64,000 nt of DNA from Salinimicrobium sediminilitoris (lineage in GTDB: Bacteria; Bacteroidota; Bacteroidia; Flavobacteriales; Flavobacteriaceae), in the NCBI RefSeq assembly GCF_020866905.1, contig NZ_JAIVCC010000005.1, positions 732,088-796,087 of the forward strand. The letters run 5' to 3'. This document shows, piece by piece, positions 1 through 64,000 of this stretch. The position numbers and the translations under genes were made by a program. The number at the start of each line of letters is the position of its first letter. The first letter of the stretch is position 1. Below the pieces are notes generated by a model. That model had not been told where the DNA came from. It saw only the letters and a list, made by a program, of their open reading frames with translations, and searched no databases.

Positions 1-1409
1 CTGTAGACTCTTGGGTCGGGAGAAAAATTTGGAATGAGCATCTTTTTAGATTTCAAGGTGAAGATTACTGGTTCACAGTAGATTTTGCTCTTGACCTGCA
101 GGTGGGGAAAGACTTTGACAGTGAATTGGATGTTACCTACAATAATACAAGGGCTGCCATTTTTCAGGGTGGACTCGGTAAAAATTTTAGCTTTTATTCT
201 GTAGTTTATGAGAACCAGGGAAGATTTGCAGATTATTTTAATCATTATGCCGAATCAATAAGACCTGGTTCTGAAGGTGCGGCTATTATTCCCGGGCGTG
301 GAATTGCCAAGCCATTCATGGGGCAGGCCTATGACTATCCTGTCGCCGAGGGTTATCTTTCCTACAGCCCCGGCAAATTCTTTAATTTGCAGTTTGGCCA
401 TGGCAAAAATTTTATTGGGGACGGTTATAGGTCACTATTGTTGAGTGATAATGCATCTCCATATCCTTTTTTTAAGCTCAACACCACTTTCTGGAAGATA
501 AAATACACTAACACGTGGATGTCTTTGCGTGATGTACGGCCCGAAGTTACGGGAGAGGACTCCTACCGCACAAAATTTATGGCCAACCATTACCTGAGTT
601 ACAATGTGACAAAGAGACTTAATATTGGCTTTTTTGAATCTGTAATGTGGGAGAATGACAACAACCGCGGCTTTGATCTCAATTACCTAAACCCGGTGAT
701 CTTCTACCGTGCTATTGAATTTTCGACCGGGGGACAGGCTGGAAATGCCATTATCGGCCTTACCGGGAAGTATAAGTGGAATAACAGTTTCCTTACTTAT
801 GGCCAGTGGCTTATTGATGAATTTTCTTCCAGTGATGTTTTTGGGGGAGAGGGAAGCTGGAAGAATAAACATGGATTTCAGTTAGGGACAAAATATTTTA
901 ACGCTTTTAATGTAGAGAACCTTCACCTGCAGCTGGAATACAATCAGGTGCGGCCTTACACCTATTCTCACAACACTATTACGCTCAATTATGGTCATAC
1001 AAACCAATCCATGGCGCATTTATGGGGAGCTAATTTTAGGGAGCTTGTGGCTATTGCCCGATATAAAAGCGGAAGGTATTATGGTCATGTGAAGGCGATA
1101 TACGGGGAACGTGGTTTTGACTTTTCAGAAAATGGTGATTATTACGGCGGAAATATCTACCGCAGTGAGGAGGAACGCCCTCTGGAAACAGGCGTAAGGA
1201 TTGGTCAGGGAAATAATACAGATTCATTCTTTGCTCAAACTGAAATTGGCTACATTATAAATCCTGCCACAAATCTTAAATTTTTCGGCAGCTTTATTTA
1301 CCGCAATTTTGATCCTGAAATTAATACTGTAGAGCACTCTGATAATACCACATACTGGGTAAATATTGGGCTTCGGACAGATATTTTTAACTGGTACTTT
1401 GATATGTAA
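1..1409 (+). CDS. RemB-like outer-membrane beta-barrel protein (5' end outside window)
   Basis: The frame is open from the window edge (first full codon at base 3) to TAA at 1407-1409, so this is the C-terminal ~468 residues of a longer protein. An internal GTG at 102 is not a credible start, because the residues before it (…WNEHLF, GEDYWFTVDFAL…) continue the same barrel-like pattern. The protein is rich in alternating aromatic and polar residues and ends in an aromatic-rich strand (…NWYFDM), as outer-membrane barrels do. It resembles the capsule-assembly/Wzi-like family that includes flavobacterial gliding protein RemB, a mobile surface-associated protein. The family assignment is by recognition. 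Nothing upstream is visible, so its operon is unknown. Confidence 0.7.
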   Translation, partial: VDSWVGRKIWNEHLFRFQGEDYWFTVDFALDLQVGKDFDSELDVTYNNTRAAIFQGGLGKNFSFYSVVYENQGRFADYFNHYAESIRPGSEGAAIIPGRGIAKPFMGQAYDYPVAEGYLSYSPGKFFNLQFGHGKNFIGDGYRSLLLSDNASPYPFFKLNTTFWKIKYTNTWMSLRDVRPEVTGEDSYRTKFMANHYLSYNVTKRLNIGFFESVMWENDNNRGFDLNYLNPVIFYRAIEFSTGGQAGNAIIGLTGKYKWNNSFLTYGQWLIDEFSSSDVFGGEGSWKNKHGFQLGTKYFNAFNVENLHLQLEYNQVRPYTYSHNTITLNYGHTNQSMAHLWGANFRELVAIARYKSGRYYGHVKAIYGERGFDFSENGDYYGGNIYRSEEERPLETGVRIGQGNNTDSFFAQTEIGYIINPATNLKFFGSFIYRNFDPEINTVEHSDNTTYWVNIGLRTDIFNWYFDM

Positions 1410-1477
1410 GTTCTATAATGGATTGAGAATCAATAGCTATATTTTTTTGGGATTATTAATTTAACGTCTTCGTGGAC

Positions 1478-1507
1478 TTGGTAGAAAACAATTAAGAAGT
1501 ATCTTTG
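1478..1507 (+). promoter_or_regulatory. Bacteroidota-type promoter of ctaB
   Basis: TTG (1478-1480), a 19-bp spacer and TATCTTTG (1500-1507) match the Bacteroidota primary sigma consensus TTG-N17-23-TAnnTTTG. Transcription would begin near 1513, leaving a leader of about a dozen bases before the TTG start codon at 1525. The site supports that start over the later in-frame ATG. Confidence 0.75.
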
Positions 1508-1524
1508 CGCCAAAATTCCCTTTT

Positions 1525-2427
1525 TTGGAAAACACCCAAGTACATAGTCCTGCAATTTCTCTGGTAAGCGATCTAAAGGAGGTTACCAAGATGAGACTGG
1601 CAATAAGTGTAGTCTTTTCTTCGGTTGCCGGTTATTTTTTAGGAGCAGAATCTGTTGATCTCCTCACAGTGATCATGTTGTCGATTGGAGGGTATTGCCT
1701 CGTTGGAGCCTCAAATGCCTATAACCAGATCCTTGAAAAGGATCTTGACTCTTTAATGAAGAGGACCAGTAACCGTCCTGTTCCTTCAGGAAGAATGTCG
1801 GTTAATACTGCTTTCATTATTGCAAGTTCCCTCACGGTACTGGGGCTGGTAATTCTATATCTTATCAATCCCAGAACAGCAATGTTTGGGGCGATCAGTA
1901 TTTTTCTTTATGTAAGTGTTTATACACCTCTTAAGACCAAGACCCCACTATCTGTATTTGTGGGTGCCTTTCCGGGTGCCATCCCTTTTATGTTAGGATG
2001 GGTTGCAGCTACGGGAGATTTTGGTATTGAGCCGGGAACATTGTTCATGATACAATTCTTCTGGCAATTTCCGCATTTTTGGGCCCTTGGCTGGTGGTTG
2101 TATGATGATTATGCTAAAGGTGGTTTCTTTATGTTACCCACGGGGAAAAGGGATAAGGGTACTGCGGTACAAATCGTTTTATACACCGTTTGGACTGTAA
2201 TAGTTTCTCTAATACCCGTAACCGGGATGACAGGGGCACTGTATATTACGCCGTTTTCTGCGGTACTTGTACTTCTTCTGGGAATGGGAATGTTGTTTTA
2301 TGCCGTACAGCTTTACCGGAAGAGAGATGAAAAATCGGCTAAAAAACTTATGCTGGCAAGTGTTTCATATATCACTCTGCTGCAAATTATATATGTATTA
2401 GATAAATTAATTCGAGTATGGATTTAA
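1525..2427 (+). CDS. ctaB: Protoheme IX farnesyltransferase (heme O synthase)
   Basis: This 300-aa polytopic UbiA-family prenyltransferase adds a farnesyl group to protoheme to make heme O for cytochrome oxidase, in the inner membrane. It has the Asp-rich substrate motif NQILEKDLD (residues 67-75) followed by KRTSNRPVP, and a second Asp motif DDYAKGGFFMLP near residue 194. About nine hydrophobic segments are visible. The start is TTG at 1525, chosen because it lies just after the promoter. The next in-frame ATG (codon 23) would cut the N-terminal region. It overlaps the following cox3-type gene by 10 bases, so translation is probably coupled. It heads the cytochrome oxidase operon, as in many flavobacteria. 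Confidence 0.93.
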   Translation: MENTQVHSPAISLVSDLKEVTKMRLAISVVFSSVAGYFLGAESVDLLTVIMLSIGGYCLVGASNAYNQILEKDLDSLMKRTSNRPVPSGRMSVNTAFIIASSLTVLGLVILYLINPRTAMFGAISIFLYVSVYTPLKTKTPLSVFVGAFPGAIPFMLGWVAATGDFGIEPGTLFMIQFFWQFPHFWALGWWLYDDYAKGGFFMLPTGKRDKGTAVQIVLYTVWTVIVSLIPVTGMTGALYITPFSAVLVLLLGMGMLFYAVQLYRKRDEKSAKKLMLASVSYITLLQIIYVLDKLIRVWI

Positions 2428-2999
2428 CACAAGGAACCCAAGCGTACAAGCAGGGCCGGGCAAAAAAGATGATGCTGTGGTTTGGGATCATAAGTATGGC
2501 TATGATGTTCGCGGGACTTACCAGTGCTTATGTAGTAAGTACCAAGCGACCGGACTGGCTTACTGAACTTCAATTGCCAGTCACCTTCATTTGGAGTACT
2601 TTGGTAATATTTTTAAGTAGTATTACCTTTCATTTTGCCATAAAAGCAGTGAAGCAGAACAATCATTCTCTTGCTACTTCAAGTCTTGTTGCGACTTTAT
2701 TACTTAGCATCGGGTTCATTGTTTTGCAATTTATGAGCTTTAATGAGCTGCTGGAATCGGGATATTTCTTCACAGGGAGTGCGAGTAGCGTTACTACTTC
2801 CTTTCTGTATTTGATCGTAGGATCGCATTTAGTCCACCTTTTAGGAGGAATAATTGTGCTTTTGGTGATAATTTATAACCATTTTAAACAAAAGTATTAT
2901 GCTGGGCAAACACTTGGATTAGAACTTGGTGCTACTTACTGGCACTTCGTGGATGCCCTTTGGATTTACCTGTTTTTATTTTTATATTTCTTTAGATAA
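2418..2999 (+). CDS. Cytochrome c oxidase subunit III family protein (short form)
   Basis: This 193-aa protein has five predicted membrane spans and belongs to the heme-copper oxidase subunit III family. Subunit III does not bind the catalytic metals but stabilises the oxidase. Family hallmarks visible are the HLVHLLGG segment (about residue 137) and the C-terminal YWHFVDALWIYLFLFLYF. It lacks the first two helices of long-form subunit III. It overlaps ctaB by 10 bases and is followed by a second, longer subunit III gene. The pair is two distinct genes, not a frameshifted one, because each has its own complete C-terminal WHFVD motif. The catalytic subunits I and II are not in this window. Confidence 0.9.
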   Translation: MDLTQGTQAYKQGRAKKMMLWFGIISMAMMFAGLTSAYVVSTKRPDWLTELQLPVTFIWSTLVIFLSSITFHFAIKAVKQNNHSLATSSLVATLLLSIGFIVLQFMSFNELLESGYFFTGSASSVTTSFLYLIVGSHLVHLLGGIIVLLVIIYNHFKQKYYAGQTLGLELGATYWHFVDALWIYLFLFLYFFR

Positions 3000-3009
3000 A
3001 TAAAAAACC

Positions 3010-3017
3010 TATTTTTG
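3010..3017 (+). promoter_or_regulatory. Possible internal -7 element (TATTTTTG) in the cox operon
   Basis: TATTTTTG fits TAnnTTTG and lies 29 bases before the second subunit III start. No clear TTG is present at the -33 distance, so this is a weak candidate for an internal promoter. Confidence 0.3.
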
Positions 3018-3045
3018 CCCATACTTTAAAAATCAAACTCTTTCT

Positions 3046-4026
3046 ATGGAAGCGACTGTGACCAGAACAGGTACCGAAGGAAAAACATGGGGTGGTGGAA
3101 ATCAACCTCTAAAGGTGAGCTATGGAAAAATGATGATGTGGTTCTTCATATTGTCAGATGCGCTTACGTTTTCGGGATTTCTTGCCTCTTACGGTTTTGC
3201 CCGATATAAATTTTCTGAAAGCTGGCCTATCGCCGATGAGGTTTTTACCCACTTTCCCTTTTTGCACGGAGTAGAGGCGCCAATGTACTATGTGGCATTA
3301 ATGACCTTTATCCTTATTTTTTCCTCTGTAACTATGGTTTTGGCTGTAGACGCAGGGCATCAAATGAAGAAATCCAAGGTGACCTTTTATATGTTGTTAA
3401 CCATTATTGGAGGTATAGTCTTCCTTGGTTCGCAGGCATGGGAATGGAAAAATTTTATTCAGGGTACTTATGGGGCAGTTGAAACCAGGGGTGGAAATGT
3501 GCTGCAGGTAGTAAATGATGAAGGACATCGTGTTGCTCTAGATGAATTTGTGGTTGCTGCACCAACAGAGAGATTACAACAAACACGTTCTAATGCCTTG
3601 TGGTTTGTAGACGAACCTACTTTACCACGCTTTACGATGGAAGACGTGCTTGTGGGATTTGCGGCTAATCCAAACCTGCATATTAGGACTCAGCAGTTGA
3701 CTGAGACAGGAGAGAAGGTTGTGCTTACCAGAGCGGAGTCTTTAGCTAAACTTGAAAACGAAGGAATTGGAATTATTGAAGGGGCTAATCTTCAAAAGAA
3801 TGAATATGGTAATCCTTTATTTGGAGGCTTCTTCTTCTTTATTACTGGATTCCACGGGTTTCACGTCTTAACAGGAGTTTTGATCAATATCATTATTTTT
3901 TTTAATGTTCTTATTGGGACTTACGAAAGAAGAGGGCATTATGAAATGGTGGAGAAGGTAGGACTGTACTGGCACTTTGTAGACCTTGTATGGGTATTTG
4001 TATTTACTTTCTTCTATTTAGTATAA
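3046..4026 (+). CDS. Cytochrome c oxidase subunit III (long form with periplasmic insertion)
   Basis: This 326-aa subunit III family protein is much longer than the usual ~200-260 aa. Residues 25-140 give the N-terminal helices and residues 262-326 the C-terminal helices, including HGFHVLTG and the terminal YWHFVDLVWVFVFTFFY. Between them (about residues 140-260) is a hydrophilic stretch of ~120 residues that looks like a folded extra-membrane domain rather than another helix. The same gene order (short subunit III, long subunit III, subunit IV) is common in Bacteroidota, so this is probably an oxidase component rather than a recent fusion. The function of the insertion is unknown to me. Confidence 0.9.
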   Translation: MEATVTRTGTEGKTWGGGNQPLKVSYGKMMMWFFILSDALTFSGFLASYGFARYKFSESWPIADEVFTHFPFLHGVEAPMYYVALMTFILIFSSVTMVLAVDAGHQMKKSKVTFYMLLTIIGGIVFLGSQAWEWKNFIQGTYGAVETRGGNVLQVVNDEGHRVALDEFVVAAPTERLQQTRSNALWFVDEPTLPRFTMEDVLVGFAANPNLHIRTQQLTETGEKVVLTRAESLAKLENEGIGIIEGANLQKNEYGNPLFGGFFFFITGFHGFHVLTGVLINIIIFFNVLIGTYERRGHYEMVEKVGLYWHFVDLVWVFVFTFFYLV

Positions 4027-4044
4027 TCTGGAATACATTATAAA

Positions 4045-4407
4045 ATGGCACACGATACAACACACGCACACCAATCGAATACAAAAAGGATCTGGACCGT
4101 ATTTATTATTCTTTCAGTTATTACCATTGTGGAGGTAATTCTGGGAATCATCAAGCCCGAGGTACTAACAGATACTTACTTTATAAGCTTAAAATTAATT
4201 AACTGGATCTTTATTGTGCTTACCATCTGGAAAGCATATTATATTACCTGGGCCTTCATGCACATGGAAGGTGAGACGAAAGGACTAAGACGTTCTGTAG
4301 TCTGGACTGCGGGTTTTCTCATTGTTTACCTGGTTTTCATTCTCCTAACCGAAGGAGATTACGTTCATGAGGTAATGAAAAGAGGGCAGGTAGCCTGGGA
4401 TTTTTAA
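4045..4407 (+). CDS. Cytochrome c oxidase subunit IV (prokaryotic type)
   Basis: This 120-aa protein has three membrane helices and a His-rich N-terminus (HDTTHAHQ). It matches the prokaryotic cytochrome c oxidase subunit IV family (COX4_pro), a small accessory subunit of the oxidase. The conserved WAFMHMEGE segment follows the second helix. It lies 18 bases after the long subunit III gene and is followed by a strong terminator at 4424, so it closes the ctaB-cox operon. Confidence 0.88.
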   Translation: MAHDTTHAHQSNTKRIWTVFIILSVITIVEVILGIIKPEVLTDTYFISLKLINWIFIVLTIWKAYYITWAFMHMEGETKGLRRSVVWTAGFLIVYLVFILLTEGDYVHEVMKRGQVAWDF

Positions 4408-4423
4408 AAGTTAAAACATTAGG

Positions 4424-4453
4424 AAAAGGCGGTTTTAAAACCGCCTTTTTTTA
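4424..4453 (+). terminator. Rho-independent terminator of the ctaB-cox operon
   Basis: The palindrome AAGGCGGTTTTAAAACCGCC is directly followed by a run of seven T. It sits 17 bases after the subunit IV stop codon. Confidence 0.9.
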
Positions 4454-4459
4454 TTTTTG
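4452..4459 (+). promoter_or_regulatory. Possible -7 element (TATTTTTG) for the Sco operon
   Basis: TATTTTTG immediately follows the terminator and lies 25 bases before the next gene. A TTG at the -33 position is missing because the terminator stem occupies it, so support is partial. Confidence 0.35.
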
Positions 4460-4484
4460 TGCACATCTTTCCGTAAAAGATAAC

Positions 4485-5138
4485 ATGAAAAAATTCTTTG
4501 TCATTTTTGTGCTTTTTGCACTCCCCCTTGGGGCCTATTTGTTCTTCGCTTCAGGAGTCAATAATTTTGCACGTCTGCCTGTGCTTACGCAGGAAATTTA
4601 TCAGTTGGAATCCTTCAGAAGTCTTGAAGATGAAGAGGAGGAGGTGAGCTTTGATGGCAAGATCACCATTCTGGGTTTTCCAGGTGGTGAGCCACTTGAA
4701 TATTCCAACAATGCCTATCATCTTGCTGAAAAAATTTATGACCGCTATGCGGAATTTAAGGACTTCCAGTTTGTTTCTGTAATACCTTCGGGAAGTGAGG
4801 CTGAAGTTGAAAAGCTTCAGGATAAAATTTCCAAAGTTATAGATCTTAAAAAGTGGAAATTTGTCACAGGTACTTCCGAAGAGATCAACGCGTTATTTGA
4901 CAGTCTCAATACCGATCTTGAATTGACCGGTGATCTTTCTACTCCCAATGTATTTATTATTGATAAGGAAGGAAAGCTGCGTGGCAGGGACAAAGACGAC
5001 GATGGGAATGAACTCTATGGCTACGATACTGGCTCTATTTTTGTACTCAACAACAAAATGAATGATGACGTAAAAGTTATCCTTGCAGAGTATCGCCTGG
5101 CACTAAAGAAATATAACAGAGAGAATACCGAGAAATAA
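4485..5138 (+). CDS. Membrane-anchored thioredoxin-fold protein, Sco-like but cysteine-less
   Basis: This 217-aa protein has an N-terminal anchor (residues 1-24) followed by a soluble domain facing the periplasm. The pattern KITILGFPGG … STPNVFIIDKEGKLRGR is a thioredoxin/Sco-type fold, but no cysteine occurs anywhere, so it cannot carry the Sco CxxxC copper site. It ends one base before the real Sco gene and is surely co-transcribed with it. I infer a structural or partner role in oxidase copper-site assembly. The exact function is unknown. Confidence 0.75.
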   Translation: MKKFFVIFVLFALPLGAYLFFASGVNNFARLPVLTQEIYQLESFRSLEDEEEEVSFDGKITILGFPGGEPLEYSNNAYHLAEKIYDRYAEFKDFQFVSVIPSGSEAEVEKLQDKISKVIDLKKWKFVTGTSEEINALFDSLNTDLELTGDLSTPNVFIIDKEGKLRGRDKDDDGNELYGYDTGSIFVLNNKMNDDVKVILAEYRLALKKYNRENTEK

Positions 5139-5876
5139 ATGAAAAATTACTCCTACATAGGAATTTCCTTCGTGATCTTAATTTTTGGGATCATAGTTGT
5201 TCCCGAGATTATCGACAGGATAAACGAACGGGAAGTGGTCTCTTCCAATAGGTCTGATGGACAGGAAGAACGTGCTTCAGAAAATATTGAGCTGGAGTAT
5301 ATTATGGTGAACCAAGAAAAAAAGAAGGTTCCCGCATTTGAATTCATAGATCAGCACGGGGATACTATTACCAATAAAGATTATGAAGGTAAAGTCTATA
5401 TAGCAGAATTCTTCTTTTCTACCTGTCCTACTATTTGTCCTATTATGAAAGAAAATTTAGTCCAGGTGCAGGATGTTTTTGCTAAAAATGATGATTTCGG
5501 GATCGCTTCCTTTAGCATAGACCCACAGCATGATACTCCCGGAGTTTTAAAAGAGTATGCTGCCTTGAATAACATAACCCATCCAAACTGGCACTTGTTG
5601 ACCGGGAAGCGGGAAGAAATTTACGATCTCGCGAATTCTGGATTCAATATTTACGCCGGGGAAGATGAAAATGCCGAGGGAGGTTTTGCCCACTCCGGTT
5701 ATTTTGCACTGGTTGACAAAGAAGGCTATATAAGATCGCGAAAGGACCGACATGGAAATCCTATCATTTATTACCGTGGGTCTGTGCCGCGTAAATCTAT
5801 AGTGGAACCCGGTGAGGAAGAACCTCAAATAGATATTTTGATTGCAGATGCTAAAAAACTTGTCAATGATAAATAG
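5139..5876 (+). CDS. SCO1/SenC copper chaperone for cytochrome oxidase
   Basis: This 245-aa membrane-anchored (residues 5-22) thioredoxin-fold protein belongs to the Sco family, which delivers copper to or reduces the CuA site of cytochrome c oxidase. The copper ligands are visible as C96-PTI-C100 and H185 (in FAHSGYF). DPQHDTP (residues 128-134) is another family signature. It abuts the cysteine-less paralogue upstream and overlaps the DUF420 gene downstream by 11 bases, which fits an operon for oxidase assembly. Confidence 0.93.
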   Translation: MKNYSYIGISFVILIFGIIVVPEIIDRINEREVVSSNRSDGQEERASENIELEYIMVNQEKKKVPAFEFIDQHGDTITNKDYEGKVYIAEFFFSTCPTICPIMKENLVQVQDVFAKNDDFGIASFSIDPQHDTPGVLKEYAALNNITHPNWHLLTGKREEIYDLANSGFNIYAGEDENAEGGFAHSGYFALVDKEGYIRSRKDRHGNPIIYYRGSVPRKSIVEPGEEEPQIDILIADAKKLVNDK

Positions 5877-6399
5877 GAAGTCCGATAGGGTGATGGTACC
5901 GGCCATTTTGGTGATCTCCATTTTGGTTCCCGTGCTTGTGCTAATTTTAATGTACCTCCCCGAGAGGTATGATGTATTGGGAGGAAATTTCAATAATTTC
6001 CCTCTGTTTCATGCTGTTCTTAATTTCTTTACTGCCCTGTTACTCATTGCAGGGTATTTATCAATGAGAAAAAAAGAATTGGCGTGGCATAGAAATTTAA
6101 TGATTTCAGCATTTTTCCTGTCGGCAGTTTTTTTAGTGAGTTATGTGATCTCCAAAATAAGCAATGAGCCTGTGCCTTATGGTGGGGAAGGTGTACTTAA
6201 ATATATTTATTTCTTTATTTTGATCACGCATATCCTGCTTTCGGCAATTATTGTTCCCCTGGTTTTGTTCACCATGTACCGCGGTCTTACAGGAGAGGTG
6301 GGAAAACATCGTAAAATTGCCCGCTATACTTTTCCAATATGGTTATATGTAGCTGTGACAGGAGTGTTGGTATATTTATTTATGGCTCCCTATTATTAA
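5866..6399 (+). CDS. DUF420 family membrane protein
   Basis: This 177-aa protein has five predicted helices and matches the DUF420 family, regularly found beside cytochrome oxidase and Sco genes. The ATG at 5866 is preferred over the in-frame ATG at 5842, because it gives an 11-base stop/start overlap with sco rather than 35 bases. Conserved histidines in helices (FHAVLNF, AWHRNLM, ITHILLSA) suggest a heme- or copper-related role in oxidase assembly, which is inferred from the context. Confidence 0.85.
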   Translation: MINRKSDRVMVPAILVISILVPVLVLILMYLPERYDVLGGNFNNFPLFHAVLNFFTALLLIAGYLSMRKKELAWHRNLMISAFFLSAVFLVSYVISKISNEPVPYGGEGVLKYIYFFILITHILLSAIIVPLVLFTMYRGLTGEVGKHRKIARYTFPIWLYVAVTGVLVYLFMAPYY

Positions 6400-6403
6400 T
6401 ATT

Positions 6404-6631
6404 ATGAGAACACGAATCTTACTTAGTGCATTTTTAATACTGGCTCTTTCTTTTGATGCAGAAGCCCAGTGTGCAATGTGTCGGGCTGTTCTTGAGAGTG
6501 GAGAAAGCCAATCGGCTGCTGAAGGTATAAATGACGGGATCCTGTATCTCATGATCTTTCCTTACCTTTTAATGGCCGGTATAGCCTATTTTATTTGGAA
6601 ATCCCGGAAAAAGACCCGTACCCAAGAATAG
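6404..6631 (+). CDS. Small CxxC membrane protein of the oxidase-assembly cluster
   Basis: This 75-aa protein has a cleavable-looking signal peptide (residues 1-21), then an exported C23-AM-C26 pair, a hydrophobic helix (about 46-64) and a basic tail. It follows DUF420 by 4 bases. The CxxC directly after the predicted cleavage site would face the periplasm, where a thiol pair could act in redox or metal transfer. That role is inferred. I know of similar small genes next to flavobacterial Sco/DUF420 genes but of no assigned function. Confidence 0.75.
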   Translation: MRTRILLSAFLILALSFDAEAQCAMCRAVLESGESQSAAEGINDGILYLMIFPYLLMAGIAYFIWKSRKKTRTQE

Positions 6632-6745
6632 CATTCTTTTCTTTCAAAAATGTGCTTTTTCTGAATCTTTTTCTTAAAACTGTAACATTTCCCCTTTTTG
6701 CAAGTCTAATGGTTGCCCCCCTCTAATTAAAAGAAAGAGACCGGT

Positions 6746-7447
6746 ATGATCGAAATAAAAGATTTGCACAAGTCCTATAAGACCGGAAATAATTCCCTGC
6801 ACGTCCTAAAGGGAATAAATTTTAATGTCGCCGAAGGAGAACTTGTCTCAATTATGGGGTCTTCCGGATCCGGTAAGTCCACACTTCTCAACATCCTGGG
6901 AATGCTTGATGAGGCCGATTCGGGCACGTATACGCTCGACGGAGTTCCTATCAAAAATCTCAATGAAAAAATAGCAGCCCGCTACAGGAATAAATTTCTG
7001 GGATTTATTTTTCAGTCTTTCAATCTTATAAATTACAAGACAGCTCTTGATAATGTCGCTTTGCCCCTTTATTATCAGGGTATGAAGCGCAAAGAAAGAA
7101 TTGAGCGCGCAATGGCATACCTCGATAAAGTAGGTCTTAGTCCCTGGGCGCAACATCATCCCAACGAACTTTCGGGAGGTCAAAAGCAAAGAGTTGCAAT
7201 AGCCAGAGCCCTTGCCAGTGATCCTAAAGTTTTACTGGCCGATGAGCCTACCGGTGCGCTTGATACCAAAACGTCTTATGAGGTGATGGACCTCATTCAA
7301 AAGATCAACGAAGAAGGGCGTACGATCTTGATCGTTACCCACGAGCATGATATTGCCGAAATGACAAAACGCATCGTCAATCTAAAGGATGGTGTAATTA
7401 TAGATGATAAAAAAGTAGATCAGGTAAAGGCACTGCAGTATGTTTGA
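6746..7447 (+). CDS. ABC exporter ATPase, MacB/LolD class
   Basis: This 233-aa nucleotide-binding protein has Walker A GSSGSGKST (residues 38-46), signature LSGGQ (142-146), Walker B LLADEP (163-168) and switch H199. It belongs to the MacB/LolD/FtsE class, which powers mechanotransmission permeases rather than classical channels. It overlaps the first permease by 8 bases. The downstream order (two permeases, adaptor, TolC, adaptor) identifies a tripartite exporter. The substrate (drug, peptide, lipid or signal molecule) cannot be told from sequence. Confidence 0.93.
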   Translation: MIEIKDLHKSYKTGNNSLHVLKGINFNVAEGELVSIMGSSGSGKSTLLNILGMLDEADSGTYTLDGVPIKNLNEKIAARYRNKFLGFIFQSFNLINYKTALDNVALPLYYQGMKRKERIERAMAYLDKVGLSPWAQHHPNELSGGQKQRVAIARALASDPKVLLADEPTGALDTKTSYEVMDLIQKINEEGRTILIVTHEHDIAEMTKRIVNLKDGVIIDDKKVDQVKALQYV

Positions 7448-8684
7448 TCTGGAACGTTGGGAGGAGATCTTCGAAACTATCCGTAAGAATAAATTGCGGA
7501 CCTTTCTTACCGGGCTCTCGGTAGCATCCGGGATCTTCATTCTTGTCGTCTTGTTGGGTATTGGCCAGGGCATGAGGAACGGGATCGGCGTCCAATTTGA
7601 GCAGGATGCGGCCAATATTCTTTATATCTGGACAAACAGAACTTCTGTAGAATATAAAGGCTTGAATCCCGGGCGGGAGATAAGACTAAAGAACACCGAC
7701 TATCAAACTACTGCCCAGAAATATATTGATGAGCTCGAGTACAAATCTGCCGTTTACAGGATCTGGAATGGGGTGGTTACCTTTAAAAAGGAATCTGGAT
7801 CATACAGGGTAGAAGGGGTGCTTCCAGACTACCAGTTCCTTGAGAACAGTACTATGACAGAAGGCCGGTATCTTAACTACACCGACCATGAGAATTATGA
7901 AAAAGTAGCCGTTATTGGGAACCGGGTAAAAAATGACCTTTTTAAAGAGGCAGATCCTATCGGCAAATACGTCGAAATCTCGGGAATTAACTTCAAGGTC
8001 ATAGGGGTTTTCACAGATCCCGGAGGGGAACGTGAGGAAAACAGGGTATACGTGCCTCTGTCAACCGGACAAAGGGTCTTTTATGGTCAGAACTACATAA
8101 ACAATATGGCCTTTACCCTTGATAAACAGGACAATTTCGAAGCGGCACTGGCTGCGTCAAATAAATTTTCTTCAGAACTTGAGGCATTTTTAAAGGAACA
8201 ACACAGTGTAGCTCCCGAAGATGACCGTGCTATCAATATTAATAATTCTCTTGAGAATGCAAAGCGGTTTTACGACCTCATGGACATGATCAAGTACTTC
8301 TTCTGGGGAGTAGGAATATGCACAATAATAGCCGGGATCGTGGGGGTTAGTAATATTATGCTCATAATTGTAAAGGAACGCACCCGGGAGATTGGCGTGC
8401 GAAAAGCTCTTGGAGCAGAACCTTTGTCTATAGTGGGGATGGTGCTGCACGAATCTATTTTTGTAACTGCCATTGCCGGGCTGGTAGGACTAATTGGAAG
8501 TCTTGCCCTGCTTGAGCTGGTGGGACCAATGATAGAAACAGAATTTATTACAAATCCTTCGGTGAATTTTGGGATTGCACTTACTACAGTGTTCATCCTG
8601 GTGATTGCCGGAGCACTCGCGGGATTCTTTCCTGCCTACAGGGCAGCCAGGATCAAACCTATTGTCGCATTAAGAGATGAATAA
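7440..8684 (+). CDS. MacB-like ABC permease 1
   Basis: This 414-aa protein has the MacB/FtsX topology: one N-terminal helix (about residues 20-42), a periplasmic core domain (about 45-270), and three C-terminal helices (about 283-310, 333-358, 378-402). The hallmark VGVSNIMLIIVKERTREIGVRKALGA at the second half marks the family; only part of it is needed for recognition (ERTREIGVRKALGA). Its ATPase is a separate protein, unlike E. coli MacB. It pairs with the adjacent paralogous permease two bases downstream, probably as a heterodimer. Confidence 0.92.
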   Translation: MFDLERWEEIFETIRKNKLRTFLTGLSVASGIFILVVLLGIGQGMRNGIGVQFEQDAANILYIWTNRTSVEYKGLNPGREIRLKNTDYQTTAQKYIDELEYKSAVYRIWNGVVTFKKESGSYRVEGVLPDYQFLENSTMTEGRYLNYTDHENYEKVAVIGNRVKNDLFKEADPIGKYVEISGINFKVIGVFTDPGGEREENRVYVPLSTGQRVFYGQNYINNMAFTLDKQDNFEAALAASNKFSSELEAFLKEQHSVAPEDDRAININNSLENAKRFYDLMDMIKYFFWGVGICTIIAGIVGVSNIMLIIVKERTREIGVRKALGAEPLSIVGMVLHESIFVTAIAGLVGLIGSLALLELVGPMIETEFITNPSVNFGIALTTVFILVIAGALAGFFPAYRAARIKPIVALRDE

Positions 8685-8686
8685 GC

Positions 8687-9949
8687 ATGTTTAGCAGAGA
8701 TAATTGGGACGAAATACTGGAAGCCCTTAGCGCCAACTGGTTTAGAACCATTCTTACCGCATTTGGGGTGCTTTGGGGGATATTTATCCTCGTGATCCTG
8801 CTTGCTGCCGGAAAAGGTTTGGAAAACGGGGTGAAGCAGGGTTTTGGCGGAATGGCAACGAACTCCATGTTCATGTGGACGCAGGTTACCTCCAAACCGT
8901 ACAAAGGTTTACCTAAAGGAAGAAGATATAACTTCAAGATTGATGACGTTGCAGCTATAAAACGCGAAGTACCAAATATGAGGTTCGTGTCCCCACGAAA
9001 TCAATTGGGAGGCTTTGGCGGTGGAAACAATGTTGTAAGAGGGCTCAATACCGGTGCTTTTAACGTATATGGTGATTATCCCGAGATAATACAGCAGGAA
9101 CCCATGGACATTACCTCAGGAAGGTTTCTCAACTATTCAGATATTAATGATAAAAGGAAAGTGGCTGTTATTGGGGATGGGGTTCGAACGGTTTTGTACA
9201 AGCAGGGAGAAGAGGTACTTGGAACTTACATTAAGATCAATGGGGTAAACTTCATGGTAATTGGTACCTATAAAAAGAAGGGGAACAACGGTAATTCGGA
9301 AGAAAATCAAAAACAAATTTACGTGCCATTTACTGCATTTTCTCAGGCCTTTAATCAGGGGAATAATGTAGGGTGGATGGCGATCACCGCCCAGGATGGC
9401 TCTTCAATTACCGAATTAAAAGGGGAAGTGCTGGACGTCATCAAATCCAGGCATTCCATACATCCTGAAGATGACAGAGCAGTTGGGAATTTTGATCTTT
9501 ATGAAGAGTATAACAAGATCAACGGTTTATTTGTCGCACTAAAAAGCGTCGCCTATTTCGTGGGAATCCTTGTGCTTTTATCCGGGATAATTGGAATAAG
9601 CAATATCATGCTCATCGTGGTTAAAGAACGCACCAATGAAATTGGAGTGAGACGTGCTCTTGGGGCTACACCCTGGGCTATTAGAGGACAGATCCTTATG
9701 GAGTCTATCTTCCTTACAATTATTTCGGGAATGGCGGGAATAGTACTCGCTACAGGAGTGATTGCTCTTGTGAACCAGGCACTAAGTGGAATGGATACTT
9801 CAGAAATGATGTTCCTCAACCCCAGCGTAGATCTTGGGGTAGTAATGGTGGCATTGGGTATCCTTGTAATATCGGGATTGCTGGCAGGTTTGATTCCGGC
9901 TCAAAACGCGATTAAGGTGAAACCTGTAGATGCTTTAAGAACAGAATAA
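8687..9949 (+). CDS. MacB-like ABC permease 2
   Basis: This 420-aa paralogue of the preceding gene has the same topology: one N-terminal helix, a periplasmic core and three C-terminal helices, with the signature KERTNEIGVRRALGA near residue 317. The two share an N-terminal FxRDNWDEI/FDLERWEEI start and the same layout but are well diverged, so the duplication is old. The gene starts 2 bases after the first permease stop. A heterodimeric permease driven by the upstream ATPase is the simplest reading. Confidence 0.92.
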   Translation: MFSRDNWDEILEALSANWFRTILTAFGVLWGIFILVILLAAGKGLENGVKQGFGGMATNSMFMWTQVTSKPYKGLPKGRRYNFKIDDVAAIKREVPNMRFVSPRNQLGGFGGGNNVVRGLNTGAFNVYGDYPEIIQQEPMDITSGRFLNYSDINDKRKVAVIGDGVRTVLYKQGEEVLGTYIKINGVNFMVIGTYKKKGNNGNSEENQKQIYVPFTAFSQAFNQGNNVGWMAITAQDGSSITELKGEVLDVIKSRHSIHPEDDRAVGNFDLYEEYNKINGLFVALKSVAYFVGILVLLSGIIGISNIMLIVVKERTNEIGVRRALGATPWAIRGQILMESIFLTIISGMAGIVLATGVIALVNQALSGMDTSEMMFLNPSVDLGVVMVALGILVISGLLAGLIPAQNAIKVKPVDALRTE

Positions 9950-9973
9950 CAATAAATACAAATAAGTAACAGA

Positions 9974-11095
9974 ATGAAAAGAGTTGTAACTATCCTGATC
10001 CTGGTTGTAATTGCAGTAGCTTTTACCGGTGCATTGTACTACCTGTATGCTAAAAATCAGGAGGATCCAACGGTGTACGAAACCGAGCAGGCTTCAGAAC
10101 AAACCATTGTGAAAAAGACAGTGGCAACCGGGAATATTGTTCCTAAAGAAGAAGTTTTGATCAAGCCCAATATCTCGGGAGTTATTGAAGAAATATATAT
10201 CGAAGCCGGGGATCGCATCAAGGCCGGGGATCAGATCGCTAAAATCAGGGTGATCCCAAATGTTTCTTCCCTGCAGAGTGCTAAAGACGCAGTGCAGACT
10301 GCGAAGATCAACTTTGATAATGAAACTAAAAATTTTGAACGTCAAAAATCCCTTTTTGAAAAAGGTGTGATCTCTGCCAATGAATTCGATAATGCGCAGG
10401 TTGGATATAGACGTGCAGAGCAGAATTACCGGTCTGCACAACAAAATTATGAGATCGTTCGCACAGGAACAACCAGTGGGTTGGGAAGTGCAGCCAATAC
10501 CATGATTCGTTCTACAGTGGAAGGTATGGTGCTGGATGTTCCTGTTAAGGTTGGAAACCAGGTTATAGAAAGTAACAACTTTAATGATGGAACTACAATC
10601 GCTGTTTTGGCCGATGTAAATGAGATGATCTTTGAAGGGAAGGTAGATGAAAGTGAAGTGGGGAAAATAAGGGAAGCCCTTCCGCTGGAAGTGACTGTAG
10701 GAGCCATTGAGAACAAAACTTTTAATGCTGTGCTGGATTATATTGCGCCTAAAGGAGTTGAGGAAAACGGGGCTATTCAGTTTGATATTGAAGGCACCTT
10801 AGATAAGGCCGATACAACTTTTATCAGGGCAGGATTGAGCGCCAATGCTTCGATCATTCTCGCACGGGCCGAGGATGTGCTTGCAGTGCGTGAAGCATTG
10901 ATACAGTTTGATCCTAAGACACAGGAACCGTTTGTTGAAGTGGCTACAGGGGACCAGGAGTTTGAACGCAGAGAAGTTGAGTTGGGAGTGAGTGACGGTA
11001 TTTTTGTAGAAATCAAGAACGGTATTACCGCAAATGACAAGATCAAAGTTTGGAATCAATTAAAACCAGCCGGGCCAACTGCACAGGTGCAATAG
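9974..11095 (+). CDS. Periplasmic adaptor (MacA/HlyD family) 1
   Basis: This 373-aa membrane-fusion protein has an N-terminal anchor (residues 4-26), biotinyl-lipoyl-like halves (VLIKPNISGVIEEI around residue 57), a coiled-coil hairpin (about 95-155, with NFERQKSLFEKGVIS) and a beta-barrel region. It links the inner-membrane permeases to the TolC channel. It starts 24 bases after permease 2. The protein is shorter than the second adaptor downstream, and the two may serve different docking roles. Confidence 0.9.
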   Translation: MKRVVTILILVVIAVAFTGALYYLYAKNQEDPTVYETEQASEQTIVKKTVATGNIVPKEEVLIKPNISGVIEEIYIEAGDRIKAGDQIAKIRVIPNVSSLQSAKDAVQTAKINFDNETKNFERQKSLFEKGVISANEFDNAQVGYRRAEQNYRSAQQNYEIVRTGTTSGLGSAANTMIRSTVEGMVLDVPVKVGNQVIESNNFNDGTTIAVLADVNEMIFEGKVDESEVGKIREALPLEVTVGAIENKTFNAVLDYIAPKGVEENGAIQFDIEGTLDKADTTFIRAGLSANASIILARAEDVLAVREALIQFDPKTQEPFVEVATGDQEFERREVELGVSDGIFVEIKNGITANDKIKVWNQLKPAGPTAQVQ

Positions 11096-11154
11096 ATTGT
11101 GTCTTTGTGTAACAAAAAAGGTTCATAGAAGACTTATATTTTACAACTACCATT

Positions 11155-12591
11155 ATGAAAAGATTTTTATTAACTGCAGTTTTCCTTTCCTCTTCCTTTT
11201 TAGGGTTTTCGCAACAAAAAGAATGGACACTTCAGGAATGTATTGAATATGCACTTGACAACAACATAAGCGTAAAGCAGTCACAACTTGATGTGGAGCT
11301 GGCAGATATTCAGATATCTGATGCTTTCGGAAACTTCCTGCCGGGATTGAATGCTTCGGCTTCCAATTCCTGGAATACGGGACTTACCCAAAATGTTACT
11401 ACAGGTATTCTTCAAACCCAAACCACGCGGAACTTTTCCGCAGGAGCTACAGCGGGATTAACCCTGTTCGACGGATTAAGAAATTTTAAGCAATACCAGT
11501 ACGCTAAAATGGCAAAACTGGCCAGTGAATATTCCCTGGAGCAAATGAAGGATGATATTGCCCTTTTTGTGGCCAATGCTTACCTGCAGGTACTCTTTAA
11601 CAAAGAAAGTCTTAAGGTGATCCAGGCACAGCATCAAATAACCCTTGAGCAACTGGAGAGGGCTGAGGCTTTAGTAGAAGCAGGTTCCCTTCCCAGGGGT
11701 GATCTACTGGAGATAAAAGCTACTTCTGCAAATGAGGTACAGCGAATGATCGTGGCCGAAAACCAGATCGAGATCTCTTTAGTCTCCTTAGCTCAATTGC
11801 TTCTTATTGAAGATTATGAAAACTTTGACATTGCCGACAGAGACTACGAAGTTTTTGGAAGTGAGGTCCTGGAAATGCCGGTTTCTCAGGTGATTGATGC
11901 TGCCGAGGAGGAGCGTTACGAAGTGAAAGTTGCCGAGATGAATACAGAACTGGCAGAAAAGGAGCTTGAGATAGCTCGTGGGGCTTACTGGCCTACTCTC
12001 GGTGCCTTCTTTAATTACAATACAAGAGAATCTGGTGCCGGGCGATTTATTTCTGCAGGTCTTGATCCCGATGAGCCTTATCGCCAGATAGGTTTTGTAG
12101 AGGCAACCGAAGAAATTGTTGTGGCGCCGAACATGGTCACCGAAATCGGAAATCCCCTTCCCTTCTTTGAACAACTTCAGCTTAACGATGGTATCTCTTA
12201 TGGGGTTCAGGTTAGTGTGCCTATTTTTAATGGATTTAGCACCCGTAATCAGGTAAAAAGAAGAAAAGTAAATGTACTGAGATCTGAGTATCAACTGGAG
12301 CAGACGAGGCTTGATCTTGAGGCTAACGTTTACCAGGCTTATACAGATGCCCGCGGTGCTTTAAAAGCCTACGAGGCGGCACTGGTGGCACGGGAAGCCC
12401 AGGTATTGGCTTATGAGTACGCTACAGAACGCTATAATGTAGGGATGACTAATGCTTTTGACTTTAGCCAGGCGAAATTTAATCTGGAGAACGCAGAAAG
12501 CGAAGTGGTAAGAACTAAGTACGATTATATTTTTAAATTAAAAGTGTTGGAACTGTATTTTGGAGTGCCAATCACAGACCTTAAATTCTAA
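11155..12591 (+). CDS. TolC-family outer-membrane efflux channel
   Basis: This 478-aa protein has a signal peptide (residues 1-19, ending GFSQQ) and the repeated TolC helical architecture. It opens with EWTLQECIEYALDNN, a common Bacteroidota TolC start, and the second half repeats the pattern around SYGVQVSVPIFNGFSTRNQVK. It forms the outer-membrane exit of the tripartite exporter. It is followed after 3 bases by the second adaptor. Confidence 0.92.
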   Translation: MKRFLLTAVFLSSSFLGFSQQKEWTLQECIEYALDNNISVKQSQLDVELADIQISDAFGNFLPGLNASASNSWNTGLTQNVTTGILQTQTTRNFSAGATAGLTLFDGLRNFKQYQYAKMAKLASEYSLEQMKDDIALFVANAYLQVLFNKESLKVIQAQHQITLEQLERAEALVEAGSLPRGDLLEIKATSANEVQRMIVAENQIEISLVSLAQLLLIEDYENFDIADRDYEVFGSEVLEMPVSQVIDAAEEERYEVKVAEMNTELAEKELEIARGAYWPTLGAFFNYNTRESGAGRFISAGLDPDEPYRQIGFVEATEEIVVAPNMVTEIGNPLPFFEQLQLNDGISYGVQVSVPIFNGFSTRNQVKRRKVNVLRSEYQLEQTRLDLEANVYQAYTDARGALKAYEAALVAREAQVLAYEYATERYNVGMTNAFDFSQAKFNLENAESEVVRTKYDYIFKLKVLELYFGVPITDLKF

Positions 12592-12594
12592 GTA

Positions 12595-13857
12595 ATGAAG
12601 AAAAAAACTATTTATATAATTGCCGGAATTACCGTTTTAATCATTGTCTTGCTCGTGGTAGGCAAAAAAGCAGGATGGTTTGGGAAATCGGGTAATTTCA
12701 AAGAAGTTGAGGTTACAGAAGTACAGAGATTTGATGTTATTGAAAAAGTATCGGCAACCGGAAAGATCCAGCCCGAGGTTGAGGTAATGCTTTCCTCGGA
12801 AGTTTCAGGAGAAATTATAGAGCTTCCAGTAGTAGAAGGGCAGCAGGTTCAAAAAGGGGATTTGCTGGTGCGTGTTAATCCTGAAATCTACCAGTCCAGC
12901 CTTGAACGTTCCCGTGCGGGACTTCAGAATATAAGATCTGGCCTTTCACAGGCAGAAGCTTCCTTAAAAGAAGCTGAAGCCAACTATGAGCGAAATAAAA
13001 CCCTTTTTGAAAAGGGAATTATCTCCAAGGCCGAATGGGATAGGATCGTTTCTTCCTATGAAGTAGCACAGGCTTCTCGACAAGCTGCTTTTTACAACGT
13101 AAGAAGTGCCGAAGCCAGTGTCAACGAAGCCTTGGAAAATTTGGGGAGAACTAACATCTATGCGCCAATGAGTGGAACCATTTCTTCTCTTGATGCCGAG
13201 CTTGGAGAAAGAGTAGTGGGTACACAGCAAATGGCGGGTACCGAAATTCTAAGAGTGGCTGATCTTAACGATATGGAAGTTGAGGTAGATGTTAATGAAA
13301 ATGATATAGTAAAGATATCAATAGGGGATTCTACTTTAGTTGAGGTGGATGCTTATCTCAAGCAGGAATTCCAAGGAGTGGTTACAGAAATTTCAAACTC
13401 AGCCAACGCTACAGCTACGGCCGATCAAGTGACTAATTTTAAGGTAAAAGTGAGAATACTTAAAGAATCTTATGACCACCTGCTCGAAGGAAAACCTGAA
13501 AATTTTTCTCCTTTTAGACCGGGAATGACTGCTACCGTAGACATTATCACCAATCGTCGCGACGATGTGATTGCCGTGCCTATTAGTGCGGTGGTTGTGA
13601 AAGCTGATACAACTGCGGGCAGCCGTGACAAGGAAGAAGATAAAGCCTCTCCCGAGGAGCTTTTTGAAACTGTCTACATAAAGGAAGGTGACGAAGCCAA
13701 GGTACGTGTTGTTGAAACAGGGATACAGGATGATGCGAGGATTGAGATCAAAGAAGGTCTGGAGACAGGCGAAATGGTCATTACGGGCCCATATAATACC
13801 GTCACCAAAGTTCTTAAACCCGGGGACAAAGTTGAAGTAAAAAATGAAACCGAATAA
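12595..13857 (+). CDS. Periplasmic adaptor (MacA/HlyD family) 2
   Basis: This 420-aa adaptor has an N-terminal anchor (residues 5-23), lipoyl halves (LSSEVSGEIIELPV), a longer coiled-coil hairpin (about 100-190) and C-terminal beta domains. The motif NKTLFEKGIISKAEWD is in the hairpin, as in adaptor 1 (SLFEKGVISANEFD). A second adaptor in one exporter operon is unusual in Proteobacteria. It could form a mixed hexamer or replace adaptor 1 under other conditions. It starts 3 bases after tolC and is followed by tsaB after 17 bases. Confidence 0.9.
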   Translation: MKKKTIYIIAGITVLIIVLLVVGKKAGWFGKSGNFKEVEVTEVQRFDVIEKVSATGKIQPEVEVMLSSEVSGEIIELPVVEGQQVQKGDLLVRVNPEIYQSSLERSRAGLQNIRSGLSQAEASLKEAEANYERNKTLFEKGIISKAEWDRIVSSYEVAQASRQAAFYNVRSAEASVNEALENLGRTNIYAPMSGTISSLDAELGERVVGTQQMAGTEILRVADLNDMEVEVDVNENDIVKISIGDSTLVEVDAYLKQEFQGVVTEISNSANATATADQVTNFKVKVRILKESYDHLLEGKPENFSPFRPGMTATVDIITNRRDDVIAVPISAVVVKADTTAGSRDKEEDKASPEELFETVYIKEGDEAKVRVVETGIQDDARIEIKEGLETGEMVITGPYNTVTKVLKPGDKVEVKNETE

Positions 13858-13874
13858 ATCGTTAACTTGCGAGG

Positions 13875-14531
13875 GTGATTCTATGTATTGAAACAGCTAC
13901 CACAAACTGCTCGGTAGCACTGGAGAATAAAGGGAAGTTGCTGGCTTTGAAAGAAGACTACAGCAGTAATTATTCACATGCCGAAAGGCTGCACCTTTTC
14001 ATTGAGGAGATCCTTAAGGAGAATGATGTGCAGGCCGGCGATCTGGAAGCCATTGCTGTTAGCAAAGGCCCCGGGTCCTATACGGGTTTACGAATTGGAG
14101 TTTCGGCTGCAAAAGGCCTTTGTTTTGCCTTAGACCTGCCCCTTATCTCGATCCCTACTTTAAAGTCTCTCGCTCTACAGGTAAAGCAGAAAAAAGATGG
14201 TTTCATTATTCCTCTTTTGGATGCCCGAAGGATGGAAGTCTATACCACCGGATTTACCGCAGAATATAAAAAGGTGTTTGATACCCGCGCAGAAATTTTA
14301 AATTCAGATTCATTTTTGGAATATCTGGAAAATGCTGCGGTAACTTTTATTGGGAGTGGAGTGGAGAAGTTCAGTAAGATATGTGAACATCCCAATGCTA
14401 CCTTTATTGAAGGGAAGTTACCTTCTGCCGGAGAAATGGTAACCCTGGCGGCAGAAAAGTTTCAGAAGCAAAAATTTGAGGATGTAGCCTACTTTGAGCC
14501 ATATTATCTTAAAGATTTTATGGCAGGGTAG
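13875..14531 (+). CDS. tsaB: tRNA threonylcarbamoyladenosine biosynthesis protein TsaB
   Basis: This 218-aa ASKHA-fold protein is the non-catalytic partner of TsaD in making t6A37 of ANN-decoding tRNAs. The N-terminus ILCIETATTNCSVAL and the motif GPGSYTGLRIG (residues 65-75) are diagnostic. The start is GTG at 13875; no ATG is available near it. It lies 17 bases after adaptor 2, so it is probably read from the exporter operon, and it ends at the hairpin terminator at 14543. Confidence 0.93.
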   Translation: MILCIETATTNCSVALENKGKLLALKEDYSSNYSHAERLHLFIEEILKENDVQAGDLEAIAVSKGPGSYTGLRIGVSAAKGLCFALDLPLISIPTLKSLALQVKQKKDGFIIPLLDARRMEVYTTGFTAEYKKVFDTRAEILNSDSFLEYLENAAVTFIGSGVEKFSKICEHPNATFIEGKLPSAGEMVTLAAEKFQKQKFEDVAYFEPYYLKDFMAG

Positions 14532-14542
14532 CCAAAAAAATA

Positions 14543-14588
14543 ACAAAAAAAAGGTTCCAAAAATGACAATTTTTGGAACCTTTTTTTT
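14543..14588. terminator. Bidirectional terminator between tsaB and mscS
   Basis: A 13-bp stem (AAGGTTCCAAAAA at 14551-14563 with its complement at 14570-14582, loop TGACAA) is flanked by A-run and T-run, so it can stop transcription from either side. The same core recurs at 38494-38526. Confidence 0.85.
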
Positions 14589-14604
14589 GTTCTAAACCCT
14601 GGTT

Positions 14605-15450
14605 TTATTCTGTAGCAGATTCTTTGCTGTGGTTAAAGAAATGTACATCGCGCTGCGGGAAAGGAATGGAAATACCGGCAGCTTCGAGACGTGTTTTAGC
14701 TTCTTCAATTGTATACCAGTGGCAATCCCAGAAATCTTCAATTTTGGCCCAGAACCTAACCGAAAGATTTACAGAGCTATCTGCCAGTTCGGTGACCACT
14801 ACGGCGGGAGCAGGATCTTCCAGTATGTTTTCCTGCTCTTTGAGCAGCTCCAAAAGAACGTCTTTAGCTACCTTGATATTGCTGTCATAAGAAATTCCAA
14901 TGGTGATGGCATCTCTTCTGGTATTTTCAGCTGAATAATTTACAATATTTTCATTCGACAGTTCGCCGTTAGGAATTATGGCCAATTGGTTTCCAAAGGT
15001 GTTGAGTCTCGTGTAAAACATAGAAATATCTTTCACACTACCCGAAATACCATTTACTTCAATCCAGTCTCCTAATTTAAATGGTTTGAGCAAAAGGATC
15101 AAAACTCCGCCGGCAAAATTTGAAAGAGAACCCTGCAGTGCCAAACCAATGGCCAGACCTGCGGCCCCTAAAATGGCAATAAATGAGGTAGTTTCAATCC
15201 CAAGCATACCTACCACACTAATTAGTAGTAGTACTACAAGCGCCCCATTTGCCAGGTTCAAAAGAAATTTGGTTAAAGCTGGATCATGGCCTTTGTTGTC
15301 AAAGAACTTTTTAAGGTAACCAATGACTAATTTAATTAGCCACCAGCCAATGACCAGCCATAGGATTGCTCCCAGGAGATCGGGCAGAAAGCCTAAGAAT
15401 TGTTGGAAATATTCTGCAGTTATGGTTTTAAGATCGGTAATTTTCTCCAT
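14605..15450 (-). CDS. Small mechanosensitive channel (MscS family)
   Basis: This 281-aa protein has three N-terminal membrane helices (about residues 20-45, 62-85, 90-112) and a C-terminal cytoplasmic beta/alpha domain, the size and layout of E. coli MscS. The third helix carries the Gly/Ala-rich pore pattern (AAGLAIGLALQGSLSNFAGGV). It releases solutes on osmotic downshock. It is convergent with tsaB and shares its terminator. A CACCTTTG sequence about 25 bases upstream resembles a -7 element with one mismatch. Confidence 0.92.
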   Translation of the reverse strand: MEKITDLKTITAEYFQQFLGFLPDLLGAILWLVIGWWLIKLVIGYLKKFFDNKGHDPALTKFLLNLANGALVVLLLISVVGMLGIETTSFIAILGAAGLAIGLALQGSLSNFAGGVLILLLKPFKLGDWIEVNGISGSVKDISMFYTRLNTFGNQLAIIPNGELSNENIVNYSAENTRRDAITIGISYDSNIKVAKDVLLELLKEQENILEDPAPAVVVTELADSSVNLSVRFWAKIEDFWDCHWYTIEEAKTRLEAAGISIPFPQRDVHFFNHSKESATE

Positions 15451-15552
15451 CTACTTTACATGATTTACTGCAAAGGTGGCAGAATCGGTCATTTTTATGC
15501 GTTTAGGAACTGTTAAAATTATGTGAAAGAAGTATGGGAAGGAAAGTTTGCA

Positions 15553-15581
15553 GAAATAAAAAAGCTCTCCGAAGAGAGCTT
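15553..15581 (-). terminator. Terminator of the dodecin gene
   Basis: An 8-bp stem AAGCTCTC/GAGAGCTT with a UUCG-type tetraloop on the minus strand is followed (minus direction) by a T-run. It lies about 30 bases after the dodecin stop. Confidence 0.8.
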
Positions 15582-15609
15582 AATTAACTAATTAAATTAT
15601 GCCTGTAAC

Positions 15610-15813
15610 TTAGGCATCTACTTGAAAAGTGATCTTAACGATCACCCGGTAGTCTGTAATACTATCGCCTTCTATATTTGCTGTTTGATCCTTAACGTAT
15701 ACAGATTTTATATTCTTTACAGATTTTGCTGCTGTTTTCACTGCATTTTTTACGGCATCTTCCCAACTTTTGTCAGAATTCGCCATAATCTCCAGTACTT
15801 TCATTACTGCCAT
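15610..15813 (-). CDS. Dodecin family flavin-binding protein
   Basis: This 67-aa protein matches dodecins, small proteins that form dodecameric shells storing flavins or CoA. The pattern is VMKVLEIMANSDKSWEDAV … AAKSVKNIKSVYVKDQ … ITDYRVIVKITFQVD. It is monocistronic, with its own terminator. The length is typical for the family (65-75 aa). Confidence 0.9.
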   Translation of the reverse strand: MAVMKVLEIMANSDKSWEDAVKNAVKTAAKSVKNIKSVYVKDQTANIEGDSITDYRVIVKITFQVDA

Positions 15814-16016
15814 AATTCTTTTAATTTAAGGTTAGTATTTGTTTTAATCGATTGATTATCAATATACAAATTTCCTATGCAAAGTATTTCCAAGAAATTG
15901 TTAAACCTTTTCTTTTGGCAAGAACCTGCCTATGGAATTAATGAAAAGATTGAGATATATAAAGCCCTCAAAAGTTAAACACTTATTGAGGGCCAGTCTG
16001 GAATTATTTTTATTTT

Positions 16017-16523
16017 TTAAATAATATTCCCTCTTTCATCTGTTTTAATCCTGATAACTTCTTTTCCGTTTTCCAGCCTTAATTTATATCTTTTATCACT
16101 TCCTCTTTCATCGTGATAATTGACAAGATAAACATCTTTTGAAATTGACCAGTTGGGATATTTCTTCATAACGTTTTTTCGAACGACATCTGGGATCCCT
16201 GCATTCTTATATCTTTCAATGGTTCTAATTAATTTACCATCCCTGTCATAAGCCGCGAGCACAGACCCTTCAGGTATAAAAAAACTTACCTCATAAGTAT
16301 CATAATCATCATGGTAAATCTCTGACGATTTGATATCATACGACGCAACATGTTCAGACAGCTTTTTCACTGGTATGGCAACCTGTTCATTAGTTACGGC
16401 ATCCAGATATTTATAGTTTACCGCAACCAAATTTACTTCTTTGAGTTCCTCAGGTTCTGTAATCTGAGCAAAATTCGGACTCATTATTCCAAAAAGGAAT
16501 AATATTGAAAGCACTTTTTTCAT
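16017..16523 (-). CDS. Secreted protein of unknown function, possibly PepSY/BLIP-like
   Basis: This 168-aa protein has a signal peptide (residues 1-19, ending FAQ). The region AAYDRDGKLIRTIERYKNAGIP … KYPNWSISKDVYLVNYH is reminiscent of the PepSY-like (BLIP-fold) periplasmic domains common in Bacteroidota; this assignment is tentative. It stands alone. Its upstream region is very AT-rich and carries short repeats (see the regulatory entry at 16530). No function is proposed. Confidence 0.7.
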   Translation of the reverse strand: MKKVLSILFLFGIMSPNFAQITEPEELKEVNLVAVNYKYLDAVTNEQVAIPVKKLSEHVASYDIKSSEIYHDDYDTYEVSFFIPEGSVLAAYDRDGKLIRTIERYKNAGIPDVVRKNVMKKYPNWSISKDVYLVNYHDERGSDKRYKLRLENGKEVIRIKTDERGNII

Positions 16524-16529
16524 AACTGA

Positions 16530-16583
16530 ATATTTTAGTTAGTACTGTTTAGTTGTTTAAAACTAAGTTATTATACTAAGTTA
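16530..16583. promoter_or_regulatory. AT-rich divergent region with ACTAAGTTA repeats
   Basis: The spacer between the divergent secreted-protein and phosphate-transporter genes (16524-16725) contains two direct copies of ACTAAGTTA (16562-16570 and 16575-16583, 13 bases apart) plus related TTAGTTAG/CTAACTGA blocks. They may be operator half-sites. No clean TAnnTTTG promoter was found for either gene. Confidence 0.3.
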
Positions 16584-16725
16584 ATATTTATAACTAACTG
16601 AAACAAAGTTATTTATATAATTATTTTGAGTATTACCATTCGGGTTTTGCATTTATATTAACCATGGGTTTTCCCGCCTTTCTATAAATAATTCATATTT
16701 TGCAGTGCCAAACCCGCTTTTCTTA

Positions 16726-19014
16726 ATGGAAGATATCTATATCGTAATGCTGGTTGCCCTCTTTGCTCTGGCAGTCACAGATCTTGTTGTTGGGGTGAGT
16801 AATGACGCCATTAATTTCTTAAGCTCGGCAATTGGATCCCGTGCTTTTCCCATGAAGACCATACTTATAGTTGCCAGTATTGGTGTAGGTGTGGGCGCAA
16901 TCTTTTCAAGTGGCATAATGGAGGTCGCCAGAAAAGGTATATTCATGCCGGGCGAATTTTATTTTGAGGAGATCATGATCATCTTTATGGCAGTAATGAT
17001 CACCGATGTTCTGCTACTGGACTTCTTTAACTCCCTGGGATTACCTACTTCCACCACGGTATCTATAGTTTTTGAACTACTTGGTGCGGCAGTCAGTATT
17101 GCAGCAATCAAGATATACAATGAGTCCGGAAATTACGGGGATATCCTTACCTATATCAATACATCAAAGGCCACCGAGATCATTATTGGGATCTTACTGG
17201 CCGTCGTCATTGCTTTTCTCATTGGGGCTATAGTCCAATATCTATCACGCTTAATTTTCTCTTTTCAATTTGAGCAGAAAGTTAAGTACGTAGGTGCCAT
17301 TTTTGGAGGGGTGTCTTTAACAGCGATTCTATATTTTATTCTTCTGAAAGGTTTAAAATCGGTCACTTTTATTCCTGAAGCTTACCTCGATTACCTGGAC
17401 AATAATACATTAATCATTATCGGGATAGGCCTGGTGTTTTTTACCGTTATCTCGCAGTTGTTAATGAGCATATTTAAAACTCATATCCTCAAGTTCGTGA
17501 TCCTTGTGGGTACCTTTTCCCTTGCACTTGCTTTTGCCGGAAATGACCTTGTGAATTTTATCGGGGTACCAATTGCCGCCTGGCAGTCTTTCGAATTATG
17601 GCAAACAGCCTATGCCTCTTCCGGGGTTTTACCTTCAGAATTTTCTATGACCGGCCTGCAGGGGGAAGTTTCAACGCCCCCGTTTCTTTTATTGGGAGCA
17701 GGGGCAGTCATGGTAGTGACCCTTTGGTTTTCACGAAAGGCGCGAAACGTGGTGGAAACAGGAGTTAATCTTTCCCGACAGGGAGAAGTGACAGAGAGAT
17801 TTGATCCTAATTTCCTTTCTCGCGGAATTGTACGCTATTCTGTATTACTGGGAAATGTAATAGGCGCCATAACTCCCCAGCAGGTAAGGAGTAAAATAGA
17901 AGAGAAATTTCAGAAACCGAAGGCTTTTACCAGAGATGTCGAGGATACTCCGGCCTTCGACCTTGTACGGGCTTCGGTCAATCTTGTAGTGGCAAGTATT
18001 CTTATCTCTATTGGTACCAGCCTAAAATTACCGCTTTCGACCACTTACGTTACTTTTATGGTGGCTATGGGTACTTCATTAGCAGACAGGGCCTGGGACA
18101 GGGAAAGCGCTGTCTATCGCGTTGCCGGTGTTGTAAATGTTGTGGGTGGCTGGTTTGTTACCGCACTGGTAGCTTTTTCGGCAGCGGCTATTTTTGCCGC
18201 GATAATCTATTTTGGTGGAATTATTGCCATTACAGTGCTTATTGGCCTGGCGATCTTCAGCATAGCCCGCAGCTTTGTGCTTCATTCCCGAAAAGAGAAG
18301 GAGAAGAAATTAAAAAAGCCTTTCCGAAGGAATGACATCAGCACCATTAATGACATAGTAGTGGAGAGCTCAAAAAATATTTCGGGCATCGTTTGCGGAG
18401 TGAACCAGATGTTTTCCAAGACGGTGAAAAACCTTGGCTATTATGACAAGAGTAAACTTAAAAAGAACAAAAAGTCAATTAAAAAACTTGAATCTGAAAT
18501 TGATGAGCTAAAGCGGAATGTCTTTTACTTCATCAAAACTATTGAGGAGGGTTCCCTTGATTCCAATCGTTTTTACATACTTATCCTGGATTACCTGCAG
18601 GATATTGTCCAGTCAATTGGTTATATTACAAGGAACAGCTACAATCACGTGAATAATAACCATAAGAACCTCAAGTTTAATCAAATAAGGGATCTAAAAA
18701 GGGTAGATGATAAAATGCAGGCTCTGTTTGACGAGATAGAGGATATTTTTGATAAACAGGATTTTGCACGTATTGATGTGGTATTGGCAGGGAAGCAAGC
18801 GCTTTTGAGTGATGTTGGGGACCTTATAGAAAAGCAGATCAACCGTATAAGGACCACCGAAAGCAGTCCTAAAAATTCTGAGCTTTATTTTGGTTTACTT
18901 CTGGAAACCCGTGACCTCATTACCTCTACAATGAACCTCCTGGAGCTGTACCGGGAATTCAATATCGCTGTAGAAACCACTCGATTTTCGGCTGGAGCAC
19001 CTCAAAAAAAATAA
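16726..19014 (+). CDS. PiT-family inorganic phosphate transporter with C-terminal PhoU-like domain
   Basis: This protein has about 762 residues; the ATG at 16726 is preferred over the GTG at 16705, which lies only 2 bases after a TATTTTG sequence. The N-terminal ~520 residues form the PiT permease (proton- or sodium-coupled phosphate uptake), with the duplicated signature VGVSNDAINF…LPTSTTVSI near the start and FAGNDLVNF…LPLSTTYVTFM in the second half. Residues ~535-755 are soluble and helical with a charged coiled pattern, like PhoU/Pit-accessory domains, which regulate phosphate uptake. The fusion makes a separate pit-accessory gene unnecessary. It is monocistronic. Confidence 0.9.
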   Translation: MEDIYIVMLVALFALAVTDLVVGVSNDAINFLSSAIGSRAFPMKTILIVASIGVGVGAIFSSGIMEVARKGIFMPGEFYFEEIMIIFMAVMITDVLLLDFFNSLGLPTSTTVSIVFELLGAAVSIAAIKIYNESGNYGDILTYINTSKATEIIIGILLAVVIAFLIGAIVQYLSRLIFSFQFEQKVKYVGAIFGGVSLTAILYFILLKGLKSVTFIPEAYLDYLDNNTLIIIGIGLVFFTVISQLLMSIFKTHILKFVILVGTFSLALAFAGNDLVNFIGVPIAAWQSFELWQTAYASSGVLPSEFSMTGLQGEVSTPPFLLLGAGAVMVVTLWFSRKARNVVETGVNLSRQGEVTERFDPNFLSRGIVRYSVLLGNVIGAITPQQVRSKIEEKFQKPKAFTRDVEDTPAFDLVRASVNLVVASILISIGTSLKLPLSTTYVTFMVAMGTSLADRAWDRESAVYRVAGVVNVVGGWFVTALVAFSAAAIFAAIIYFGGIIAITVLIGLAIFSIARSFVLHSRKEKEKKLKKPFRRNDISTINDIVVESSKNISGIVCGVNQMFSKTVKNLGYYDKSKLKKNKKSIKKLESEIDELKRNVFYFIKTIEEGSLDSNRFYILILDYLQDIVQSIGYITRNSYNHVNNNHKNLKFNQIRDLKRVDDKMQALFDEIEDIFDKQDFARIDVVLAGKQALLSDVGDLIEKQINRIRTTESSPKNSELYFGLLLETRDLITSTMNLLELYREFNIAVETTRFSAGAPQKK

Positions 19015-19082
19015 GACCGCAAAACCCCATTTTTGAAAGGTCTTGCAGTCTTTAATTTTTATTACTTCAGTTAACCTGAAGT

Positions 19083-19385
19083 TTAATTTAACCTGCGGTC
19101 GATTTCTTGTGTGCCTTTATTAACCAAAGAGTCAATTCTTGTTGAAGTCTTTCGCACAACAGAATCCAGGTTCTTAATTCTCTTTGTTTTTGCGGTAATA
19201 GTAGAATCAAGATCCTCTACCTTATCCAAGCCGCGGTTAACAGCAGAATCAAGTTCTTCTGCACGGTCATTGATCCTGTCCAGTTGCTCATCCACTCTGG
19301 AATTCATCTCCTGGCAGCCGGTAAAGATTGCTGAAACACCAAGGATCAACAACGGGATTTTTACGAATTTGCTTATTTTTTTCAT
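19083..19385 (-). CDS. Small coiled-coil lipoprotein
   Basis: This 100-aa protein has a lipobox ending IFTGC (C24). The rest is a continuous heptad-rich helix in which 'LDS' steps recur (EELDSAV, VEDLDSTI, IKNLDSVV, IDSLV). It would sit on a membrane face as a lipid-anchored coiled coil, comparable in form to Lpp-like proteins but without sequence identity to them. The function is unknown. It lies just after the convergent phosphate transporter. Confidence 0.75.
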   Translation of the reverse strand: MKKISKFVKIPLLILGVSAIFTGCQEMNSRVDEQLDRINDRAEELDSAVNRGLDKVEDLDSTITAKTKRIKNLDSVVRKTSTRIDSLVNKGTQEIDRRLN

Positions 19386-19441
19386 AGCTCTATATATTAG
19401 GAAACCTAAATCTTTAACTTTCAGTGAATAAAATCTTTAAA

Positions 19442-20350
19442 TTACCCATTAATGGCTTCCACGCGTTCCACCCGTCCTGCAAGCATATCCTTTAACATGG
19501 TTTCGATTCCATTTTTAAGGGTGATTGTGGAAGAGGGGCAACCGCTACATGCTCCCTGAAGGATCACCTTAACTAGTTTTTGGTCCTGGTCATAGCTTTC
19601 AAACAGGATGTTTCCACCGTCACTTGCAACTGCAGGTTTGATGTATTCGTCAAGAATGGCAACAATTTCCCTGGAGGTATCATCCAGTTCAATCTTCTGT
19701 ACCGGGGCTTCTTCTTTATTTTTTGTAGAAGATGGTTGTTCGCTGTCGTCCAGTAAAACATCTTTTCCCTGTTCCAAATACTCTCTCATAAATTCCCTGA
19801 GCTCCTGGGTGATTTCCTCCCATTCGGCAATGTCAAATTTCATGATAGAGAGGTAGTTTTCATCAATAAAAACTTCTTTTACAAATGGGAAATGAAATAG
19901 AGCTTTGGCTAAAGGTGCGTTTTTTGCCTCATCGATATTCTTAAATTCCACGCTTTGAAGCACCAGTTTCTTATTGGAAACAAACTTCATCACAGTTGGG
20001 TTTGGAGTACTCTCGGCATAAACGGTTACCGGAATTTTTTTGACTTCCTCTTTGGGAGGAGTAACTACAGTTCCGCCACTGTTTAAAAATGACTCTATTT
20101 GCTCCGAAATTTCTTGCTGTACATCTTTCCAGTGCACAATGTTATACTTTTCAATAGCCACAAAATTCTGGGCTATATAGACCTTTTTTACAAACGGGAG
20201 GTGAAATAGCTGTTGGGCTAAAGGAGAACGTCCTGCCTCTTCAATATTTTGAAATTCAAAGCTTTCATGTTTGGTCAAAAAAACGTTAGCCTCGAACTTA
20301 ACAATAGTAGGTTTAGTGGTAGGCTGTATATTTATGGTGATATTTTTCAT
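19442..20350 (-). CDS. Nfu-type iron-sulfur scaffold with duplicated N-terminal domain
   Basis: This 302-aa protein has two Nfu_N repeats (about residues 1-95 and 108-205, aligned as PTIVKFEAN/PTVMKFVSN and LFHLPFVKKVYI/LFHFPFVKEVFI) followed by a C-terminal NifU domain whose CSGC (C268, C271) binds a cluster in the homodimer. It transfers Fe-S clusters to target proteins. The ATG at 20350 is preferred over 20374, because the longer start codon region itself contains the TACTTTTG promoter element. Most bacterial and mitochondrial Nfu proteins have one Nfu_N copy. Confidence 0.9.
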   Translation of the reverse strand: MKNITINIQPTTKPTIVKFEANVFLTKHESFEFQNIEEAGRSPLAQQLFHLPFVKKVYIAQNFVAIEKYNIVHWKDVQQEISEQIESFLNSGGTVVTPPKEEVKKIPVTVYAESTPNPTVMKFVSNKKLVLQSVEFKNIDEAKNAPLAKALFHFPFVKEVFIDENYLSIMKFDIAEWEEITQELREFMREYLEQGKDVLLDDSEQPSSTKNKEEAPVQKIELDDTSREIVAILDEYIKPAVASDGGNILFESYDQDQKLVKVILQGACSGCPSSTITLKNGIETMLKDMLAGRVERVEAING

Positions 20351-20363
20351 GTCGAAATTTTTG

Positions 20364-20371
20364 CAAAAGTA
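20364..20371 (-). promoter_or_regulatory. -7 element (TACTTTTG) of the nfu gene
   Basis: On the minus strand TACTTTTG lies 13 bases before the ATG at 20350. It decides the start, since an upstream in-frame ATG at 20374 overlaps it. No clear TTG was found at the -33 distance. Confidence 0.5.
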
Positions 20372-20419
20372 CAATTTTCTCTTTGCATTCTACCTCTTAT
20401 TTAGAATGATTCAATGCTT

Positions 20420-21208
20420 TTAGAAATCCAGATGGTTAACCTTGAAAGAACCGGCAGGGGCGGGGATAATGTTCTTAAGAATTTCCGGGCTGCCATTCGT
20501 GAAGAACTCGGGTAAATGTTGTTGATTCCCGGTAAGGAGGTCAAGACCTTGCAGAACTACCTTAGTCTGTTTTGCCACGGCCATGCCCGAATCGATGATC
20601 TTAACATGTGCGGGAAGAATTTTCTCAAGCGTGGGAATTAAATAGGGGTAATGGCTGCATCCCAGCACCAGGTGATCAATTCCTGCTTTGATCATTGGGT
20701 CCAGTAATTCTTCAAGCATCTTCTTTAAAAAGGAAGAATCTTTTTGCCCTTTTTCGATCTCCTCAACTAAACCTTTTCCCACAACCTCGATGATCTTGTT
20801 GTCTTTAGAATAAAGATCTGATGTCCTTGCAAAAAGGGCGCTGGAGAGGGTTCCTTTGGTTGCCAGTATGCCAATACATTTAGTCTCACTTTGCAAAGCC
20901 GCAGGCTTAATTGCAGGTTCTATCCCAATAAAAGGTACATTGTAAGAGGATCTTAGGTGAGTGATGGCATTTGTCGTTGCCGTATTACAGGCCACTACAA
21001 TGATCTTAGCACCCATTTCCAGTAGTTTTCGGGTATTTTTGACACTTAGCCTTACAATCTCCTCGGGAGGTTTTTCTCCGTATGGGGCATTAGCGCTGTC
21101 GGCTAAATAAATAGTGTGTTCCAGGGGGAGCAGGTGATGGATTTCTTTCCAGATGGAGGTGCCGCCAACACCCGAATCAAAAATCCCAATAGGCTTATCT
21201 TTACTCAT
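20420..21208 (-). CDS. murI: Glutamate racemase
   Basis: This 262-aa enzyme interconverts L- and D-glutamate for peptidoglycan. The motifs are DSGVGG (residues 11-16), the first catalytic Cys in ACNTATT (C74) and the second in LGCSHYP (C184). It is downstream of the skp genes but separated from them by a strong hairpin, so it may be expressed partly by read-through. Confidence 0.95.
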   Translation of the reverse strand: MSKDKPIGIFDSGVGGTSIWKEIHHLLPLEHTIYLADSANAPYGEKPPEEIVRLSVKNTRKLLEMGAKIIVVACNTATTNAITHLRSSYNVPFIGIEPAIKPAALQSETKCIGILATKGTLSSALFARTSDLYSKDNKIIEVVGKGLVEEIEKGQKDSSFLKKMLEELLDPMIKAGIDHLVLGCSHYPYLIPTLEKILPAHVKIIDSGMAVAKQTKVVLQGLDLLTGNQQHLPEFFTNGSPEILKNIIPAPAGSFKVNHLDF

Positions 21209-21220
21209 TCCTGTAAAAAT

Positions 21221-21252
21221 AAAAACTGCGCATCAATGATGCGCAGTTTTTA
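21221..21252 (-). terminator. Hairpin terminator after the skp genes
   Basis: ACTGCGCATCA and TGATGCGCAGT form an 11-bp inverted repeat, flanked by A-run and T-run on both sides. It separates the bamA-skp operon from murI on the minus strand. Confidence 0.8.
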
Positions 21253-21274
21253 CAATATTTTTTGAGAATGGAAA

Positions 21275-21784
21275 TTAAATTCCTAACTCTTTCTTTACAT
21301 CTGGCATTAGGTCATATCCATCGGCCATGATCACTCCCGTTCCAGTTGTTGAGTCAAGAACATAATCAAACTCTTTTGCACGAGCTACTTTTTGGATTGT
21401 AGTACGGGCTTTTTCGAAAACAGGCTTTAGAAGATCTACTTCTTTCTTTCTAAGATCCTGCTCAGCAGTTTGACGGTACTCGCCAATAGATCTTTGGGTT
21501 TGTTGAAGCTCTAATGCTCTTTTTTGATTTTCTTCATCGGTTTTGGTTTGAGCTTCGGCTTCATATCTTTTCATTGTACCCTGTGCTTCAGTTACCATCT
21601 CCTTGATCTGGGTATCGTAAGTCTTTTGTAGTTTTTCTAACTGGTTCATTGCAGTTTTGTAAGACGGCATTTGTTCAATTAGTTCCTGAGTTGCAATGTG
21701 AGCTACTTTTGTTTGTGCGTTTGCAAAAGAGGATGCTCCCAGGATTAAAGCTACAGCTATTAGAAGTGTCTTGAATTGTTTCAT
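21275..21784 (-). CDS. Skp/OmpH family periplasmic chaperone (second copy)
   Basis: This 169-aa protein has a signal peptide (residues 1-23, ending ANA-Q) and a long central coiled coil (about 45-110), the layout of Skp, the trimeric chaperone that carries unfolded outer-membrane proteins to BamA. It is the last gene of the porG-uppS-bamA-skp-skp operon, before the terminator at 21221. The tail FDYVLDSTTGTGVI is typical of the family. Confidence 0.92.
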   Translation of the reverse strand: MKQFKTLLIAVALILGASSFANAQTKVAHIATQELIEQMPSYKTAMNQLEKLQKTYDTQIKEMVTEAQGTMKRYEAEAQTKTDEENQKRALELQQTQRSIGEYRQTAEQDLRKKEVDLLKPVFEKARTTIQKVARAKEFDYVLDSTTGTGVIMADGYDLMPDVKKELGI

Positions 21785-21852
21785 TGTTTAAAAATTGATT
21801 ATTTAGATTATTTAATTGTTGAATTATTTACCGAAAATTTAATAATGGCCTT

Positions 21853-22656
21853 TTAATTATTTCTGTTTTCTTCCCTCGCTTTGGCTACGGAATCTTTTTT
21901 TCGCTGGCGTTCTTCTAATATTTCTTGCCTGCGTTTCTCCAATTCCTCCTTCTTTGCCGTGCGAATTGAGTCTCTTACCCTGCGTCGTTCTTCCAGTAGA
22001 GCTTCTCTTTCTTCTTTTCTTTGTTGTTGCAGTTGTTCTCTTTCTGAAAGTACCGCATCTTCTTCAACAGTCTTTGCTTCCTGTCTTACCAGTTCCCGTT
22101 TTTCCTGACGGGTTTCCAACTCTTCACGATTAGAGGCCCTGGTAATGCTTCTAAGAACCTGGTCACTAACATCCAGCCGGTCGGCTGCATATAAAGTGAT
22201 GACATCTGCCGATTTATCAAAGATAAGATCGTAATCCCTGTTTTTAGCAATTTCCTGCACCGCAACAAAAACCTGATCCTGAATTGGCTTTACCAATTGC
22301 AGCTTTTGTGTTATAAGATCCCCATTGGGACCAAAACGTTTTTGCTGGTAATCAAGGATCTTTTTTTCTTCAAACTTTATTTCATCCTCCCGGTCACTAA
22401 TCAACTCACTTGTCAAAAGCGGCCTTTCATTCGCAAGATCCTGCTTCATTTTTTCAATCCGGTTCAATTCTGTCTCTATCTCTCTTTTCCACTGTTGAAC
22501 TTTGTTTTCAAGTTGAGCAGAGGCTTCCTGATATTCGGGAACATTCTCCAGAATGTATTCCATATCTACATAACCAATTCTTACCGTTTGCTGCGCCTTT
22601 GCGGCAAAGCCTGAAAAGACTAAGAAAGCAAGTGTTATAAGAATGGAGTTTTTCAT
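21853..22656 (-). CDS. Skp/OmpH family periplasmic chaperone (first copy, extended)
   Basis: This 267-aa protein has a signal peptide (residues 1-21, ending AKAQ) and an OmpH domain to about residue 165. Then it has a ~95-residue, highly charged Glu/Arg/Gln-rich tail (EEREALLEERRRVRDS…), predicted as one long helix. The tail makes it much longer than ordinary Skp (~165 aa). Two adjacent skp-like genes after bamA are the usual Bacteroidota arrangement. Confidence 0.92.
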   Translation of the reverse strand: MKNSILITLAFLVFSGFAAKAQQTVRIGYVDMEYILENVPEYQEASAQLENKVQQWKREIETELNRIEKMKQDLANERPLLTSELISDREDEIKFEEKKILDYQQKRFGPNGDLITQKLQLVKPIQDQVFVAVQEIAKNRDYDLIFDKSADVITLYAADRLDVSDQVLRSITRASNREELETRQEKRELVRQEAKTVEEDAVLSEREQLQQQRKEEREALLEERRRVRDSIRTAKKEELEKRRQEILEERQRKKDSVAKAREENRNN

Positions 22657-22689
22657 AATTAATGGGTGTATAGAAAATACCGTGCCAAA

Positions 22690-25332
22690 TTAAAACTGCT
22701 GTCCAATTATAAAATGTGTTTCCCAACCGTTTGCTTTGGTCTCCCCTGGAATTGGATCGAATCCATATCCAAAGTCTATTCCAAGTAATCCAAACGCCGG
22801 CATAAAAATTCTTAGACCAGCACCTGCCGCCCTGTTGAGCTGGAAAGGATTATAGTCCCTAAAGTCATCAAAAGAAGCACCGGCTTCAAGGAAAGTTAGG
22901 GCAAAAATAGAAGCTGTAGGCTTTAAAGTAATAGGATATCTCAACTCCAGGGAATACTTGTTGTAGATAGTGGCCCCATCATTATCTGATGCAGCACTTA
23001 ATACACCCCTGTCCACAGGGGTAACCGACTGGTTAGGATACCCTCTTAGAGCAATAGCTTCCCTTCCGTCCATACTGTATGTTCCCATACCATCTCCTCC
23101 AAGGTAGAATCGTTCAAAAGGAGGCACCCCACGATCATTATTGTAAGCACCTAGGAAACCATATTCTGCGTGCGTTTTTAATACAAGTTTATCATATAGG
23201 TTAGTATACCAGGTACCGTTAAATTTGATCTTATAGAATTCTAACCACTTGTATTTTTCCTGGTCAATCTTTGCTTGATCGGGAACGGGATCTTCTCCCT
23301 CTCTTAATGGTCTTCCCTGCCTGTTGATCAAATCGCCGTTTGCGTTTTTAAGCTGAAATTCGGTCTGGTCTCCCAGATTAGCATAATCCACATCGTTAAA
23401 TAGAGAATAAGGCGGAGTAAGTTTTGCAACCACCTCAAATTTCGAACCTCCCATTGGGAAAATAGGATTGCTGAAGGTGTTGTCGCGGGTTAGTCCTAAG
23501 GTTAAAGAGAAGTTATTGGAATATCCATCTCCAAAGGTGAATAAACCAGTATTATAATTACTTAGGTTGTAGTGCTGGAAGGCAACTGCAGTAGAAAATA
23601 CAAAGAAATCATCTGGTACTGTAAGCCTTCTGGCAAGACCAAATGTAATACCCGAAATAGAGAACTTTCGGTCTTTATCTGCCTCGCGGTTCCTGTAATC
23701 ATAGAAATATTGTTCTGTGTGCTGCAGGGATGTTGAAAGCCTTACAGGTTTTTTTCCGCCCCACCAGGGTTCAGAAAAGGAAAGGCTGTAAGTCTGGTAA
23801 TAAGTACTGGCCTGTGCACGCAAAGAAAGTGTTTGTCCATCTCCCATTGGTAAAGGACGGTAAGCATCTTTATCGAAAAGTCCGCTTAGAGAGAAGTTAT
23901 TGAAGGATAATCCAAGGGTTCCAACAAAACCTCCGCCTCCATAACCTCCCTGGAGCTCAATTTGGCTGGCTCCTGCTTCCACTACAGAATATTCCAGGTC
24001 CACAGTGCCCGTGCTCTGGTCAACTTCTTTAAAGTCAGGAGTAAGGTTTTCAGCATCAAAGAACCCTAATTGCCCAAGTTCCCTTACGGTTCTTACCACA
24101 GCTTCCTTGCTGTATTTGTGGCCGGGTTTGGTGCGTATTTCTCTGTAAATTACATGGTCTTTGGTCTTGTCATTTCCAATTACCGTAATTTCATCAAAAT
24201 AGGCAATTTTACCTTCTCTTATTCTTATTTCGAAATCTATGGTGTCATTGTAAACCTTTACTTCAACCGGGTTAATGTTAGAAAAGAGGTATCCATTATT
24301 TTGATAAAGGTTGGTGAGATCATTTGCATCGGGTTTGGTGTTATCGGCGATCTGTTTTTCAAGCAGCACTCCGTTATAAACATCTCCTTTGCCTATTCCC
24401 AGTCTTCTTCGTAACTCCTGGTCTGTATAAACAGAATTTCCAATGAATTCAATATCACCAAAATAGTATCGGTTTCCTTCCTCAATATTGATTTGCAGAG
24501 CTACGTCGTCTTCATCTACACGAATAAGACTATCAGAAATTATTCGAGCATCGCGATATCCTCTTTCTTTATAAACATTAAGCAACTTCTGCTTATCTGC
24601 CTCATATTCTTCGGGAATAAATTTCGATCGCTTCCAGAATCTTAGGAAATTTTCCTGTTTGGTTTTTTTCATGGCTCGTTTAAGACGGGCGTCAGAAAAG
24701 GCATCGTTACCGGTAATTTCGATATCCTCGATCTTCACTCTCTCTCCCTTATCCACGTTGATTACCATATTTACCGTGTTCCGGTTCAAAGTGTCTTCGA
24801 CAGGTACGGTATTAATGGCAACTTTGGTGTTGAGGTAGCCTTCATCTTTATAAGTGTTCTGGATAAAATTTCTGGTGGTGGTAATCAGGTTTTCCGTGAT
24901 CTTAGTACCTACCGTTAGCTTATTCTCTTTTATGAGTTCCTCCTGTTTCTTTTTCTTGATGCCCTGGATCCTCACATTCGCAAGTGCAGGAACTTCCTGG
25001 ATTTCCAGTTCAAGATCGGCCACGTTACCTTCTATGTTGGTAACATAAATATTGATATCGCTGAAGGACCCTACATCCCATAATTTTTTAAGTACCTTGC
25101 TTATGCGGTCGCCGGGAATAAAGATCTTTTCGCCCTTTTTTAGACCGGTATATGCAATGATGGTTTGTTCATTAAAGGAAACATTTCCTGTAACCTTAAT
25201 TTCACCTATTGTGTACTCCTGTCCGTTTGCAATTGGAAGATCCTGTGCTACTGAAGTAAAATTTATTAAGAGGCCAAGGGCCAAAAGTGCTAATGTAGAT
25301 TTTGTTTTAAAGGCACTAACTAAGTTGCTCAC
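22690..25332 (-). CDS. bamA: Outer-membrane protein assembly factor BamA
   Basis: This Omp85-family insertase has about 880 aa: a signal peptide, five POTRA domains (about residues 45-430) and a C-terminal 16-strand barrel ending in …FIIGQQF with the usual C-terminal aromatic. The barrel has the RGYPNQ lid-loop motif (VRGF/Y type). The start is GTG at 25332: it gives a clean signal sequence (SNLVSAFKTKSTLALLALG…VAQ) and overlaps uppS by 17 bases. The longer ATG start at 25440 would add 36 residues lying wholly inside uppS. BamA is essential for outer-membrane protein insertion. Confidence 0.9.
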   Translation of the reverse strand: MSNLVSAFKTKSTLALLALGLLINFTSVAQDLPIANGQEYTIGEIKVTGNVSFNEQTIIAYTGLKKGEKIFIPGDRISKVLKKLWDVGSFSDINIYVTNIEGNVADLELEIQEVPALANVRIQGIKKKKQEELIKENKLTVGTKITENLITTTRNFIQNTYKDEGYLNTKVAINTVPVEDTLNRNTVNMVINVDKGERVKIEDIEITGNDAFSDARLKRAMKKTKQENFLRFWKRSKFIPEEYEADKQKLLNVYKERGYRDARIISDSLIRVDEDDVALQINIEEGNRYYFGDIEFIGNSVYTDQELRRRLGIGKGDVYNGVLLEKQIADNTKPDANDLTNLYQNNGYLFSNINPVEVKVYNDTIDFEIRIREGKIAYFDEITVIGNDKTKDHVIYREIRTKPGHKYSKEAVVRTVRELGQLGFFDAENLTPDFKEVDQSTGTVDLEYSVVEAGASQIELQGGYGGGGFVGTLGLSFNNFSLSGLFDKDAYRPLPMGDGQTLSLRAQASTYYQTYSLSFSEPWWGGKKPVRLSTSLQHTEQYFYDYRNREADKDRKFSISGITFGLARRLTVPDDFFVFSTAVAFQHYNLSNYNTGLFTFGDGYSNNFSLTLGLTRDNTFSNPIFPMGGSKFEVVAKLTPPYSLFNDVDYANLGDQTEFQLKNANGDLINRQGRPLREGEDPVPDQAKIDQEKYKWLEFYKIKFNGTWYTNLYDKLVLKTHAEYGFLGAYNNDRGVPPFERFYLGGDGMGTYSMDGREAIALRGYPNQSVTPVDRGVLSAASDNDGATIYNKYSLELRYPITLKPTASIFALTFLEAGASFDDFRDYNPFQLNRAAGAGLRIFMPAFGLLGIDFGYGFDPIPGETKANGWETHFIIGQQF

Positions 25333-26056
25333 TTGTTTTTCCAAATCTTCGTTCTCTGTTTTGATAGTTATAAATGGCTTCGTAGAGATCCTCTCTCCTG
25401 TAATCTGGCCATAGTATTTCTGAAAAATATAATTCGGCATAAGCTATTTGCCATAAAAGGAAATTGCTTATGCGTTGTTCTCCGCTTGTTCTTATTAGCA
25501 AATCTACATCTGGTAAATTGCGGGTGTAAAGATGCTTATTTATAACCGATTCATCAATATCTTTAGAGGAAAACTCACCTGCAGCCACTTCATTCGCGAT
25601 TTCCTTCACCATATTACACAATTCTTCCCGGGAACCATAGCTTAAGGCCAGGGTAAGGGTCATCCGGTTGTTTGACGAGGTTTTCTCAATTACCTCCTGC
25701 AATTCTTTAAAGGCTTTTGGAGGTAAAGTGTCAAGGCAACCTATGGCGTTTAACTTGATATTGTTGTCCTGAAGGGTTTTGATCTCTTTTTTTAGGGAAG
25801 AAACTAAAAGTCGCATGAGCATATCCACTTCCACCTTGGGTCTGTTCCAGTTTTCTGTAGAAAATGCATAAAGGGTGAGATTTTCAACCCCTAATTCTGC
25901 ACTTGCTTCCACAACTTCCCTAACCGCTTTAGTGCCTTTTTCATGGCCTCTTACGCGCATTAAACCCTGTTTTTTTGCCCATCTGCCGTTACCATCCATA
26001 ATGATGGCAATGTGTTTGGGTAATTTTTTAGGGTTAATGTTCTCTTTAAAATTCAT
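25316..26056 (-). CDS. uppS: Undecaprenyl diphosphate synthase (isoprenyl transferase)
   Basis: This cis-prenyltransferase of about 246 aa makes the C55 lipid carrier for peptidoglycan and surface glycans. MDGNGRWAKK (residues 20-29) holds the catalytic Asp21 and the diphosphate site. RTSGEQRISNFLLWQ is the second signature. The ATG at 26056, just 2 bases after the porG stop, is chosen over an in-frame ATG at 26200 inside porG. It overlaps bamA by 17 bases. Confidence 0.95.
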   Translation of the reverse strand: MNFKENINPKKLPKHIAIIMDGNGRWAKKQGLMRVRGHEKGTKAVREVVEASAELGVENLTLYAFSTENWNRPKVEVDMLMRLLVSSLKKEIKTLQDNNIKLNAIGCLDTLPPKAFKELQEVIEKTSSNNRMTLTLALSYGSREELCNMVKEIANEVAAGEFSSKDIDESVINKHLYTRNLPDVDLLIRTSGEQRISNFLLWQIAYAELYFSEILWPDYRREDLYEAIYNYQNRERRFGKTSEQLS

Positions 26057-26057
26057 A

Positions 26058-26774
26058 TTAGTATTTGTTGAAGCACCCCGATCCTCTCCCAAAGTTAAAG
26101 GTAAAATAGATACCGGTAAAAACATACCAGTCGGAGGTATTTCGGTTACCAAAATCATAAAGGTTGTAACTACCATCAACTTCTGAAGGGTGACTACCAT
26201 CCAGGTTGTCTGTAAAGGTATAGCGGGCTCCTATTTCCATGCCAGCAGAGAGAAAATTGTTCAGGGTTTGTTTATAGCCCATTACGATAGGCAGTGAAAA
26301 TTCCCAGTTATTCCCGGCTTCCTGTAATTCATTTGCTGCCGGATTGGTATAGGCCAAATTTTTCAACATGTAGTGATTGGCAAAATAGTAGTTAATTCCG
26401 GTGTAAAGATAAGGAGTTGATTGGTAAGTATTGGCGTGAAGGTCCCAATCCCAAAAAGTAAATTCAAGACCTAATGAAGCTTCAGCAATAGTATTTGAGA
26501 AAGAATATCCTCTTTGCAGTCTTCGGCCTTCATTGGATTTTGCATCATCGGCCTCGATTTTGGCGTAAAGGAGGGAGAATCTAAAGGAGTGGCGATCACT
26601 GCGATTCCACTTTACAAGACCTCCAAAGACCGGTGTGTTCGGGTTGATATAGGTAGTGTTTCCCACATCCCCAATATAATTTGCTCCTCCTATAAAAGGG
26701 CCTACTTCAAAATTTTGGGAATAGGTCTGATTTCCGCAAAGGGCAATTAGAACCATAACAACAAGATACCTCAT
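26058..26774 (-). CDS. PorG-type (DUF6089) outer-membrane protein of type IX secretion
   Basis: This 238-aa protein has a signal peptide (residues 1-19, ending YSQ) and a small beta-barrel (VGPFIGGANYIGDVG … YVFTGIYFTFNFGRG). It matches the DUF6089 family, which contains PorG, a type IX secretion barrel that binds the PorK/PorN (GldK/GldN) ring. In Porphyromonas gingivalis porG is likewise next to uppS, bamA and the ompH genes. It opens the operon from its own promoter. gldK and gldN are 23 kb away in this window. Confidence 0.85.
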   Translation of the reverse strand: MRYLVVMVLIALCGNQTYSQNFEVGPFIGGANYIGDVGNTTYINPNTPVFGGLVKWNRSDRHSFRFSLLYAKIEADDAKSNEGRRLQRGYSFSNTIAEASLGLEFTFWDWDLHANTYQSTPYLYTGINYYFANHYMLKNLAYTNPAANELQEAGNNWEFSLPIVMGYKQTLNNFLSAGMEIGARYTFTDNLDGSHPSEVDGSYNLYDFGNRNTSDWYVFTGIYFTFNFGRGSGCFNKY

Positions 26775-26791
26775 AGGTCTTCAAAAGTCTG

Positions 26792-26820
26792 CAAATATAA
26801 CAATATTGTTAACCCTACAA
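26792..26820 (-). promoter_or_regulatory. Promoter of the porG-uppS-bamA-skp operon with internal palindrome
   Basis: On the minus strand, TTG (26820-26818), an 18-bp spacer and TATATTTG (26799-26792) fit the Bacteroidota consensus. The spacer contains the perfect 14-bp palindrome TAACAATATTGTTA (26798-26811), which could be an operator. Confidence 0.7.
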
Positions 26821-26875
26821 TAACATGAGGGAGTTTGTGCTTTAGCATTAACAGATTAAAGCAGGTTTTATTGTT

Positions 26876-27760
26876 TTAATTGCGCTTATCTTCTCCCCAA
26901 AGTAGTTTTTTTCGGAGGGTTTTTAAGAAGGTGTCACTTGTAAATTCCACCATTTTTATTTTAAAAGGCGCCTTTTTAATGGTGACTGTAGTGTTGTTTT
27001 TAAGGGTTTCTAACCTTGAATCCATAGAAACAAGGTAGTCATCTGCACGACCCGACACTTTTAATGTGATTGTGGTGTTATCTTTTATGACCAGTGGGCG
27101 GGCATTAAGATTGTGAGGAGCAATGGGGGTGATCACAAGTGCCTTTGTGGCAGGTGTAATCACGGGGCCGCCACAACTTAATGAATAGCCGGTAGAGCCG
27201 GTAGGGGTGGAAACTATTAACCCGTCTGCCCAATAGGAGGTAAGTGGTTCTCCATCAAGCCAGGTGTCAATAGTGATCATGGAGGTACTGTTCTTTCTGC
27301 TAACAGCTATTTCATTAAGGGCGAAATTGTTGTGGCATAGTTCTTCCGCTTCAGGTTGGGTCATAATACACAACAAGGAACGTTCGGAGATCTTATACTC
27401 GTTTTTGAGAAGCCTTGAGATGGTAGCCCGAATTTCTTCTTTATGTACCGTAGCCAGGAAACCAAGTCTCCCGGTATTGATTCCCATAATGGGAATATTT
27501 AGGTCCTGAACAAAATTTACCGAATGAAGTATAGTCCCGTCTCCTCCTACACTTATAAAAATATCGAAGGTATCATCCAGCTCCGTAAAGGTTGCAAAAT
27601 GGTGAAAATCCTTTTCAATTTCTTTGCTTTCGTCAATGAGTCTAAGAAAATTCTCTTCTATAGCGACCTCAATATTTTCAGAATCTAAGACATTTAGAAG
27701 TTCTTCAATATAGGCGCCCGAGTTGGTGTGATAAAATTGCCCGTAGATTGCAGCCTTCAT
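26876..27760 (-). CDS. nadK: NAD kinase
   Basis: This 294-aa enzyme phosphorylates NAD to NADP. GGDGT (residues 72-76) is the nucleotide/diphosphate motif, and the NE/D motif and TGSTGYSLSCGGPV region are present further on. It starts 2 bases after the CBS protein stop and is co-transcribed with it. A separate promoter then serves porG. Confidence 0.95.
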   Translation of the reverse strand: MKAAIYGQFYHTNSGAYIEELLNVLDSENIEVAIEENFLRLIDESKEIEKDFHHFATFTELDDTFDIFISVGGDGTILHSVNFVQDLNIPIMGINTGRLGFLATVHKEEIRATISRLLKNEYKISERSLLCIMTQPEAEELCHNNFALNEIAVSRKNSTSMITIDTWLDGEPLTSYWADGLIVSTPTGSTGYSLSCGGPVITPATKALVITPIAPHNLNARPLVIKDNTTITLKVSGRADDYLVSMDSRLETLKNNTTVTIKKAPFKIKMVEFTSDTFLKTLRKKLLWGEDKRN

Positions 27761-27762
27761 CC

Positions 27763-28419
27763 TTAAATGTTTAGGTATTTATCCAGATAGCGGGAGCGAT
27801 CCTGCAAACTCGATGAAAAAGAATCTTCAGAGTGTTGGGATACGACCTCATAGCCGTACCTTCTAAAGGTTTGAAACATGGCATTAAATGGGACAGCTCC
27901 TGTTTTAAGAGTGATTTGTGCACGTTCATTTTCAATGGCTGAAACGAATGCGCCCAGTACATTGGTGCCATTGGATTCCACAATCTGGCATATTTCACTA
28001 AAGGCATAGTCCTTGACTCCTTTTTCCACTACTATAATACCGCCCGGATTGTTAAGGAAAGGTGATTCGGTAAATAAGTTCATAATATCCTGTAGCTCAA
28101 GATATCCCAAAAATGCATTGTTTTCATCTAAAACGGGCATTATGTTGGAATCATTCTTGGAAAAATTATGCAACACATCTATCCAGTTGTCTGTATCCCT
28201 TACAAAAAAGCCTTCCAGGGCATATTGAAACTCCTCCATGGGTTTGTCTGTGTCAAAGATCCTGGCATCAGCCACGGGGATACAGCCCATATAGGTTTCA
28301 CCCTGTTTGACGGGTAAATGAGAATAAGGATATTCATTGAAAATCTCAAGCACTTCTGCCACAGGGGTGTCGAATTGCGGGATTTTTATCTCATTAAGTA
28401 TGTATGGCTGAATGTTCAT
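27763..28419 (-). CDS. CBS-domain protein
   Basis: This protein of about 218 aa has two CBS motifs (about residues 5-60 and 70-125), which usually bind adenine nucleotides, and a C-terminal ACT-like region (VNAVVE/AFVSAIENERAQITLK). The ATG at 28419 is preferred over 28449, which would lie in the short divergent promoter region shared with pdxJ. It is translationally linked to nadK (2-base gap), which suggests regulation tied to nucleotide pools. That link is an inference. Confidence 0.85.
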   Translation of the reverse strand: MNIQPYILNEIKIPQFDTPVAEVLEIFNEYPYSHLPVKQGETYMGCIPVADARIFDTDKPMEEFQYALEGFFVRDTDNWIDVLHNFSKNDSNIMPVLDENNAFLGYLELQDIMNLFTESPFLNNPGGIIVVEKGVKDYAFSEICQIVESNGTNVLGAFVSAIENERAQITLKTGAVPFNAMFQTFRRYGYEVVSQHSEDSFSSSLQDRSRYLDKYLNI

Positions 28420-28480
28420 TGCCCCGGGGTTTTTCTGCAAATTAATCAAAATAATGTACTTTTTTGCTTAATCAACTTTG

Positions 28481-28488
28481 TATTTTTG
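28481..28488 (+). promoter_or_regulatory. -7 element (TATTTTTG) of pdxJ
   Basis: TATTTTTG fits TAnnTTTG and lies 19 bases before the pdxJ ATG. The nearest upstream TTG (28464) is only 14 bases away, so the -33 element is unclear. Confidence 0.5.
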
Positions 28489-28507
28489 TTGAAAACAAGT
28501 GTCAAAA

Positions 28508-29224
28508 ATGACTAAATTAAGCGTAAATATTAATAAGATTGCAACCCTTCGAAACAGTCGGGGAGGGGATATTCCCAATGTTGTACAGGTTGCCAAAGAT
28601 GTGCAGCGGTTTGGAGGACAGGGAATCACAGTTCACCCAAGGCCAGATGAACGCCATATAAGATACCAGGATGTGCTGGACCTTCGTCCTGTAGTAACCA
28701 CAGAATTTAATATTGAAGGAAATCCAATTCAAAAATTCGTTGACCTGGTATTAAAGGTAAAACCCGAACAGGTGACTCTTGTTCCCGATGCAGAAGATGC
28801 AATTACTTCAAATGCGGGTTGGGATACTATTAAACATAAAGACTACCTGAGAGAGATCATTTCAGAATTTAAAAACAAAGGGATCCGGACTTCGATTTTT
28901 GTGGATCCCGATCTTGAAATGATCAAAGGTGCAGCAAATACCGGGACAGATCGTATTGAACTCTATACCGAGGAATACGCCCGGCAATATGCAAAAGGAA
29001 ACAAAGATGGAATTAAACCTTATAGATCCTGTGCCGAAGCTGCCAATGATCTTGGACTGGGAATAAATGCTGGTCACGATCTTTCCCTGGCAAACATTGA
29101 ATACTTTCAGAAGAATATTCCTGGTTTGCTGGAGGTGTCTATTGGCCATGCTTTAATAGCCGAAGCTCTATACCAGGGGCTGGAATATGTTATTAATCAA
29201 TACTTAAGTTTACTAAGAAGCTAA
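28508..29224 (+). CDS. pdxJ: Pyridoxine 5'-phosphate synthase
   Basis: This 238-aa TIM-barrel enzyme condenses 1-deoxyxylulose 5-phosphate with 3-amino-2-oxopropyl phosphate in de novo vitamin B6 synthesis. The signature is [17 protein letters not shown] … [12 protein letters not shown], and AGHDLS appears near the C-terminus. The ATG at 28508 is chosen over an in-frame GTG at 28499. The stop overlaps the next start (TAATG). Confidence 0.95.
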
Positions 29225-29985
29225 TGAAATTACATTCGAATATCGTGGGAGAGGGGCAGCCTCTATTGATCCTTCATGGATTTTTGGGGATGAGTGATAA
29301 CTGGAAAACGCTTGGAAATGATTTTGCCGATGCCGGTTACCAGGTGCACCTCATTGACCAAAGGAATCATGGTCGTAGCCCTCACAGTGAGGTATTTAAT
29401 TATACCGAGCTGGCCAAAGATATCAAAGAATATATTCAGCACTACAGTCTCAAAAATGCCATTTTAATTGGACATTCTATGGGAGGTAAAACAGCAATGA
29501 CGGCCGCCGCTTTGTTTCCTGATCTTATTGAAAAGCTGGTAGTAGTGGATATTGCGCCAAAATACTACCCGCCGCACCACCAGGATATTTTGAAGGGATT
29601 AAAAGCCGTTGATGAGGCTACATTGGAATCGCGGGGAGAAGCAGATGAAGTGCTGTCACAATATGTGTCGCAGAAAGCAGTACGAATGTTTTTGCTTAAA
29701 AATCTTTATTGGAAAGAAAAAAATCGGCTGGGACTAAGGTTGAATCTGGAGGTACTTACAAAAGAGATCGAAAAAGTAGGTGAAGCACTGCCGGGGGATT
29801 ACGTTTATTCCAAACCCACACTTTTTATTAAAGGGGAAAGGTCAAATTATATTACTTCAGAAGATGAAGGGCTCATAGAAAAACATTTTCCCGAAGCGAA
29901 AATTTCAGTCATTCCGCGAGCGGGGCACTGGGTTCACGCTGAGAATAAAAAGGAGTTTTATGAAGAGGTAATGAGATTTTTGTAA
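29224..29985 (+). CDS. Alpha/beta hydrolase (YbfF-like esterase)
   Basis: This 253-aa alpha/beta-hydrolase has HGFLGMSDNW (oxyanion side, residues 18-27), the nucleophile elbow GHSMGG (S85) and the catalytic His in AGHWVHAENK near the C-terminus. It is closest in pattern to YbfF-type acyl-CoA/ester hydrolases. It overlaps pdxJ by one base, so the two are co-translated. The substrate is unknown. Confidence 0.9.
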   Translation: MKLHSNIVGEGQPLLILHGFLGMSDNWKTLGNDFADAGYQVHLIDQRNHGRSPHSEVFNYTELAKDIKEYIQHYSLKNAILIGHSMGGKTAMTAAALFPDLIEKLVVVDIAPKYYPPHHQDILKGLKAVDEATLESRGEADEVLSQYVSQKAVRMFLLKNLYWKEKNRLGLRLNLEVLTKEIEKVGEALPGDYVYSKPTLFIKGERSNYITSEDEGLIEKHFPEAKISVIPRAGHWVHAENKKEFYEEVMRFL

Positions 29986-30032
29986 TTCTGTTGTAGAATT
30001 TACTATGCACGCGTAATAAATTGATGTTTTTC

Positions 30033-30062
30033 TTGCCTTATATTCAATTTATGCTATTTTTG
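30033..30062 (+). promoter_or_regulatory. Promoter of the fadL-SGNH operon
   Basis: TTG (30033-30035), a 19-bp spacer and TATTTTTG (30055-30062) match the Bacteroidota consensus. The ATG of fadL follows 38 bases later. Confidence 0.75.
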
Positions 30063-30099
30063 AGCCATTGATCCTAAAATTAAATCTACACAAACTATT

Positions 30100-31347
30100 A
30101 TGAAAAAAGTTTTATTACTAATGGTATTTGTTCTTGCAGGTACTATAACTTATGCCGGTGGTTATCGTGTTGGTGTACAGGGGCAGCGCGCACTGGCCAT
30201 GGGACACACGGGAGTTGCCGTAGTTAACAGTGCCGAATTGGGTTTTTTCAATCCGGCAGGACTTGTTTACCTTGAAAACCAATTAACCATTTCTGCAGGG
30301 GTAAGTGCAGTATTTTCTGAAGTTGCCTGGCAAAATGAATCTACAGGAGCAACAGCTCGTACAGATAACCCTGCGGGAACTCCTTTTTACTTCAATGCTT
30401 CTTATAAATTGAATGAAAATCTTGCTCTTGGCCTTAGTATATATACCCCTTACGGGAGTACGGTAGAATGGGAAGATGACTGGGCCGGTTCTCACTTAGT
30501 TAATAATATTAAACTTCAGGCTATCTACATCCAGCCACTTGTTTCTTACAAGATCGCCGATTTCGTGAGCGTTGGTGGTGGTCCCATCTTCGTGACAGGT
30601 TCGGTTAATTTTAACCGTAATTTAAGCAGAACCCTTACCAACATTGATGGTGAGAGATCAAATGTTACCATAGACGCTTCGGGAGTGAACGAATGGGGAT
30701 GGTCTGCAGGTGCACTTTTTACTCCTACCGAAGATCTTAGAGTGGGAGTTAATTACCGTTCTGAGATCATTATGAATGCTGAAGGTGGAGATGCCGATTT
30801 TGAAAACATTCCAAATACGCCGCTTGCACCTTTTAGCGATACAACTTTTGATGCTCAGTTGCCTTTACCGGCAGAACTTACTGTAGGTCTATCTTATGAG
30901 CTCAATGAAAAGTGGTTATTGGCCTTTGATTTTAACAGGACTTATTGGGGAGTGTATGAATCCCTTGATATAAAATTTGCCAATGGTGTGGTTTCTGAAA
31001 ATCCACGTGGTTATGAGGATGCCAATACCTGGAGATTTGGAGCACAATACATTGCAACAGATAAGTTGACCTTACGTGCAGGTTATTATCTTGATCAATC
31101 CCCTGTACAACCTGGATATTTTGCACCAGAGACTCCACGTAATGACTCCATGGGTTTCACCGGGGGACTTTCTCTTAATGTGACTTCAAGACTTGCAATA
31201 GACGCCTCTTTTGCATACATAAGATTTGACGAGGTAGATGCATCCTACGACCACTACATTGATGAAAATGGGCAAAATGTACCTTTTGGAGGAACATATA
31301 AATCTGTAGCCTTTATTCCTGGGCTGGGTGTTACTTATAAACTATAA
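30100..31347 (+). CDS. OmpP1/FadL-family outer-membrane transporter
   Basis: This 415-aa barrel has a signal peptide (residues 1-19) followed by GGYRVGVQGQRALAMGHTGVA and later SAELGFFNPAGL, the N-terminal hatch signature of the FadL family (outer-membrane uptake of long-chain fatty acids and other hydrophobic molecules). The C-terminus ends in an aromatic-rich strand (…LGVTYKL). It is transcribed with an SGNH lipoprotein 15 bases downstream. Confidence 0.92.
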   Translation: MKKVLLLMVFVLAGTITYAGGYRVGVQGQRALAMGHTGVAVVNSAELGFFNPAGLVYLENQLTISAGVSAVFSEVAWQNESTGATARTDNPAGTPFYFNASYKLNENLALGLSIYTPYGSTVEWEDDWAGSHLVNNIKLQAIYIQPLVSYKIADFVSVGGGPIFVTGSVNFNRNLSRTLTNIDGERSNVTIDASGVNEWGWSAGALFTPTEDLRVGVNYRSEIIMNAEGGDADFENIPNTPLAPFSDTTFDAQLPLPAELTVGLSYELNEKWLLAFDFNRTYWGVYESLDIKFANGVVSENPRGYEDANTWRFGAQYIATDKLTLRAGYYLDQSPVQPGYFAPETPRNDSMGFTGGLSLNVTSRLAIDASFAYIRFDEVDASYDHYIDENGQNVPFGGTYKSVAFIPGLGVTYKL

Positions 31348-31362
31348 TAAAGAAATTTGAAT

Positions 31363-32928
31363 ATGAAAAACTATATAAAATATATCGGAATTCTGGCCCT
31401 GGGGATGGTTGCCTGTGAACCCGAATTTGAAAATCCGGTTGATGATATTGATGCTTATTCCAGTGGGGAAGCTGACTTTTCAAACTATGTGGCATTAGGA
31501 AATTCTCTTACAGCGGGCTATGCAGATAATGCATTGTATATCACCGGTCAGCAGAATTCTTACCCAAATATCCTGGCGCAACAATTTGCAAAAGTGCAGG
31601 AGACTCAGGATTTTGACCAGCCCTTAATGGCCGACAACGCCGGGGGTCTTCTTTTTAATGGAACTCCAATTGCCAACACAAGGCTTGTGCTGGGAATAGG
31701 TGAAAGTGGAACATCTCCAAGAAATTACACCGGAAGCCAGCCTACTACAGAGGTTACTAACAAACTATCGGGATCTTTTAATAATATGGGAGTGCCAGGA
31801 GCAAAAAGTTTCCATTTAATTGCGCCAGGCTATGGAAATCCTGCCGGAGTATTAACAGGAGCTTCGAATCCTTATTTTGCAAGGTTTGCTTCAACAGAAA
31901 ATGCTACGGTGTTAGCAGATGCTGTAGCTCAAAATCCCACCTTCTTTACCTTATGGATTGGTAATAATGACGTTTTAAGTTTTGCTACTTCAGGTGGTTT
32001 GGGTGTTTATCAAGAGGATCCAACTGTGGAACTTTCTGCTTATGGTTCCAATGATATTACCAACCCTCAGGTTTTTGCGGGAGTATATTCAACTTTAGTG
32101 GACCTAATGATGAGTGCCGGCGCCGAGGAAGGAGTGCTGCTTAACATTCCTGATGTTACAAATATTCCCTTTTTTACAACTGTTCCTAATAACGCATTAG
32201 AACTTTCTGCAGAACAGGCTGCCGGGTTGACCGGTTATTTTCAGGCTGTAGCCGGAATATTCACACAGTTTTTAATGAGCCAGCAAGTGCCCGCAGAGCA
32301 GGCGCAGGCAATAGCTTCTCAATATGCCATTACTTTCAATGAGGGGAAAAATCGCTTTATAATTGATGTTCCTGAAACTCAAACTAATCCACTTGGTTTT
32401 CGTCAAATGACAGAGGAAGAATTACTCCTGTTGACAATCAATCAATCAGCTTTACGGGAGCAGGGATATGGGTCGGCTGCTATTACGCCACAAGTAATGG
32501 AAGTACTTGGAATGCTACAGGCTGGACAGCAACCTTCTCCAGAACAGGCTCAACTTGTATTGGATGCAGTAAATGGTATTGATGATGGGGACGCCCTGGA
32601 TGCTTCAGAATTAAATGACATTAATACAGCGAGAACCCAGTACAATCAAACAATTAAACAATTGGCTGATGCTAACGGATTAGCATTTGTAGATGCAGCA
32701 GCAATGCTGGAGCAAACTGCTACCACGGGGGTTAACTATGATGCAGGAGTGCTTACTTCAACTTTTGGAAGTGGTGGTGCTTTCTCCCTTGATGGAGTTC
32801 ATCTTACACCAAGAGGCTATGCTCTTGTTGCCAATCGTATTATTGAAGCTGTTAACGACAAATATAATGCTACTGTCCCAACTGTGAATATTGGTTATTA
32901 TGGCACCATTACTCCGAGTAACGATTAA
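31363..32928 (+). CDS. SGNH/GDSL-family lipoprotein
   Basis: This 521-aa lipoprotein has a lipobox ending GMVAC (C18). The hydrolase block I reads ALGNSLTAGY, so GDSL is replaced by GNSL with Ser48 as nucleophile. The block III-like segment LWIGNNDVLSF supplies the Asn and DGVHLTPRGYA the Asp477-His480 pair, so a catalytic triad is complete. A ~130-residue helical insert (about 290-430) is extra. Pairing with FadL suggests it releases lipid substrates at the outer membrane before import; this is an inference. The ATG at 31363 is used rather than the TTG at 31357. Confidence 0.85.
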   Translation: MKNYIKYIGILALGMVACEPEFENPVDDIDAYSSGEADFSNYVALGNSLTAGYADNALYITGQQNSYPNILAQQFAKVQETQDFDQPLMADNAGGLLFNGTPIANTRLVLGIGESGTSPRNYTGSQPTTEVTNKLSGSFNNMGVPGAKSFHLIAPGYGNPAGVLTGASNPYFARFASTENATVLADAVAQNPTFFTLWIGNNDVLSFATSGGLGVYQEDPTVELSAYGSNDITNPQVFAGVYSTLVDLMMSAGAEEGVLLNIPDVTNIPFFTTVPNNALELSAEQAAGLTGYFQAVAGIFTQFLMSQQVPAEQAQAIASQYAITFNEGKNRFIIDVPETQTNPLGFRQMTEEELLLLTINQSALREQGYGSAAITPQVMEVLGMLQAGQQPSPEQAQLVLDAVNGIDDGDALDASELNDINTARTQYNQTIKQLADANGLAFVDAAAMLEQTATTGVNYDAGVLTSTFGSGGAFSLDGVHLTPRGYALVANRIIEAVNDKYNATVPTVNIGYYGTITPSND

Positions 32929-32950
32929 GGGCTTTTATTAATAATCATCA

Positions 32951-32978
32951 AAACGCCGGGACATACCCGGCGTTTTTC
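32951..32978 (+). terminator. Terminator of the fadL-SGNH operon
   Basis: A 9-bp stem AACGCCGGG/CCCGGCGTT with loop ACATA is followed by a T-run, 22 bases after the stop codon. Confidence 0.9.
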
Positions 32979-33016
32979 GTTCAAAAGACTATCTTAGTAT
33001 TCAAAAATATTAAACT

Positions 33017-33358
33017 ATGACTTTCATTTTAAGAATTCTCCTTACAGCCGTTGTTGTGGTTTTCCTTGCTAATTTTCTTCCCGGTGTAACGGTTACTGGA
33101 TATTTTACTGCAATTGTCGTAGCCCTGGTGTTGGCGCTGCTTAATCTAATTGTCAAGCCTATCCTGGTGCTGTTGACATTACCTGTTACCATTATTACTC
33201 TGGGGCTATTTTTAATCGTGATCAATGCAATTATTATACTTCTGGTCGATGCTTTTGTAGATGGATTCCAGGTAAGTGGCTTTTGGATTGCTGTGCTTTT
33301 TAGCCTTTTATTATCAATTATCCAATCTCTGTTTTTCTCTATTGCCGAAAAGAAATAA
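33017..33358 (+). CDS. Small membrane protein of the phage-holin-like superfamily (PF04020 type)
   Basis: This 113-aa protein has three to four hydrophobic helices and little else. It resembles the 'Mycobacterial 4 TMS phage holin' family, whose members are common chromosomal proteins. No phage genes are nearby, so a holin role is not implied. It lies alone between two terminated units. Confidence 0.75.
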   Translation: MTFILRILLTAVVVVFLANFLPGVTVTGYFTAIVVALVLALLNLIVKPILVLLTLPVTIITLGLFLIVINAIIILLVDAFVDGFQVSGFWIAVLFSLLLSIIQSLFFSIAEKK

Positions 33359-33386
33359 AGGCTGCTGAATTTCAACTTTTTGAAAC

Positions 33387-33417
33387 TTTGCTCGCTCTTA
33401 AAAAAGTTGTACTTTTG
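33387..33417 (+). promoter_or_regulatory. Promoter of tig
   Basis: TTTG (33387-33390), a 19-bp spacer and TACTTTTG (33410-33417) match the Bacteroidota consensus exactly. The tig ATG follows 26 bases later. Confidence 0.8.
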
Positions 33418-33443
33418 CAGACCAATTTTTATAAGCAATTATA

Positions 33444-34757
33444 ATGAATATAACGAGAGAGAACATAGACGAACTTAATGCCGTACTCAAGGTAGATATA
33501 GCTAAAGAGGACTACAGCAACAAAGTTGAAAAAGTACTAAAAGATTACCGTAAGAATGCAAATATTCCCGGCTTCCGAAAAGGACATGTGCCAATGGGGA
33601 TGGTGAAAAAGCAGTATGGTAAGGCTGTTTTGGTTGATGAGGTGAACAAGTTACTTCAGGATTCATTGAATAAGTATCTTACTGAAGAAAAACTTGATGT
33701 TCTTGGAAATCCGCTTCCAAAGGAGCAGGAAAATTTTGACTGGGACAGTGATAACTACACCTTTGAATTTGAATTAGGTCTTTCTCCACAATTTGAAGTG
33801 AGCCTGGACAACAAAGAGGCTATAACTTATTACAAGATCGTTGCCGGTGAGGAAATGATAGATAACCAGGTGAAGACCCTTCAGAAGCAATATGGGAAAC
33901 TCGTTTCAAAAGAAGTTGCCGAAGAAGGAGACCAGGTTACAGGTACTTTTAAAAATGAAGCTGAAGGAATAGAATCTAAAACTACCCTTCCTCTTGAAAA
34001 GTTGAAAAACAAGGAGCCTTTCCTTGGAGCTAAGGCCGGTGATACTGTTTCTGTTAGTACCAAAGATCTTTTTGAAGATGATCACCAGTTGATGGAATTT
34101 CTTAAAGTTGAGCATGACAAGGCGCATGGACTTGATGTTGAGGTGCAGTTTGAAGTTGAGGAAGTTAACACTCAGGAGTTGGCCGATCTTGATCAGGAGT
34201 TATTCGATAAGCTTTTTGGGGCAGGGGAAGTCACTTCTGTTTCCGAGCTTAAGGAAAAAATAAAAGAAGACGCTGCAAAGCAATTCGAACAACAAAGTGA
34301 CCAGCAATTGCTGAATGATGTTACTGAGATGCTTATAGAGACTCACAATTTTGATCTTCCAAAGGAATTTCTTCAGAAGTGGATCCAAACCGCAGGTGAA
34401 AAAGAACTTTCTGAAGAGCAGGCGAAGGAAGAGTACGAAAAAAGTGAAAAAGGATTAAGATTTCAATTGATCGAAGGTAAGCTTATACAGGAGCATAACC
34501 TGGAAGTGAAATTTGAAGATCTAAAATCTTTTGCCAAAGACAGGATCAAAGAACAAATGGCTCAATTTGGCCAGATGAATCCCGAAGAAAAGGAACTTGA
34601 TGATATCGCAGCGAGAATCCTTTCCAATCAGGAGGAAGTAAAGCGCCTTTCGGAACAATTAATGAACCAGAAACTTCTTGAACTTTACAAGGAAAAAGTA
34701 AACCTTGAGGAGAAAGAAGTAACGTACGAAGAATTTGTTAAAGAAGTTTACCAATAG
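33444..34757 (+). CDS. tig: Trigger factor
   Basis: This 437-aa ribosome-associated chaperone has an N-terminal ribosome-binding domain with the loop signature IPGFRKGHVPM (around residue 38), a diverged peptidyl-prolyl isomerase region (about 150-230) and a helical C-terminal cradle. It meets nascent chains at the exit tunnel. It precedes clpP and clpX, the same order as in E. coli, but has its own promoter and terminator. Confidence 0.93.
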   Translation: MNITRENIDELNAVLKVDIAKEDYSNKVEKVLKDYRKNANIPGFRKGHVPMGMVKKQYGKAVLVDEVNKLLQDSLNKYLTEEKLDVLGNPLPKEQENFDWDSDNYTFEFELGLSPQFEVSLDNKEAITYYKIVAGEEMIDNQVKTLQKQYGKLVSKEVAEEGDQVTGTFKNEAEGIESKTTLPLEKLKNKEPFLGAKAGDTVSVSTKDLFEDDHQLMEFLKVEHDKAHGLDVEVQFEVEEVNTQELADLDQELFDKLFGAGEVTSVSELKEKIKEDAAKQFEQQSDQQLLNDVTEMLIETHNFDLPKEFLQKWIQTAGEKELSEEQAKEEYEKSEKGLRFQLIEGKLIQEHNLEVKFEDLKSFAKDRIKEQMAQFGQMNPEEKELDDIAARILSNQEEVKRLSEQLMNQKLLELYKEKVNLEEKEVTYEEFVKEVYQ

Positions 34758-34786
34758 AACTTTTGTTAATTAATACTTATATCTTT

Positions 34787-34823
34787 AAGGGCGTTAGACC
34801 GAATGCGGGATAACGCCTTTTTT
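34787..34823 (+). terminator. Terminator between tig and clpP
   Basis: GGCGTTA (34790-34796) and TAACGCC (34811-34817) form the stem with a 14-base loop, followed by six T. Confidence 0.75.
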
Positions 34824-34880
34824 GGTAAATGATTTAGGGGGAAAAATTCCTCTTTTTAAAGTAAAACCGATTTTATTTCA

Positions 34881-35555
34881 ATGGATTACGCTAAAGAATT
34901 TGAGAAATATGCAACCCGTCATCACGGGATCAACAGTAACTATTACGACAAGATAATAAGCAGCATGTACCCTCAGGGTATGACGCCAAACATCATTGAA
35001 GAGCGGCAAATGAATATTGCCATTTTTGATGTTTTCTCACGTTTAATGATGGATCGTATTATCTTTTTAGGAACCGGAATTAGCGACCAGGTGGCCAATA
35101 TTATTCAGGCACAGTTGTTGTTTTTAGAGAGTACAGATTCCTCCAAGGATATTCAGATTTATATTAACTCTCCTGGAGGAAGTGTTTATGCAGGCTTGGG
35201 TATTTATGACACAATGCAGTTCATTAAGCCCAATGTTGCAACAATTTGTACGGGAATGGCCGCTTCTATGGGAGCAGTTCTTCTTTGTGCAGGGGAAAAA
35301 GGAAAAAGGAGCGGTTTGCCGCATTCCCGTGTGATGATCCACCAGCCTTTAGGTGGGGCGCAGGGACAGGCAAGTGACATTGAGATCACAGCTCGTGAGA
35401 TCCTTATCCTTAAGAAAGAGCTTTATGATATCATTGCAAAGCACACTGGTCAAACCTATGAGAAGATCCATGAAGACAGTGACCGTGACTATTGGATGAA
35501 AGCAGATAAAGCTTTGGAATACGGAATGATAGATGAAATTTTAACTAGGGAATAA
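34881..35555 (+). CDS. clpP: ATP-dependent Clp protease proteolytic subunit
   Basis: This 224-aa serine protease has a full triad: S129 (GMAASMGA), H154 (MIHQP) and D203 (SDRDYWM), with the same spacing as E. coli ClpP (25 and 49 residues). The N-terminal extension before the mature domain is about 30 residues. It forms the tetradecameric chamber fed by ClpX, encoded 51 bases downstream. Confidence 0.96.
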
Positions 35556-35606
35556 TTCCTTTTTTGAAGAATGTAGAGAAGCCTTAAAGGCTACAAGAAA
35601 AGATTT

Positions 35607-36839
35607 ATGGCAAAAGAAGAATTAGAATGTTCCTTCTGCGGAAGAAAAAAACCTGAAACCAACCTGCTTATCGCCGGGCTGGACGCTCATATTTGCGACC
35701 GGTGTATTGAGCAGGCTCATGGGATCGTTATTGAAGAATCAAAACAAGACAGCTCGGGGGAACTTTCCTCAGAGCTAAAGCTAAGAAAGCCTCAGGCCAT
35801 CAAAGGCTTTTTGGATCAATACGTTATTGGGCAGGAGCACACCAAAAAGGTACTTTCTGTCGCTGTTTATAATCACTACAAAAGATTATTACAGCCGGTG
35901 AATAACGATGATATCGAGATCCAGAAAAGTAATATTATTATGGTAGGGGAGACCGGTACCGGTAAAACCCTTATGGCCAAAACCATAGCCAAAATGCTAA
36001 ACGTGCCGCTGGCTATCGTAGATGCCACGGTATTGACCGAAGCCGGTTATGTGGGGGAAGATGTGGAAAGCATACTTACCCGCTTGCTTCAGGCTGCCGA
36101 TTATAATCTGGAGAAGGCACAGCACGGGATCGTATTTATTGATGAGATCGACAAGATTGCCCGCAAGAGCGATAATCCTTCGATCACGCGGGATGTGTCG
36201 GGAGAAGGCGTGCAGCAGGCATTACTTAAGCTTCTGGAAGGAACTACAGTGAATGTGCCGCCAAAAGGAGGTCGTAAACATCCCGATCAAAAGTTTATTG
36301 AAGTAGATACAGAAAATATTCTCTTTGTAACAGGAGGGGCTTTTGACGGCATTGAGAAGAACATTAGCAAGCGACTCAATATGCAGGCGGTTGGTTTTAG
36401 TGCTTCCAAAAGCGATGATGCTATTGAGCGGGAAAATTTGCTTAAGTACATCATTCCAAAAGATTTAAAAGATTTTGGACTTATTCCCGAAATTATTGGT
36501 CGTCTCCCGGTGCTTACACACATGAACCCATTGGATAGAAAGACCCTTAGGTCAATACTTACAGAACCTAAGAATGCTATTATTAAACAGTATCAAAAGC
36601 TGTTTGAGATGGATGATATTAACTTTACTATTACCGATGAAGCTCTGGATTTCATCGTAGAAAAAGCAATAGAATATAAGCTTGGAGCTCGTGGCTTGAG
36701 GTCCCTCTGTGAAGCAATACTTACCGATGCTATGTTTGAAATGCCCGAAGGCAATACCAACGTACTGGAGGTCGATAGAGATTACGCCGAAGAGAAACTG
36801 GATAAATCTGGTATAAAAAGGCTTAAAGCAGTCTCTTGA
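35607..36839 (+). CDS. clpX: ATP-dependent Clp protease ATPase subunit ClpX
   Basis: This 410-aa AAA+ unfoldase has an N-terminal zinc-binding domain (C8, C11, C30, C33), Walker A GETGTGKT (residues 114-121) and Walker B with VFIDEIDKI. The pore loop GYVGEDVE is visible. It unfolds tagged substrates into ClpP. It is followed by a terminator, so it ends the clpPX unit. Confidence 0.96.
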
Positions 36840-36860
36840 TAAGGTATCAAAAAGGATATT

Positions 36861-36892
36861 TAAAGCCATTCTCTTTAGAATGGCTTTTTTTA
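36861..36892 (+). terminator. Terminator of clpPX
   Basis: The stem AAAGCCATT/AATGGCTTT with loop CTCTTTAG is followed by a T-run, 22 bases after the clpX stop. Confidence 0.9.
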
Positions 36893-36996
36893 TGGCCTGT
36901 ATTTCATGTCTTCTGAATTTTTGAAAATTTTAATACAACAATTCGAATAAACGTGTAAATTAGACAGAATGTAATGATTTGTTAAATAGACGGATA

Positions 36997-37437
36997 ATGG
37001 AAAAATTAAATCCCTACCTTACTTTTTCCGGCAATTGTGAAGAAGCTTTTTATTTCTATAAATCGATTTTTGGAGGCGAATTCTCCCATATAAGTCGATA
37101 TCGGGATATCCCGTCAGATGAAGGTCTCGAGATTCCGGAATATAGAATGAACAAGATTAAACACATTGTGTTACCCCTCGGAGAAAAATGCCAATTGATT
37201 GGGAGTGATTGCGACGATGGATGGTGCCCCGAGGTGGTGAAGGGGAACAATGTTTCTCTCGCAATCGATGTGGAAAGCAAACAAAAAGCCGATAAGTACT
37301 TTGAAGCTTTATGTGCAGAAGGTTCGATTACCATGCAAATAGGTGATGTTTTCTGGGGAAGTTACTACGGAATGTGTACAGACAAATTTGGAGTAACCTG
37401 GATCATTAACCATCCCAAACCCGAAGGCAATACCTAG
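36997..37437 (+). CDS. VOC-family (PhnB-like glyoxalase fold) protein
   Basis: This protein has 146 aa from the ATG at 36997 (a TTG at 36979 is the only longer start). The opening LNPYLTFSGNCEEAFYFYKSIFGG is the PhnB/DUF1428-like VOC signature, and the C-terminal GVTWIINH completes the fold. These proteins are metal-dependent lyase or dioxygenase relatives or metal-free binding proteins. The actual reaction is not known. It is 1 base from the next gene. Confidence 0.88.
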   Translation: MEKLNPYLTFSGNCEEAFYFYKSIFGGEFSHISRYRDIPSDEGLEIPEYRMNKIKHIVLPLGEKCQLIGSDCDDGWCPEVVKGNNVSLAIDVESKQKADKYFEALCAEGSITMQIGDVFWGSYYGMCTDKFGVTWIINHPKPEGNT

Positions 37438-37438
37438 A

Positions 37439-37891
37439 ATGCAACAACTGGAGATCAAGACTGCGATTCAAATAGCAAGATCCAAATATGACATTTTTGA
37501 GGCGATAGTTGAGCCTGAGAAAATGAGCGGGTACTTTATTTCAGGTTCCTCCGGGAGTCTGCAGGAAGGGAAGACCGTCAACTGGACCTTTCCCGAATTC
37601 CCTGATAGTTTTCCTGTCAAAGTTGTTCAGGTAAATGCTTCTGAAAAGGTTCTTTTTGAATGGGATGGAGCCGAAGGATTTAAGACTACCGTAGAAATTA
37701 ATCTGGAGAAAATTACCGATACTCAGACTCTTGTAACAATCACCGAAGGAAAGATGGAGGTAACCGAACAGGGAATAAAATGGTATGGCCAGAATACTGA
37801 AGGCTGGGCTAATTTTTCAGCCAGTTTAAAAGCTTATATGGAGCACGGTATAAACCTTCGCAAGGGCGCATTTGATTTTCTGAAAAAATAG
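37439..37891 (+). CDS. SRPBCC/AHSA1-domain protein
   Basis: This 150-aa protein has an AHSA1/START-like hydrophobic-pocket fold (IQIARSKYDIFEAIVEPEKMSGYF, FEWDGAEGFKTTVEI, GWANFSASLKAYMEHG). Such proteins bind small hydrophobic ligands or, rarely, act as HSP90 co-chaperones. It follows the VOC gene by 1 base and precedes a DinB gene, a combination often seen as a small accessory cassette. Confidence 0.85.
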   Translation: MQQLEIKTAIQIARSKYDIFEAIVEPEKMSGYFISGSSGSLQEGKTVNWTFPEFPDSFPVKVVQVNASEKVLFEWDGAEGFKTTVEINLEKITDTQTLVTITEGKMEVTEQGIKWYGQNTEGWANFSASLKAYMEHGINLRKGAFDFLKK

Positions 37892-37917
37892 ATTTTTAAT
37901 TTCTTTATTCAACGGTC

Positions 37918-38487
37918 ATGAAAACAACATCTGCCGAAGTAATTAATGATCTTATTGTTCGCACAGAGGCCAATCTTAGAATGGCCCGTGAGCTAAACAA
38001 AAGATCTGTCCATGATCTTAACCAAAGTCCTGCACCGGGCTCCTGGAGTGCATTGGAATGTATTGAACATCTCAATTATTACGGGGATTTCTATGTTCCT
38101 GAAATTGAAAACCAAATTGCTTCTTCACCTTATCTGCACGAAGAGATCTTCAAAAGTGGCTTTTTGGGAAATTATTTTGCTCAAAGTATGCTTCCAAAAG
38201 AGGGTTTTAAAAAGATGAAAACTTTGAAGAGTACTAATCCCTCGGGAAAGAAACTGGGTAAGGAAGTTATCGACAGGTTCATCATGCATCAGCAAAAGTT
38301 ACTGGAGTTGCTCAAAAAAGCAAAAAGTGTAAGTCTTACCCGCACCAAAACCGGAATAAGTATTTCCAGGTTCATTAGGTTGCGGCTGGGAGACACTTTT
38401 AGAGTTGCTATCTATCATAATCAAAGACATTTGCTACAGGCCGAGAGGGCATTGAAATCTGTAGAAACTTCTGCAGCCGAAGCATAA
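37918..38487 (+). CDS. DinB-family four-helix protein
   Basis: This 189-aa protein has the DinB/YfiT-like four-helix fold. A metal-binding set is plausible from H51 (CIEHLNYY), H167 and H171 (YHNQRHLLQ). Relatives include thiol transferases such as bacillithiol S-transferases. It is 26 bases after the SRPBCC gene and ends at the shared hairpin at 38494. Confidence 0.85.
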   Translation: MKTTSAEVINDLIVRTEANLRMARELNKRSVHDLNQSPAPGSWSALECIEHLNYYGDFYVPEIENQIASSPYLHEEIFKSGFLGNYFAQSMLPKEGFKKMKTLKSTNPSGKKLGKEVIDRFIMHQQKLLELLKKAKSVSLTRTKTGISISRFIRLRLGDTFRVAIYHNQRHLLQAERALKSVETSAAEA

Positions 38488-38493
38488 GTTAAG

Positions 38494-38526
38494 AGAGGTT
38501 CCAAAAATGACATTTTTGGAACCTCT
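38494..38526. terminator. Bidirectional hairpin after the DinB gene
   Basis: A 14-bp stem AGAGGTTCCAAAAA (38494-38507) with its complement at 38513-38526, loop TGACA. It is nearly identical to the hairpin at 14551-14582 and, like it, lies between convergent genes. The T-run is short. Confidence 0.75.
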
Positions 38527-38570
38527 TTAAATTCAGGTGAAGTGGGGAATCTTTTTTAGTAGCCGGAAAT

Positions 38571-38603
38571 AAAAAACCCGCTTCAGTAAAGAAGCGGGTT
38601 TTT
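38571..38603. terminator. Terminator between the DinB gene and groEL
   Basis: A 13-bp stem AAAAACCCGCTTC/GAAGCGGGTTTTT with loop AGTAAA is flanked by A-run and T-run. It can terminate groEL (minus) and the upstream plus-strand unit. Confidence 0.85.
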
Positions 38604-38633
38604 CTATTCTAAAACTTAAGATATGCAGAGTAA

Positions 38634-38668
38634 AATCTCAATACTCAATACTCATATCTCAAATCTAT
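38634..38668. repeat. Imperfect 7-bp tandem repeat after the groEL stop
   Basis: Units of the form ATCTCA/ATACTCA/ATACTCA/TATCTCA/AATCTAT follow each other with a 7-bp period, ending 2 bases before the groEL stop codon. The period matches the CTTAAAC array after miaB. Confidence 0.6.
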
Positions 38669-38670
38669 TT

Positions 38671-40344
<1,674 letters not shown>

Positions 40345-40413
40345 TTAATCTTGTTTTCAAAAATTGATGAGGTAAAAAACCGCCTGTAAGTGATGGCGGT
40401 GTAACCACAGTGG

Positions 40414-40689
40414 TTATACTATAGCAAGAATATCTTCCTCTCTCATGATAAGGTAATCTTTACCTTCCAGTTTGAGCTCTGTACCTGCATATTTTCCATA
40501 AAGCACACTGTCACCAACCTTAACGGTCATGTCGTGATCTTTTTTACCGCCGCCTACGGCTACTACTGTGCCTTTTTGAGGCTTTTCTTTTGCGGTTTCT
40601 GGAATGTAAATACCTGATGCAGTTTGAGTTTCGGCTGCGGCAGGCTCAACAAGTACTCTGTCTGAAAGAGGTTTAATGTTTAGTGCCAT
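40414..40689 (-). CDS. groES: Co-chaperonin GroES
   Basis: This 91-aa lid protein of GroEL has [15 protein letters not shown] at the N-terminus and the mobile-loop region [17 protein letters not shown]. It heads the groESL operon. The upstream region has no TAnnTTTG match, so a heat-responsive control differing from housekeeping promoters is possible but not demonstrated. Confidence 0.96.
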
Positions 40690-40777
40690 TTTACAAATGT
40701 ATTTTAGTTAATGATTCTATTAATTGAACTGGCTTAAAGACGAAAATTGTGCCAGTTGGTAAATGCTGACAAAAGCC

Positions 40778-40812
40778 AAAAAAAAATGCCAGCTTGTCAT
40801 AAGCTGGCATTT
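40778..40812 (-). terminator. Terminator of the secG operon
   Basis: On the minus strand the 12-bp stem AAATGCCAGCTT/AAGCTGGCATTT (loop of 5) is followed by a T-run. It separates secG from groES. Confidence 0.85.
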
Positions 40813-40834
40813 GTATAAATATTTTAGGAACTTT

Positions 40835-41173
40835 TTAGTTCTGCTCTCCAGGATTGTTGGCAGGAGTTTCAATAGGTGCAGGGATGTTGGTTTCCACCTC
40901 TGGTTCACCGCCCATTATCTTAGATTCTCCAACTCCATTCCCATCCATGATGGTAACGTTGGAAAGTAGGATAAGCACAAGTAAAAGTGTAGCCAGGGTC
41001 CAGGTACTTTTATCCAAAAAGTCCGAAGTTTTTTGGACTCCCCCAATTTGGTTTGCACCACCGCCAAAGGCAGATGATAGTCCGCCACCCTTAGGGTTTT
41101 GAACCATGATAACCACTACCAGCAAAAACGCTACTATAATTATAAGTGTCAAAAAGATTGTAAACGTGCTCAT
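40835..41173 (-). CDS. secG: Preprotein translocase subunit SecG
   Basis: This 112-aa protein has two membrane helices (about residues 3-23 and 56-74) joined by the SecG motif NPKGGGLSSAFGGG. It is an accessory part of the SecYEG channel. The Pro/Glu-rich tail is typical of the Bacteroidota forms. It is 5 bases after the TPR gene. Confidence 0.92.
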   Translation of the reverse strand: MSTFTIFLTLIIIVAFLLVVVIMVQNPKGGGLSSAFGGGANQIGGVQKTSDFLDKSTWTLATLLLVLILLSNVTIMDGNGVGESKIMGGEPEVETNIPAPIETPANNPGEQN

Positions 41174-41178
41174 TATGC

Positions 41179-42027
41179 TTAACTGTTATTTTCCTGTAAT
41201 TTTTCGATTGCCCGAATTTGGTCTGCAAAGAAACCACTTTTTTCCGGATTTTTCAAAATTAAAATTTTATATGCCTGTATGGCTTTTTTGTAATTTTTTT
41301 GTTCCAGGTATACCCGCGCTAAAGTCTCTGTCATAAGGGATTCCGGCGCTGCCAGGCTGTCCTCTGCGAGATTGGCTTTTTTTGCAGTTTTTGAGGGGGT
41401 AATGCGCGGATTTTTGGAAATAAATTCCTCAATTAGTTCAAACTTTCTGCTCTTTGCTTCCTGTTCTTCTGAAGATAAACCTTCCCTGTTTATAGGTTTT
41501 GCTGAAGCAAGCTTTAACCATTCTGAAAATGAATGATTTTCGTTCGGATTAAAAGAGAGGGGTTTTCCTAAATCAAGGGAATCATCTTCAGCTGAAGTTT
41601 GCCCTTCTTTTTCTCTTCTTCTGAAAAGCTCGGGATCAAAAACCTGTTCAGATTCCTTCACCTTCATTTTTAAAGCCTTGTCAAGAGAAAGATTGTCATC
41701 TTTTGTTTCGGCCTCTCCGGGCTGTAGATCTCCAATATCTTTTTGATGCTGCTCCTGTTTTTTAATGGAATCGGCGATCTTGTTCTGGTTGAACTCTTTC
41801 GAAGTGATAAAATCGAACAGTACTCCGCGATCTGCGGTGTGGGCAGCTGCAACCTTTAATTCTTTATTGTAATGTAAACTATTTACATTTTTAAGCCCCT
41901 TTAGTCGTACCGCACGGGCAGCCTGGAAGTACGGATATTTTTTCAAAACCTCGTGCAGGGCTTTTGTCTGCTCAAAAGAGACTGCAGCCGGATTTTTTAA
42001 TATCGATATTACTTCCTCCTGTTTCAT
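41179..42027 (-). CDS. TPR-containing protein between lptE and secG
   Basis: This 282-aa soluble protein has no signal peptide. Most of it is charged and probably flexible; a TPR-like helix pair occurs near the C-terminus (ETLARVYLEQKNYKKAIQAYKIL, about residues 232-255). The first base of its start codon is the last base of the lptE stop (position 42027), so it is translationally coupled. The position between lptE and secG is conserved in flavobacteria as far as I recall. The function is unknown; an adaptor role in envelope transport is only a guess. Confidence 0.75.
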   Translation of the reverse strand: MKQEEVISILKNPAAVSFEQTKALHEVLKKYPYFQAARAVRLKGLKNVNSLHYNKELKVAAAHTADRGVLFDFITSKEFNQNKIADSIKKQEQHQKDIGDLQPGEAETKDDNLSLDKALKMKVKESEQVFDPELFRRREKEGQTSAEDDSLDLGKPLSFNPNENHSFSEWLKLASAKPINREGLSSEEQEAKSRKFELIEEFISKNPRITPSKTAKKANLAEDSLAAPESLMTETLARVYLEQKNYKKAIQAYKILILKNPEKSGFFADQIRAIEKLQENNS

Positions 42028-42533
42028 TACCAGTTTGTAAGGGTGGCGTTAAAGATATCCTGGGTTATACGGGTGAAAATTTCCTCAAGGGCCGTTGCCA
42101 AAGTGGAGCCGGAAAGCTGATCGTTGGCCGGATAATCATAGTAAAAAGAGAATCGCCTGTCTAAAATGTCCTTTTCGGGATCAAGCGTATTATAATAACG
42201 CAAATTCACCACAATGGTAAGCCGGTTTTGAGCAGCTGTACTTTGAGCTGTTGCACTCATTGGGGACACGTAATAATCCACTATTTCACCTTCATATACC
42301 AAATCTCCGTTTTCATCTGTCAGGTTGAGGTTCGTCTGACTTTGAATAAGATCCTGAAGCTGCAGTGTGAAGGTGCGGTCTATTCCCGGTTCTACTATTG
42401 GTGCTGCATTCTGAAAATAATTTACCTGGAAAGTTTCTGCCTCACCCACATCGGCTCCCGTGAATGAGTAGATGCCACAGGAGTGGAAGCTAAGTAGAAA
42501 CAGGGCAGCAAGCAGCAGTTGAATTTTTTTCAT
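42027..42533 (-). CDS. lptE: LPS-assembly lipoprotein LptE
   Basis: This 168-aa lipoprotein has a lipobox ending FHSCG (C19), followed at once by IYSFTGADV, the usual start of Bacteroidota LptE. LptE plugs LptD and helps insert LPS into the outer membrane. lptD is not in this window. The preceding gene on the strand is the sigma-54 activator, 27 bases away. Confidence 0.88.
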   Translation of the reverse strand: MKKIQLLLAALFLLSFHSCGIYSFTGADVGEAETFQVNYFQNAAPIVEPGIDRTFTLQLQDLIQSQTNLNLTDENGDLVYEGEIVDYYVSPMSATAQSTAAQNRLTIVVNLRYYNTLDPEKDILDRRFSFYYDYPANDQLSGSTLATALEEIFTRITQDIFNATLTNW

Positions 42534-42560
42534 AAAATATAAGGTGTCAAAAATGACATT

Positions 42561-43817
42561 TTAAAGGTCGTATTGTTTGATCTTTCTGTACAGGGTGCGC
42601 TCACTTATTCCCAATTCTTCAGCCGCGGCCTTTCGTTTTCCATTGTGGCGTTCCAGGGATTTCTTGATGAGTTCCAATTCTTTATCCTGAAGGGAAAGGG
42701 TTTCTTCCTCCTCAATTTCTTCAGCAAAATAATATTTATCCTGTTTATCGGGTTGATTTTGCTGCGGAATTTGAAGAACTTCCAGTTGCTCGTCTGTTAT
42801 TTCTTCGGGAATGACATCTTCCTCATCATTATTTCCGTAGATCTTTTTAATAAGGCTTTCGTTTTCTTCTTTCACGTTTGTGTGACTCTCATTCTCCATG
42901 AGCTCTAAAGTGAGCTTTTTAAGATCGTTGAGATCGTTTTTCATGTCGAAAAGCACTTTGTAAAGGATCTCCCTCTCATTGCTGAAGTCGCTTTCTTTTT
43001 TCTTCTCCTCAATAATGGCCGGTAAATTACTGCCATAACCGGGGAGATATTCTTTAAGCTTTGCAGCGTCAATACTTCTTTCCTGTTCCAGGACAGAAAT
43101 TTGTTCGGCCAGATTCCTTAGCTGCCTTACGTTGCCATTCCATCGGTACTTTTGTAACAGGCTAATGGCATCATCATCAAGTCGTATGGTGGGCATTTTG
43201 TACTTTAAAGCAAAATCTGACGCAAATTTCCTAAAAAGCAGGTGGATATCGTCCTTGCGCTCGCGCAGGGGCGGCAGGTAGATTTCAACGGTACTCAACC
43301 TGTAATAAAGATCTTCCCGAAATTTCTCCTTTTGAATGGCTTCGCTCATATTAAGGTTGGTGGCAGCTACAATGCGCACATTAGTTTTCTGAACTTTGGA
43401 AGAACCAACTTTAATAAATTCTCCGTTTTCGAGAACTCTTAATAACCGAACCTGCGTAGTTAAAGGCAATTCCCCAACTTCATCGAGGAAGATAGTTCCT
43501 CCGTCGGCGACTTCGAAATATCCGCTCCGGGTTTGGGAGGCGCCGGTAAAAGCACCTTTTTCGTGCCCAAATAATTCTGAATCAATGGTGCCTTCGGGAA
43601 TTGCTCCACAGTTGACAGCAATGTATTTTCCATGCTTTCTATGGGAGAGGGCGTGGATGATCTTGGGAATACTTTCCTTTCCCACACCGCTTTCCCCGGT
43701 TACCAGCACCGAAATATCTGTAGGTGCCACCTGCATGGCTTTTTCTACAGCCCTGTTAAGCTTCTGGTCATTTCCCAGAATACCAAAACGTTGTTTTATT
43801 GCCTGAATGCTTTCCAT
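42561..43817 (-). CDS. Sigma-54-dependent transcriptional activator without receiver domain
   Basis: This 418-aa enhancer-binding protein has an AAA+ domain that starts almost at residue 1: Walker A GESGVGKE (residues 41-48), the sigma-54 contact loop GAFTGA (88-93), Walker B TIFLDE (108-113). The C-terminal Fis-type helix-turn-helix reads KRKAAAEELGISERTLYRKIKQ. There is no N-terminal receiver or GAF domain, so activity is not controlled by a fused sensor. A ~130-residue acidic linker (about 275-385) precedes the HTH. It is transcribed with lptE, TPR gene and secG. Its targets are unknown. Confidence 0.92.
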   Translation of the reverse strand: MESIQAIKQRFGILGNDQKLNRAVEKAMQVAPTDISVLVTGESGVGKESIPKIIHALSHRKHGKYIAVNCGAIPEGTIDSELFGHEKGAFTGASQTRSGYFEVADGGTIFLDEVGELPLTTQVRLLRVLENGEFIKVGSSKVQKTNVRIVAATNLNMSEAIQKEKFREDLYYRLSTVEIYLPPLRERKDDIHLLFRKFASDFALKYKMPTIRLDDDAISLLQKYRWNGNVRQLRNLAEQISVLEQERSIDAAKLKEYLPGYGSNLPAIIEEKKKESDFSNEREILYKVLFDMKNDLNDLKKLTLELMENESHTNVKEENESLIKKIYGNNDEEDVIPEEITDEQLEVLQIPQQNQPDKQDKYYFAEEIEEEETLSLQDKELELIKKSLERHNGKRKAAAEELGISERTLYRKIKQYDL

Positions 43818-43826
43818 ATTTTAAAT

Positions 43827-43859
43827 CAAATTCCAATAAACAAGCACCAAATTCCAATA
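43827..43859. repeat. Pair of CAAATTCCAATA direct repeats
   Basis: Two exact 12-bp copies (43827-43838 and 43848-43859), 21 bases apart, lie 10-42 bases upstream of the sigma-54 activator start codon (activator on the minus strand). They could be binding sites placed two helical turns apart. Confidence 0.5.
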
Positions 43860-43940
43860 GGGGTGCGGGAAATACTGTACTATTTAATTAAAGAGTTTTA
43901 CTCCTCCAATGTTGATCTTAAAGTTTAGAATTTTAATTTA

Positions 43941-43996
43941 CTTAAACCTTAAACCTTAAACCTTAAACCTTAAACCTTAAACCTTAAACCTTAAAC
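43941..43996. repeat. (CTTAAAC)8 perfect tandem repeat
   Basis: Eight perfect copies of the heptamer CTTAAAC (GTTTAAG on the minus strand) start 10 bases after the miaB stop codon and lie in the miaB-activator intergenic region. The tract is telomere-like in form but is internal to the sequence and non-coding. Confidence 0.95.
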
Positions 43997-44006
43997 CCAA
44001 TGACCA

Positions 44007-45452
44007 CTAATTGTTGTCGCTATACCCAACTGCTTCTCCTATTAGCGTAGCACTGGTACAGGCTTCTATCTTCACATTCACAAATTCACCTACTTTGTAG
44101 TTCTTCTTTGGAAAAACCGCAACCGTATTCTGGGTAGTTCTTCCGCTCCAATGAGCATCAGATTTTTTGGATTCTTTTTCGATCAAAACTTCTACCGTTT
44201 TACCAACGAACTGCTGCGTTCTGTAAAGGCTGTGTTCCCGCTGAAGGCTGACAATTTCTGTAAGTCTTCTTTTCTTTACTTCTTCGGGTACATCATCTTC
44301 AAGCTTTCTGGCCGCCATTGTTCCAGGTCTTTCAGAATAAGCGAACATAAAACCATAGTCGTATTTCACATATTCCATTAATGACAGCGTGTCCTGGTGA
44401 TCCTCTTCGGTTTCTGTAGGGAAGCCGGTGATCATATCCTGGGAAATAGCTACATCGGGAATTAATCTTTTGATGTTATCTATTAGGGTGAAATATTCCT
44501 CGCGGGTATGAAGTCGGTTCATTTCCCTGAGGATCCTATCGCTTCCGCTTTGCACAGGAAGGTGGATGTAATTACAAATATTTCTATAATTCGCCATTGC
44601 CTCGATCACGTCCAGGGTCATATCCTGCGGATTGGAGGTGGAGAATCTAATTCTCATTTTAGGATGTGCTTCGGCAACCATTCGCAAAAGTGCAGCGAAG
44701 TTTGTGGCGGTCGCAATTTGCATTTCAGAAGCATTTTTAAAATCCTTTTTAAGTCCGCCGCCGTACCACAAATAGCTGTCAACATTCTGTCCCAAAAGAG
44801 TGATTTCCTTGAATCCTTTTTTTGCGAGATCATTTACTTCTTCCATGATGCTCTGTGGATCCCGGCTGCGCTCTCTTCCTCTTGTGAAGGGAACCACGCA
44901 AAAGGTGCACATATTATCGCAACCACGGGTGATAGAGACAAAAGCCGAAACGCCGTTGCTTTGCAGTCGCACCGGGGAAATGTCGCCGTAAGTTTCATCT
45001 TTGGAAAGAATAACATTTACTGCGTTTCTTCCTTCCTCAACTTCATTTATAAGGTTTGGCAGGTCTTTATAGGCATCGGGTCCCACAACCAGGTCAACGA
45101 TCTTTTCTTCTTCCAGGAATTTAGCTTTAAGGCGCTCGGCCATGCAGCCAAGAACTCCCACTTTCATTCCCGGATTAATTTTCTTTACTGCGTTATATTT
45201 TTCGAGTCTCTTGCGAACTGTTTGTTCTGCTTTATCTCGTATTGAACAGGTATTAATAAGAACAAGGTCTGCTTCCTCAAGGCTCTGCGTAGTATCAAAG
45301 CCTTCTTTGGCGAGAATGGACGCAACGATCTCGCTGTCGCTAAAGTTCATCTGGCAGCCATAGCTCTCGATCATCAGCTTTTTCCCGTTTCCGGTCTTAG
45401 GCTCCATAACCAGTGCATTTCCCTGCTGTTTTTCATCTATAATCTTCTCCAT
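44007..45452 (-). CDS. miaB: tRNA-2-methylthio-N6-dimethylallyladenosine synthase
   Basis: This 481-aa radical-SAM methylthiotransferase modifies i6A37 of tRNAs reading UNN codons. It has the N-terminal MTTase cluster cysteines C33, C69 and C103 and the radical-SAM triad C178-xxx-C182-xx-C185 (in [10 protein letters not shown]). A C-terminal TRAM domain follows (about residues 415-478). The promoter at 45487 precedes it by about 35 bases, and the heptamer repeat follows directly. Confidence 0.95.
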
Positions 45453-45486
45453 ATTTCAAAAAAGTGCCATTAGGTAATTGAACGCG

Positions 45487-45518
45487 CAAAGATACGTTTT
45501 TAGTTGAGAAGTGACAAA
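45487..45518 (-). promoter_or_regulatory. Promoter of miaB
   Basis: On the minus strand TTTG (45518-45515), a 20-bp spacer and TATCTTTG (45494-45487) match the Bacteroidota consensus. Confidence 0.75.
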
Positions 45519-45601
45519 GTGACAGGAGGAAATAATGTCTTTTCTGAAGACCAAAAAAATGCATTTTTGAAAATTAAAAAAGCGATGTTTAAAATTTCCT
45601 A

Positions 45602-45609
45602 TACTTTTG
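45602..45609 (+). promoter_or_regulatory. -7 element (TACTTTTG) of topA
   Basis: TACTTTTG fits TAnnTTTG and lies 19 bases before the topA ATG. No clear -33 TTG was found at the right distance. Confidence 0.55.
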
Positions 45610-45628
45610 CAAATCTAAAAAAGATACT

Positions 45629-48172
45629 ATGGCGAAGAATTTAGTGATTGTAGAGTCCCCCGCAAAGGCTAAGACCATTGAAAAATTTCTGGGCAAAGAT
45701 TATATCGTTGCCTCGAGTTTTGGTCATATTGCCGATCTTCCCACCAAAGAACTTGGGGTGGATACCGAGGGTGATTTTACTCCTAAATATATAGTATCCC
45801 GCGACAAAAAAGATGTCGTCAAGAAGCTCAAGAGCTTAGCAAAGAATGCCGACATGGTTTGGCTGGCGAGTGATGAGGACCGGGAGGGAGAGGCTATTGC
45901 CTGGCACCTGGCCGAAGAGCTTAAACTTGATAAGGATAAAACCAAAAGAATTGTATTCCATGAGATCACCAAATCTGCTATTCTTAAAGCAATCGAGAAT
46001 CCACGTGGGATCAATTATAATCTTGTAAACGCACAGCAGGCCCGTAGGGTTTTAGACAGGCTGGTAGGTTACGAACTTTCTCCCGTATTGTGGAGGAAGG
46101 TTAAAGGCGGACTTTCTGCCGGAAGGGTGCAGTCTGTTTCTGTGAGATTGATCGTGGAGCGAGAGCGGGAAATTCAAAATTTTCAAGCTGAAGCCTCTTT
46201 TAGAATAGATGCCGAATTTACTAATGAAGAAGGAAAGACCTTTAAAGCGAAACTTCCGAAGAATTTTGACACCAAAGCTGAAGCTGAACAATTTCTTTCA
46301 GATAATCTTGGCGCAAACTTTAAAGTAGCCGATCTTACTACCAAACCGGCAAAGAAATCACCTGCTCCACCATTTACGACTTCCACGCTTCAGCAGGAAG
46401 CAGCCAGGAAATTATATTTTTCGGTAAGTAAGACAATGACCATGGCCCAGCGTCTTTATGAGGCGGGACATATTACTTATATGAGAACCGATAGCGTCAA
46501 CCTTTCTGACGATGCAAGAAAAGGTGCCAAAAAAGAGATTTTAGACGCCTATGGGGAAAAGTACAGCAAGACCCGGCAGTTTAAAGGAAAGACAAAAGGG
46601 GCGCAGGAGGCACACGAAGCAATTAGGCCAACCAACTTTGCAGCGCATAGCGTGAAGGCAGACAGGGATGAGCAGAGGTTGTATGAACTTATATGGAAAC
46701 GGGCGATCGCTTCCCAAATGAGTGAGGCTCAACTTGAACGTACAAACGTTAAGATTGAGGCCGATAAGCATGACAAGCAATTCACTGCCAACGGGGAGGT
46801 GCTAAAATTTGATGGTTTCCTTAAAGTGTATCTTGAGGGGAGAGATGAGGAAGATGAAGAAGTACAGGAGCAGGAAGGAATGCTACCGGCATTGCGGGTG
46901 AATGAAAAGCTTGAAAATGAATATATAACCGCAACCGAAAGGTTTACGCGTCCACCTTACAGATATACCGAAGCTTCTTTGGTGAAGAAACTGGAGGAGC
47001 TGGGAATTGGCCGTCCTTCAACTTACGCGCCAACAATTTCTACTATTCAAAACAGAAATTATATTGAAAAAGGATCTGTTGACGGTACCGAGCGGGAGTA
47101 TGTTCAGATTAGTCTGAAGAATGAAAAAATTAATGAAAAGAAACTTACAGAAAATGTAGGTAGCGATAAAGGAAAATTAGTGCCAACCGATGTTGGAATG
47201 GTGGTGAATGACTTCCTGGTAAACCATTTTTCGGGTATTCTTGACTATAACTTTACGGCTAAAGTGGAACAGGATTTTGATGATATAGCCGATGGTAATG
47301 AGGAATGGACAAAGATGATGAAGGATTTCTACAGCGATTTTCATCCTCGTGTTCAGGACGTGGCCGAAAATGCCGAAAGAGAAGTTGGGGAGAGAATTCT
47401 GGGTACAGATCCAACTTCCGGAAAACCTGTAAGCGTGCGCCTTGGGAAATTTGGTCCTATGGTACAAATGGGTTCTGTTGAGGATGAGGAAAAACCGAAA
47501 TTCGCGAGCCTTTCACCAGATCAAACGCTTGATTCCGTCACTTTTGAAGAAGCTATGGAGCTGTTCAAGCTTCCGAAGGAATTAGGGGAATATGAAGGAG
47601 AAAAAGTGGAGGTGAACAATGGACGTTTTGGACCATATGTTAGGTATGGAAAAAAATTCGTTTCCCTTGAAAAGGGGGAGGATCCCATTGAAGTGACAAT
47701 GGAGCGGGCGCTGGAGTTGATCAAGGAAAAAGAAAAAGCCGATGCTCCTATTTATGAGTATAAAGACCTTCCGGTACAAAAAGGTATCGGGCGTTTTGGA
47801 CCCTTCCTTAAATGGAACGACATGTTCATCAATGTCAATAAAAAATATGATTTTGATAATCTTTCCGCAGAAGATATTGAAGAACTAATCGAAGATAAGA
47901 TCAAGAAGGAGCGCGAAAAGGTGATCCATAACTGGGAAGATGAAGGAATTAGGGTTGAAAAAGCCAGGTGGGGGCGGTCTAATATTATAAAAGGTAAGAC
48001 TAAAATTGAATTACCTAAAACTGTTGATGCTGCCAAACTTAGCCTTGAAGAAGTGAAGGATATCATAGAAAAAAAGGCGCCAAAGAAAAAAGCGGCAAAA
48101 AAATCCACAGGTACTAAAAAGACAGCTGCCAAAAAAACAACCCGTAAAAAAACCACCTCCAAAAAGAAGTAA
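45629..48172 (+). CDS. topA: DNA topoisomerase I
   Basis: This 847-aa type IA topoisomerase relaxes negative supercoils. It has the N-terminal Toprim domain (LVIVESPAKAKTI, and DEDREGEAIAWH), catalytic Tyr284 in ITYMRTDS, and C-terminal repeated Toprim-C-like domains instead of zinc fingers. The last ~30 residues (about 818-847) are a Lys-rich, histone-like tail (KKAAKKSTGTKKTAAKK…), a common feature of Bacteroidota proteins for DNA binding. Confidence 0.96.
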   Translation: MAKNLVIVESPAKAKTIEKFLGKDYIVASSFGHIADLPTKELGVDTEGDFTPKYIVSRDKKDVVKKLKSLAKNADMVWLASDEDREGEAIAWHLAEELKLDKDKTKRIVFHEITKSAILKAIENPRGINYNLVNAQQARRVLDRLVGYELSPVLWRKVKGGLSAGRVQSVSVRLIVEREREIQNFQAEASFRIDAEFTNEEGKTFKAKLPKNFDTKAEAEQFLSDNLGANFKVADLTTKPAKKSPAPPFTTSTLQQEAARKLYFSVSKTMTMAQRLYEAGHITYMRTDSVNLSDDARKGAKKEILDAYGEKYSKTRQFKGKTKGAQEAHEAIRPTNFAAHSVKADRDEQRLYELIWKRAIASQMSEAQLERTNVKIEADKHDKQFTANGEVLKFDGFLKVYLEGRDEEDEEVQEQEGMLPALRVNEKLENEYITATERFTRPPYRYTEASLVKKLEELGIGRPSTYAPTISTIQNRNYIEKGSVDGTEREYVQISLKNEKINEKKLTENVGSDKGKLVPTDVGMVVNDFLVNHFSGILDYNFTAKVEQDFDDIADGNEEWTKMMKDFYSDFHPRVQDVAENAEREVGERILGTDPTSGKPVSVRLGKFGPMVQMGSVEDEEKPKFASLSPDQTLDSVTFEEAMELFKLPKELGEYEGEKVEVNNGRFGPYVRYGKKFVSLEKGEDPIEVTMERALELIKEKEKADAPIYEYKDLPVQKGIGRFGPFLKWNDMFINVNKKYDFDNLSAEDIEELIEDKIKKEREKVIHNWEDEGIRVEKARWGRSNIIKGKTKIELPKTVDAAKLSLEEVKDIIEKKAPKKKAAKKSTGTKKTAAKKTTRKKTTSKKK

Positions 48173-48175
48173 TTT

Positions 48176-49330
48176 ATGGAACTGGAATTTTTTACGCCGG
48201 TTAACGCAGAGCTTGCAGAAATTGCAGGAAATAAGCTGCGGTCTTCCCTTAGAATTCATCTTGAGGATAAAGCTTTTCCCGATCTTGATGGGGTGAAAAT
48301 CGCCTTTTTTGGTGTTCTGGAAGATCGTCTTGATGAAGAGCCAACAGGGGAACCTTTTAACTTTGATGACATTCGCAGGGAATTTTATAATCTGTACCCC
48401 GGCAACTGGCATTTACCAATGGCCGATCTGGGGGATATTCAAAAAGGGGAGACTGTTGAAGATACTTTTTTTGCTGTCCAGTCTGCTGTAAATGTGTGTC
48501 TCAAAAAAGGGATCATTCCTGTCATTTTAGGCGGGAGTGAAGATTTAGTATATGCGCAATACAGGGCGTATGACGGGGTTGAGCAAATGGTAAACCTGGT
48601 GAATATTGATTCCAAATTTGATCTTGGAGACGCTGATAAACCTATTAGCAATCGTTCATATGTAGGAAAGATTGTGGTAACCAAGCCATATAATCTCTTT
48701 AATTATTCCAGCCTGGGATATCAAACGTATTTTAATTCACAGGATGAAATAGAATTGATGGATCGTTTGTTCTTCGATGCCTATCGTCTTGGGGAAGTTA
48801 CAGGGGATATTACAGTGATTGAACCGGTAATGAGGGATGCTAATCTTGTAAGTTTGGATCTTGGTGCAATTAGTGGAGGAGCCCTTGGTAACTACCGGCT
48901 TAAATCGCCAAATGGTTTTGATGGAAAGGAAATTTGTGCTTTGTCCAGATATGCCGGTATAAGTGATAAAGTATCTTCATTTGGTGTATATGAGTATACT
49001 GCACGACTTAATTTTCCTGCATCCAGAATGTTAATCGCACAGATTCTTTGGTATTTTGTGGAGGGAGTGAATTTCAGAAAGAATGAAAATACTATTTCCT
49101 CAAAAAAAGAGTTTATAAGATATCAGGTGCCAATTGATGATGAAATACTGGTGTTTTACAAGAGTCCCGTGAGTGGTCGCTGGTGGATAGAGATTCCTTT
49201 TATTTCCCCGGTAAGTAATAAACTTAAACGGCATACGTTATTACCTTGCACGCAAGGAGATTATTTGGATGCCTGCAATCAAATCATCCCTGAGAGGTGG
49301 TATAAAACTAAAAGGAAAAACGAAATTTAA
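48176..49330 (+). CDS. Arginase-fold protein, formimidoylglutamase-like but lacking metal-binding motifs
   Basis: This 384-aa protein has a ureohydrolase (arginase/agmatinase/HutG) fold. The three manganese motifs of active enzymes are altered: GGDHS reads GGSED (residues 119-123), DAHxD reads DSKFD (145-149) and SxDxDxxDP reads SLDLGAISG (226-234). It is therefore probably not a ureohydrolase, despite similarity to enzymes annotated as formimidoylglutamase. It lies 3 bases after topA and just before gldK. It is probably a structural or regulatory protein; its link to gliding or type IX secretion is suggested only by position. Confidence 0.85.
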   Translation: MELEFFTPVNAELAEIAGNKLRSSLRIHLEDKAFPDLDGVKIAFFGVLEDRLDEEPTGEPFNFDDIRREFYNLYPGNWHLPMADLGDIQKGETVEDTFFAVQSAVNVCLKKGIIPVILGGSEDLVYAQYRAYDGVEQMVNLVNIDSKFDLGDADKPISNRSYVGKIVVTKPYNLFNYSSLGYQTYFNSQDEIELMDRLFFDAYRLGEVTGDITVIEPVMRDANLVSLDLGAISGGALGNYRLKSPNGFDGKEICALSRYAGISDKVSSFGVYEYTARLNFPASRMLIAQILWYFVEGVNFRKNENTISSKKEFIRYQVPIDDEILVFYKSPVSGRWWIEIPFISPVSNKLKRHTLLPCTQGDYLDACNQIIPERWYKTKRKNEI

Positions 49331-49442
49331 TGATATAAACATTTGTAGCTTCTGCATTTTGACTAAATAAATTGTTTATTAGAAAATAAATAAATAGGTT
49401 TACTGCCTTGGAGCTATTATGTCCTAACTTTTGAGAGATATT

Positions 49443-50798
49443 ATGAGGAAACTTATTTCGCTTATTGCTGTAATTTCTGTTTTGGCCTCTTGTGGCCGCG
49501 GTGATCAGGGGCAATTGGTAGGTGCGCAGGGAAAAAAATGGCATCCCGAAAAGCCCCTGGGAATGACATTAATTCCCGGTGGGGCGTTCATCATGGGTAA
49601 AAGTGATGATGATATTGCCGGTTTAAAGAATGCACCGCCCAAAACTGTAACAGTTCGTTCCTTTTACATGGACGAGACCGAGATTACAAATGCAGAGTAT
49701 CGACAATTTGTGAACTGGGTTAAAGATTCAGTGACCAGGATGAAATTGGCCATTTTTGCCGAAGAGATGGGTGAAACTCCGGGAACTGGAGGTATTGGTG
49801 AATTTGCCTTTGCCGATACCGAAGAAGCCGATATGACTCCGTACGAGAAGTATATGTACGATAACTACTATAGCATGGGTGGTTATGAAGGTCGAAAGAT
49901 TAATAAAGATGTAGATATTATATGGGATACCAGGGACTATCCCGATGAGTATTATGCCGAAGTAATGGATACCTTATATATTCCCATTGAAGAAGCATAC
50001 AACGGGCAGCGTTCTTTTGATGTGAACCATCTTAAATTTCGTTATACCTGGATGGACGTGAGCTCGGCAGCAAGAGCTGAACCGGGACGACGTGCCGACT
50101 TTATTGAAACTGAAGAGATCCAGATCTATCCCGACACAACGGTTTGGATCAAGGATTTTAATTACTCCTATAACGAGCCAATGCACAATGATTACTTCTG
50201 GCATGACGCTTATGGAGAGTATCCGGTGGTGGGTGTTTCCTGGAAACAAGCCCGTGCTTTTGCACAATGGAGAACGCTTTACCACAATTCTTACCGAAAA
50301 GAAAGAGGTAAGCATAATGTGAATTCTTACCGCCTGCCAACAGAGGCAGAATGGGAATACGCAGCCCGTGGTGGTCTGGAATCTGCTACTTATCCCTGGG
50401 GTGGGCCTTATACCAAGAATGACCGTGGTTGTTTTATGGCTAACTTCAAACCATTAAGAGGGGATTATGCAGCCGATCAGGCTCTTTACACAGTTGAGGC
50501 AAAATCTTATGAACCTAACGATTACGGGCTTTATAATATGGCCGGTAATGTTGGGGAATGGGTTTTCTCATCTTATGATCCGGCTTCTTATGAGTATTCT
50601 TCATCTATGAACCCTTCTGTAAACGATGAGGCGAACATGCGAAAAGTAGTTCGAGGGGGATCATGGAAAGATGTAGCGTACTTCCTGCAGGTGAGCTCAA
50701 GGGATTACGAATATGCGGATTCTGCACGTAGCTACATTGGCTTTAGAACTGTGCAGGATTACATGGGGACAGATCTTACCCTCAACCAAACAAGATAA
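49443..50798 (+). CDS. gldK: Gliding motility / type IX secretion lipoprotein GldK (PorK)
   Basis: This 451-aa lipoprotein has a lipobox ending LASCGRG (C17). The rest is a formylglycine-generating-enzyme (SUMF1)-like domain, with LIPGGAFIMGKS at the start and VVGVSWKQARAFAQW, RLPTEAEWEYAARGG and VVRGGSWKD later. GldK and GldN form the periplasmic ring of the type IX secretion system. The ATG at 49443 is chosen over an in-frame TTG at 49431. It starts the gldKLMN operon. Confidence 0.95.
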   Translation: MRKLISLIAVISVLASCGRGDQGQLVGAQGKKWHPEKPLGMTLIPGGAFIMGKSDDDIAGLKNAPPKTVTVRSFYMDETEITNAEYRQFVNWVKDSVTRMKLAIFAEEMGETPGTGGIGEFAFADTEEADMTPYEKYMYDNYYSMGGYEGRKINKDVDIIWDTRDYPDEYYAEVMDTLYIPIEEAYNGQRSFDVNHLKFRYTWMDVSSAARAEPGRRADFIETEEIQIYPDTTVWIKDFNYSYNEPMHNDYFWHDAYGEYPVVGVSWKQARAFAQWRTLYHNSYRKERGKHNVNSYRLPTEAEWEYAARGGLESATYPWGGPYTKNDRGCFMANFKPLRGDYAADQALYTVEAKSYEPNDYGLYNMAGNVGEWVFSSYDPASYEYSSSMNPSVNDEANMRKVVRGGSWKDVAYFLQVSSRDYEYADSARSYIGFRTVQDYMGTDLTLNQTR

Positions 50799-50853
50799 AA
50801 ATCCCTATTTTCACATAACCTATTTACAAAGAAGAACTAAATTTTAAATTATT

Positions 50854-51498
50854 ATGGCACAAGCAAAGTCAAGTAAGAAACTAATGAACATGGTGTATGG
50901 TTTAGGTGCATCTGTAGTTATCCTGGGAGCACTTTTTAAAATTATGCACTGGCCCTTCGGTAACGAAATGCTTATTATCGGTCTTATTGTAGAAGCGCTG
51001 GTATTTGCGGTTTCTGCATTTGAGCCTGTAGATGATGATGTTGACTGGTCACTCGTCTACCCGGAGCTTGCAGGTGGTGAAACAACTGTACGCAACAATC
51101 AAGCGGTAGTTACCGATCAGGAAACTGAGGGTATGCTTTCCCGTAAACTTGATGAGATCCTTCGTGAGGCTAAAATCGATGCCGGACTTATGAGTAGTCT
51201 GGGAGAAAGTATTAGAAATTTCGAAGGTGCCGCAAAAAATATCACTCCTACTGTAGATGCTATGGCTTCTCAAAAGAAGTACAGTGAAGAAATGAGCCTT
51301 GCAGCAAACCAATTGGAGTCCTTGAACAGTATTTATAAAGTGCAGGTGGAATCAGCCGGACGTCAGGCAGAAGTTAATGAAGCAGTAGCCGAAAATGCAA
51401 ACAGATTGAATGAGCAAATGGAATCTTTGGCTTCCAACCTTTCTTCTCTTAACAGTGTGTATGGAGGAATGCTTTCTGCTATGCATGTAAAAGCTTAA
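50854..51498 (+). CDS. gldL: Gliding motility / type IX secretion motor protein GldL (PorL)
   Basis: This 214-aa inner-membrane protein has two helices (about residues 15-33 and 38-55) with the motor signature KIMHWPFGNEML between them. The cytoplasmic part is helical. GldL forms a 5:2 complex with GldM that converts proton flow into rotation. It follows gldK by 55 bases. Confidence 0.96.
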   Translation: MAQAKSSKKLMNMVYGLGASVVILGALFKIMHWPFGNEMLIIGLIVEALVFAVSAFEPVDDDVDWSLVYPELAGGETTVRNNQAVVTDQETEGMLSRKLDEILREAKIDAGLMSSLGESIRNFEGAAKNITPTVDAMASQKKYSEEMSLAANQLESLNSIYKVQVESAGRQAEVNEAVAENANRLNEQMESLASNLSSLNSVYGGMLSAMHVKA

Positions 51499-51546
51499 GC
51501 ATTTACTGCAGAATAAATATTTAATAGAACAAACTAAAGATAGAGA

Positions 51547-53091
51547 ATGGCGTCTGGAAAACAAACACCAAGACAGAAGATGATTAACCTGATGTATCTG
51601 GTTTTCATCGCAATGATGGCTCTTAACATGTCCAAAGAAGTACTTACAGCCTTTGGAATGATCAATGAGAGCCTTGCGGAATCAAACGCTTCTGTTACCG
51701 AAAGAAATATCGCCGCTATGGCGGGGCTGGCAGCAAAAGCTGAAGAACAACCGGCAAAATATGTTCCCTTAAAGGAAAAAGCAGAACAAATCCATACCCT
51801 TACTACCAATTTTACTACTTATATCGACAATCTCAAAGAGAAAGCTCTTGAGGATATAGAAGGAGAAGAGCGGGAAGACTATGAAGCAATGGACCAGTCT
51901 GCTAAACTTGATGAGTATCTTTTCTCAAGTGGTCAGCCAAGTCAGGCCGGAAAGGAATTTCTTGCTGAAATAGAGAAATACCGCGAAGGAGTAGCAAATG
52001 TGCTGGGAGAAGAGTTCTCTCAAATCGCAGCTGAAGTTAAAAGAGAATTTAGTACAGAACCTGTGGTTGATGGAGAAGGTGTAAAACGGCCGTGGCTTGC
52101 TTACAACTTTGAAGGATTTCCATTAATTGCCTCCCTTACAAAGTTGACTCAAATGCAAGGGGATGCAAAATCTGCAGAAAACGATGCACTTTCCGCAATG
52201 CTTTCTGGTCAATTACAAAGTGAAGTTTCCCTTACAAATTATGAAGCTCTGGTTATTCCAGATAAAACTGCATTTTTTAGTGGTGAAAACTTTACAGGTA
52301 CAGTAGTATTAGGACGTGTAGATAATACATTGCAATTTGATAAAGTTACCATTAACGGTCAGGATGTAAAATCTACCAAGGCCGGGCAAGTGAAGTTGGA
52401 ATTCCCTGCAGGGAATGTTGGAGAGCAGAAAATTAGTGGTCAGCTTCAGTTTAAAGAAGGGGATTCTATTGTAACTATTCCTGTGAACCAAAGTTATAGT
52501 GTTATACCTAAGCCTAATTCAGCAGTTATTTCTGCAGATAAAATGAATGTCGTATATCGTGGGGTTGCAAACCCAATGACTATTTCTATTCCTGGAGTTG
52601 GAAACGTTTCAGCTAATGCACCTGGTTTAAGATCTACTGGTGGTGCGGGTAATTACATTATGGATGTAACCACCCTTCAGGCACGTGAAGTGACCATTAA
52701 CGTTAGTGGGGAGCTACCAGGCGGAGAAAGAGTTAGCGACAGTAAAACATTTAGAGTACGTGATATTCCGAGACCTGTTGGAACTGTAAGAGGGGAAGAC
52801 GGGACTGTGAGAATGCAGCGTCAAAACCTTGAAATTTCGACCATTGGAGCAGCTCTTCCCGATTTCGAATTTGATGTTGATCTAAGGGTCACAGGATTTA
52901 AATTCCGTGTGCCGGGTCAGCCTACAATTCAGGTAAGAGGACAAAAACTTGACCAAAGCGCCATTGCAGCTCTTAGAAGAGCAGGAAGAGGAGAGACTAT
53001 CCAGATCTTTGATGTGGAAGCGCAACTTGCCGGTAGTTCAGGCTATAAGCTGAAGCAGGTTTCTCCGGTACTGGTTGAATTAACAAATTAA
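51547..53091 (+). CDS. gldM: Gliding motility / type IX secretion motor protein GldM (PorM)
   Basis: This 514-aa protein has one N-terminal helix (residues 13-33) carrying NLMYLVFIAMMALN. It then has a long periplasmic part with several beta domains that bridge the inner-membrane motor to the GldK/GldN ring. The conserved ALNMSKEVLTAF after the helix is diagnostic. Confidence 0.96.
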   Translation: MASGKQTPRQKMINLMYLVFIAMMALNMSKEVLTAFGMINESLAESNASVTERNIAAMAGLAAKAEEQPAKYVPLKEKAEQIHTLTTNFTTYIDNLKEKALEDIEGEEREDYEAMDQSAKLDEYLFSSGQPSQAGKEFLAEIEKYREGVANVLGEEFSQIAAEVKREFSTEPVVDGEGVKRPWLAYNFEGFPLIASLTKLTQMQGDAKSAENDALSAMLSGQLQSEVSLTNYEALVIPDKTAFFSGENFTGTVVLGRVDNTLQFDKVTINGQDVKSTKAGQVKLEFPAGNVGEQKISGQLQFKEGDSIVTIPVNQSYSVIPKPNSAVISADKMNVVYRGVANPMTISIPGVGNVSANAPGLRSTGGAGNYIMDVTTLQAREVTINVSGELPGGERVSDSKTFRVRDIPRPVGTVRGEDGTVRMQRQNLEISTIGAALPDFEFDVDLRVTGFKFRVPGQPTIQVRGQKLDQSAIAALRRAGRGETIQIFDVEAQLAGSSGYKLKQVSPVLVELTN

Positions 53092-53102
53092 ATCATTAGA
53101 AC

Positions 53103-53996
53103 ATGAAGTGGAACCAAATATTGTTAGGATTATGCGGATTGCTTGTTTCGGGCACCTCTTTGGGTCAAACTAATCTTTTAAACGCTAAGAGCCCCGACGA
53201 GATAGGAGGTCCAACCAAAGCAGACGTTACTTATGGAAAGAACGATCCTTTGGAATATGGATATGTGGATGACAGGGATGTACTGTGGGCAAAATCCACC
53301 TGGGAGGTCATAGACCTAGATGAAAGGGTGAATTTTCCATTGTATTATCCCATAGATACTAACCAAATTGGGAGTTCAAGAAGATCACTTTATGATGTAT
53401 TGGTTGCCGGCATTAAAAGCGGAAAGATCAAAAATATCTATGCCGACTCCTATTTTAATGACAAGCGTACCCTAGATGATATACAGGCTGCCTTGTCTAA
53501 GGTAGATACTACAGATCTTGGTATTGAACAGTATAATGCAGGGGAGGAAATCGACCCACAGTTCATTAGCCGCAGGGACATTTCCTCTGCCGATATTGCT
53601 GAGTATCACATTCGTGGATACTGGTATTTTGATAAACGCCAGGCCGAACTTAAATACAGGTTACTCGGAATTGCACCTGTTGCGCCCGATGTTAACTTTA
53701 TTGATCAGGGTGGAGCCTCGGCTCTAGTGGAATTGTTCTGGGTTTGGTTTCCAGGAGCAAGGGAAGTCTTAAATGAGGCTTACGCTTTTAATCCTCAAAA
53801 CACTTCAAATCCTGTTTCTTTTGACCACTTGCTCAATGCAAGAAGATTTAATGCAGTGATCTATGCTGAAGATAACGTGCAGGGGGACCGACAGGTTGAT
53901 GATTACATTAATAACAATGCTTTTATGCAGTTGCTCGAATCTGAACGTATAAAGGAACAAATAAGAAATTTTGAACAGGATATGTGGAATTACTAA
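53103..53996 (+). CDS. gldN: Gliding motility / type IX secretion ring protein GldN (PorN)
   Basis: This 297-aa periplasmic protein has a signal peptide (residues 1-22, ending SLGQ). Conserved regions include DVLWAKSTWEVIDLDERVNFP and the RGYWYFDKRQ segment. It assembles with GldK below the outer membrane. It follows gldM by 11 bases and is followed by a strong terminator, so gldKLMN ends here. Confidence 0.95.
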   Translation: MKWNQILLGLCGLLVSGTSLGQTNLLNAKSPDEIGGPTKADVTYGKNDPLEYGYVDDRDVLWAKSTWEVIDLDERVNFPLYYPIDTNQIGSSRRSLYDVLVAGIKSGKIKNIYADSYFNDKRTLDDIQAALSKVDTTDLGIEQYNAGEEIDPQFISRRDISSADIAEYHIRGYWYFDKRQAELKYRLLGIAPVAPDVNFIDQGGASALVELFWVWFPGAREVLNEAYAFNPQNTSNPVSFDHLLNARRFNAVIYAEDNVQGDRQVDDYINNNAFMQLLESERIKEQIRNFEQDMWNY

Positions 53997-54020
53997 ATCC
54001 ATCCTGAAGTAATATATTTA

Positions 54021-54052
54021 AGCGCCTTTCCTCTCAGAAAGGCGTTTTTTTA
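54021..54052 (+). terminator. Terminator of gldKLMN
   Basis: The stem CGCCTTTC/GAAAGGCG with loop CTCTCA is followed by seven T, 26 bases after the gldN stop. Confidence 0.9.
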
Positions 54053-54056
54053 TACC

Positions 54057-54064
54057 TAATTTTG
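54057..54064 (+). promoter_or_regulatory. -7 element (TAATTTTG) of the FAD oxidoreductase gene
   Basis: TAATTTTG fits TAnnTTTG and ends 4 bases before the ATG. If used, the mRNA would be leaderless or nearly so. No clear -33 element was seen. Confidence 0.4.
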
Positions 54065-54068
54065 CGGT

Positions 54069-55127
54069 ATGAAAGACTTTATAATTGTTGGCGCAGGTCT
54101 TAGCGGAAGCTGTCTTGCTTACAGGCTCGAAAAAAGCGGAAAATCCTTTGTTGTTTTTGATGACGAAAGCCAGGAAGCCTCAAAAGTAGCCGGCGGATTC
54201 ATGAATCCTGTCATCCTGAAGCGTTTCACCATGGCATGGAAGGCCGATGAACAGCTGGACATTGCCTACAGGTTTTACAGGGACATGGAAGAGACTTTGG
54301 GAAAGACCTTTTTAGGACCTTTAGAGGTCTACAGGCGGTTTTCTTCGATTGAGGAGCAGAACGACTGGTTTACTGCAGCCGATAAGCCTAAATTGGCTCC
54401 ATATCTCGACACCAATCTTGTTTCGAACCTCAATAAACATATTCCCGGACAATTTTCTTTCGGAAAAGTCCTTGGAACATCCCGCATCGATCCACGTTAT
54501 CTTCTGGAATCTTATGCGGAATATCTACAGGAAAAAGGATCTTTTATAAAGGAGACTTTTGATTACGATAAGTTGGAAATTGACTCTTCAGGCGTCAGGT
54601 ACAAAAATCTAAGTGCCAAAAATGTCATTTTTTGTGAAGGTTTCGGACTAAAAAATAATCCATTTTTCAACTATCTTCCGTTAAGAGGGAACAAAGGAGA
54701 ATACATTATTATAAAAGCACCCGGGCTCGATCTTGAAGTAGGGGTGAAATCCTCTATCTTCATTTTTCCTGCGGGGGATGATCATTATGCTGTAGGTGCG
54801 ACTTACAGTAACAGCGACAAAACACCCGGACCTACTACAGCAGCACGGGAGGAACTAATTAAAAAACTGAAAGACCTTATTAAAATAGATTTTGAAGTGG
54901 TGGATCAGGTTGCCGGACTTAGACCTTCTACAATTGACAGGAGGCCACTGGTGGGACAGCATCCAAAATTCAGCAATCTCTACACCTGTAATGGGTTTGG
55001 AAGCCGGGGCATTCTCATAGCTCCTTCAATATCCCGGGAACTTCTAAGCTATATTGAAGAAGGGGAAGCACTGGATCCAGAGATCAACATTTCAAGATTT
55101 TCCAAAAAATGGTATAGAGAAGCTTAA
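54069..55127 (+). CDS. FAD-dependent oxidoreductase (DAO family)
   Basis: This 352-aa flavoprotein has the N-terminal dinucleotide motif GAGLSGSCLAYRLE (residues 7-20). GLRPSTIDRRPLVG and CNGFGSRGILIAP complete the DAO-type fold. Members oxidise amino acids or related amines (glycine oxidase, MnmC-C, DadA), but the substrate here is unknown. The C-terminal stop overlaps the convergent DUF983 gene by 4 bases. Confidence 0.88.
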   Translation: MKDFIIVGAGLSGSCLAYRLEKSGKSFVVFDDESQEASKVAGGFMNPVILKRFTMAWKADEQLDIAYRFYRDMEETLGKTFLGPLEVYRRFSSIEEQNDWFTAADKPKLAPYLDTNLVSNLNKHIPGQFSFGKVLGTSRIDPRYLLESYAEYLQEKGSFIKETFDYDKLEIDSSGVRYKNLSAKNVIFCEGFGLKNNPFFNYLPLRGNKGEYIIIKAPGLDLEVGVKSSIFIFPAGDDHYAVGATYSNSDKTPGPTTAAREELIKKLKDLIKIDFEVVDQVAGLRPSTIDRRPLVGQHPKFSNLYTCNGFGSRGILIAPSISRELLSYIEEGEALDPEINISRFSKKWYREA

Positions 55128-55510
55128 TTTTTTGCCTTTTTAGGGTCATAAGAAAAAAAGAAATTCACCCATATGTTTCTGCTCCAGCGTACAATTACCG
55201 GTAAAAACAGGATTAGGGTAATTACAATGGCGATGAAGGTGGGGAGTAGAGAAAGACCCAGAAACCAGTAGGAGATCACGAAAGCTGCAGTTGCAAAAGC
55301 TATTCCCACTGCATAACTCACATACATGGCTCCAAAGAAGAAAGAAGGCTCCATTTTGTATTTGGTGCCGCAGTTGGAGCAGCGCTCGTGCATGTCAAAT
55401 AGTTTAGAGATCTTGTAAGGGTTCTGTTCTTTGTACATGCTTTCTTCCTGGCACACGGGACAGGTGCCGGTGAATATGCTGTATAATTTATTTCCTTTCA
55501 GGAATTCCAT
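55124..55510 (-). CDS. DUF983 family membrane protein
   Basis: This 128-aa protein has two CxxC pairs (C17/C20 and C44/C47) that suggest zinc binding, then two membrane helices (about residues 58-78 and 82-104). It matches DUF983, found near oxidase genes in some alphaproteobacteria but of unclear function. It is convergent with the FAD oxidoreductase. Confidence 0.85.
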   Translation of the reverse strand: MEFLKGNKLYSIFTGTCPVCQEESMYKEQNPYKISKLFDMHERCSNCGTKYKMEPSFFFGAMYVSYAVGIAFATAAFVISYWFLGLSLLPTFIAIVITLILFLPVIVRWSRNIWVNFFFSYDPKKAKN

Positions 55511-55853
55511 AAGATTCTGTAATCTGTTGTAAATTTAAGAATCTTCTTTGAATTATGGGAAGGGCCGTCATTAATGAGTTGTCAAAAAGGACTGATTTAC
55601 CGCATATTTTTCTTCTCTTACTTTGCGATGGGTCAATAATAATTAAATGATCAACCAGAATTTAATCTTCCCGCCTCCTAATTGCCTTCAAGATCTTAAA
55701 TTGGAACATCTTTTAAAAATTTCCGATAAGAAGATAGAGCCAGAAGGTTAAAAATTTGGGTTCTTAACTGGTTTTCAATTAACCCGATGCAATTAAAAGG
55801 TTATTTTTTTCCCCCGAAAAAAGTGAGCATCTTTGCAAAAATTTTGCAGTGGA
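55511..55853. other. 343-bp non-coding gap before the ABC-F gene
   Basis: No convincing gene was found. One short ORF (55647-55751, 34 codons, ATG start) lies in it but has no recognisable features and is probably chance. CATCTTTG at 55829 differs from TATCTTTG by one base and could be the -7 element of the ABC-F gene. No other structure was recognised. Confidence 0.4.
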
Positions 55854-57761
55854 ATGTTGAATATACACAACTTATCGGTCTCCTTTGGTGGAGAATATTT
55901 ATTTGAAGAGATCACCTTTAGGCTTGGCGCCGGTGACAGGGTGGGATTAATAGGAAAAAACGGGGCCGGAAAATCCACTATGCTCAAGATCCTTTCGGGG
56001 GAAATGGAACCCGATACCGGCCAAATTGCTGCCGACAAGGATCTAAAGATTGGTTTTCTTAAACAGGATATTGACTTCGTTGAGGGAAGAACTGTACTGG
56101 AAGAATCTTATGAAGCTTTTGAGGAAATAAAGGAACTGGAAAAGCGTCTTGAGGGAATTAATCATCAACTGGCAGAGCGTACTGACTATGAGAGTGACGA
56201 GTACCACCAGTTAATGGTAGATCTCAATGATGTGCAGCATCAATATGAGATCCATGGGGGCTATAGTTATCAGGGAGAAACCGAGAGGATCCTGCAGGGG
56301 CTTGGGTTTAAAAGAGAAGATTTCAACAAATTGACCAACACCTTTTCAGGGGGTTGGAGAATGAGAATAGAGCTGGCTAAGCTTCTGCTTCAGCAGAATG
56401 ATATTCTTTTGCTGGATGAGCCTACCAACCACCTCGATATCGAATCCATTATCTGGCTTGAAGGATTTTTAAATAATTATCCAGGTGCTGTAGTTATTGT
56501 TTCGCATGATAAGATGTTCCTGGACAATGTGACGAACAGAACGATTGAGATTTCATTGGGTAGGATCTATGATTTCAATAAACCATATTCCAAGTACCTG
56601 GTGCTTCGTAATGAATTAAGGGAGCAACAACTGGCTTCACAAAAAAATCAGGAAAAACAAATCCAGCAGACAGAGAAACTTATTGAGAAATTCCGTGCTA
56701 AAGCTTCCAAGGCAAGCATGGCCCAGTCTCTTATAAAAAAGCTTGACAAGATCGATCGTATTGAAGTCGACGAGGATGATAATTCGGTCATGAATTTAAA
56801 ATTCCCCGTTTCGGTAGTTCCGGGGAAGGTAGTTATCGAAGCACATCATATTTCCAAGAATTACGGGCATAAAACTGTACTTAAGAATATTGACCTGCTT
56901 ATTGAACGGGATTCAAAGACTGCTTTTGTGGGTCAAAACGGGCAGGGTAAGTCCACACTTGCTAAAATTATAGTTGGAGAGCTAGACCATAAAGGAGAGC
57001 TTAAGCTGGGACACAATGTTCAAATTGGATATTTTGCTCAGAATCAAGCCGAATACCTTGATGGCTCAAAAACTGTCCTGGACACGATGATAGATGCTGC
57101 TAATGAAAAGAACAGGTCAAAGGTGAGGGATATCCTGGGTTCCTTTTTATTTCGGGGGGATGAAGTCGATAAATATGTGAGGGTACTTTCGGGAGGAGAG
57201 AGGAACAGGTTGGCTTTGGCAAAAATGCTGCTTCAGCCCTTTAACGTTCTCGTGATGGATGAGCCAACAAACCACCTGGATATTAAATCAAAGAATGTTC
57301 TTAAAGATGCTTTAAAGAGTTTTGAAGGTACTTTGATCCTGGTTTCGCACGACAGGGATTTCCTGCAGGGGCTTACAAACAAGGTCTATGAATTTAAGGA
57401 TCATAAAATTAAAGAATACCTGGGAGATATAGATTATTACCTTGACCAGCGTAAACTGGTGGATATGCGGGAGGTTGAGAAGAGAGATGTTGAAAAGCAG
57501 GCACCTAAGGAAAGTAATAAAGATTCTTACGAGAACCAGAAAAAGCTAAAGTCCCTTAATAACAAATTGAGCAATATTGAAAGCAAGATCTCCCGTCTTG
57601 AAAAAGAAATAAAAGCGAAAGATGTTGAACTTGCTGCCAACTATGAGAAAAGCGTTGCTCAAAAAGACTTTTTAAATACCTATCAGGAAAAGAAAAAAGA
57701 ACTGTCCCAATTGATGAAAGATTGGGAGCAAGTGCAGCTCTCTATTGAAGAAAAAGGATAG
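55854..57761 (+). CDS. ABC-F family ATPase (Uup/YdiF type)
   Basis: This 635-aa protein has two ABC domains without membrane spans: Walker A GKNGAGKST (residues 34-42) and GQNGQGKST (~355), with signatures FSGGW and LSGGERNRLALAK. A C-terminal coiled coil (about 545-630) follows. ABC-F proteins act on ribosomes in translation or antibiotic protection. The ATG at 55854 is used (an in-frame TTG lies at 55833). It ends 2 bases before a small Cys-rich gene. Confidence 0.92.
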   Translation: MLNIHNLSVSFGGEYLFEEITFRLGAGDRVGLIGKNGAGKSTMLKILSGEMEPDTGQIAADKDLKIGFLKQDIDFVEGRTVLEESYEAFEEIKELEKRLEGINHQLAERTDYESDEYHQLMVDLNDVQHQYEIHGGYSYQGETERILQGLGFKREDFNKLTNTFSGGWRMRIELAKLLLQQNDILLLDEPTNHLDIESIIWLEGFLNNYPGAVVIVSHDKMFLDNVTNRTIEISLGRIYDFNKPYSKYLVLRNELREQQLASQKNQEKQIQQTEKLIEKFRAKASKASMAQSLIKKLDKIDRIEVDEDDNSVMNLKFPVSVVPGKVVIEAHHISKNYGHKTVLKNIDLLIERDSKTAFVGQNGQGKSTLAKIIVGELDHKGELKLGHNVQIGYFAQNQAEYLDGSKTVLDTMIDAANEKNRSKVRDILGSFLFRGDEVDKYVRVLSGGERNRLALAKMLLQPFNVLVMDEPTNHLDIKSKNVLKDALKSFEGTLILVSHDRDFLQGLTNKVYEFKDHKIKEYLGDIDYYLDQRKLVDMREVEKRDVEKQAPKESNKDSYENQKKLKSLNNKLSNIESKISRLEKEIKAKDVELAANYEKSVAQKDFLNTYQEKKKELSQLMKDWEQVQLSIEEKG

Positions 57762-57763
57762 CT

Positions 57764-57946
57764 ATGATTGAGCATTTCTTTCAATGTCCATATTGCTGGG
57801 AGGAAATTTCCATGCTTCTGGATCCCTCAATAAGGGAACAGAAATATATTGAAGATTGTGAGAATTGCTGTAACCCGATAGAAGTATCTGTTTCATTTGA
57901 AGATGGAGAATTAAACAGCTTTCAGGTAGCCGGAATTGATCAATAA
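57764..57946 (+). CDS. CPXCG-motif small cysteine-rich protein
   Basis: This 60-aa protein has C8-PY-C11 and C32-EN-C35, a zinc-ribbon arrangement matching the CPXCG family of short proteins. The function is unknown. It is 2 bases after the ABC-F gene and probably co-transcribed. Confidence 0.85.
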   Translation: MIEHFFQCPYCWEEISMLLDPSIREQKYIEDCENCCNPIEVSVSFEDGELNSFQVAGIDQ

Positions 57947-58021
57947 ACTTTATAAATTCAAAAATTTCAGGGGTTTATAAGATACTTTTTTTAAATTCGG
58001 AGACTGTACAAAAAACTGACT

Positions 58022-58375
58022 GTGGAAAAATCTTTTGAATTTGCTGAAAACGTTGTTGGCTTTATGGTCAATTCTGAAATTGATCAGGAGAAAATCGAGG
58101 AGATTTTAGCAGCAGTAAAACAAAGGATTAAGAAAATATCGCCTATTTGTCTGTACCTCGAGGACCAGAATGATGACGGTGCCTCTTTCGGAGGCTTTAT
58201 GGAAATTCTTTCTTTTCATTTTTCTCACTCAAAGGATCTCGATAAAATAGCAGTGGTTACAGACGATAAGTTGTTTCAAAAATCTATGGATTTTAAAGAT
58301 CTTATAGTTCCTGCCAAGGTTAAAACTTTTGACAGAAAGGAGCGAATGAAGGCTATGAATTGGGTGATGGAATAA
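58022..58375 (+). CDS. SpoIIAA-like (STAS/SEC14) protein
   Basis: This 117-aa soluble protein starts at GTG (58022). The sequence FGGFMEILSFHFSHSKDLDKIAVVTDDK and the C-terminal …AMNWVME resemble the SpoIIAA-like STAS/SEC14 family (PF11964), which binds small hydrophobic or nucleotide ligands. It is independent of the upstream unit by 75 bases. The family call is tentative. Confidence 0.75.
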   Translation: MEKSFEFAENVVGFMVNSEIDQEKIEEILAAVKQRIKKISPICLYLEDQNDDGASFGGFMEILSFHFSHSKDLDKIAVVTDDKLFQKSMDFKDLIVPAKVKTFDRKERMKAMNWVME

Positions 58376-58389
58376 TTTTCAAAAAAAGC

Positions 58390-58420
58390 TTTGGAGAAAT
58401 GAAAATTGACTGTATATTTG
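58390..58420 (+). promoter_or_regulatory. Promoter of the initiator tRNA gene
   Basis: TTTG (58390-58393), a 19-bp spacer and TATATTTG (58413-58420) match the consensus exactly. The tRNA begins 12 bases later. Confidence 0.8.
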
Positions 58421-58431
58421 CAGTCCAATAT

Positions 58432-58504
<73 letters not shown>

Positions 58505-58509
58505 CTAGC

Positions 58510-58550
58510 AAAGACAAGGCTTCACAGAAATGTGAAGCCTTGTCTTTTTT
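58510..58550 (+). terminator. Terminator of the initiator tRNA gene
   Basis: A 17-bp perfect stem (58510-58526 with 58531-58547, GAAA loop) is followed by a T-run. Confidence 0.95.
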
Positions 58551-58771
58551 CAATGGGGTACAGAATAAGTACAGAATAAGGGGATCAATCCTAAATATTG
58601 TTGCATGGGTTCGAGTCTTCCTTCTATTTACTTGCATTGGAAGCTCAGTAAGGAAAACGAAGGTGAAATGTTATTTATTAGTTTGAAAAACACCTTTGGA
58701 GAGTGAACCAATTTTTAAATATCAAAATGACATTTATCAGGTAATGTTGTTGTGATAAGCAGTACCTTAAT
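58551..58771 (+). other. Gap after the tRNA with a TACAGAATAAG tandem repeat and T-arm-like remnant
   Basis: TACAGAATAAG occurs twice in tandem (58559-58580). GGTTCGAGTC at 58608-58617 copies ten bases of the tRNA T arm (58483-58492), so the region may hold an attachment-site remnant. A 33-codon ORF (58605-58706) runs through it, with no recognised relative. No gene is supported here. Confidence 0.4.
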
Positions 58772-59113
58772 ATGGCATTAAATTTATTGGGTATGAGAGT
58801 TTTAAACAGGACGACCAGGATAATTTATTGGGGATTGATTATTTTGTCCTTTGTTGTTGGTTATGTGGTGTATCTTTTCCTATCCGATAACTGTAACCTT
58901 CAGTTTTTAGTATTGTTTTCTGGTCTCCCATTTTGGTTCTTTATAACAGGTGTGTTTGGGTTGCTATGGCCAAGGATAAAACCCGAAGGGGAATCTAATT
59001 ACATTATTCACGCTTTGGTAATAGGAATAATTTTTTTTCTCCTATTTGTCATTCACACCTGGCTGATTTTACCACTTCTCTGTCCTGAATTTAAAGAATG
59101 TCTTCTATCATAG
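58772..59113 (+). CDS. Small orphan membrane protein
   Basis: This 113-aa protein has four hydrophobic segments (about residues 17-36, 42-62, 79-100 and a weaker one), WPRIKPEGES on a loop and two Cys near the C-terminus. No family is recognised. An alternative ATG lies 21 bases downstream. It stands alone in the orphan stretch after the tRNA and ends before a hairpin. Confidence 0.6.
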   Translation: MALNLLGMRVLNRTTRIIYWGLIILSFVVGYVVYLFLSDNCNLQFLVLFSGLPFWFFITGVFGLLWPRIKPEGESNYIIHALVIGIIFFLLFVIHTWLILPLLCPEFKECLLS

Positions 59114-59160
59114 CCTTTAAGCTATTCATAGTGATAAAATTTACTCGATACTGGCTAAAC

Positions 59161-59187
59161 CACCTTTTTTCAAGGTGTTTTTTTGTT
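59161..59187 (+). terminator. Terminator after the orphan membrane protein
   Basis: A 6-bp stem CACCTT/AAGGTG with a 5-base loop is followed by seven T. Confidence 0.6.
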
Positions 59188-59241
59188 TAAATTTTTTTCC
59201 CTGAAAAAGCCTATCTTAAACTTTTATAAAACGTCTATACA

Positions 59242-59685
59242 ATGAAAAGTTTAATAAGTGTTCTATTTATCATGGTGTTATTGTCGGGCTGTACTTCGTC
59301 TGATGAAGGTATTCTTTGTGAAACGGGTCCTGTAGGATTAACTTTTGAAGTCATTGATGAAGCTACAGGGGAGAATCTGTTCGAAGACGAATTCAATCCA
59401 AATCAACTCCAAATAGAAAATAATGAAGAGGAAAGAGTAGACGTCCGTTTTGAGACTGAGCGAAATGTCTTTAATGTCCTTTTGGGCTGGGAGTCCAAAT
59501 CTGATACCTATACCGTTACCATCGCTGAAGAAATAGAATTTACTTTTGCATTCACCCTGGAAGAATCGAGTAGTGGAGGTTGTACTTCTACTAAGCTTAC
59601 AGCATTAGAAATAACAGGTGCCACTTATGAAATACAGGAAACAAGTGATGTAACGACCATTTTTGTGAGCAGTACAGCTGAGTAA
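59242..59685 (+). CDS. Orphan lipoprotein
   Basis: This 147-aa protein has a lipobox ending LLSGCTS (C17). The rest is polar and beta-rich with a cysteine pair (C31-like GILCE and GGCTS). It resembles no family I recognise, though many Flavobacteriaceae carry short, unrelated lipoproteins. It has its own start after a terminator, so it is monocistronic. Confidence 0.7.
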   Translation: MKSLISVLFIMVLLSGCTSSDEGILCETGPVGLTFEVIDEATGENLFEDEFNPNQLQIENNEEERVDVRFETERNVFNVLLGWESKSDTYTVTIAEEIEFTFAFTLEESSSGGCTSTKLTALEITGATYEIQETSDVTTIFVSSTAE

Positions 59686-59797
59686 AAATTTCCTTTCACA
59701 GCTTAGTTTATCCGATTCCTTAAGATACCCAGTGAAAACCGTCCAAAAAAAAATTCATCTGTAGATCGAGCGATGTTTTTTTAACATAACTATGTAT

Positions 59798-59805
59798 TAC
59801 ATTTG
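59798..59805 (+). promoter_or_regulatory. -7 element (TACATTTG) before the orphan secreted protein gene
   Basis: TACATTTG fits TAnnTTTG and ends 3 bases before the ATG at 59809. If used, either the mRNA is leaderless or a later in-frame ATG (59815 or 59833) is the start. No clear -33 element. Confidence 0.35.
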
Positions 59806-59808
59806 ATC

Positions 59809-60174
59809 ATGAAAATGCTGAAAACATCTTTTATGAATTTGAGAGTAAAGCTCTTCTTGCTAATGCTTCTTGGTAGCACCTGCTCTCTTTTTTCGGCCAG
59901 TTCAGACCTTCCTGTTAATCAGGTACAGGAAAAGGAGCAGAAGGCAGAAAGCTATGACCTGATAGGTGAGCAGATCACTTCTTTGTTTGATTCTATACTC
60001 CCTACCCACAAAAACCTCCTTTTTTCAAGCGGTGGTTATAGTACAGGAAGTGATTTTGAAGCTCATATCCTTAACCATACTTTTACTTCCCTTAATTACA
60101 TTAAGCGCTCCCGTTACATTATTCCTGGTTTGGGAGTAAAGGAAGTAATTTTCCCGTTTCATATTTTTCTCTAG
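59809..60174 (+). CDS. Orphan exported protein
   Basis: This protein has about 121 aa from the ATG at 59809, but ATGs at 59815 and 59833 are equally possible. A signal-like helix (LRVKLFLLMLLGSTCSLFSA) precedes a ~90-residue exported part with no cysteine pairs. No family is recognised. The last ~20 residues are hydrophobic (IPGLGVKEVIFPFHIFL). Confidence 0.55.
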   Translation: MKMLKTSFMNLRVKLFLLMLLGSTCSLFSASSDLPVNQVQEKEQKAESYDLIGEQITSLFDSILPTHKNLLFSSGGYSTGSDFEAHILNHTFTSLNYIKRSRYIIPGLGVKEVIFPFHIFL

Positions 60175-60175
60175 G

Positions 60176-60264
60176 GTTTCAGTCCAAAAATTTGTGTATT
60201 GGTGCTTAGTACCATCACTTGTGTCGTCCTTTTAGAATAGACACTAAAATTTGTTACCTGAAAC
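60176..60264. repeat. Imperfect inverted repeat with ~45-bp loop
   Basis: GTTTCAG plus AAAAATTTGTGT (60176-60197) faces ACACTAAAATTTG plus CTGAAAC (60241-60264). A short inner hairpin TGGT…ACCA lies in the loop. It spans the gap between two orphan genes and could be a folded leader or a small repeat element. Confidence 0.4.
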
Positions 60265-60281
60265 TTAATGATTAAACTTAT

Positions 60282-60785
60282 ATGAAACTTGATATATTGA
60301 TTGTGGATTTTGCCATGCTGGCATTAGTGTTTGTACCATATCTTATTTTTATCCTTATCGGGAAAAGAGAAGAACGTAATTTGAAAAATACATTTTTAGA
60401 AGAGACCCGGAAACTTCGTCTTCGGCTTGACGAGAAGGATAAGTGGAATAATAATATAATAGGATTGGATAAAGAAAAAACAACTCTTCTACTGGTACAA
60501 AAGAGAAGAACCGGATTGTTGACAGAAGTTATAGACCTTCGGGAAGTGCGGGCATGTGAAGTGCTCCAGGAGGTGCAGACTGTAAGAATTGAACAAAGGA
60601 ACGAACAGATCCTTCAAAAGATAGATCTGCAGTTGAAGTTGTATGACGGTTCCTTCAGAATCATAAGATTGTACGACTGTGAAGAGACTTACACTCAGGA
60701 TTATGAGTTGAAACATGCAGAGAAATGGAATAACACAATAAATTCCTTAATAGTTTTTCGCCCTACCATTAATTCTGCAGCATAG
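60282..60785 (+). CDS. Membrane-anchored protein of unknown function
   Basis: This 167-aa protein has one N-terminal helix (about residues 8-26) with a basic RRE flank and a cytoplasmic domain rich in beta strands (EKTTLLLVQKRR … KLYDGSFRIIRLYD). I recall similar short proteins in other Flavobacteriaceae, but none with a known function. It ends before a G:C-rich hairpin at 60799. Confidence 0.65.
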   Translation: MKLDILIVDFAMLALVFVPYLIFILIGKREERNLKNTFLEETRKLRLRLDEKDKWNNNIIGLDKEKTTLLLVQKRRTGLLTEVIDLREVRACEVLQEVQTVRIEQRNEQILQKIDLQLKLYDGSFRIIRLYDCEETYTQDYELKHAEKWNNTINSLIVFRPTINSAA

Positions 60786-60798
60786 CCGCAAAAAATCC

Positions 60799-60828
60799 GG
60801 GAAGAGACAATCTTCACTGTCTCTTCCC
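60799..60828 (+). terminator. Hairpin after the orphan gene cluster
   Basis: An 11-bp stem GGGAAGAGACA/TGTCTCTTCCC encloses an 8-base loop. The T-run is interrupted, so termination efficiency is uncertain. Confidence 0.6.
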
Positions 60829-60880
60829 AAATTCCCCTTTTTCCTTTATTCATTTTAACTAAATATTTTTCTCATATTTA

Positions 60881-61837
60881 ATGATACTTCAAAGTTTACT
60901 TCTCATTGCCGGTCTCTTATTGTTGATCAAAGGTGCCGGTTGGCTTGTGGAAAATTCCTCTGCCTTCGCCCGTAAGAAAAAGATATCCGATCTTGCCATT
61001 GGTCTTACCATAGTGGCTTTTGGAACTTCGGCCCCCGAGTTGGTGGTGAATGCCGTTGCGGCCTATCAGGGGCACGAGGAGATTGTTTTTGCCAACGTGA
61101 TAGGAAGTAATAATTTCAACCTTCTCTTTATTCTGGGAGTGGCAGGATTGATCTCTCCTTTATTGGTACAGCAAACTACTGTGTGGAAAGAGATTCCAAT
61201 TTCCTTACTTGCTGCAGTAGTGCTTTTTTTTCTGGTCAATAATTTTTTTGTAGATCAGGAAGGTTCTTTGAGCAGGTGGGACGCTTTGGTTCTGATTTCA
61301 TTCTTTCTGGCTTTTCTTTTTTATGTCTATAAGCAATTAAAAGATGTCCCTTCAGCCTCTCCGGGTTTAGAAAAGGAAAAGTCAAATACCAGAATCTTCG
61401 GGTTTATTATTCTTGGACTTGCAGGTTTAATCCTGGGAGGAAGGCTGGTGGTTGAAAGTGCTATGCAAATTGCTGGAACTCTTGGGGTGAGTGAAAAGAT
61501 CATTGGTATTACCATTGTTGCCGCCGGTACTTCTTTGCCCGAGTTAGCAACTTCTGTTATTGCGGCCTTTAAGAAGAACAATGATATTGCAGTAGGTAAC
61601 ATTATTGGCTCCAACATTTTTAATATTTTCTTCATTCTGGGATTAAGTGCTCTGGTAAGACCTATTGGATACAATGCCGTTTTTAACAACGACTTGTTTC
61701 TCCTGTTTGGAGGAACGGCTCTTTTGTTTCTATTCATGTTTCTTGGTGGAAAGAGAAGGCTCGAAAGATGGGAAGCAGGTGTTTTGCTCCTGATTTATCT
61801 GGTCTACACCACCTACCTTGTTCTTAAAGAGATATGA
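60881..61837 (+). CDS. Calcium/sodium antiporter (CaCA family, YrbG-like)
   Basis: This 318-aa protein has ten helices and the two alpha repeats of the family: VAFGTSAPELVVNAVAA with NVIGSNNFNLLF, and VAAGTSLPELATSVIAA with NIIGSNIFNIFF. The acidic residues of both GTSxPE motifs are present. It exchanges calcium for sodium or protons across the inner membrane. It is 46 bases before the symporter gene. Confidence 0.93.
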   Translation: MILQSLLLIAGLLLLIKGAGWLVENSSAFARKKKISDLAIGLTIVAFGTSAPELVVNAVAAYQGHEEIVFANVIGSNNFNLLFILGVAGLISPLLVQQTTVWKEIPISLLAAVVLFFLVNNFFVDQEGSLSRWDALVLISFFLAFLFYVYKQLKDVPSASPGLEKEKSNTRIFGFIILGLAGLILGGRLVVESAMQIAGTLGVSEKIIGITIVAAGTSLPELATSVIAAFKKNNDIAVGNIIGSNIFNIFFILGLSALVRPIGYNAVFNNDLFLLFGGTALLFLFMFLGGKRRLERWEAGVLLLIYLVYTTYLVLKEI

Positions 61838-61883
61838 AATCTGTGGATAAGGCAGGTCTTTAATATAAACAACTTCTGAAGTC

Positions 61884-63188
61884 ATGGATAAAAAAAATAT
61901 CCCAATGCACTGGAAGATTCTTATTGGAATGAGTCTGGGTGTATTTCTGGGTCTGGCGTTGGCGCAGTTTGAATGGGGTCCCTCTTTTGTCCGGGATTGG
62001 ATTAAACCTTTCGGTAGTATATTTATAAATGCACTGAAGCTAATTGCTGTTCCTCTAATCCTGGCTTCGCTGATCAAAGGTGTCTCCGATCTGAAAGACC
62101 TTTCTAACCTTTCAAAAATGGGATTCCGAACGGTCTTTACTTTTGTTCTCACCACTATAGTGGCAGTTTGTATAGGTCTTCTTCTGGTAAACCTCATTAA
62201 ACCCGGTGCTTCGATTTCTGAAGAGACAAGACTGGACCTCCTTTCAAGTTATGAAACCGAGGCTTCTACAAATATTTCTAAAGCTGTTGTACAGCAGGAG
62301 ACCGGTCCGCTCCAGGGAATAGTGGATATAGTGCCCGAAAATTTTATGGGAGCAGCTGCAGATAACAGAAATATGCTTCAGGTGATCTTCTTTGCCCTAA
62401 TGGTAGGAGTGGGATTAATTCTTATTCCCGGGGATACGGCAAAACCGGTTAAGGAATTCTTTGATGGTTTCAACGAGGTAATTCTTAAAATGATCGATAT
62501 CATCATGATGGCTGCGCCTGTTGGTGTTTTTGCTCTCTTGGCGACTCTGGTGATTGATTCCCCCAGCCTTGACCTATTTGCCGCCCTTGGTATGTATGCC
62601 TTCACTGTTATTCTTGGATTGCTCTTAATGATTGGCGTGTATGGCTTAATGGTTTATTTCTTTACCCGAAGATCCCCACTTTCTTTTTTTAAGGGAATAG
62701 CTCCTGCTCAATTACTGGCCTTCTCGACAAGTTCCAGTGCTGCAACTCTTCCTGTAACTATGGAAAGGGTAACCGAACACCTGGGGGTGCCAAAAGAAAT
62801 AGCAAGTTTTGTTCTTCCGGTTGGGGCGACCATAAACATGGATGGTACCAGTCTCTACCAGGCAGTAGCAGCAGTCTTTATAGCTCAGGCATTTGGACTC
62901 GATCTATCTTTGGGAACTCAATTAGGAATTATTCTAACTGCTACGCTTGCCTCAATAGGATCGGCAGCAGTACCGGGAGCAGGAATGGTAATGCTGGTAA
63001 TAGTTCTTGCTCAGGCAGGAATACCCGAGGCAGGATTGGCTTTGATCTTTGGAATTGACAGGCCTTTGGATATGTGCAGGACCGTTGTGAATGTCTCCGG
63101 AGATGCCGCAGTTTCCAGCTTAGTGGCAAAAGCTGTTGTTTCCAGGGGAAAATTTGCTACAGCCGAACTGGAGGAAGTGCAGGTTTAA
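61884..63188 (+). CDS. Dicarboxylate/amino acid:cation symporter (DAACS, GltP/DctA family)
   Basis: This 434-aa transporter has the family signatures SSSAATLPVTMERV (hairpin 1), INMDGTSLYQAVAAVF (helix 7) and GIDRPLDMCRTVVNVSGDA (helix 8). It couples glutamate, aspartate or C4-dicarboxylate uptake to sodium or protons. Its stop overlaps the convergent next gene by 4 bases. Confidence 0.93.
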   Translation: MDKKNIPMHWKILIGMSLGVFLGLALAQFEWGPSFVRDWIKPFGSIFINALKLIAVPLILASLIKGVSDLKDLSNLSKMGFRTVFTFVLTTIVAVCIGLLLVNLIKPGASISEETRLDLLSSYETEASTNISKAVVQQETGPLQGIVDIVPENFMGAAADNRNMLQVIFFALMVGVGLILIPGDTAKPVKEFFDGFNEVILKMIDIIMMAAPVGVFALLATLVIDSPSLDLFAALGMYAFTVILGLLLMIGVYGLMVYFFTRRSPLSFFKGIAPAQLLAFSTSSSAATLPVTMERVTEHLGVPKEIASFVLPVGATINMDGTSLYQAVAAVFIAQAFGLDLSLGTQLGIILTATLASIGSAAVPGAGMVMLVIVLAQAGIPEAGLALIFGIDRPLDMCRTVVNVSGDAAVSSLVAKAVVSRGKFATAELEEVQV

Positions 63189-63850
63189 CCTTTTGGAGAG
63201 AATAGGGAATTCATTTCCAGGTCTGCGTAGTTAATACTCCTGTCTTTTGAAAGAACTACCTCTCCCTGTTTATTTGTAGGAAAACCCGGATCAATATGAC
63301 GGTCTATAATCACAGAATTCTGATTGGTGATCACCCAAAAGGATTTGATCGTTCCATTTCCCGGTTTCCTGAGCCAGATATATTGATGCCATTTTTTTCT
63401 GTTTGCCTCATACTCAAGCTGAACAGCTGCTTCTTTGCCTGGCAATGGTATTTCAAAGGCTGAGGGATTATGAGGTTTTAGAGTTCCAAGATCTGTGAAT
63501 TTTCCATTCTGGCTGGATGCTGAATCCTCAGAGAAAGAATAGTCATAATGAACCTTTCTTCTTACTTTGAGATTTTGAATAGGATCTTTTCCATTGAGGG
63601 TGATGAGTACCATGGCAATAGAATCCTGCGTCTTTGAAATAATATTTGCCTGGGGATAACTATAGACACCCCGGGATCTAAGCTCTTCTGAAAGCTGCTG
63701 ATTCTTGTTTTCGAGGATTGTAATTTCTTCAAGTCTTTTCTTCAGTTGATCTTCGGCGTTGATACTTCCTTTTTTCATGCCCAGGAGAAAAGCAGCTGCC
63801 GCTAATCCTAAAAGGATTATAGCCCAAACAAAGTCTGAATTTATCTTCAT
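63185..63850 (-). CDS. Membrane-anchored coiled-coil protein of unknown function
   Basis: This 221-aa protein has one N-terminal helix (residues 8-25), a short coiled coil (about 30-60) and a beta-rich C-terminal half (VRRKVHYDYSFSED, DLGTLKPHNPSAFEIPLPGKEA). The topology suggests a periplasmic domain held at the inner membrane. No family is recognised. It is convergent with the symporter gene, sharing 4 bases. The 150 bases upstream to the window edge (63851-64000) show no gene. Confidence 0.65.
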   Translation of the reverse strand: MKINSDFVWAIILLGLAAAAFLLGMKKGSINAEDQLKKRLEEITILENKNQQLSEELRSRGVYSYPQANIISKTQDSIAMVLITLNGKDPIQNLKVRRKVHYDYSFSEDSASSQNGKFTDLGTLKPHNPSAFEIPLPGKEAAVQLEYEANRKKWHQYIWLRKPGNGTIKSFWVITNQNSVIIDRHIDPGFPTNKQGEVVLSKDRSINYADLEMNSLFSPKG

Positions 63851-64000
63851 TCGATAAAGTGGGAATTTTAATACAATATATGCTTTAATTAGTTCGAAGC
63901 CATATACAAAGCAAATTTTCTCCGGGGAGCTTAAAGCTTAAATACAAATAATTAAGGAAGGCTAGCGGTGGTTTGTCGCGTGTTACAAATTTTCGTGCCT

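Follow-up and report, generated by a model that had tools for sequence, protein, structure and literature searches.

A conserved ureohydrolase-fold protein with an altered metal site, often encoded between topA and gldKLMN in Bacteroidia

The genome of Salinimicrobium sediminilitoris encodes a protein of the arginase type between topA and the gldKLMN genes of gliding and the type IX secretion system (T9SS), raising the question of whether this gene still specifies an enzyme and, if not, what it is retained for. The locus lies on a stretch of 64,000 nucleotides (assembly GCF_020866905.1, contig NZ_JAIVCC010000005.1, positions 732,088 to 796,087), hereafter the window. A preliminary description made from the letters alone had noted that all three metal motifs of the protein are altered and had proposed a structural or regulatory role in gliding or type IX secretion. 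On the + strand, the gene order is topA, pseudo-ureohydrolase gene, gldK, gldL, gldM, and gldN (Table 1). The closest named genome is that of Salinimicrobium sp. TH3, with 98% identity for the window protein. In the following, genomes, loci (and the sequences taken from them), contigs, and family labels are given as G, L, C, and f numbers, respectively.

Table 1. Features of the pseudo-ureohydrolase locus in window coordinates
Feature	Position	Strand	Basis or remark
topA	45629..48172	+	3 bp 5' of the pseudo-ureohydrolase gene
Pseudo-ureohydrolase ORF, 384 aa	48176..49330	+	PF00491 match, family profile, dN/dS
GGSED motif, residues 119-123, where GGDHS is expected; MnA His replaced by E122	48530..48544	+	Aligned to two proteins of this genome, SpeB-like (GGEHS) and HutG-like (GGGHN)
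DSKFD motif, residues 145-149, where DAHxD is expected; both Asp retained, MnB His replaced by K147	48608..48622	+	Alignment
SLDLGAISG, residues 226-234, where SxDxDxxDP is expected; D228 retained, second Asp replaced by G230	48851..48877	+	Alignment
Family-specific C-terminal module, approximately residues 304-384, border approximate; F327, W336, W337, C358, Y363, P372	49085..49327	+	Alignment columns; no Pfam match
Candidate gldK promoter, TTG - 20 bp - TAGGTTTA	49372..49402	+	Intergenic gap, by eye, without statistics
gldK	49443..50798	+	TIGR03525, 603 bits; likely ATG start inside an ORF listed from TTG 49431
gldL	50854..51498	+	TIGR03513, 242 bits
gldM	51547..53091	+	TIGR03517, 537 bits
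gldN	53103..53996	+	TIGR03523, 262 bits

Some details of the surroundings can be added. The gldK ORF begins with TTG (49431-49445), but the actual start is more likely the ATG at 49443, immediately 5' of the lipoprotein signal MRKLISLIAVISVLASC. The candidate gldK promoter is one letter off what we take to be the Bacteroidota consensus. A DAO/ThiO-like FAD oxidoreductase gene (54069-55127) is located 3' of gldN, as is also the case in L004, L031, L040, L059, and L083, and a tRNA-Met (cat) gene is found on the + strand at 58432-58505.

The ureohydrolase (arginase) fold, already recognized in the preliminary description, can be regarded as shown at the sequence level: the window protein scores 36.3 bits against Pfam Arginase PF00491 (cut-off 22), with 3m1r_A as best profile match in the PDB (5e-15). 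In a Foldseek comparison with the PDB, 194 matches were obtained at E<=0.001; the 50 listed were all ureohydrolases, with a probability of 1.00 for the match to ureohydrolases. The AlphaFold2 model, calculated from 62 alignment rows, reached a pLDDT of 71.9 and a pTM of 0.74 and is weak at residues 150-210. Structural re-comparison, covering residues 11-303 and leaving the C-terminal module outside, gave the formiminoglutamase of T. cruzi as best match (Z 23.9, rmsd 3.0, 241 aligned residues), and HutG of B. subtilis reached Z 21.0. The highest 19-residue Kyte-Doolittle mean is 1.39 and there is no hydrophobic segment, so the protein is presumably cytosolic.

Alignment with the other two PF00491 proteins encoded in this genome placed the six ligand positions at E122, D145, K147, D149, D228, and G230, which we take to correspond to H101, D124, H126, D128, D232, and D234 in arginase numbering. 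Three of the six are lost (E122, K147, and G230 instead of His, His, and Asp) and three are retained (D145, D149, and D228). The motifs had been read exactly, letters and residue positions alike; GGSED stands against GGEHS/GGGHN, DSKFD against DAHAD/DAHTD, and DLG against DLD/DCD in the two comparison proteins. Under the assignment to MnA and MnB that we assume here, the MnB-only ligands are lost and the three MnA Asp persist. The statement that every ligand set is disturbed therefore applies to each of the three motifs, but not to the three presumably MnA-type Asp.

To what extent this pattern is a family trait was evaluated in an alignment of 193 rows, comprising 170 family members and 23 ordinary ureohydrolases; the rows were the best ORFs of the fetched loci, the window protein, and the two own-genome controls, with identical rows and two copies of the window gene removed. 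Homologues with intact metal motifs, which the preliminary description had set against its own reading, did not appear within the family: all six ligands are intact in 0 of the 170 sequences. The first ligand is Q in 135 rows, H in 19, N in 9, E in 3, and another residue in 4, whereas the Asp at the D124, D128, and D232 positions is kept in 157, 155, and 162 rows, respectively. The MnB His is kept in 4 of 170 and the second Asp of DxD in 6 of 170 sequences; five of these six are f2 sequences of the form NSISND, which have lost the other three metal Asp, yet their genes still encode 356-358 aa. The Glu aligned with E277 is present in 123 of 170. Among the controls, 20 of 23 keep all six ligands if H or N is allowed at the first position (N in 3), the exceptions being L195 with N at D128 and L203 and L204 with C at D232. 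What homologues share with the window protein is consequently the loss of ligands and not its exact letters, as position 122 illustrates (Q in 135, E in 3 of 170).

Other residues are far more constant. R67, Y71, D84, Q183, E216, and R220 are invariant in 166 family rows, a count excluding the four degenerate rows L148-L151, and F327, W336, W337, C358, Y363, and P372 of the C-terminal module are 97-100% conserved in 166 rows. In 22 or 23 of the 23 ordinary ureohydrolases, the alignment has gaps at the conserved C-terminal columns, and the last 85 residues of the window protein, searched alone against Pfam, gave no match. In a midpoint-rooted tree including 47 family rows (long rows L001, L147, and L150 were flagged), the family forms one side of a branch opposite the 23 control ureohydrolases with a support of 100/100. 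Since the first ligand varies, both MnB-only ligands are lost and the f2 form lacks three Asp, we argue from these alignments that a metal is probably not what the family conserves; conservation lies instead in R67, Y71, D84, Q183, E216, R220, and the C-terminal Trp and Cys.

For the seven pairs with orthologues from named Salinimicrobium genomes, dN/dS ranged from 0.030 to 0.056 in five, with dS saturated in the other two. These values, which indicate purifying selection, together with the 0 of 170 sequences bearing all six ligands and the conservation across the class sample, exclude a chance motif or a decayed gene. A search of viral contigs with one peptide pattern from the family alignment yielded no relative.

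Retention of the Asp residues leads to the consideration that the protein is still an active enzyme, with a mononuclear metal site built from three Asp plus H, Q, or E and acting on a new substrate. The presence of MnA-type Asp in most members (155-162 of 170), compatible with mononuclear chemistry, is a point against reading the family as pseudoenzymes, and both the 19 of 170 rows with a His as first ligand and the six residues invariant in 166 rows would fit an active site. The variable first ligand (Q, H, N, E, S) and the five f2 sequences, which persist as genes of 356-358 aa after losing all three Asp, stand against such an enzyme, which we consider improbable. Judged from the sequence, it is very unlikely that the window protein is a ureohydrolase enzyme.

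The genome itself provides further information with regard to the common label formimidoylglutamase, which had been doubted from the outset. It contains three PF00491 genes, on contigs C16, C11, and C10, the last being the window gene. The C11 gene is HutG-like with all ligands intact and adjoins an ORF read by eye as an imidazolonepropionase (hutI-like), and the C16 gene looks like an agmatinase (SpeB-like); as neither protein reaches the HutG cut-off, these names are a reading only. On NCBIfam hutG (TIGR01227) the window protein obtained 44 bits against a cut-off of 229.15, a test that is weak on its own because the C11 protein also stays below the cut-off of 229 with 72.3 bits (86 bits for the C16 protein). 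A hut gene neighborhood is absent at the window gene, whose neighbors are topA and gldKLMN. Based on ligands and gene context, a catalytic HutG was rejected, and the label is almost certainly wrong for the window gene because a HutG-like gene with all ligands is found elsewhere, beside a hutI-like gene.

Placement between topA and gldKLMN, as first described, is not a peculiarity of the window but is conserved well beyond Flavobacteriaceae. Among the best 80 of 436 relatives, topA lies 5' on the same strand in 79 of 80 and gldK 3' in 79 of 80, the two misses (L030 and L050) being locus ends. In these Flavobacteriaceae loci, the gap to topA has a median of 3 bp (<50 bp in 75 of 79) and that to the gldK ORF a median of 110 bp. 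Of 59 further loci, three of which repeat genomes counted before, 51 have topA 5' and 51 have gldK or a gene of PorP type 3'; the exceptions are seven f3 loci with neither, L184 with topA only, and L182 without room for topA. By tblastn, sixteen loci from outside Flavobacteriaceae showed the complete order topA - gene - porP - gldK, with partial versions in L173, L182, and L185; NCBIfam profiles verified the PorP assignment in L114 and L122, the latter retaining porP-gldKLMN without topA. Among the class genomes listed with both positions, the gene is located at most 9 kb from a GldM gene in 41 of 68, representing 17 family labels. A distance of <=1.3 kb to gldK was found for 32 of the 69 carriers in the phylum sample, and the gene is unlinked to gldK in the remaining 37 of 69 (f2, f3, f4, f5, f8, and f9).

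The unlinked carriers differ in their surroundings. In f2, topA is found within 0-2 ORFs in 5 of 5 loci with gldK elsewhere, and in the fetched f3, f4, f8, f9, and f5 loci topA is not nearby. In 3 of 5 f5 loci (L148, L149, and L151), a shortened, degenerate member abuts a MurF gene beside a GldJ-like gene, with porP or porU nearby in two of the three; L147 and L150 have no murF/gldJ-like context. MurF and PorP of L148 exceed their NCBIfam cut-offs, GldJ of L148 and L151 stays slightly below (410 and 404 vs 458 bits), and the PorU ORF of L149 is truncated by the locus end (296 vs 420 bits). In these three members, the match to the family profile (97-126 bits) covers the C-terminal half of the profile; scores of ordinary ureohydrolases go up to 153 bits, but their matches do not extend beyond profile position 308. 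As seen by eye, the f2 members without the three metal Asp (L142-L146) lie 5' of glycosyltransferase-looking genes, and the f8 loci L125, L127, L128, and L129 have an nqrF-like gene 5' and kinase-like and murQ-like genes 3'.

Such neighborhoods could be explained by a housekeeping gene tied to topA or to general growth, with the gldKLMN adjacency reflecting inherited gene order only. The 3 bp median gap to topA, the f2 loci, the near-universal presence in the class sample, and the retention in genomes without T9SS markers (see below) are in line with this. It is on balance a rather unlikely explanation: the fetched f3, f4, f8, f9, and f5 loci have no topA nearby, L122 dispenses with it, and linkage to T9SS genes in two separate locations would not be expected.

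The distribution of the gene was therefore set against that of the T9SS marker GldM. In a phylum sample of 296 genomes, the window protein matches 126, ordinary ureohydrolases included; judged by match ranges and family labels, 69 are family carriers, all of them with GldM over the cut-off. GldM-positive genomes number 71, so that 69 of 71 carry the gene (exceptions G190 and G249), and matches in the other 225 genomes do not extend past residue 338. The family profile matches 305 of 325 class genomes, a few of them doubtful (G349, G378, G380, and G452 score like ordinary ureohydrolases and may not be orthologues), and GldM is over the cut-off in 303 of these 325, with any match in 309. A GldM match without a profile match was found in G311, G341, G388, G435, G443, G455, G469, G477, G492, G190, G249, G547, and G571, of which G341, G435, G455, G477, and G547 are 56-82% complete. 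The labels f10, f11, f98, and f107 include GldM-positive genomes without the gene. Absence rests on a profile threshold of E<=0.001, which might overlook members with the degree of degeneration seen in f5.

Conversely, nine class genomes have a profile match and no GldM match; seven of them possess SprA and can therefore not be counted as T9SS-negative, leaving G517 and G347 without GldM and SprA. G517 is 99% complete. G347 was counted as uncertain, its contig ending 467 bp 3' of the gene. Neither a profile match nor GldM was detected in G317, G230, G238, G408, G416, G520, and G534, where SprA is present in G408 and absent in G317, G534, G230, G238, and G416. In a family sample of 189 genomes, each at least 90% complete, the gene and GldM over the cut-off were each found in 187 of 189: G743 and G750 lack the gene and have GldM and SprA; in G619 and G724, no GldM over the cut-off accompanies the gene. 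G619 was dismissed as a T9SS-negative keeper, considering that SprA is present and the contig ends just after gldL, representing an assembly gap. G724 (1.2 Mb, 95% complete, gene E 4.8e-69) has no SprA either. Two cases, G517 and G724, thus keep the gene without both markers, and a strict co-occurrence with the T9SS, as tested by GldM and SprA, fails with exceptions both ways.

Some gene-less lineages are distinct in their motor protein. GldM of G492 and G388 matches best to the PorM-named chain 7cmg_A with 535 and 687 bits, vs 121 and 120 bits with the highest-scoring chain bearing only the name GldM, so we regard these lineages as PorM-like; the PorM-named chains are, we presume, those of P. 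gingivalis. For f10 (L190), 7cmg_A is also the closest chain, although with a weak 85.7 bits. In L188 (G388) and L191 (G190), both from genomes without the gene, a confirmed PorP gene lies directly 5' of gldK. A strongly diverged gene (best E 8.6e-57) was observed beside gldKLMN in G683 (L217:11297-11998).

A cytosolic protein dedicated to assisting or regulating the T9SS/gliding motor, for example by binding the cytosolic part of GldL, comes near to the role initially proposed. The topA-gene-porP-gldKLMN order common to many families, the presence in 69 of 71 GldM-positive phylum-sample genomes with the other 225 lacking any match past residue 338, and the three f5 members in a gldJ/murF region would all be accounted for. 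Opposed to this are the retention in G517 and G724, the absence from GldM-positive G388, G571, G443, G469, G492, G190, and G249, and the missing gldK linkage in f2, f3, f4, f5, f8, and f9, and we rate such a dedicated function as possible but rather doubtful. From the initial proposal there remain the conserved placement and a presence broadly tracking the T9SS, while an exclusive part in T9SS or gliding has to be abandoned in view of the unlinked 37 of 69 carriers, the gene-less GldM-positive genomes of f10, f11, f98, and f107, and the two keepers. Gene order at two different loci together with broad co-occurrence makes a T9SS link of the family suggestive, not proven; the tight topA coupling (3 bp vs 110 bp), the unlinked families, and the exceptions both ways speak against it.

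Taken together, we favor with some confidence the reading that the gene product is a cytosolic member of the ureohydrolase superfamily that has become a pseudoenzyme, a binder and not a catalyst, whose partner perhaps belongs to the envelope or T9SS-gliding apparatus and whose role is wider than the T9SS. It builds on what the sequences establish, namely the fold, the loss of the MnB-only ligands, the C-terminal module specific to the family, purifying selection on the gene, and, in many families, the order topA - gene - porP - gldKLMN; the middling model (pLDDT 71.9) counts against it. The protein would descend from a HutG-like enzyme, would have lost ureohydrolase activity, and would work by binding. 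It probably forms a ureohydrolase-type oligomer, in which the C-terminal module and the remodelled pocket may hold a partner or a small ligand, and at most one metal would be bound, by three Asp plus Q, E, or H. With less weight, the partner could be sought within the cell-envelope or T9SS-gliding machinery, e.g., at the cytosolic face of GldLM, the role probably not being confined to the T9SS. A bolder and rather unlikely version sees an arginase-fold cytosolic envelope factor placed ahead of porP-gldKLMN since early in the class, a sensor or scaffold coupling the cytosolic state to the GldLM motor, which was overlooked as PorM-type (P. gingivalis-like) T9SS lineages lack it.

A description of the family protein was not found in titles and abstract openings, among the matches listed, of the open-access literature, and a term search within PMC10936215 and PMC12635249 gave no arginase- or formimino-named protein. 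The relevant parts of a T9SS review describe co-transcription of porPKLMN with a variable place of porP and do not mention the family gene (PMC5445135). For a gene that almost every sampled member of the Bacteroidia retains, an incorrect enzyme name would easily be assigned. Were a role in the envelope or the T9SS motor true, the protein would represent a cytosolic component so far missing from a rotary machine that has been studied intensively. In addition, the family offers a natural series of pseudoenzymes by stage of metal-site loss, from GGSHD and GGSQD forms to the f2 form without three metal Asp.

In comparison with known systems, the family resembles HutG (3m1r of B. subtilis, 4mxr/4myk of T. 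cruzi) in its fold and, for part of its members, in a first motif of the GG.[HN][DE] type, but it lacks the MnB His and the second Asp of DxD, carries an extra C-terminal module, and is located outside a hut locus. The arginase fold is also shared with the arginase-like protein of Trypanosoma brucei (4rhm, Z 16.2), the title of 4rhm referring to a mutant with D and H put in; the natural protein, we assume, binds no metal. It differs in being eukaryotic, in the replacement of other ligands, and in having no gldKLMN link. MetCb/MfmB of metformin hydrolase (8x3g, 8ryi) is likewise an arginase-fold pseudoenzyme, with a profile match of 1.4e-6 to 8ryi_C; the parts of PMC11271267 dealing with MetCb describe a metal-free binder with five of six ligands lost and an extended C-terminal loop. 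By analogy, and as far as those parts go, MetCb may serve as precedent for a pseudoenzyme with arginase fold that functions in binding. That the window protein is itself such a non-catalytic partner subunit of another ureohydrolase would agree with this precedent and with a further PF00491 gene in 31 of 32 genomes. We judge it highly improbable: MetCb is paired with an adjacent active subunit, whereas no partner gene adjoins the window gene (none within the window, the other two PF00491 genes being on other contigs), the additional matches vary in number and score between genomes, and G178, the one of 32 without any PF00491 match, keeps its member, so that MetCb-like pairing was rejected. The family is, unlike MetCb, class-wide and set in a topA/T9SS neighborhood. 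With the T9SS motor genes porP/gldKLMN it has this neighborhood in common in many families, but no homology of the window protein to any T9SS component was seen.
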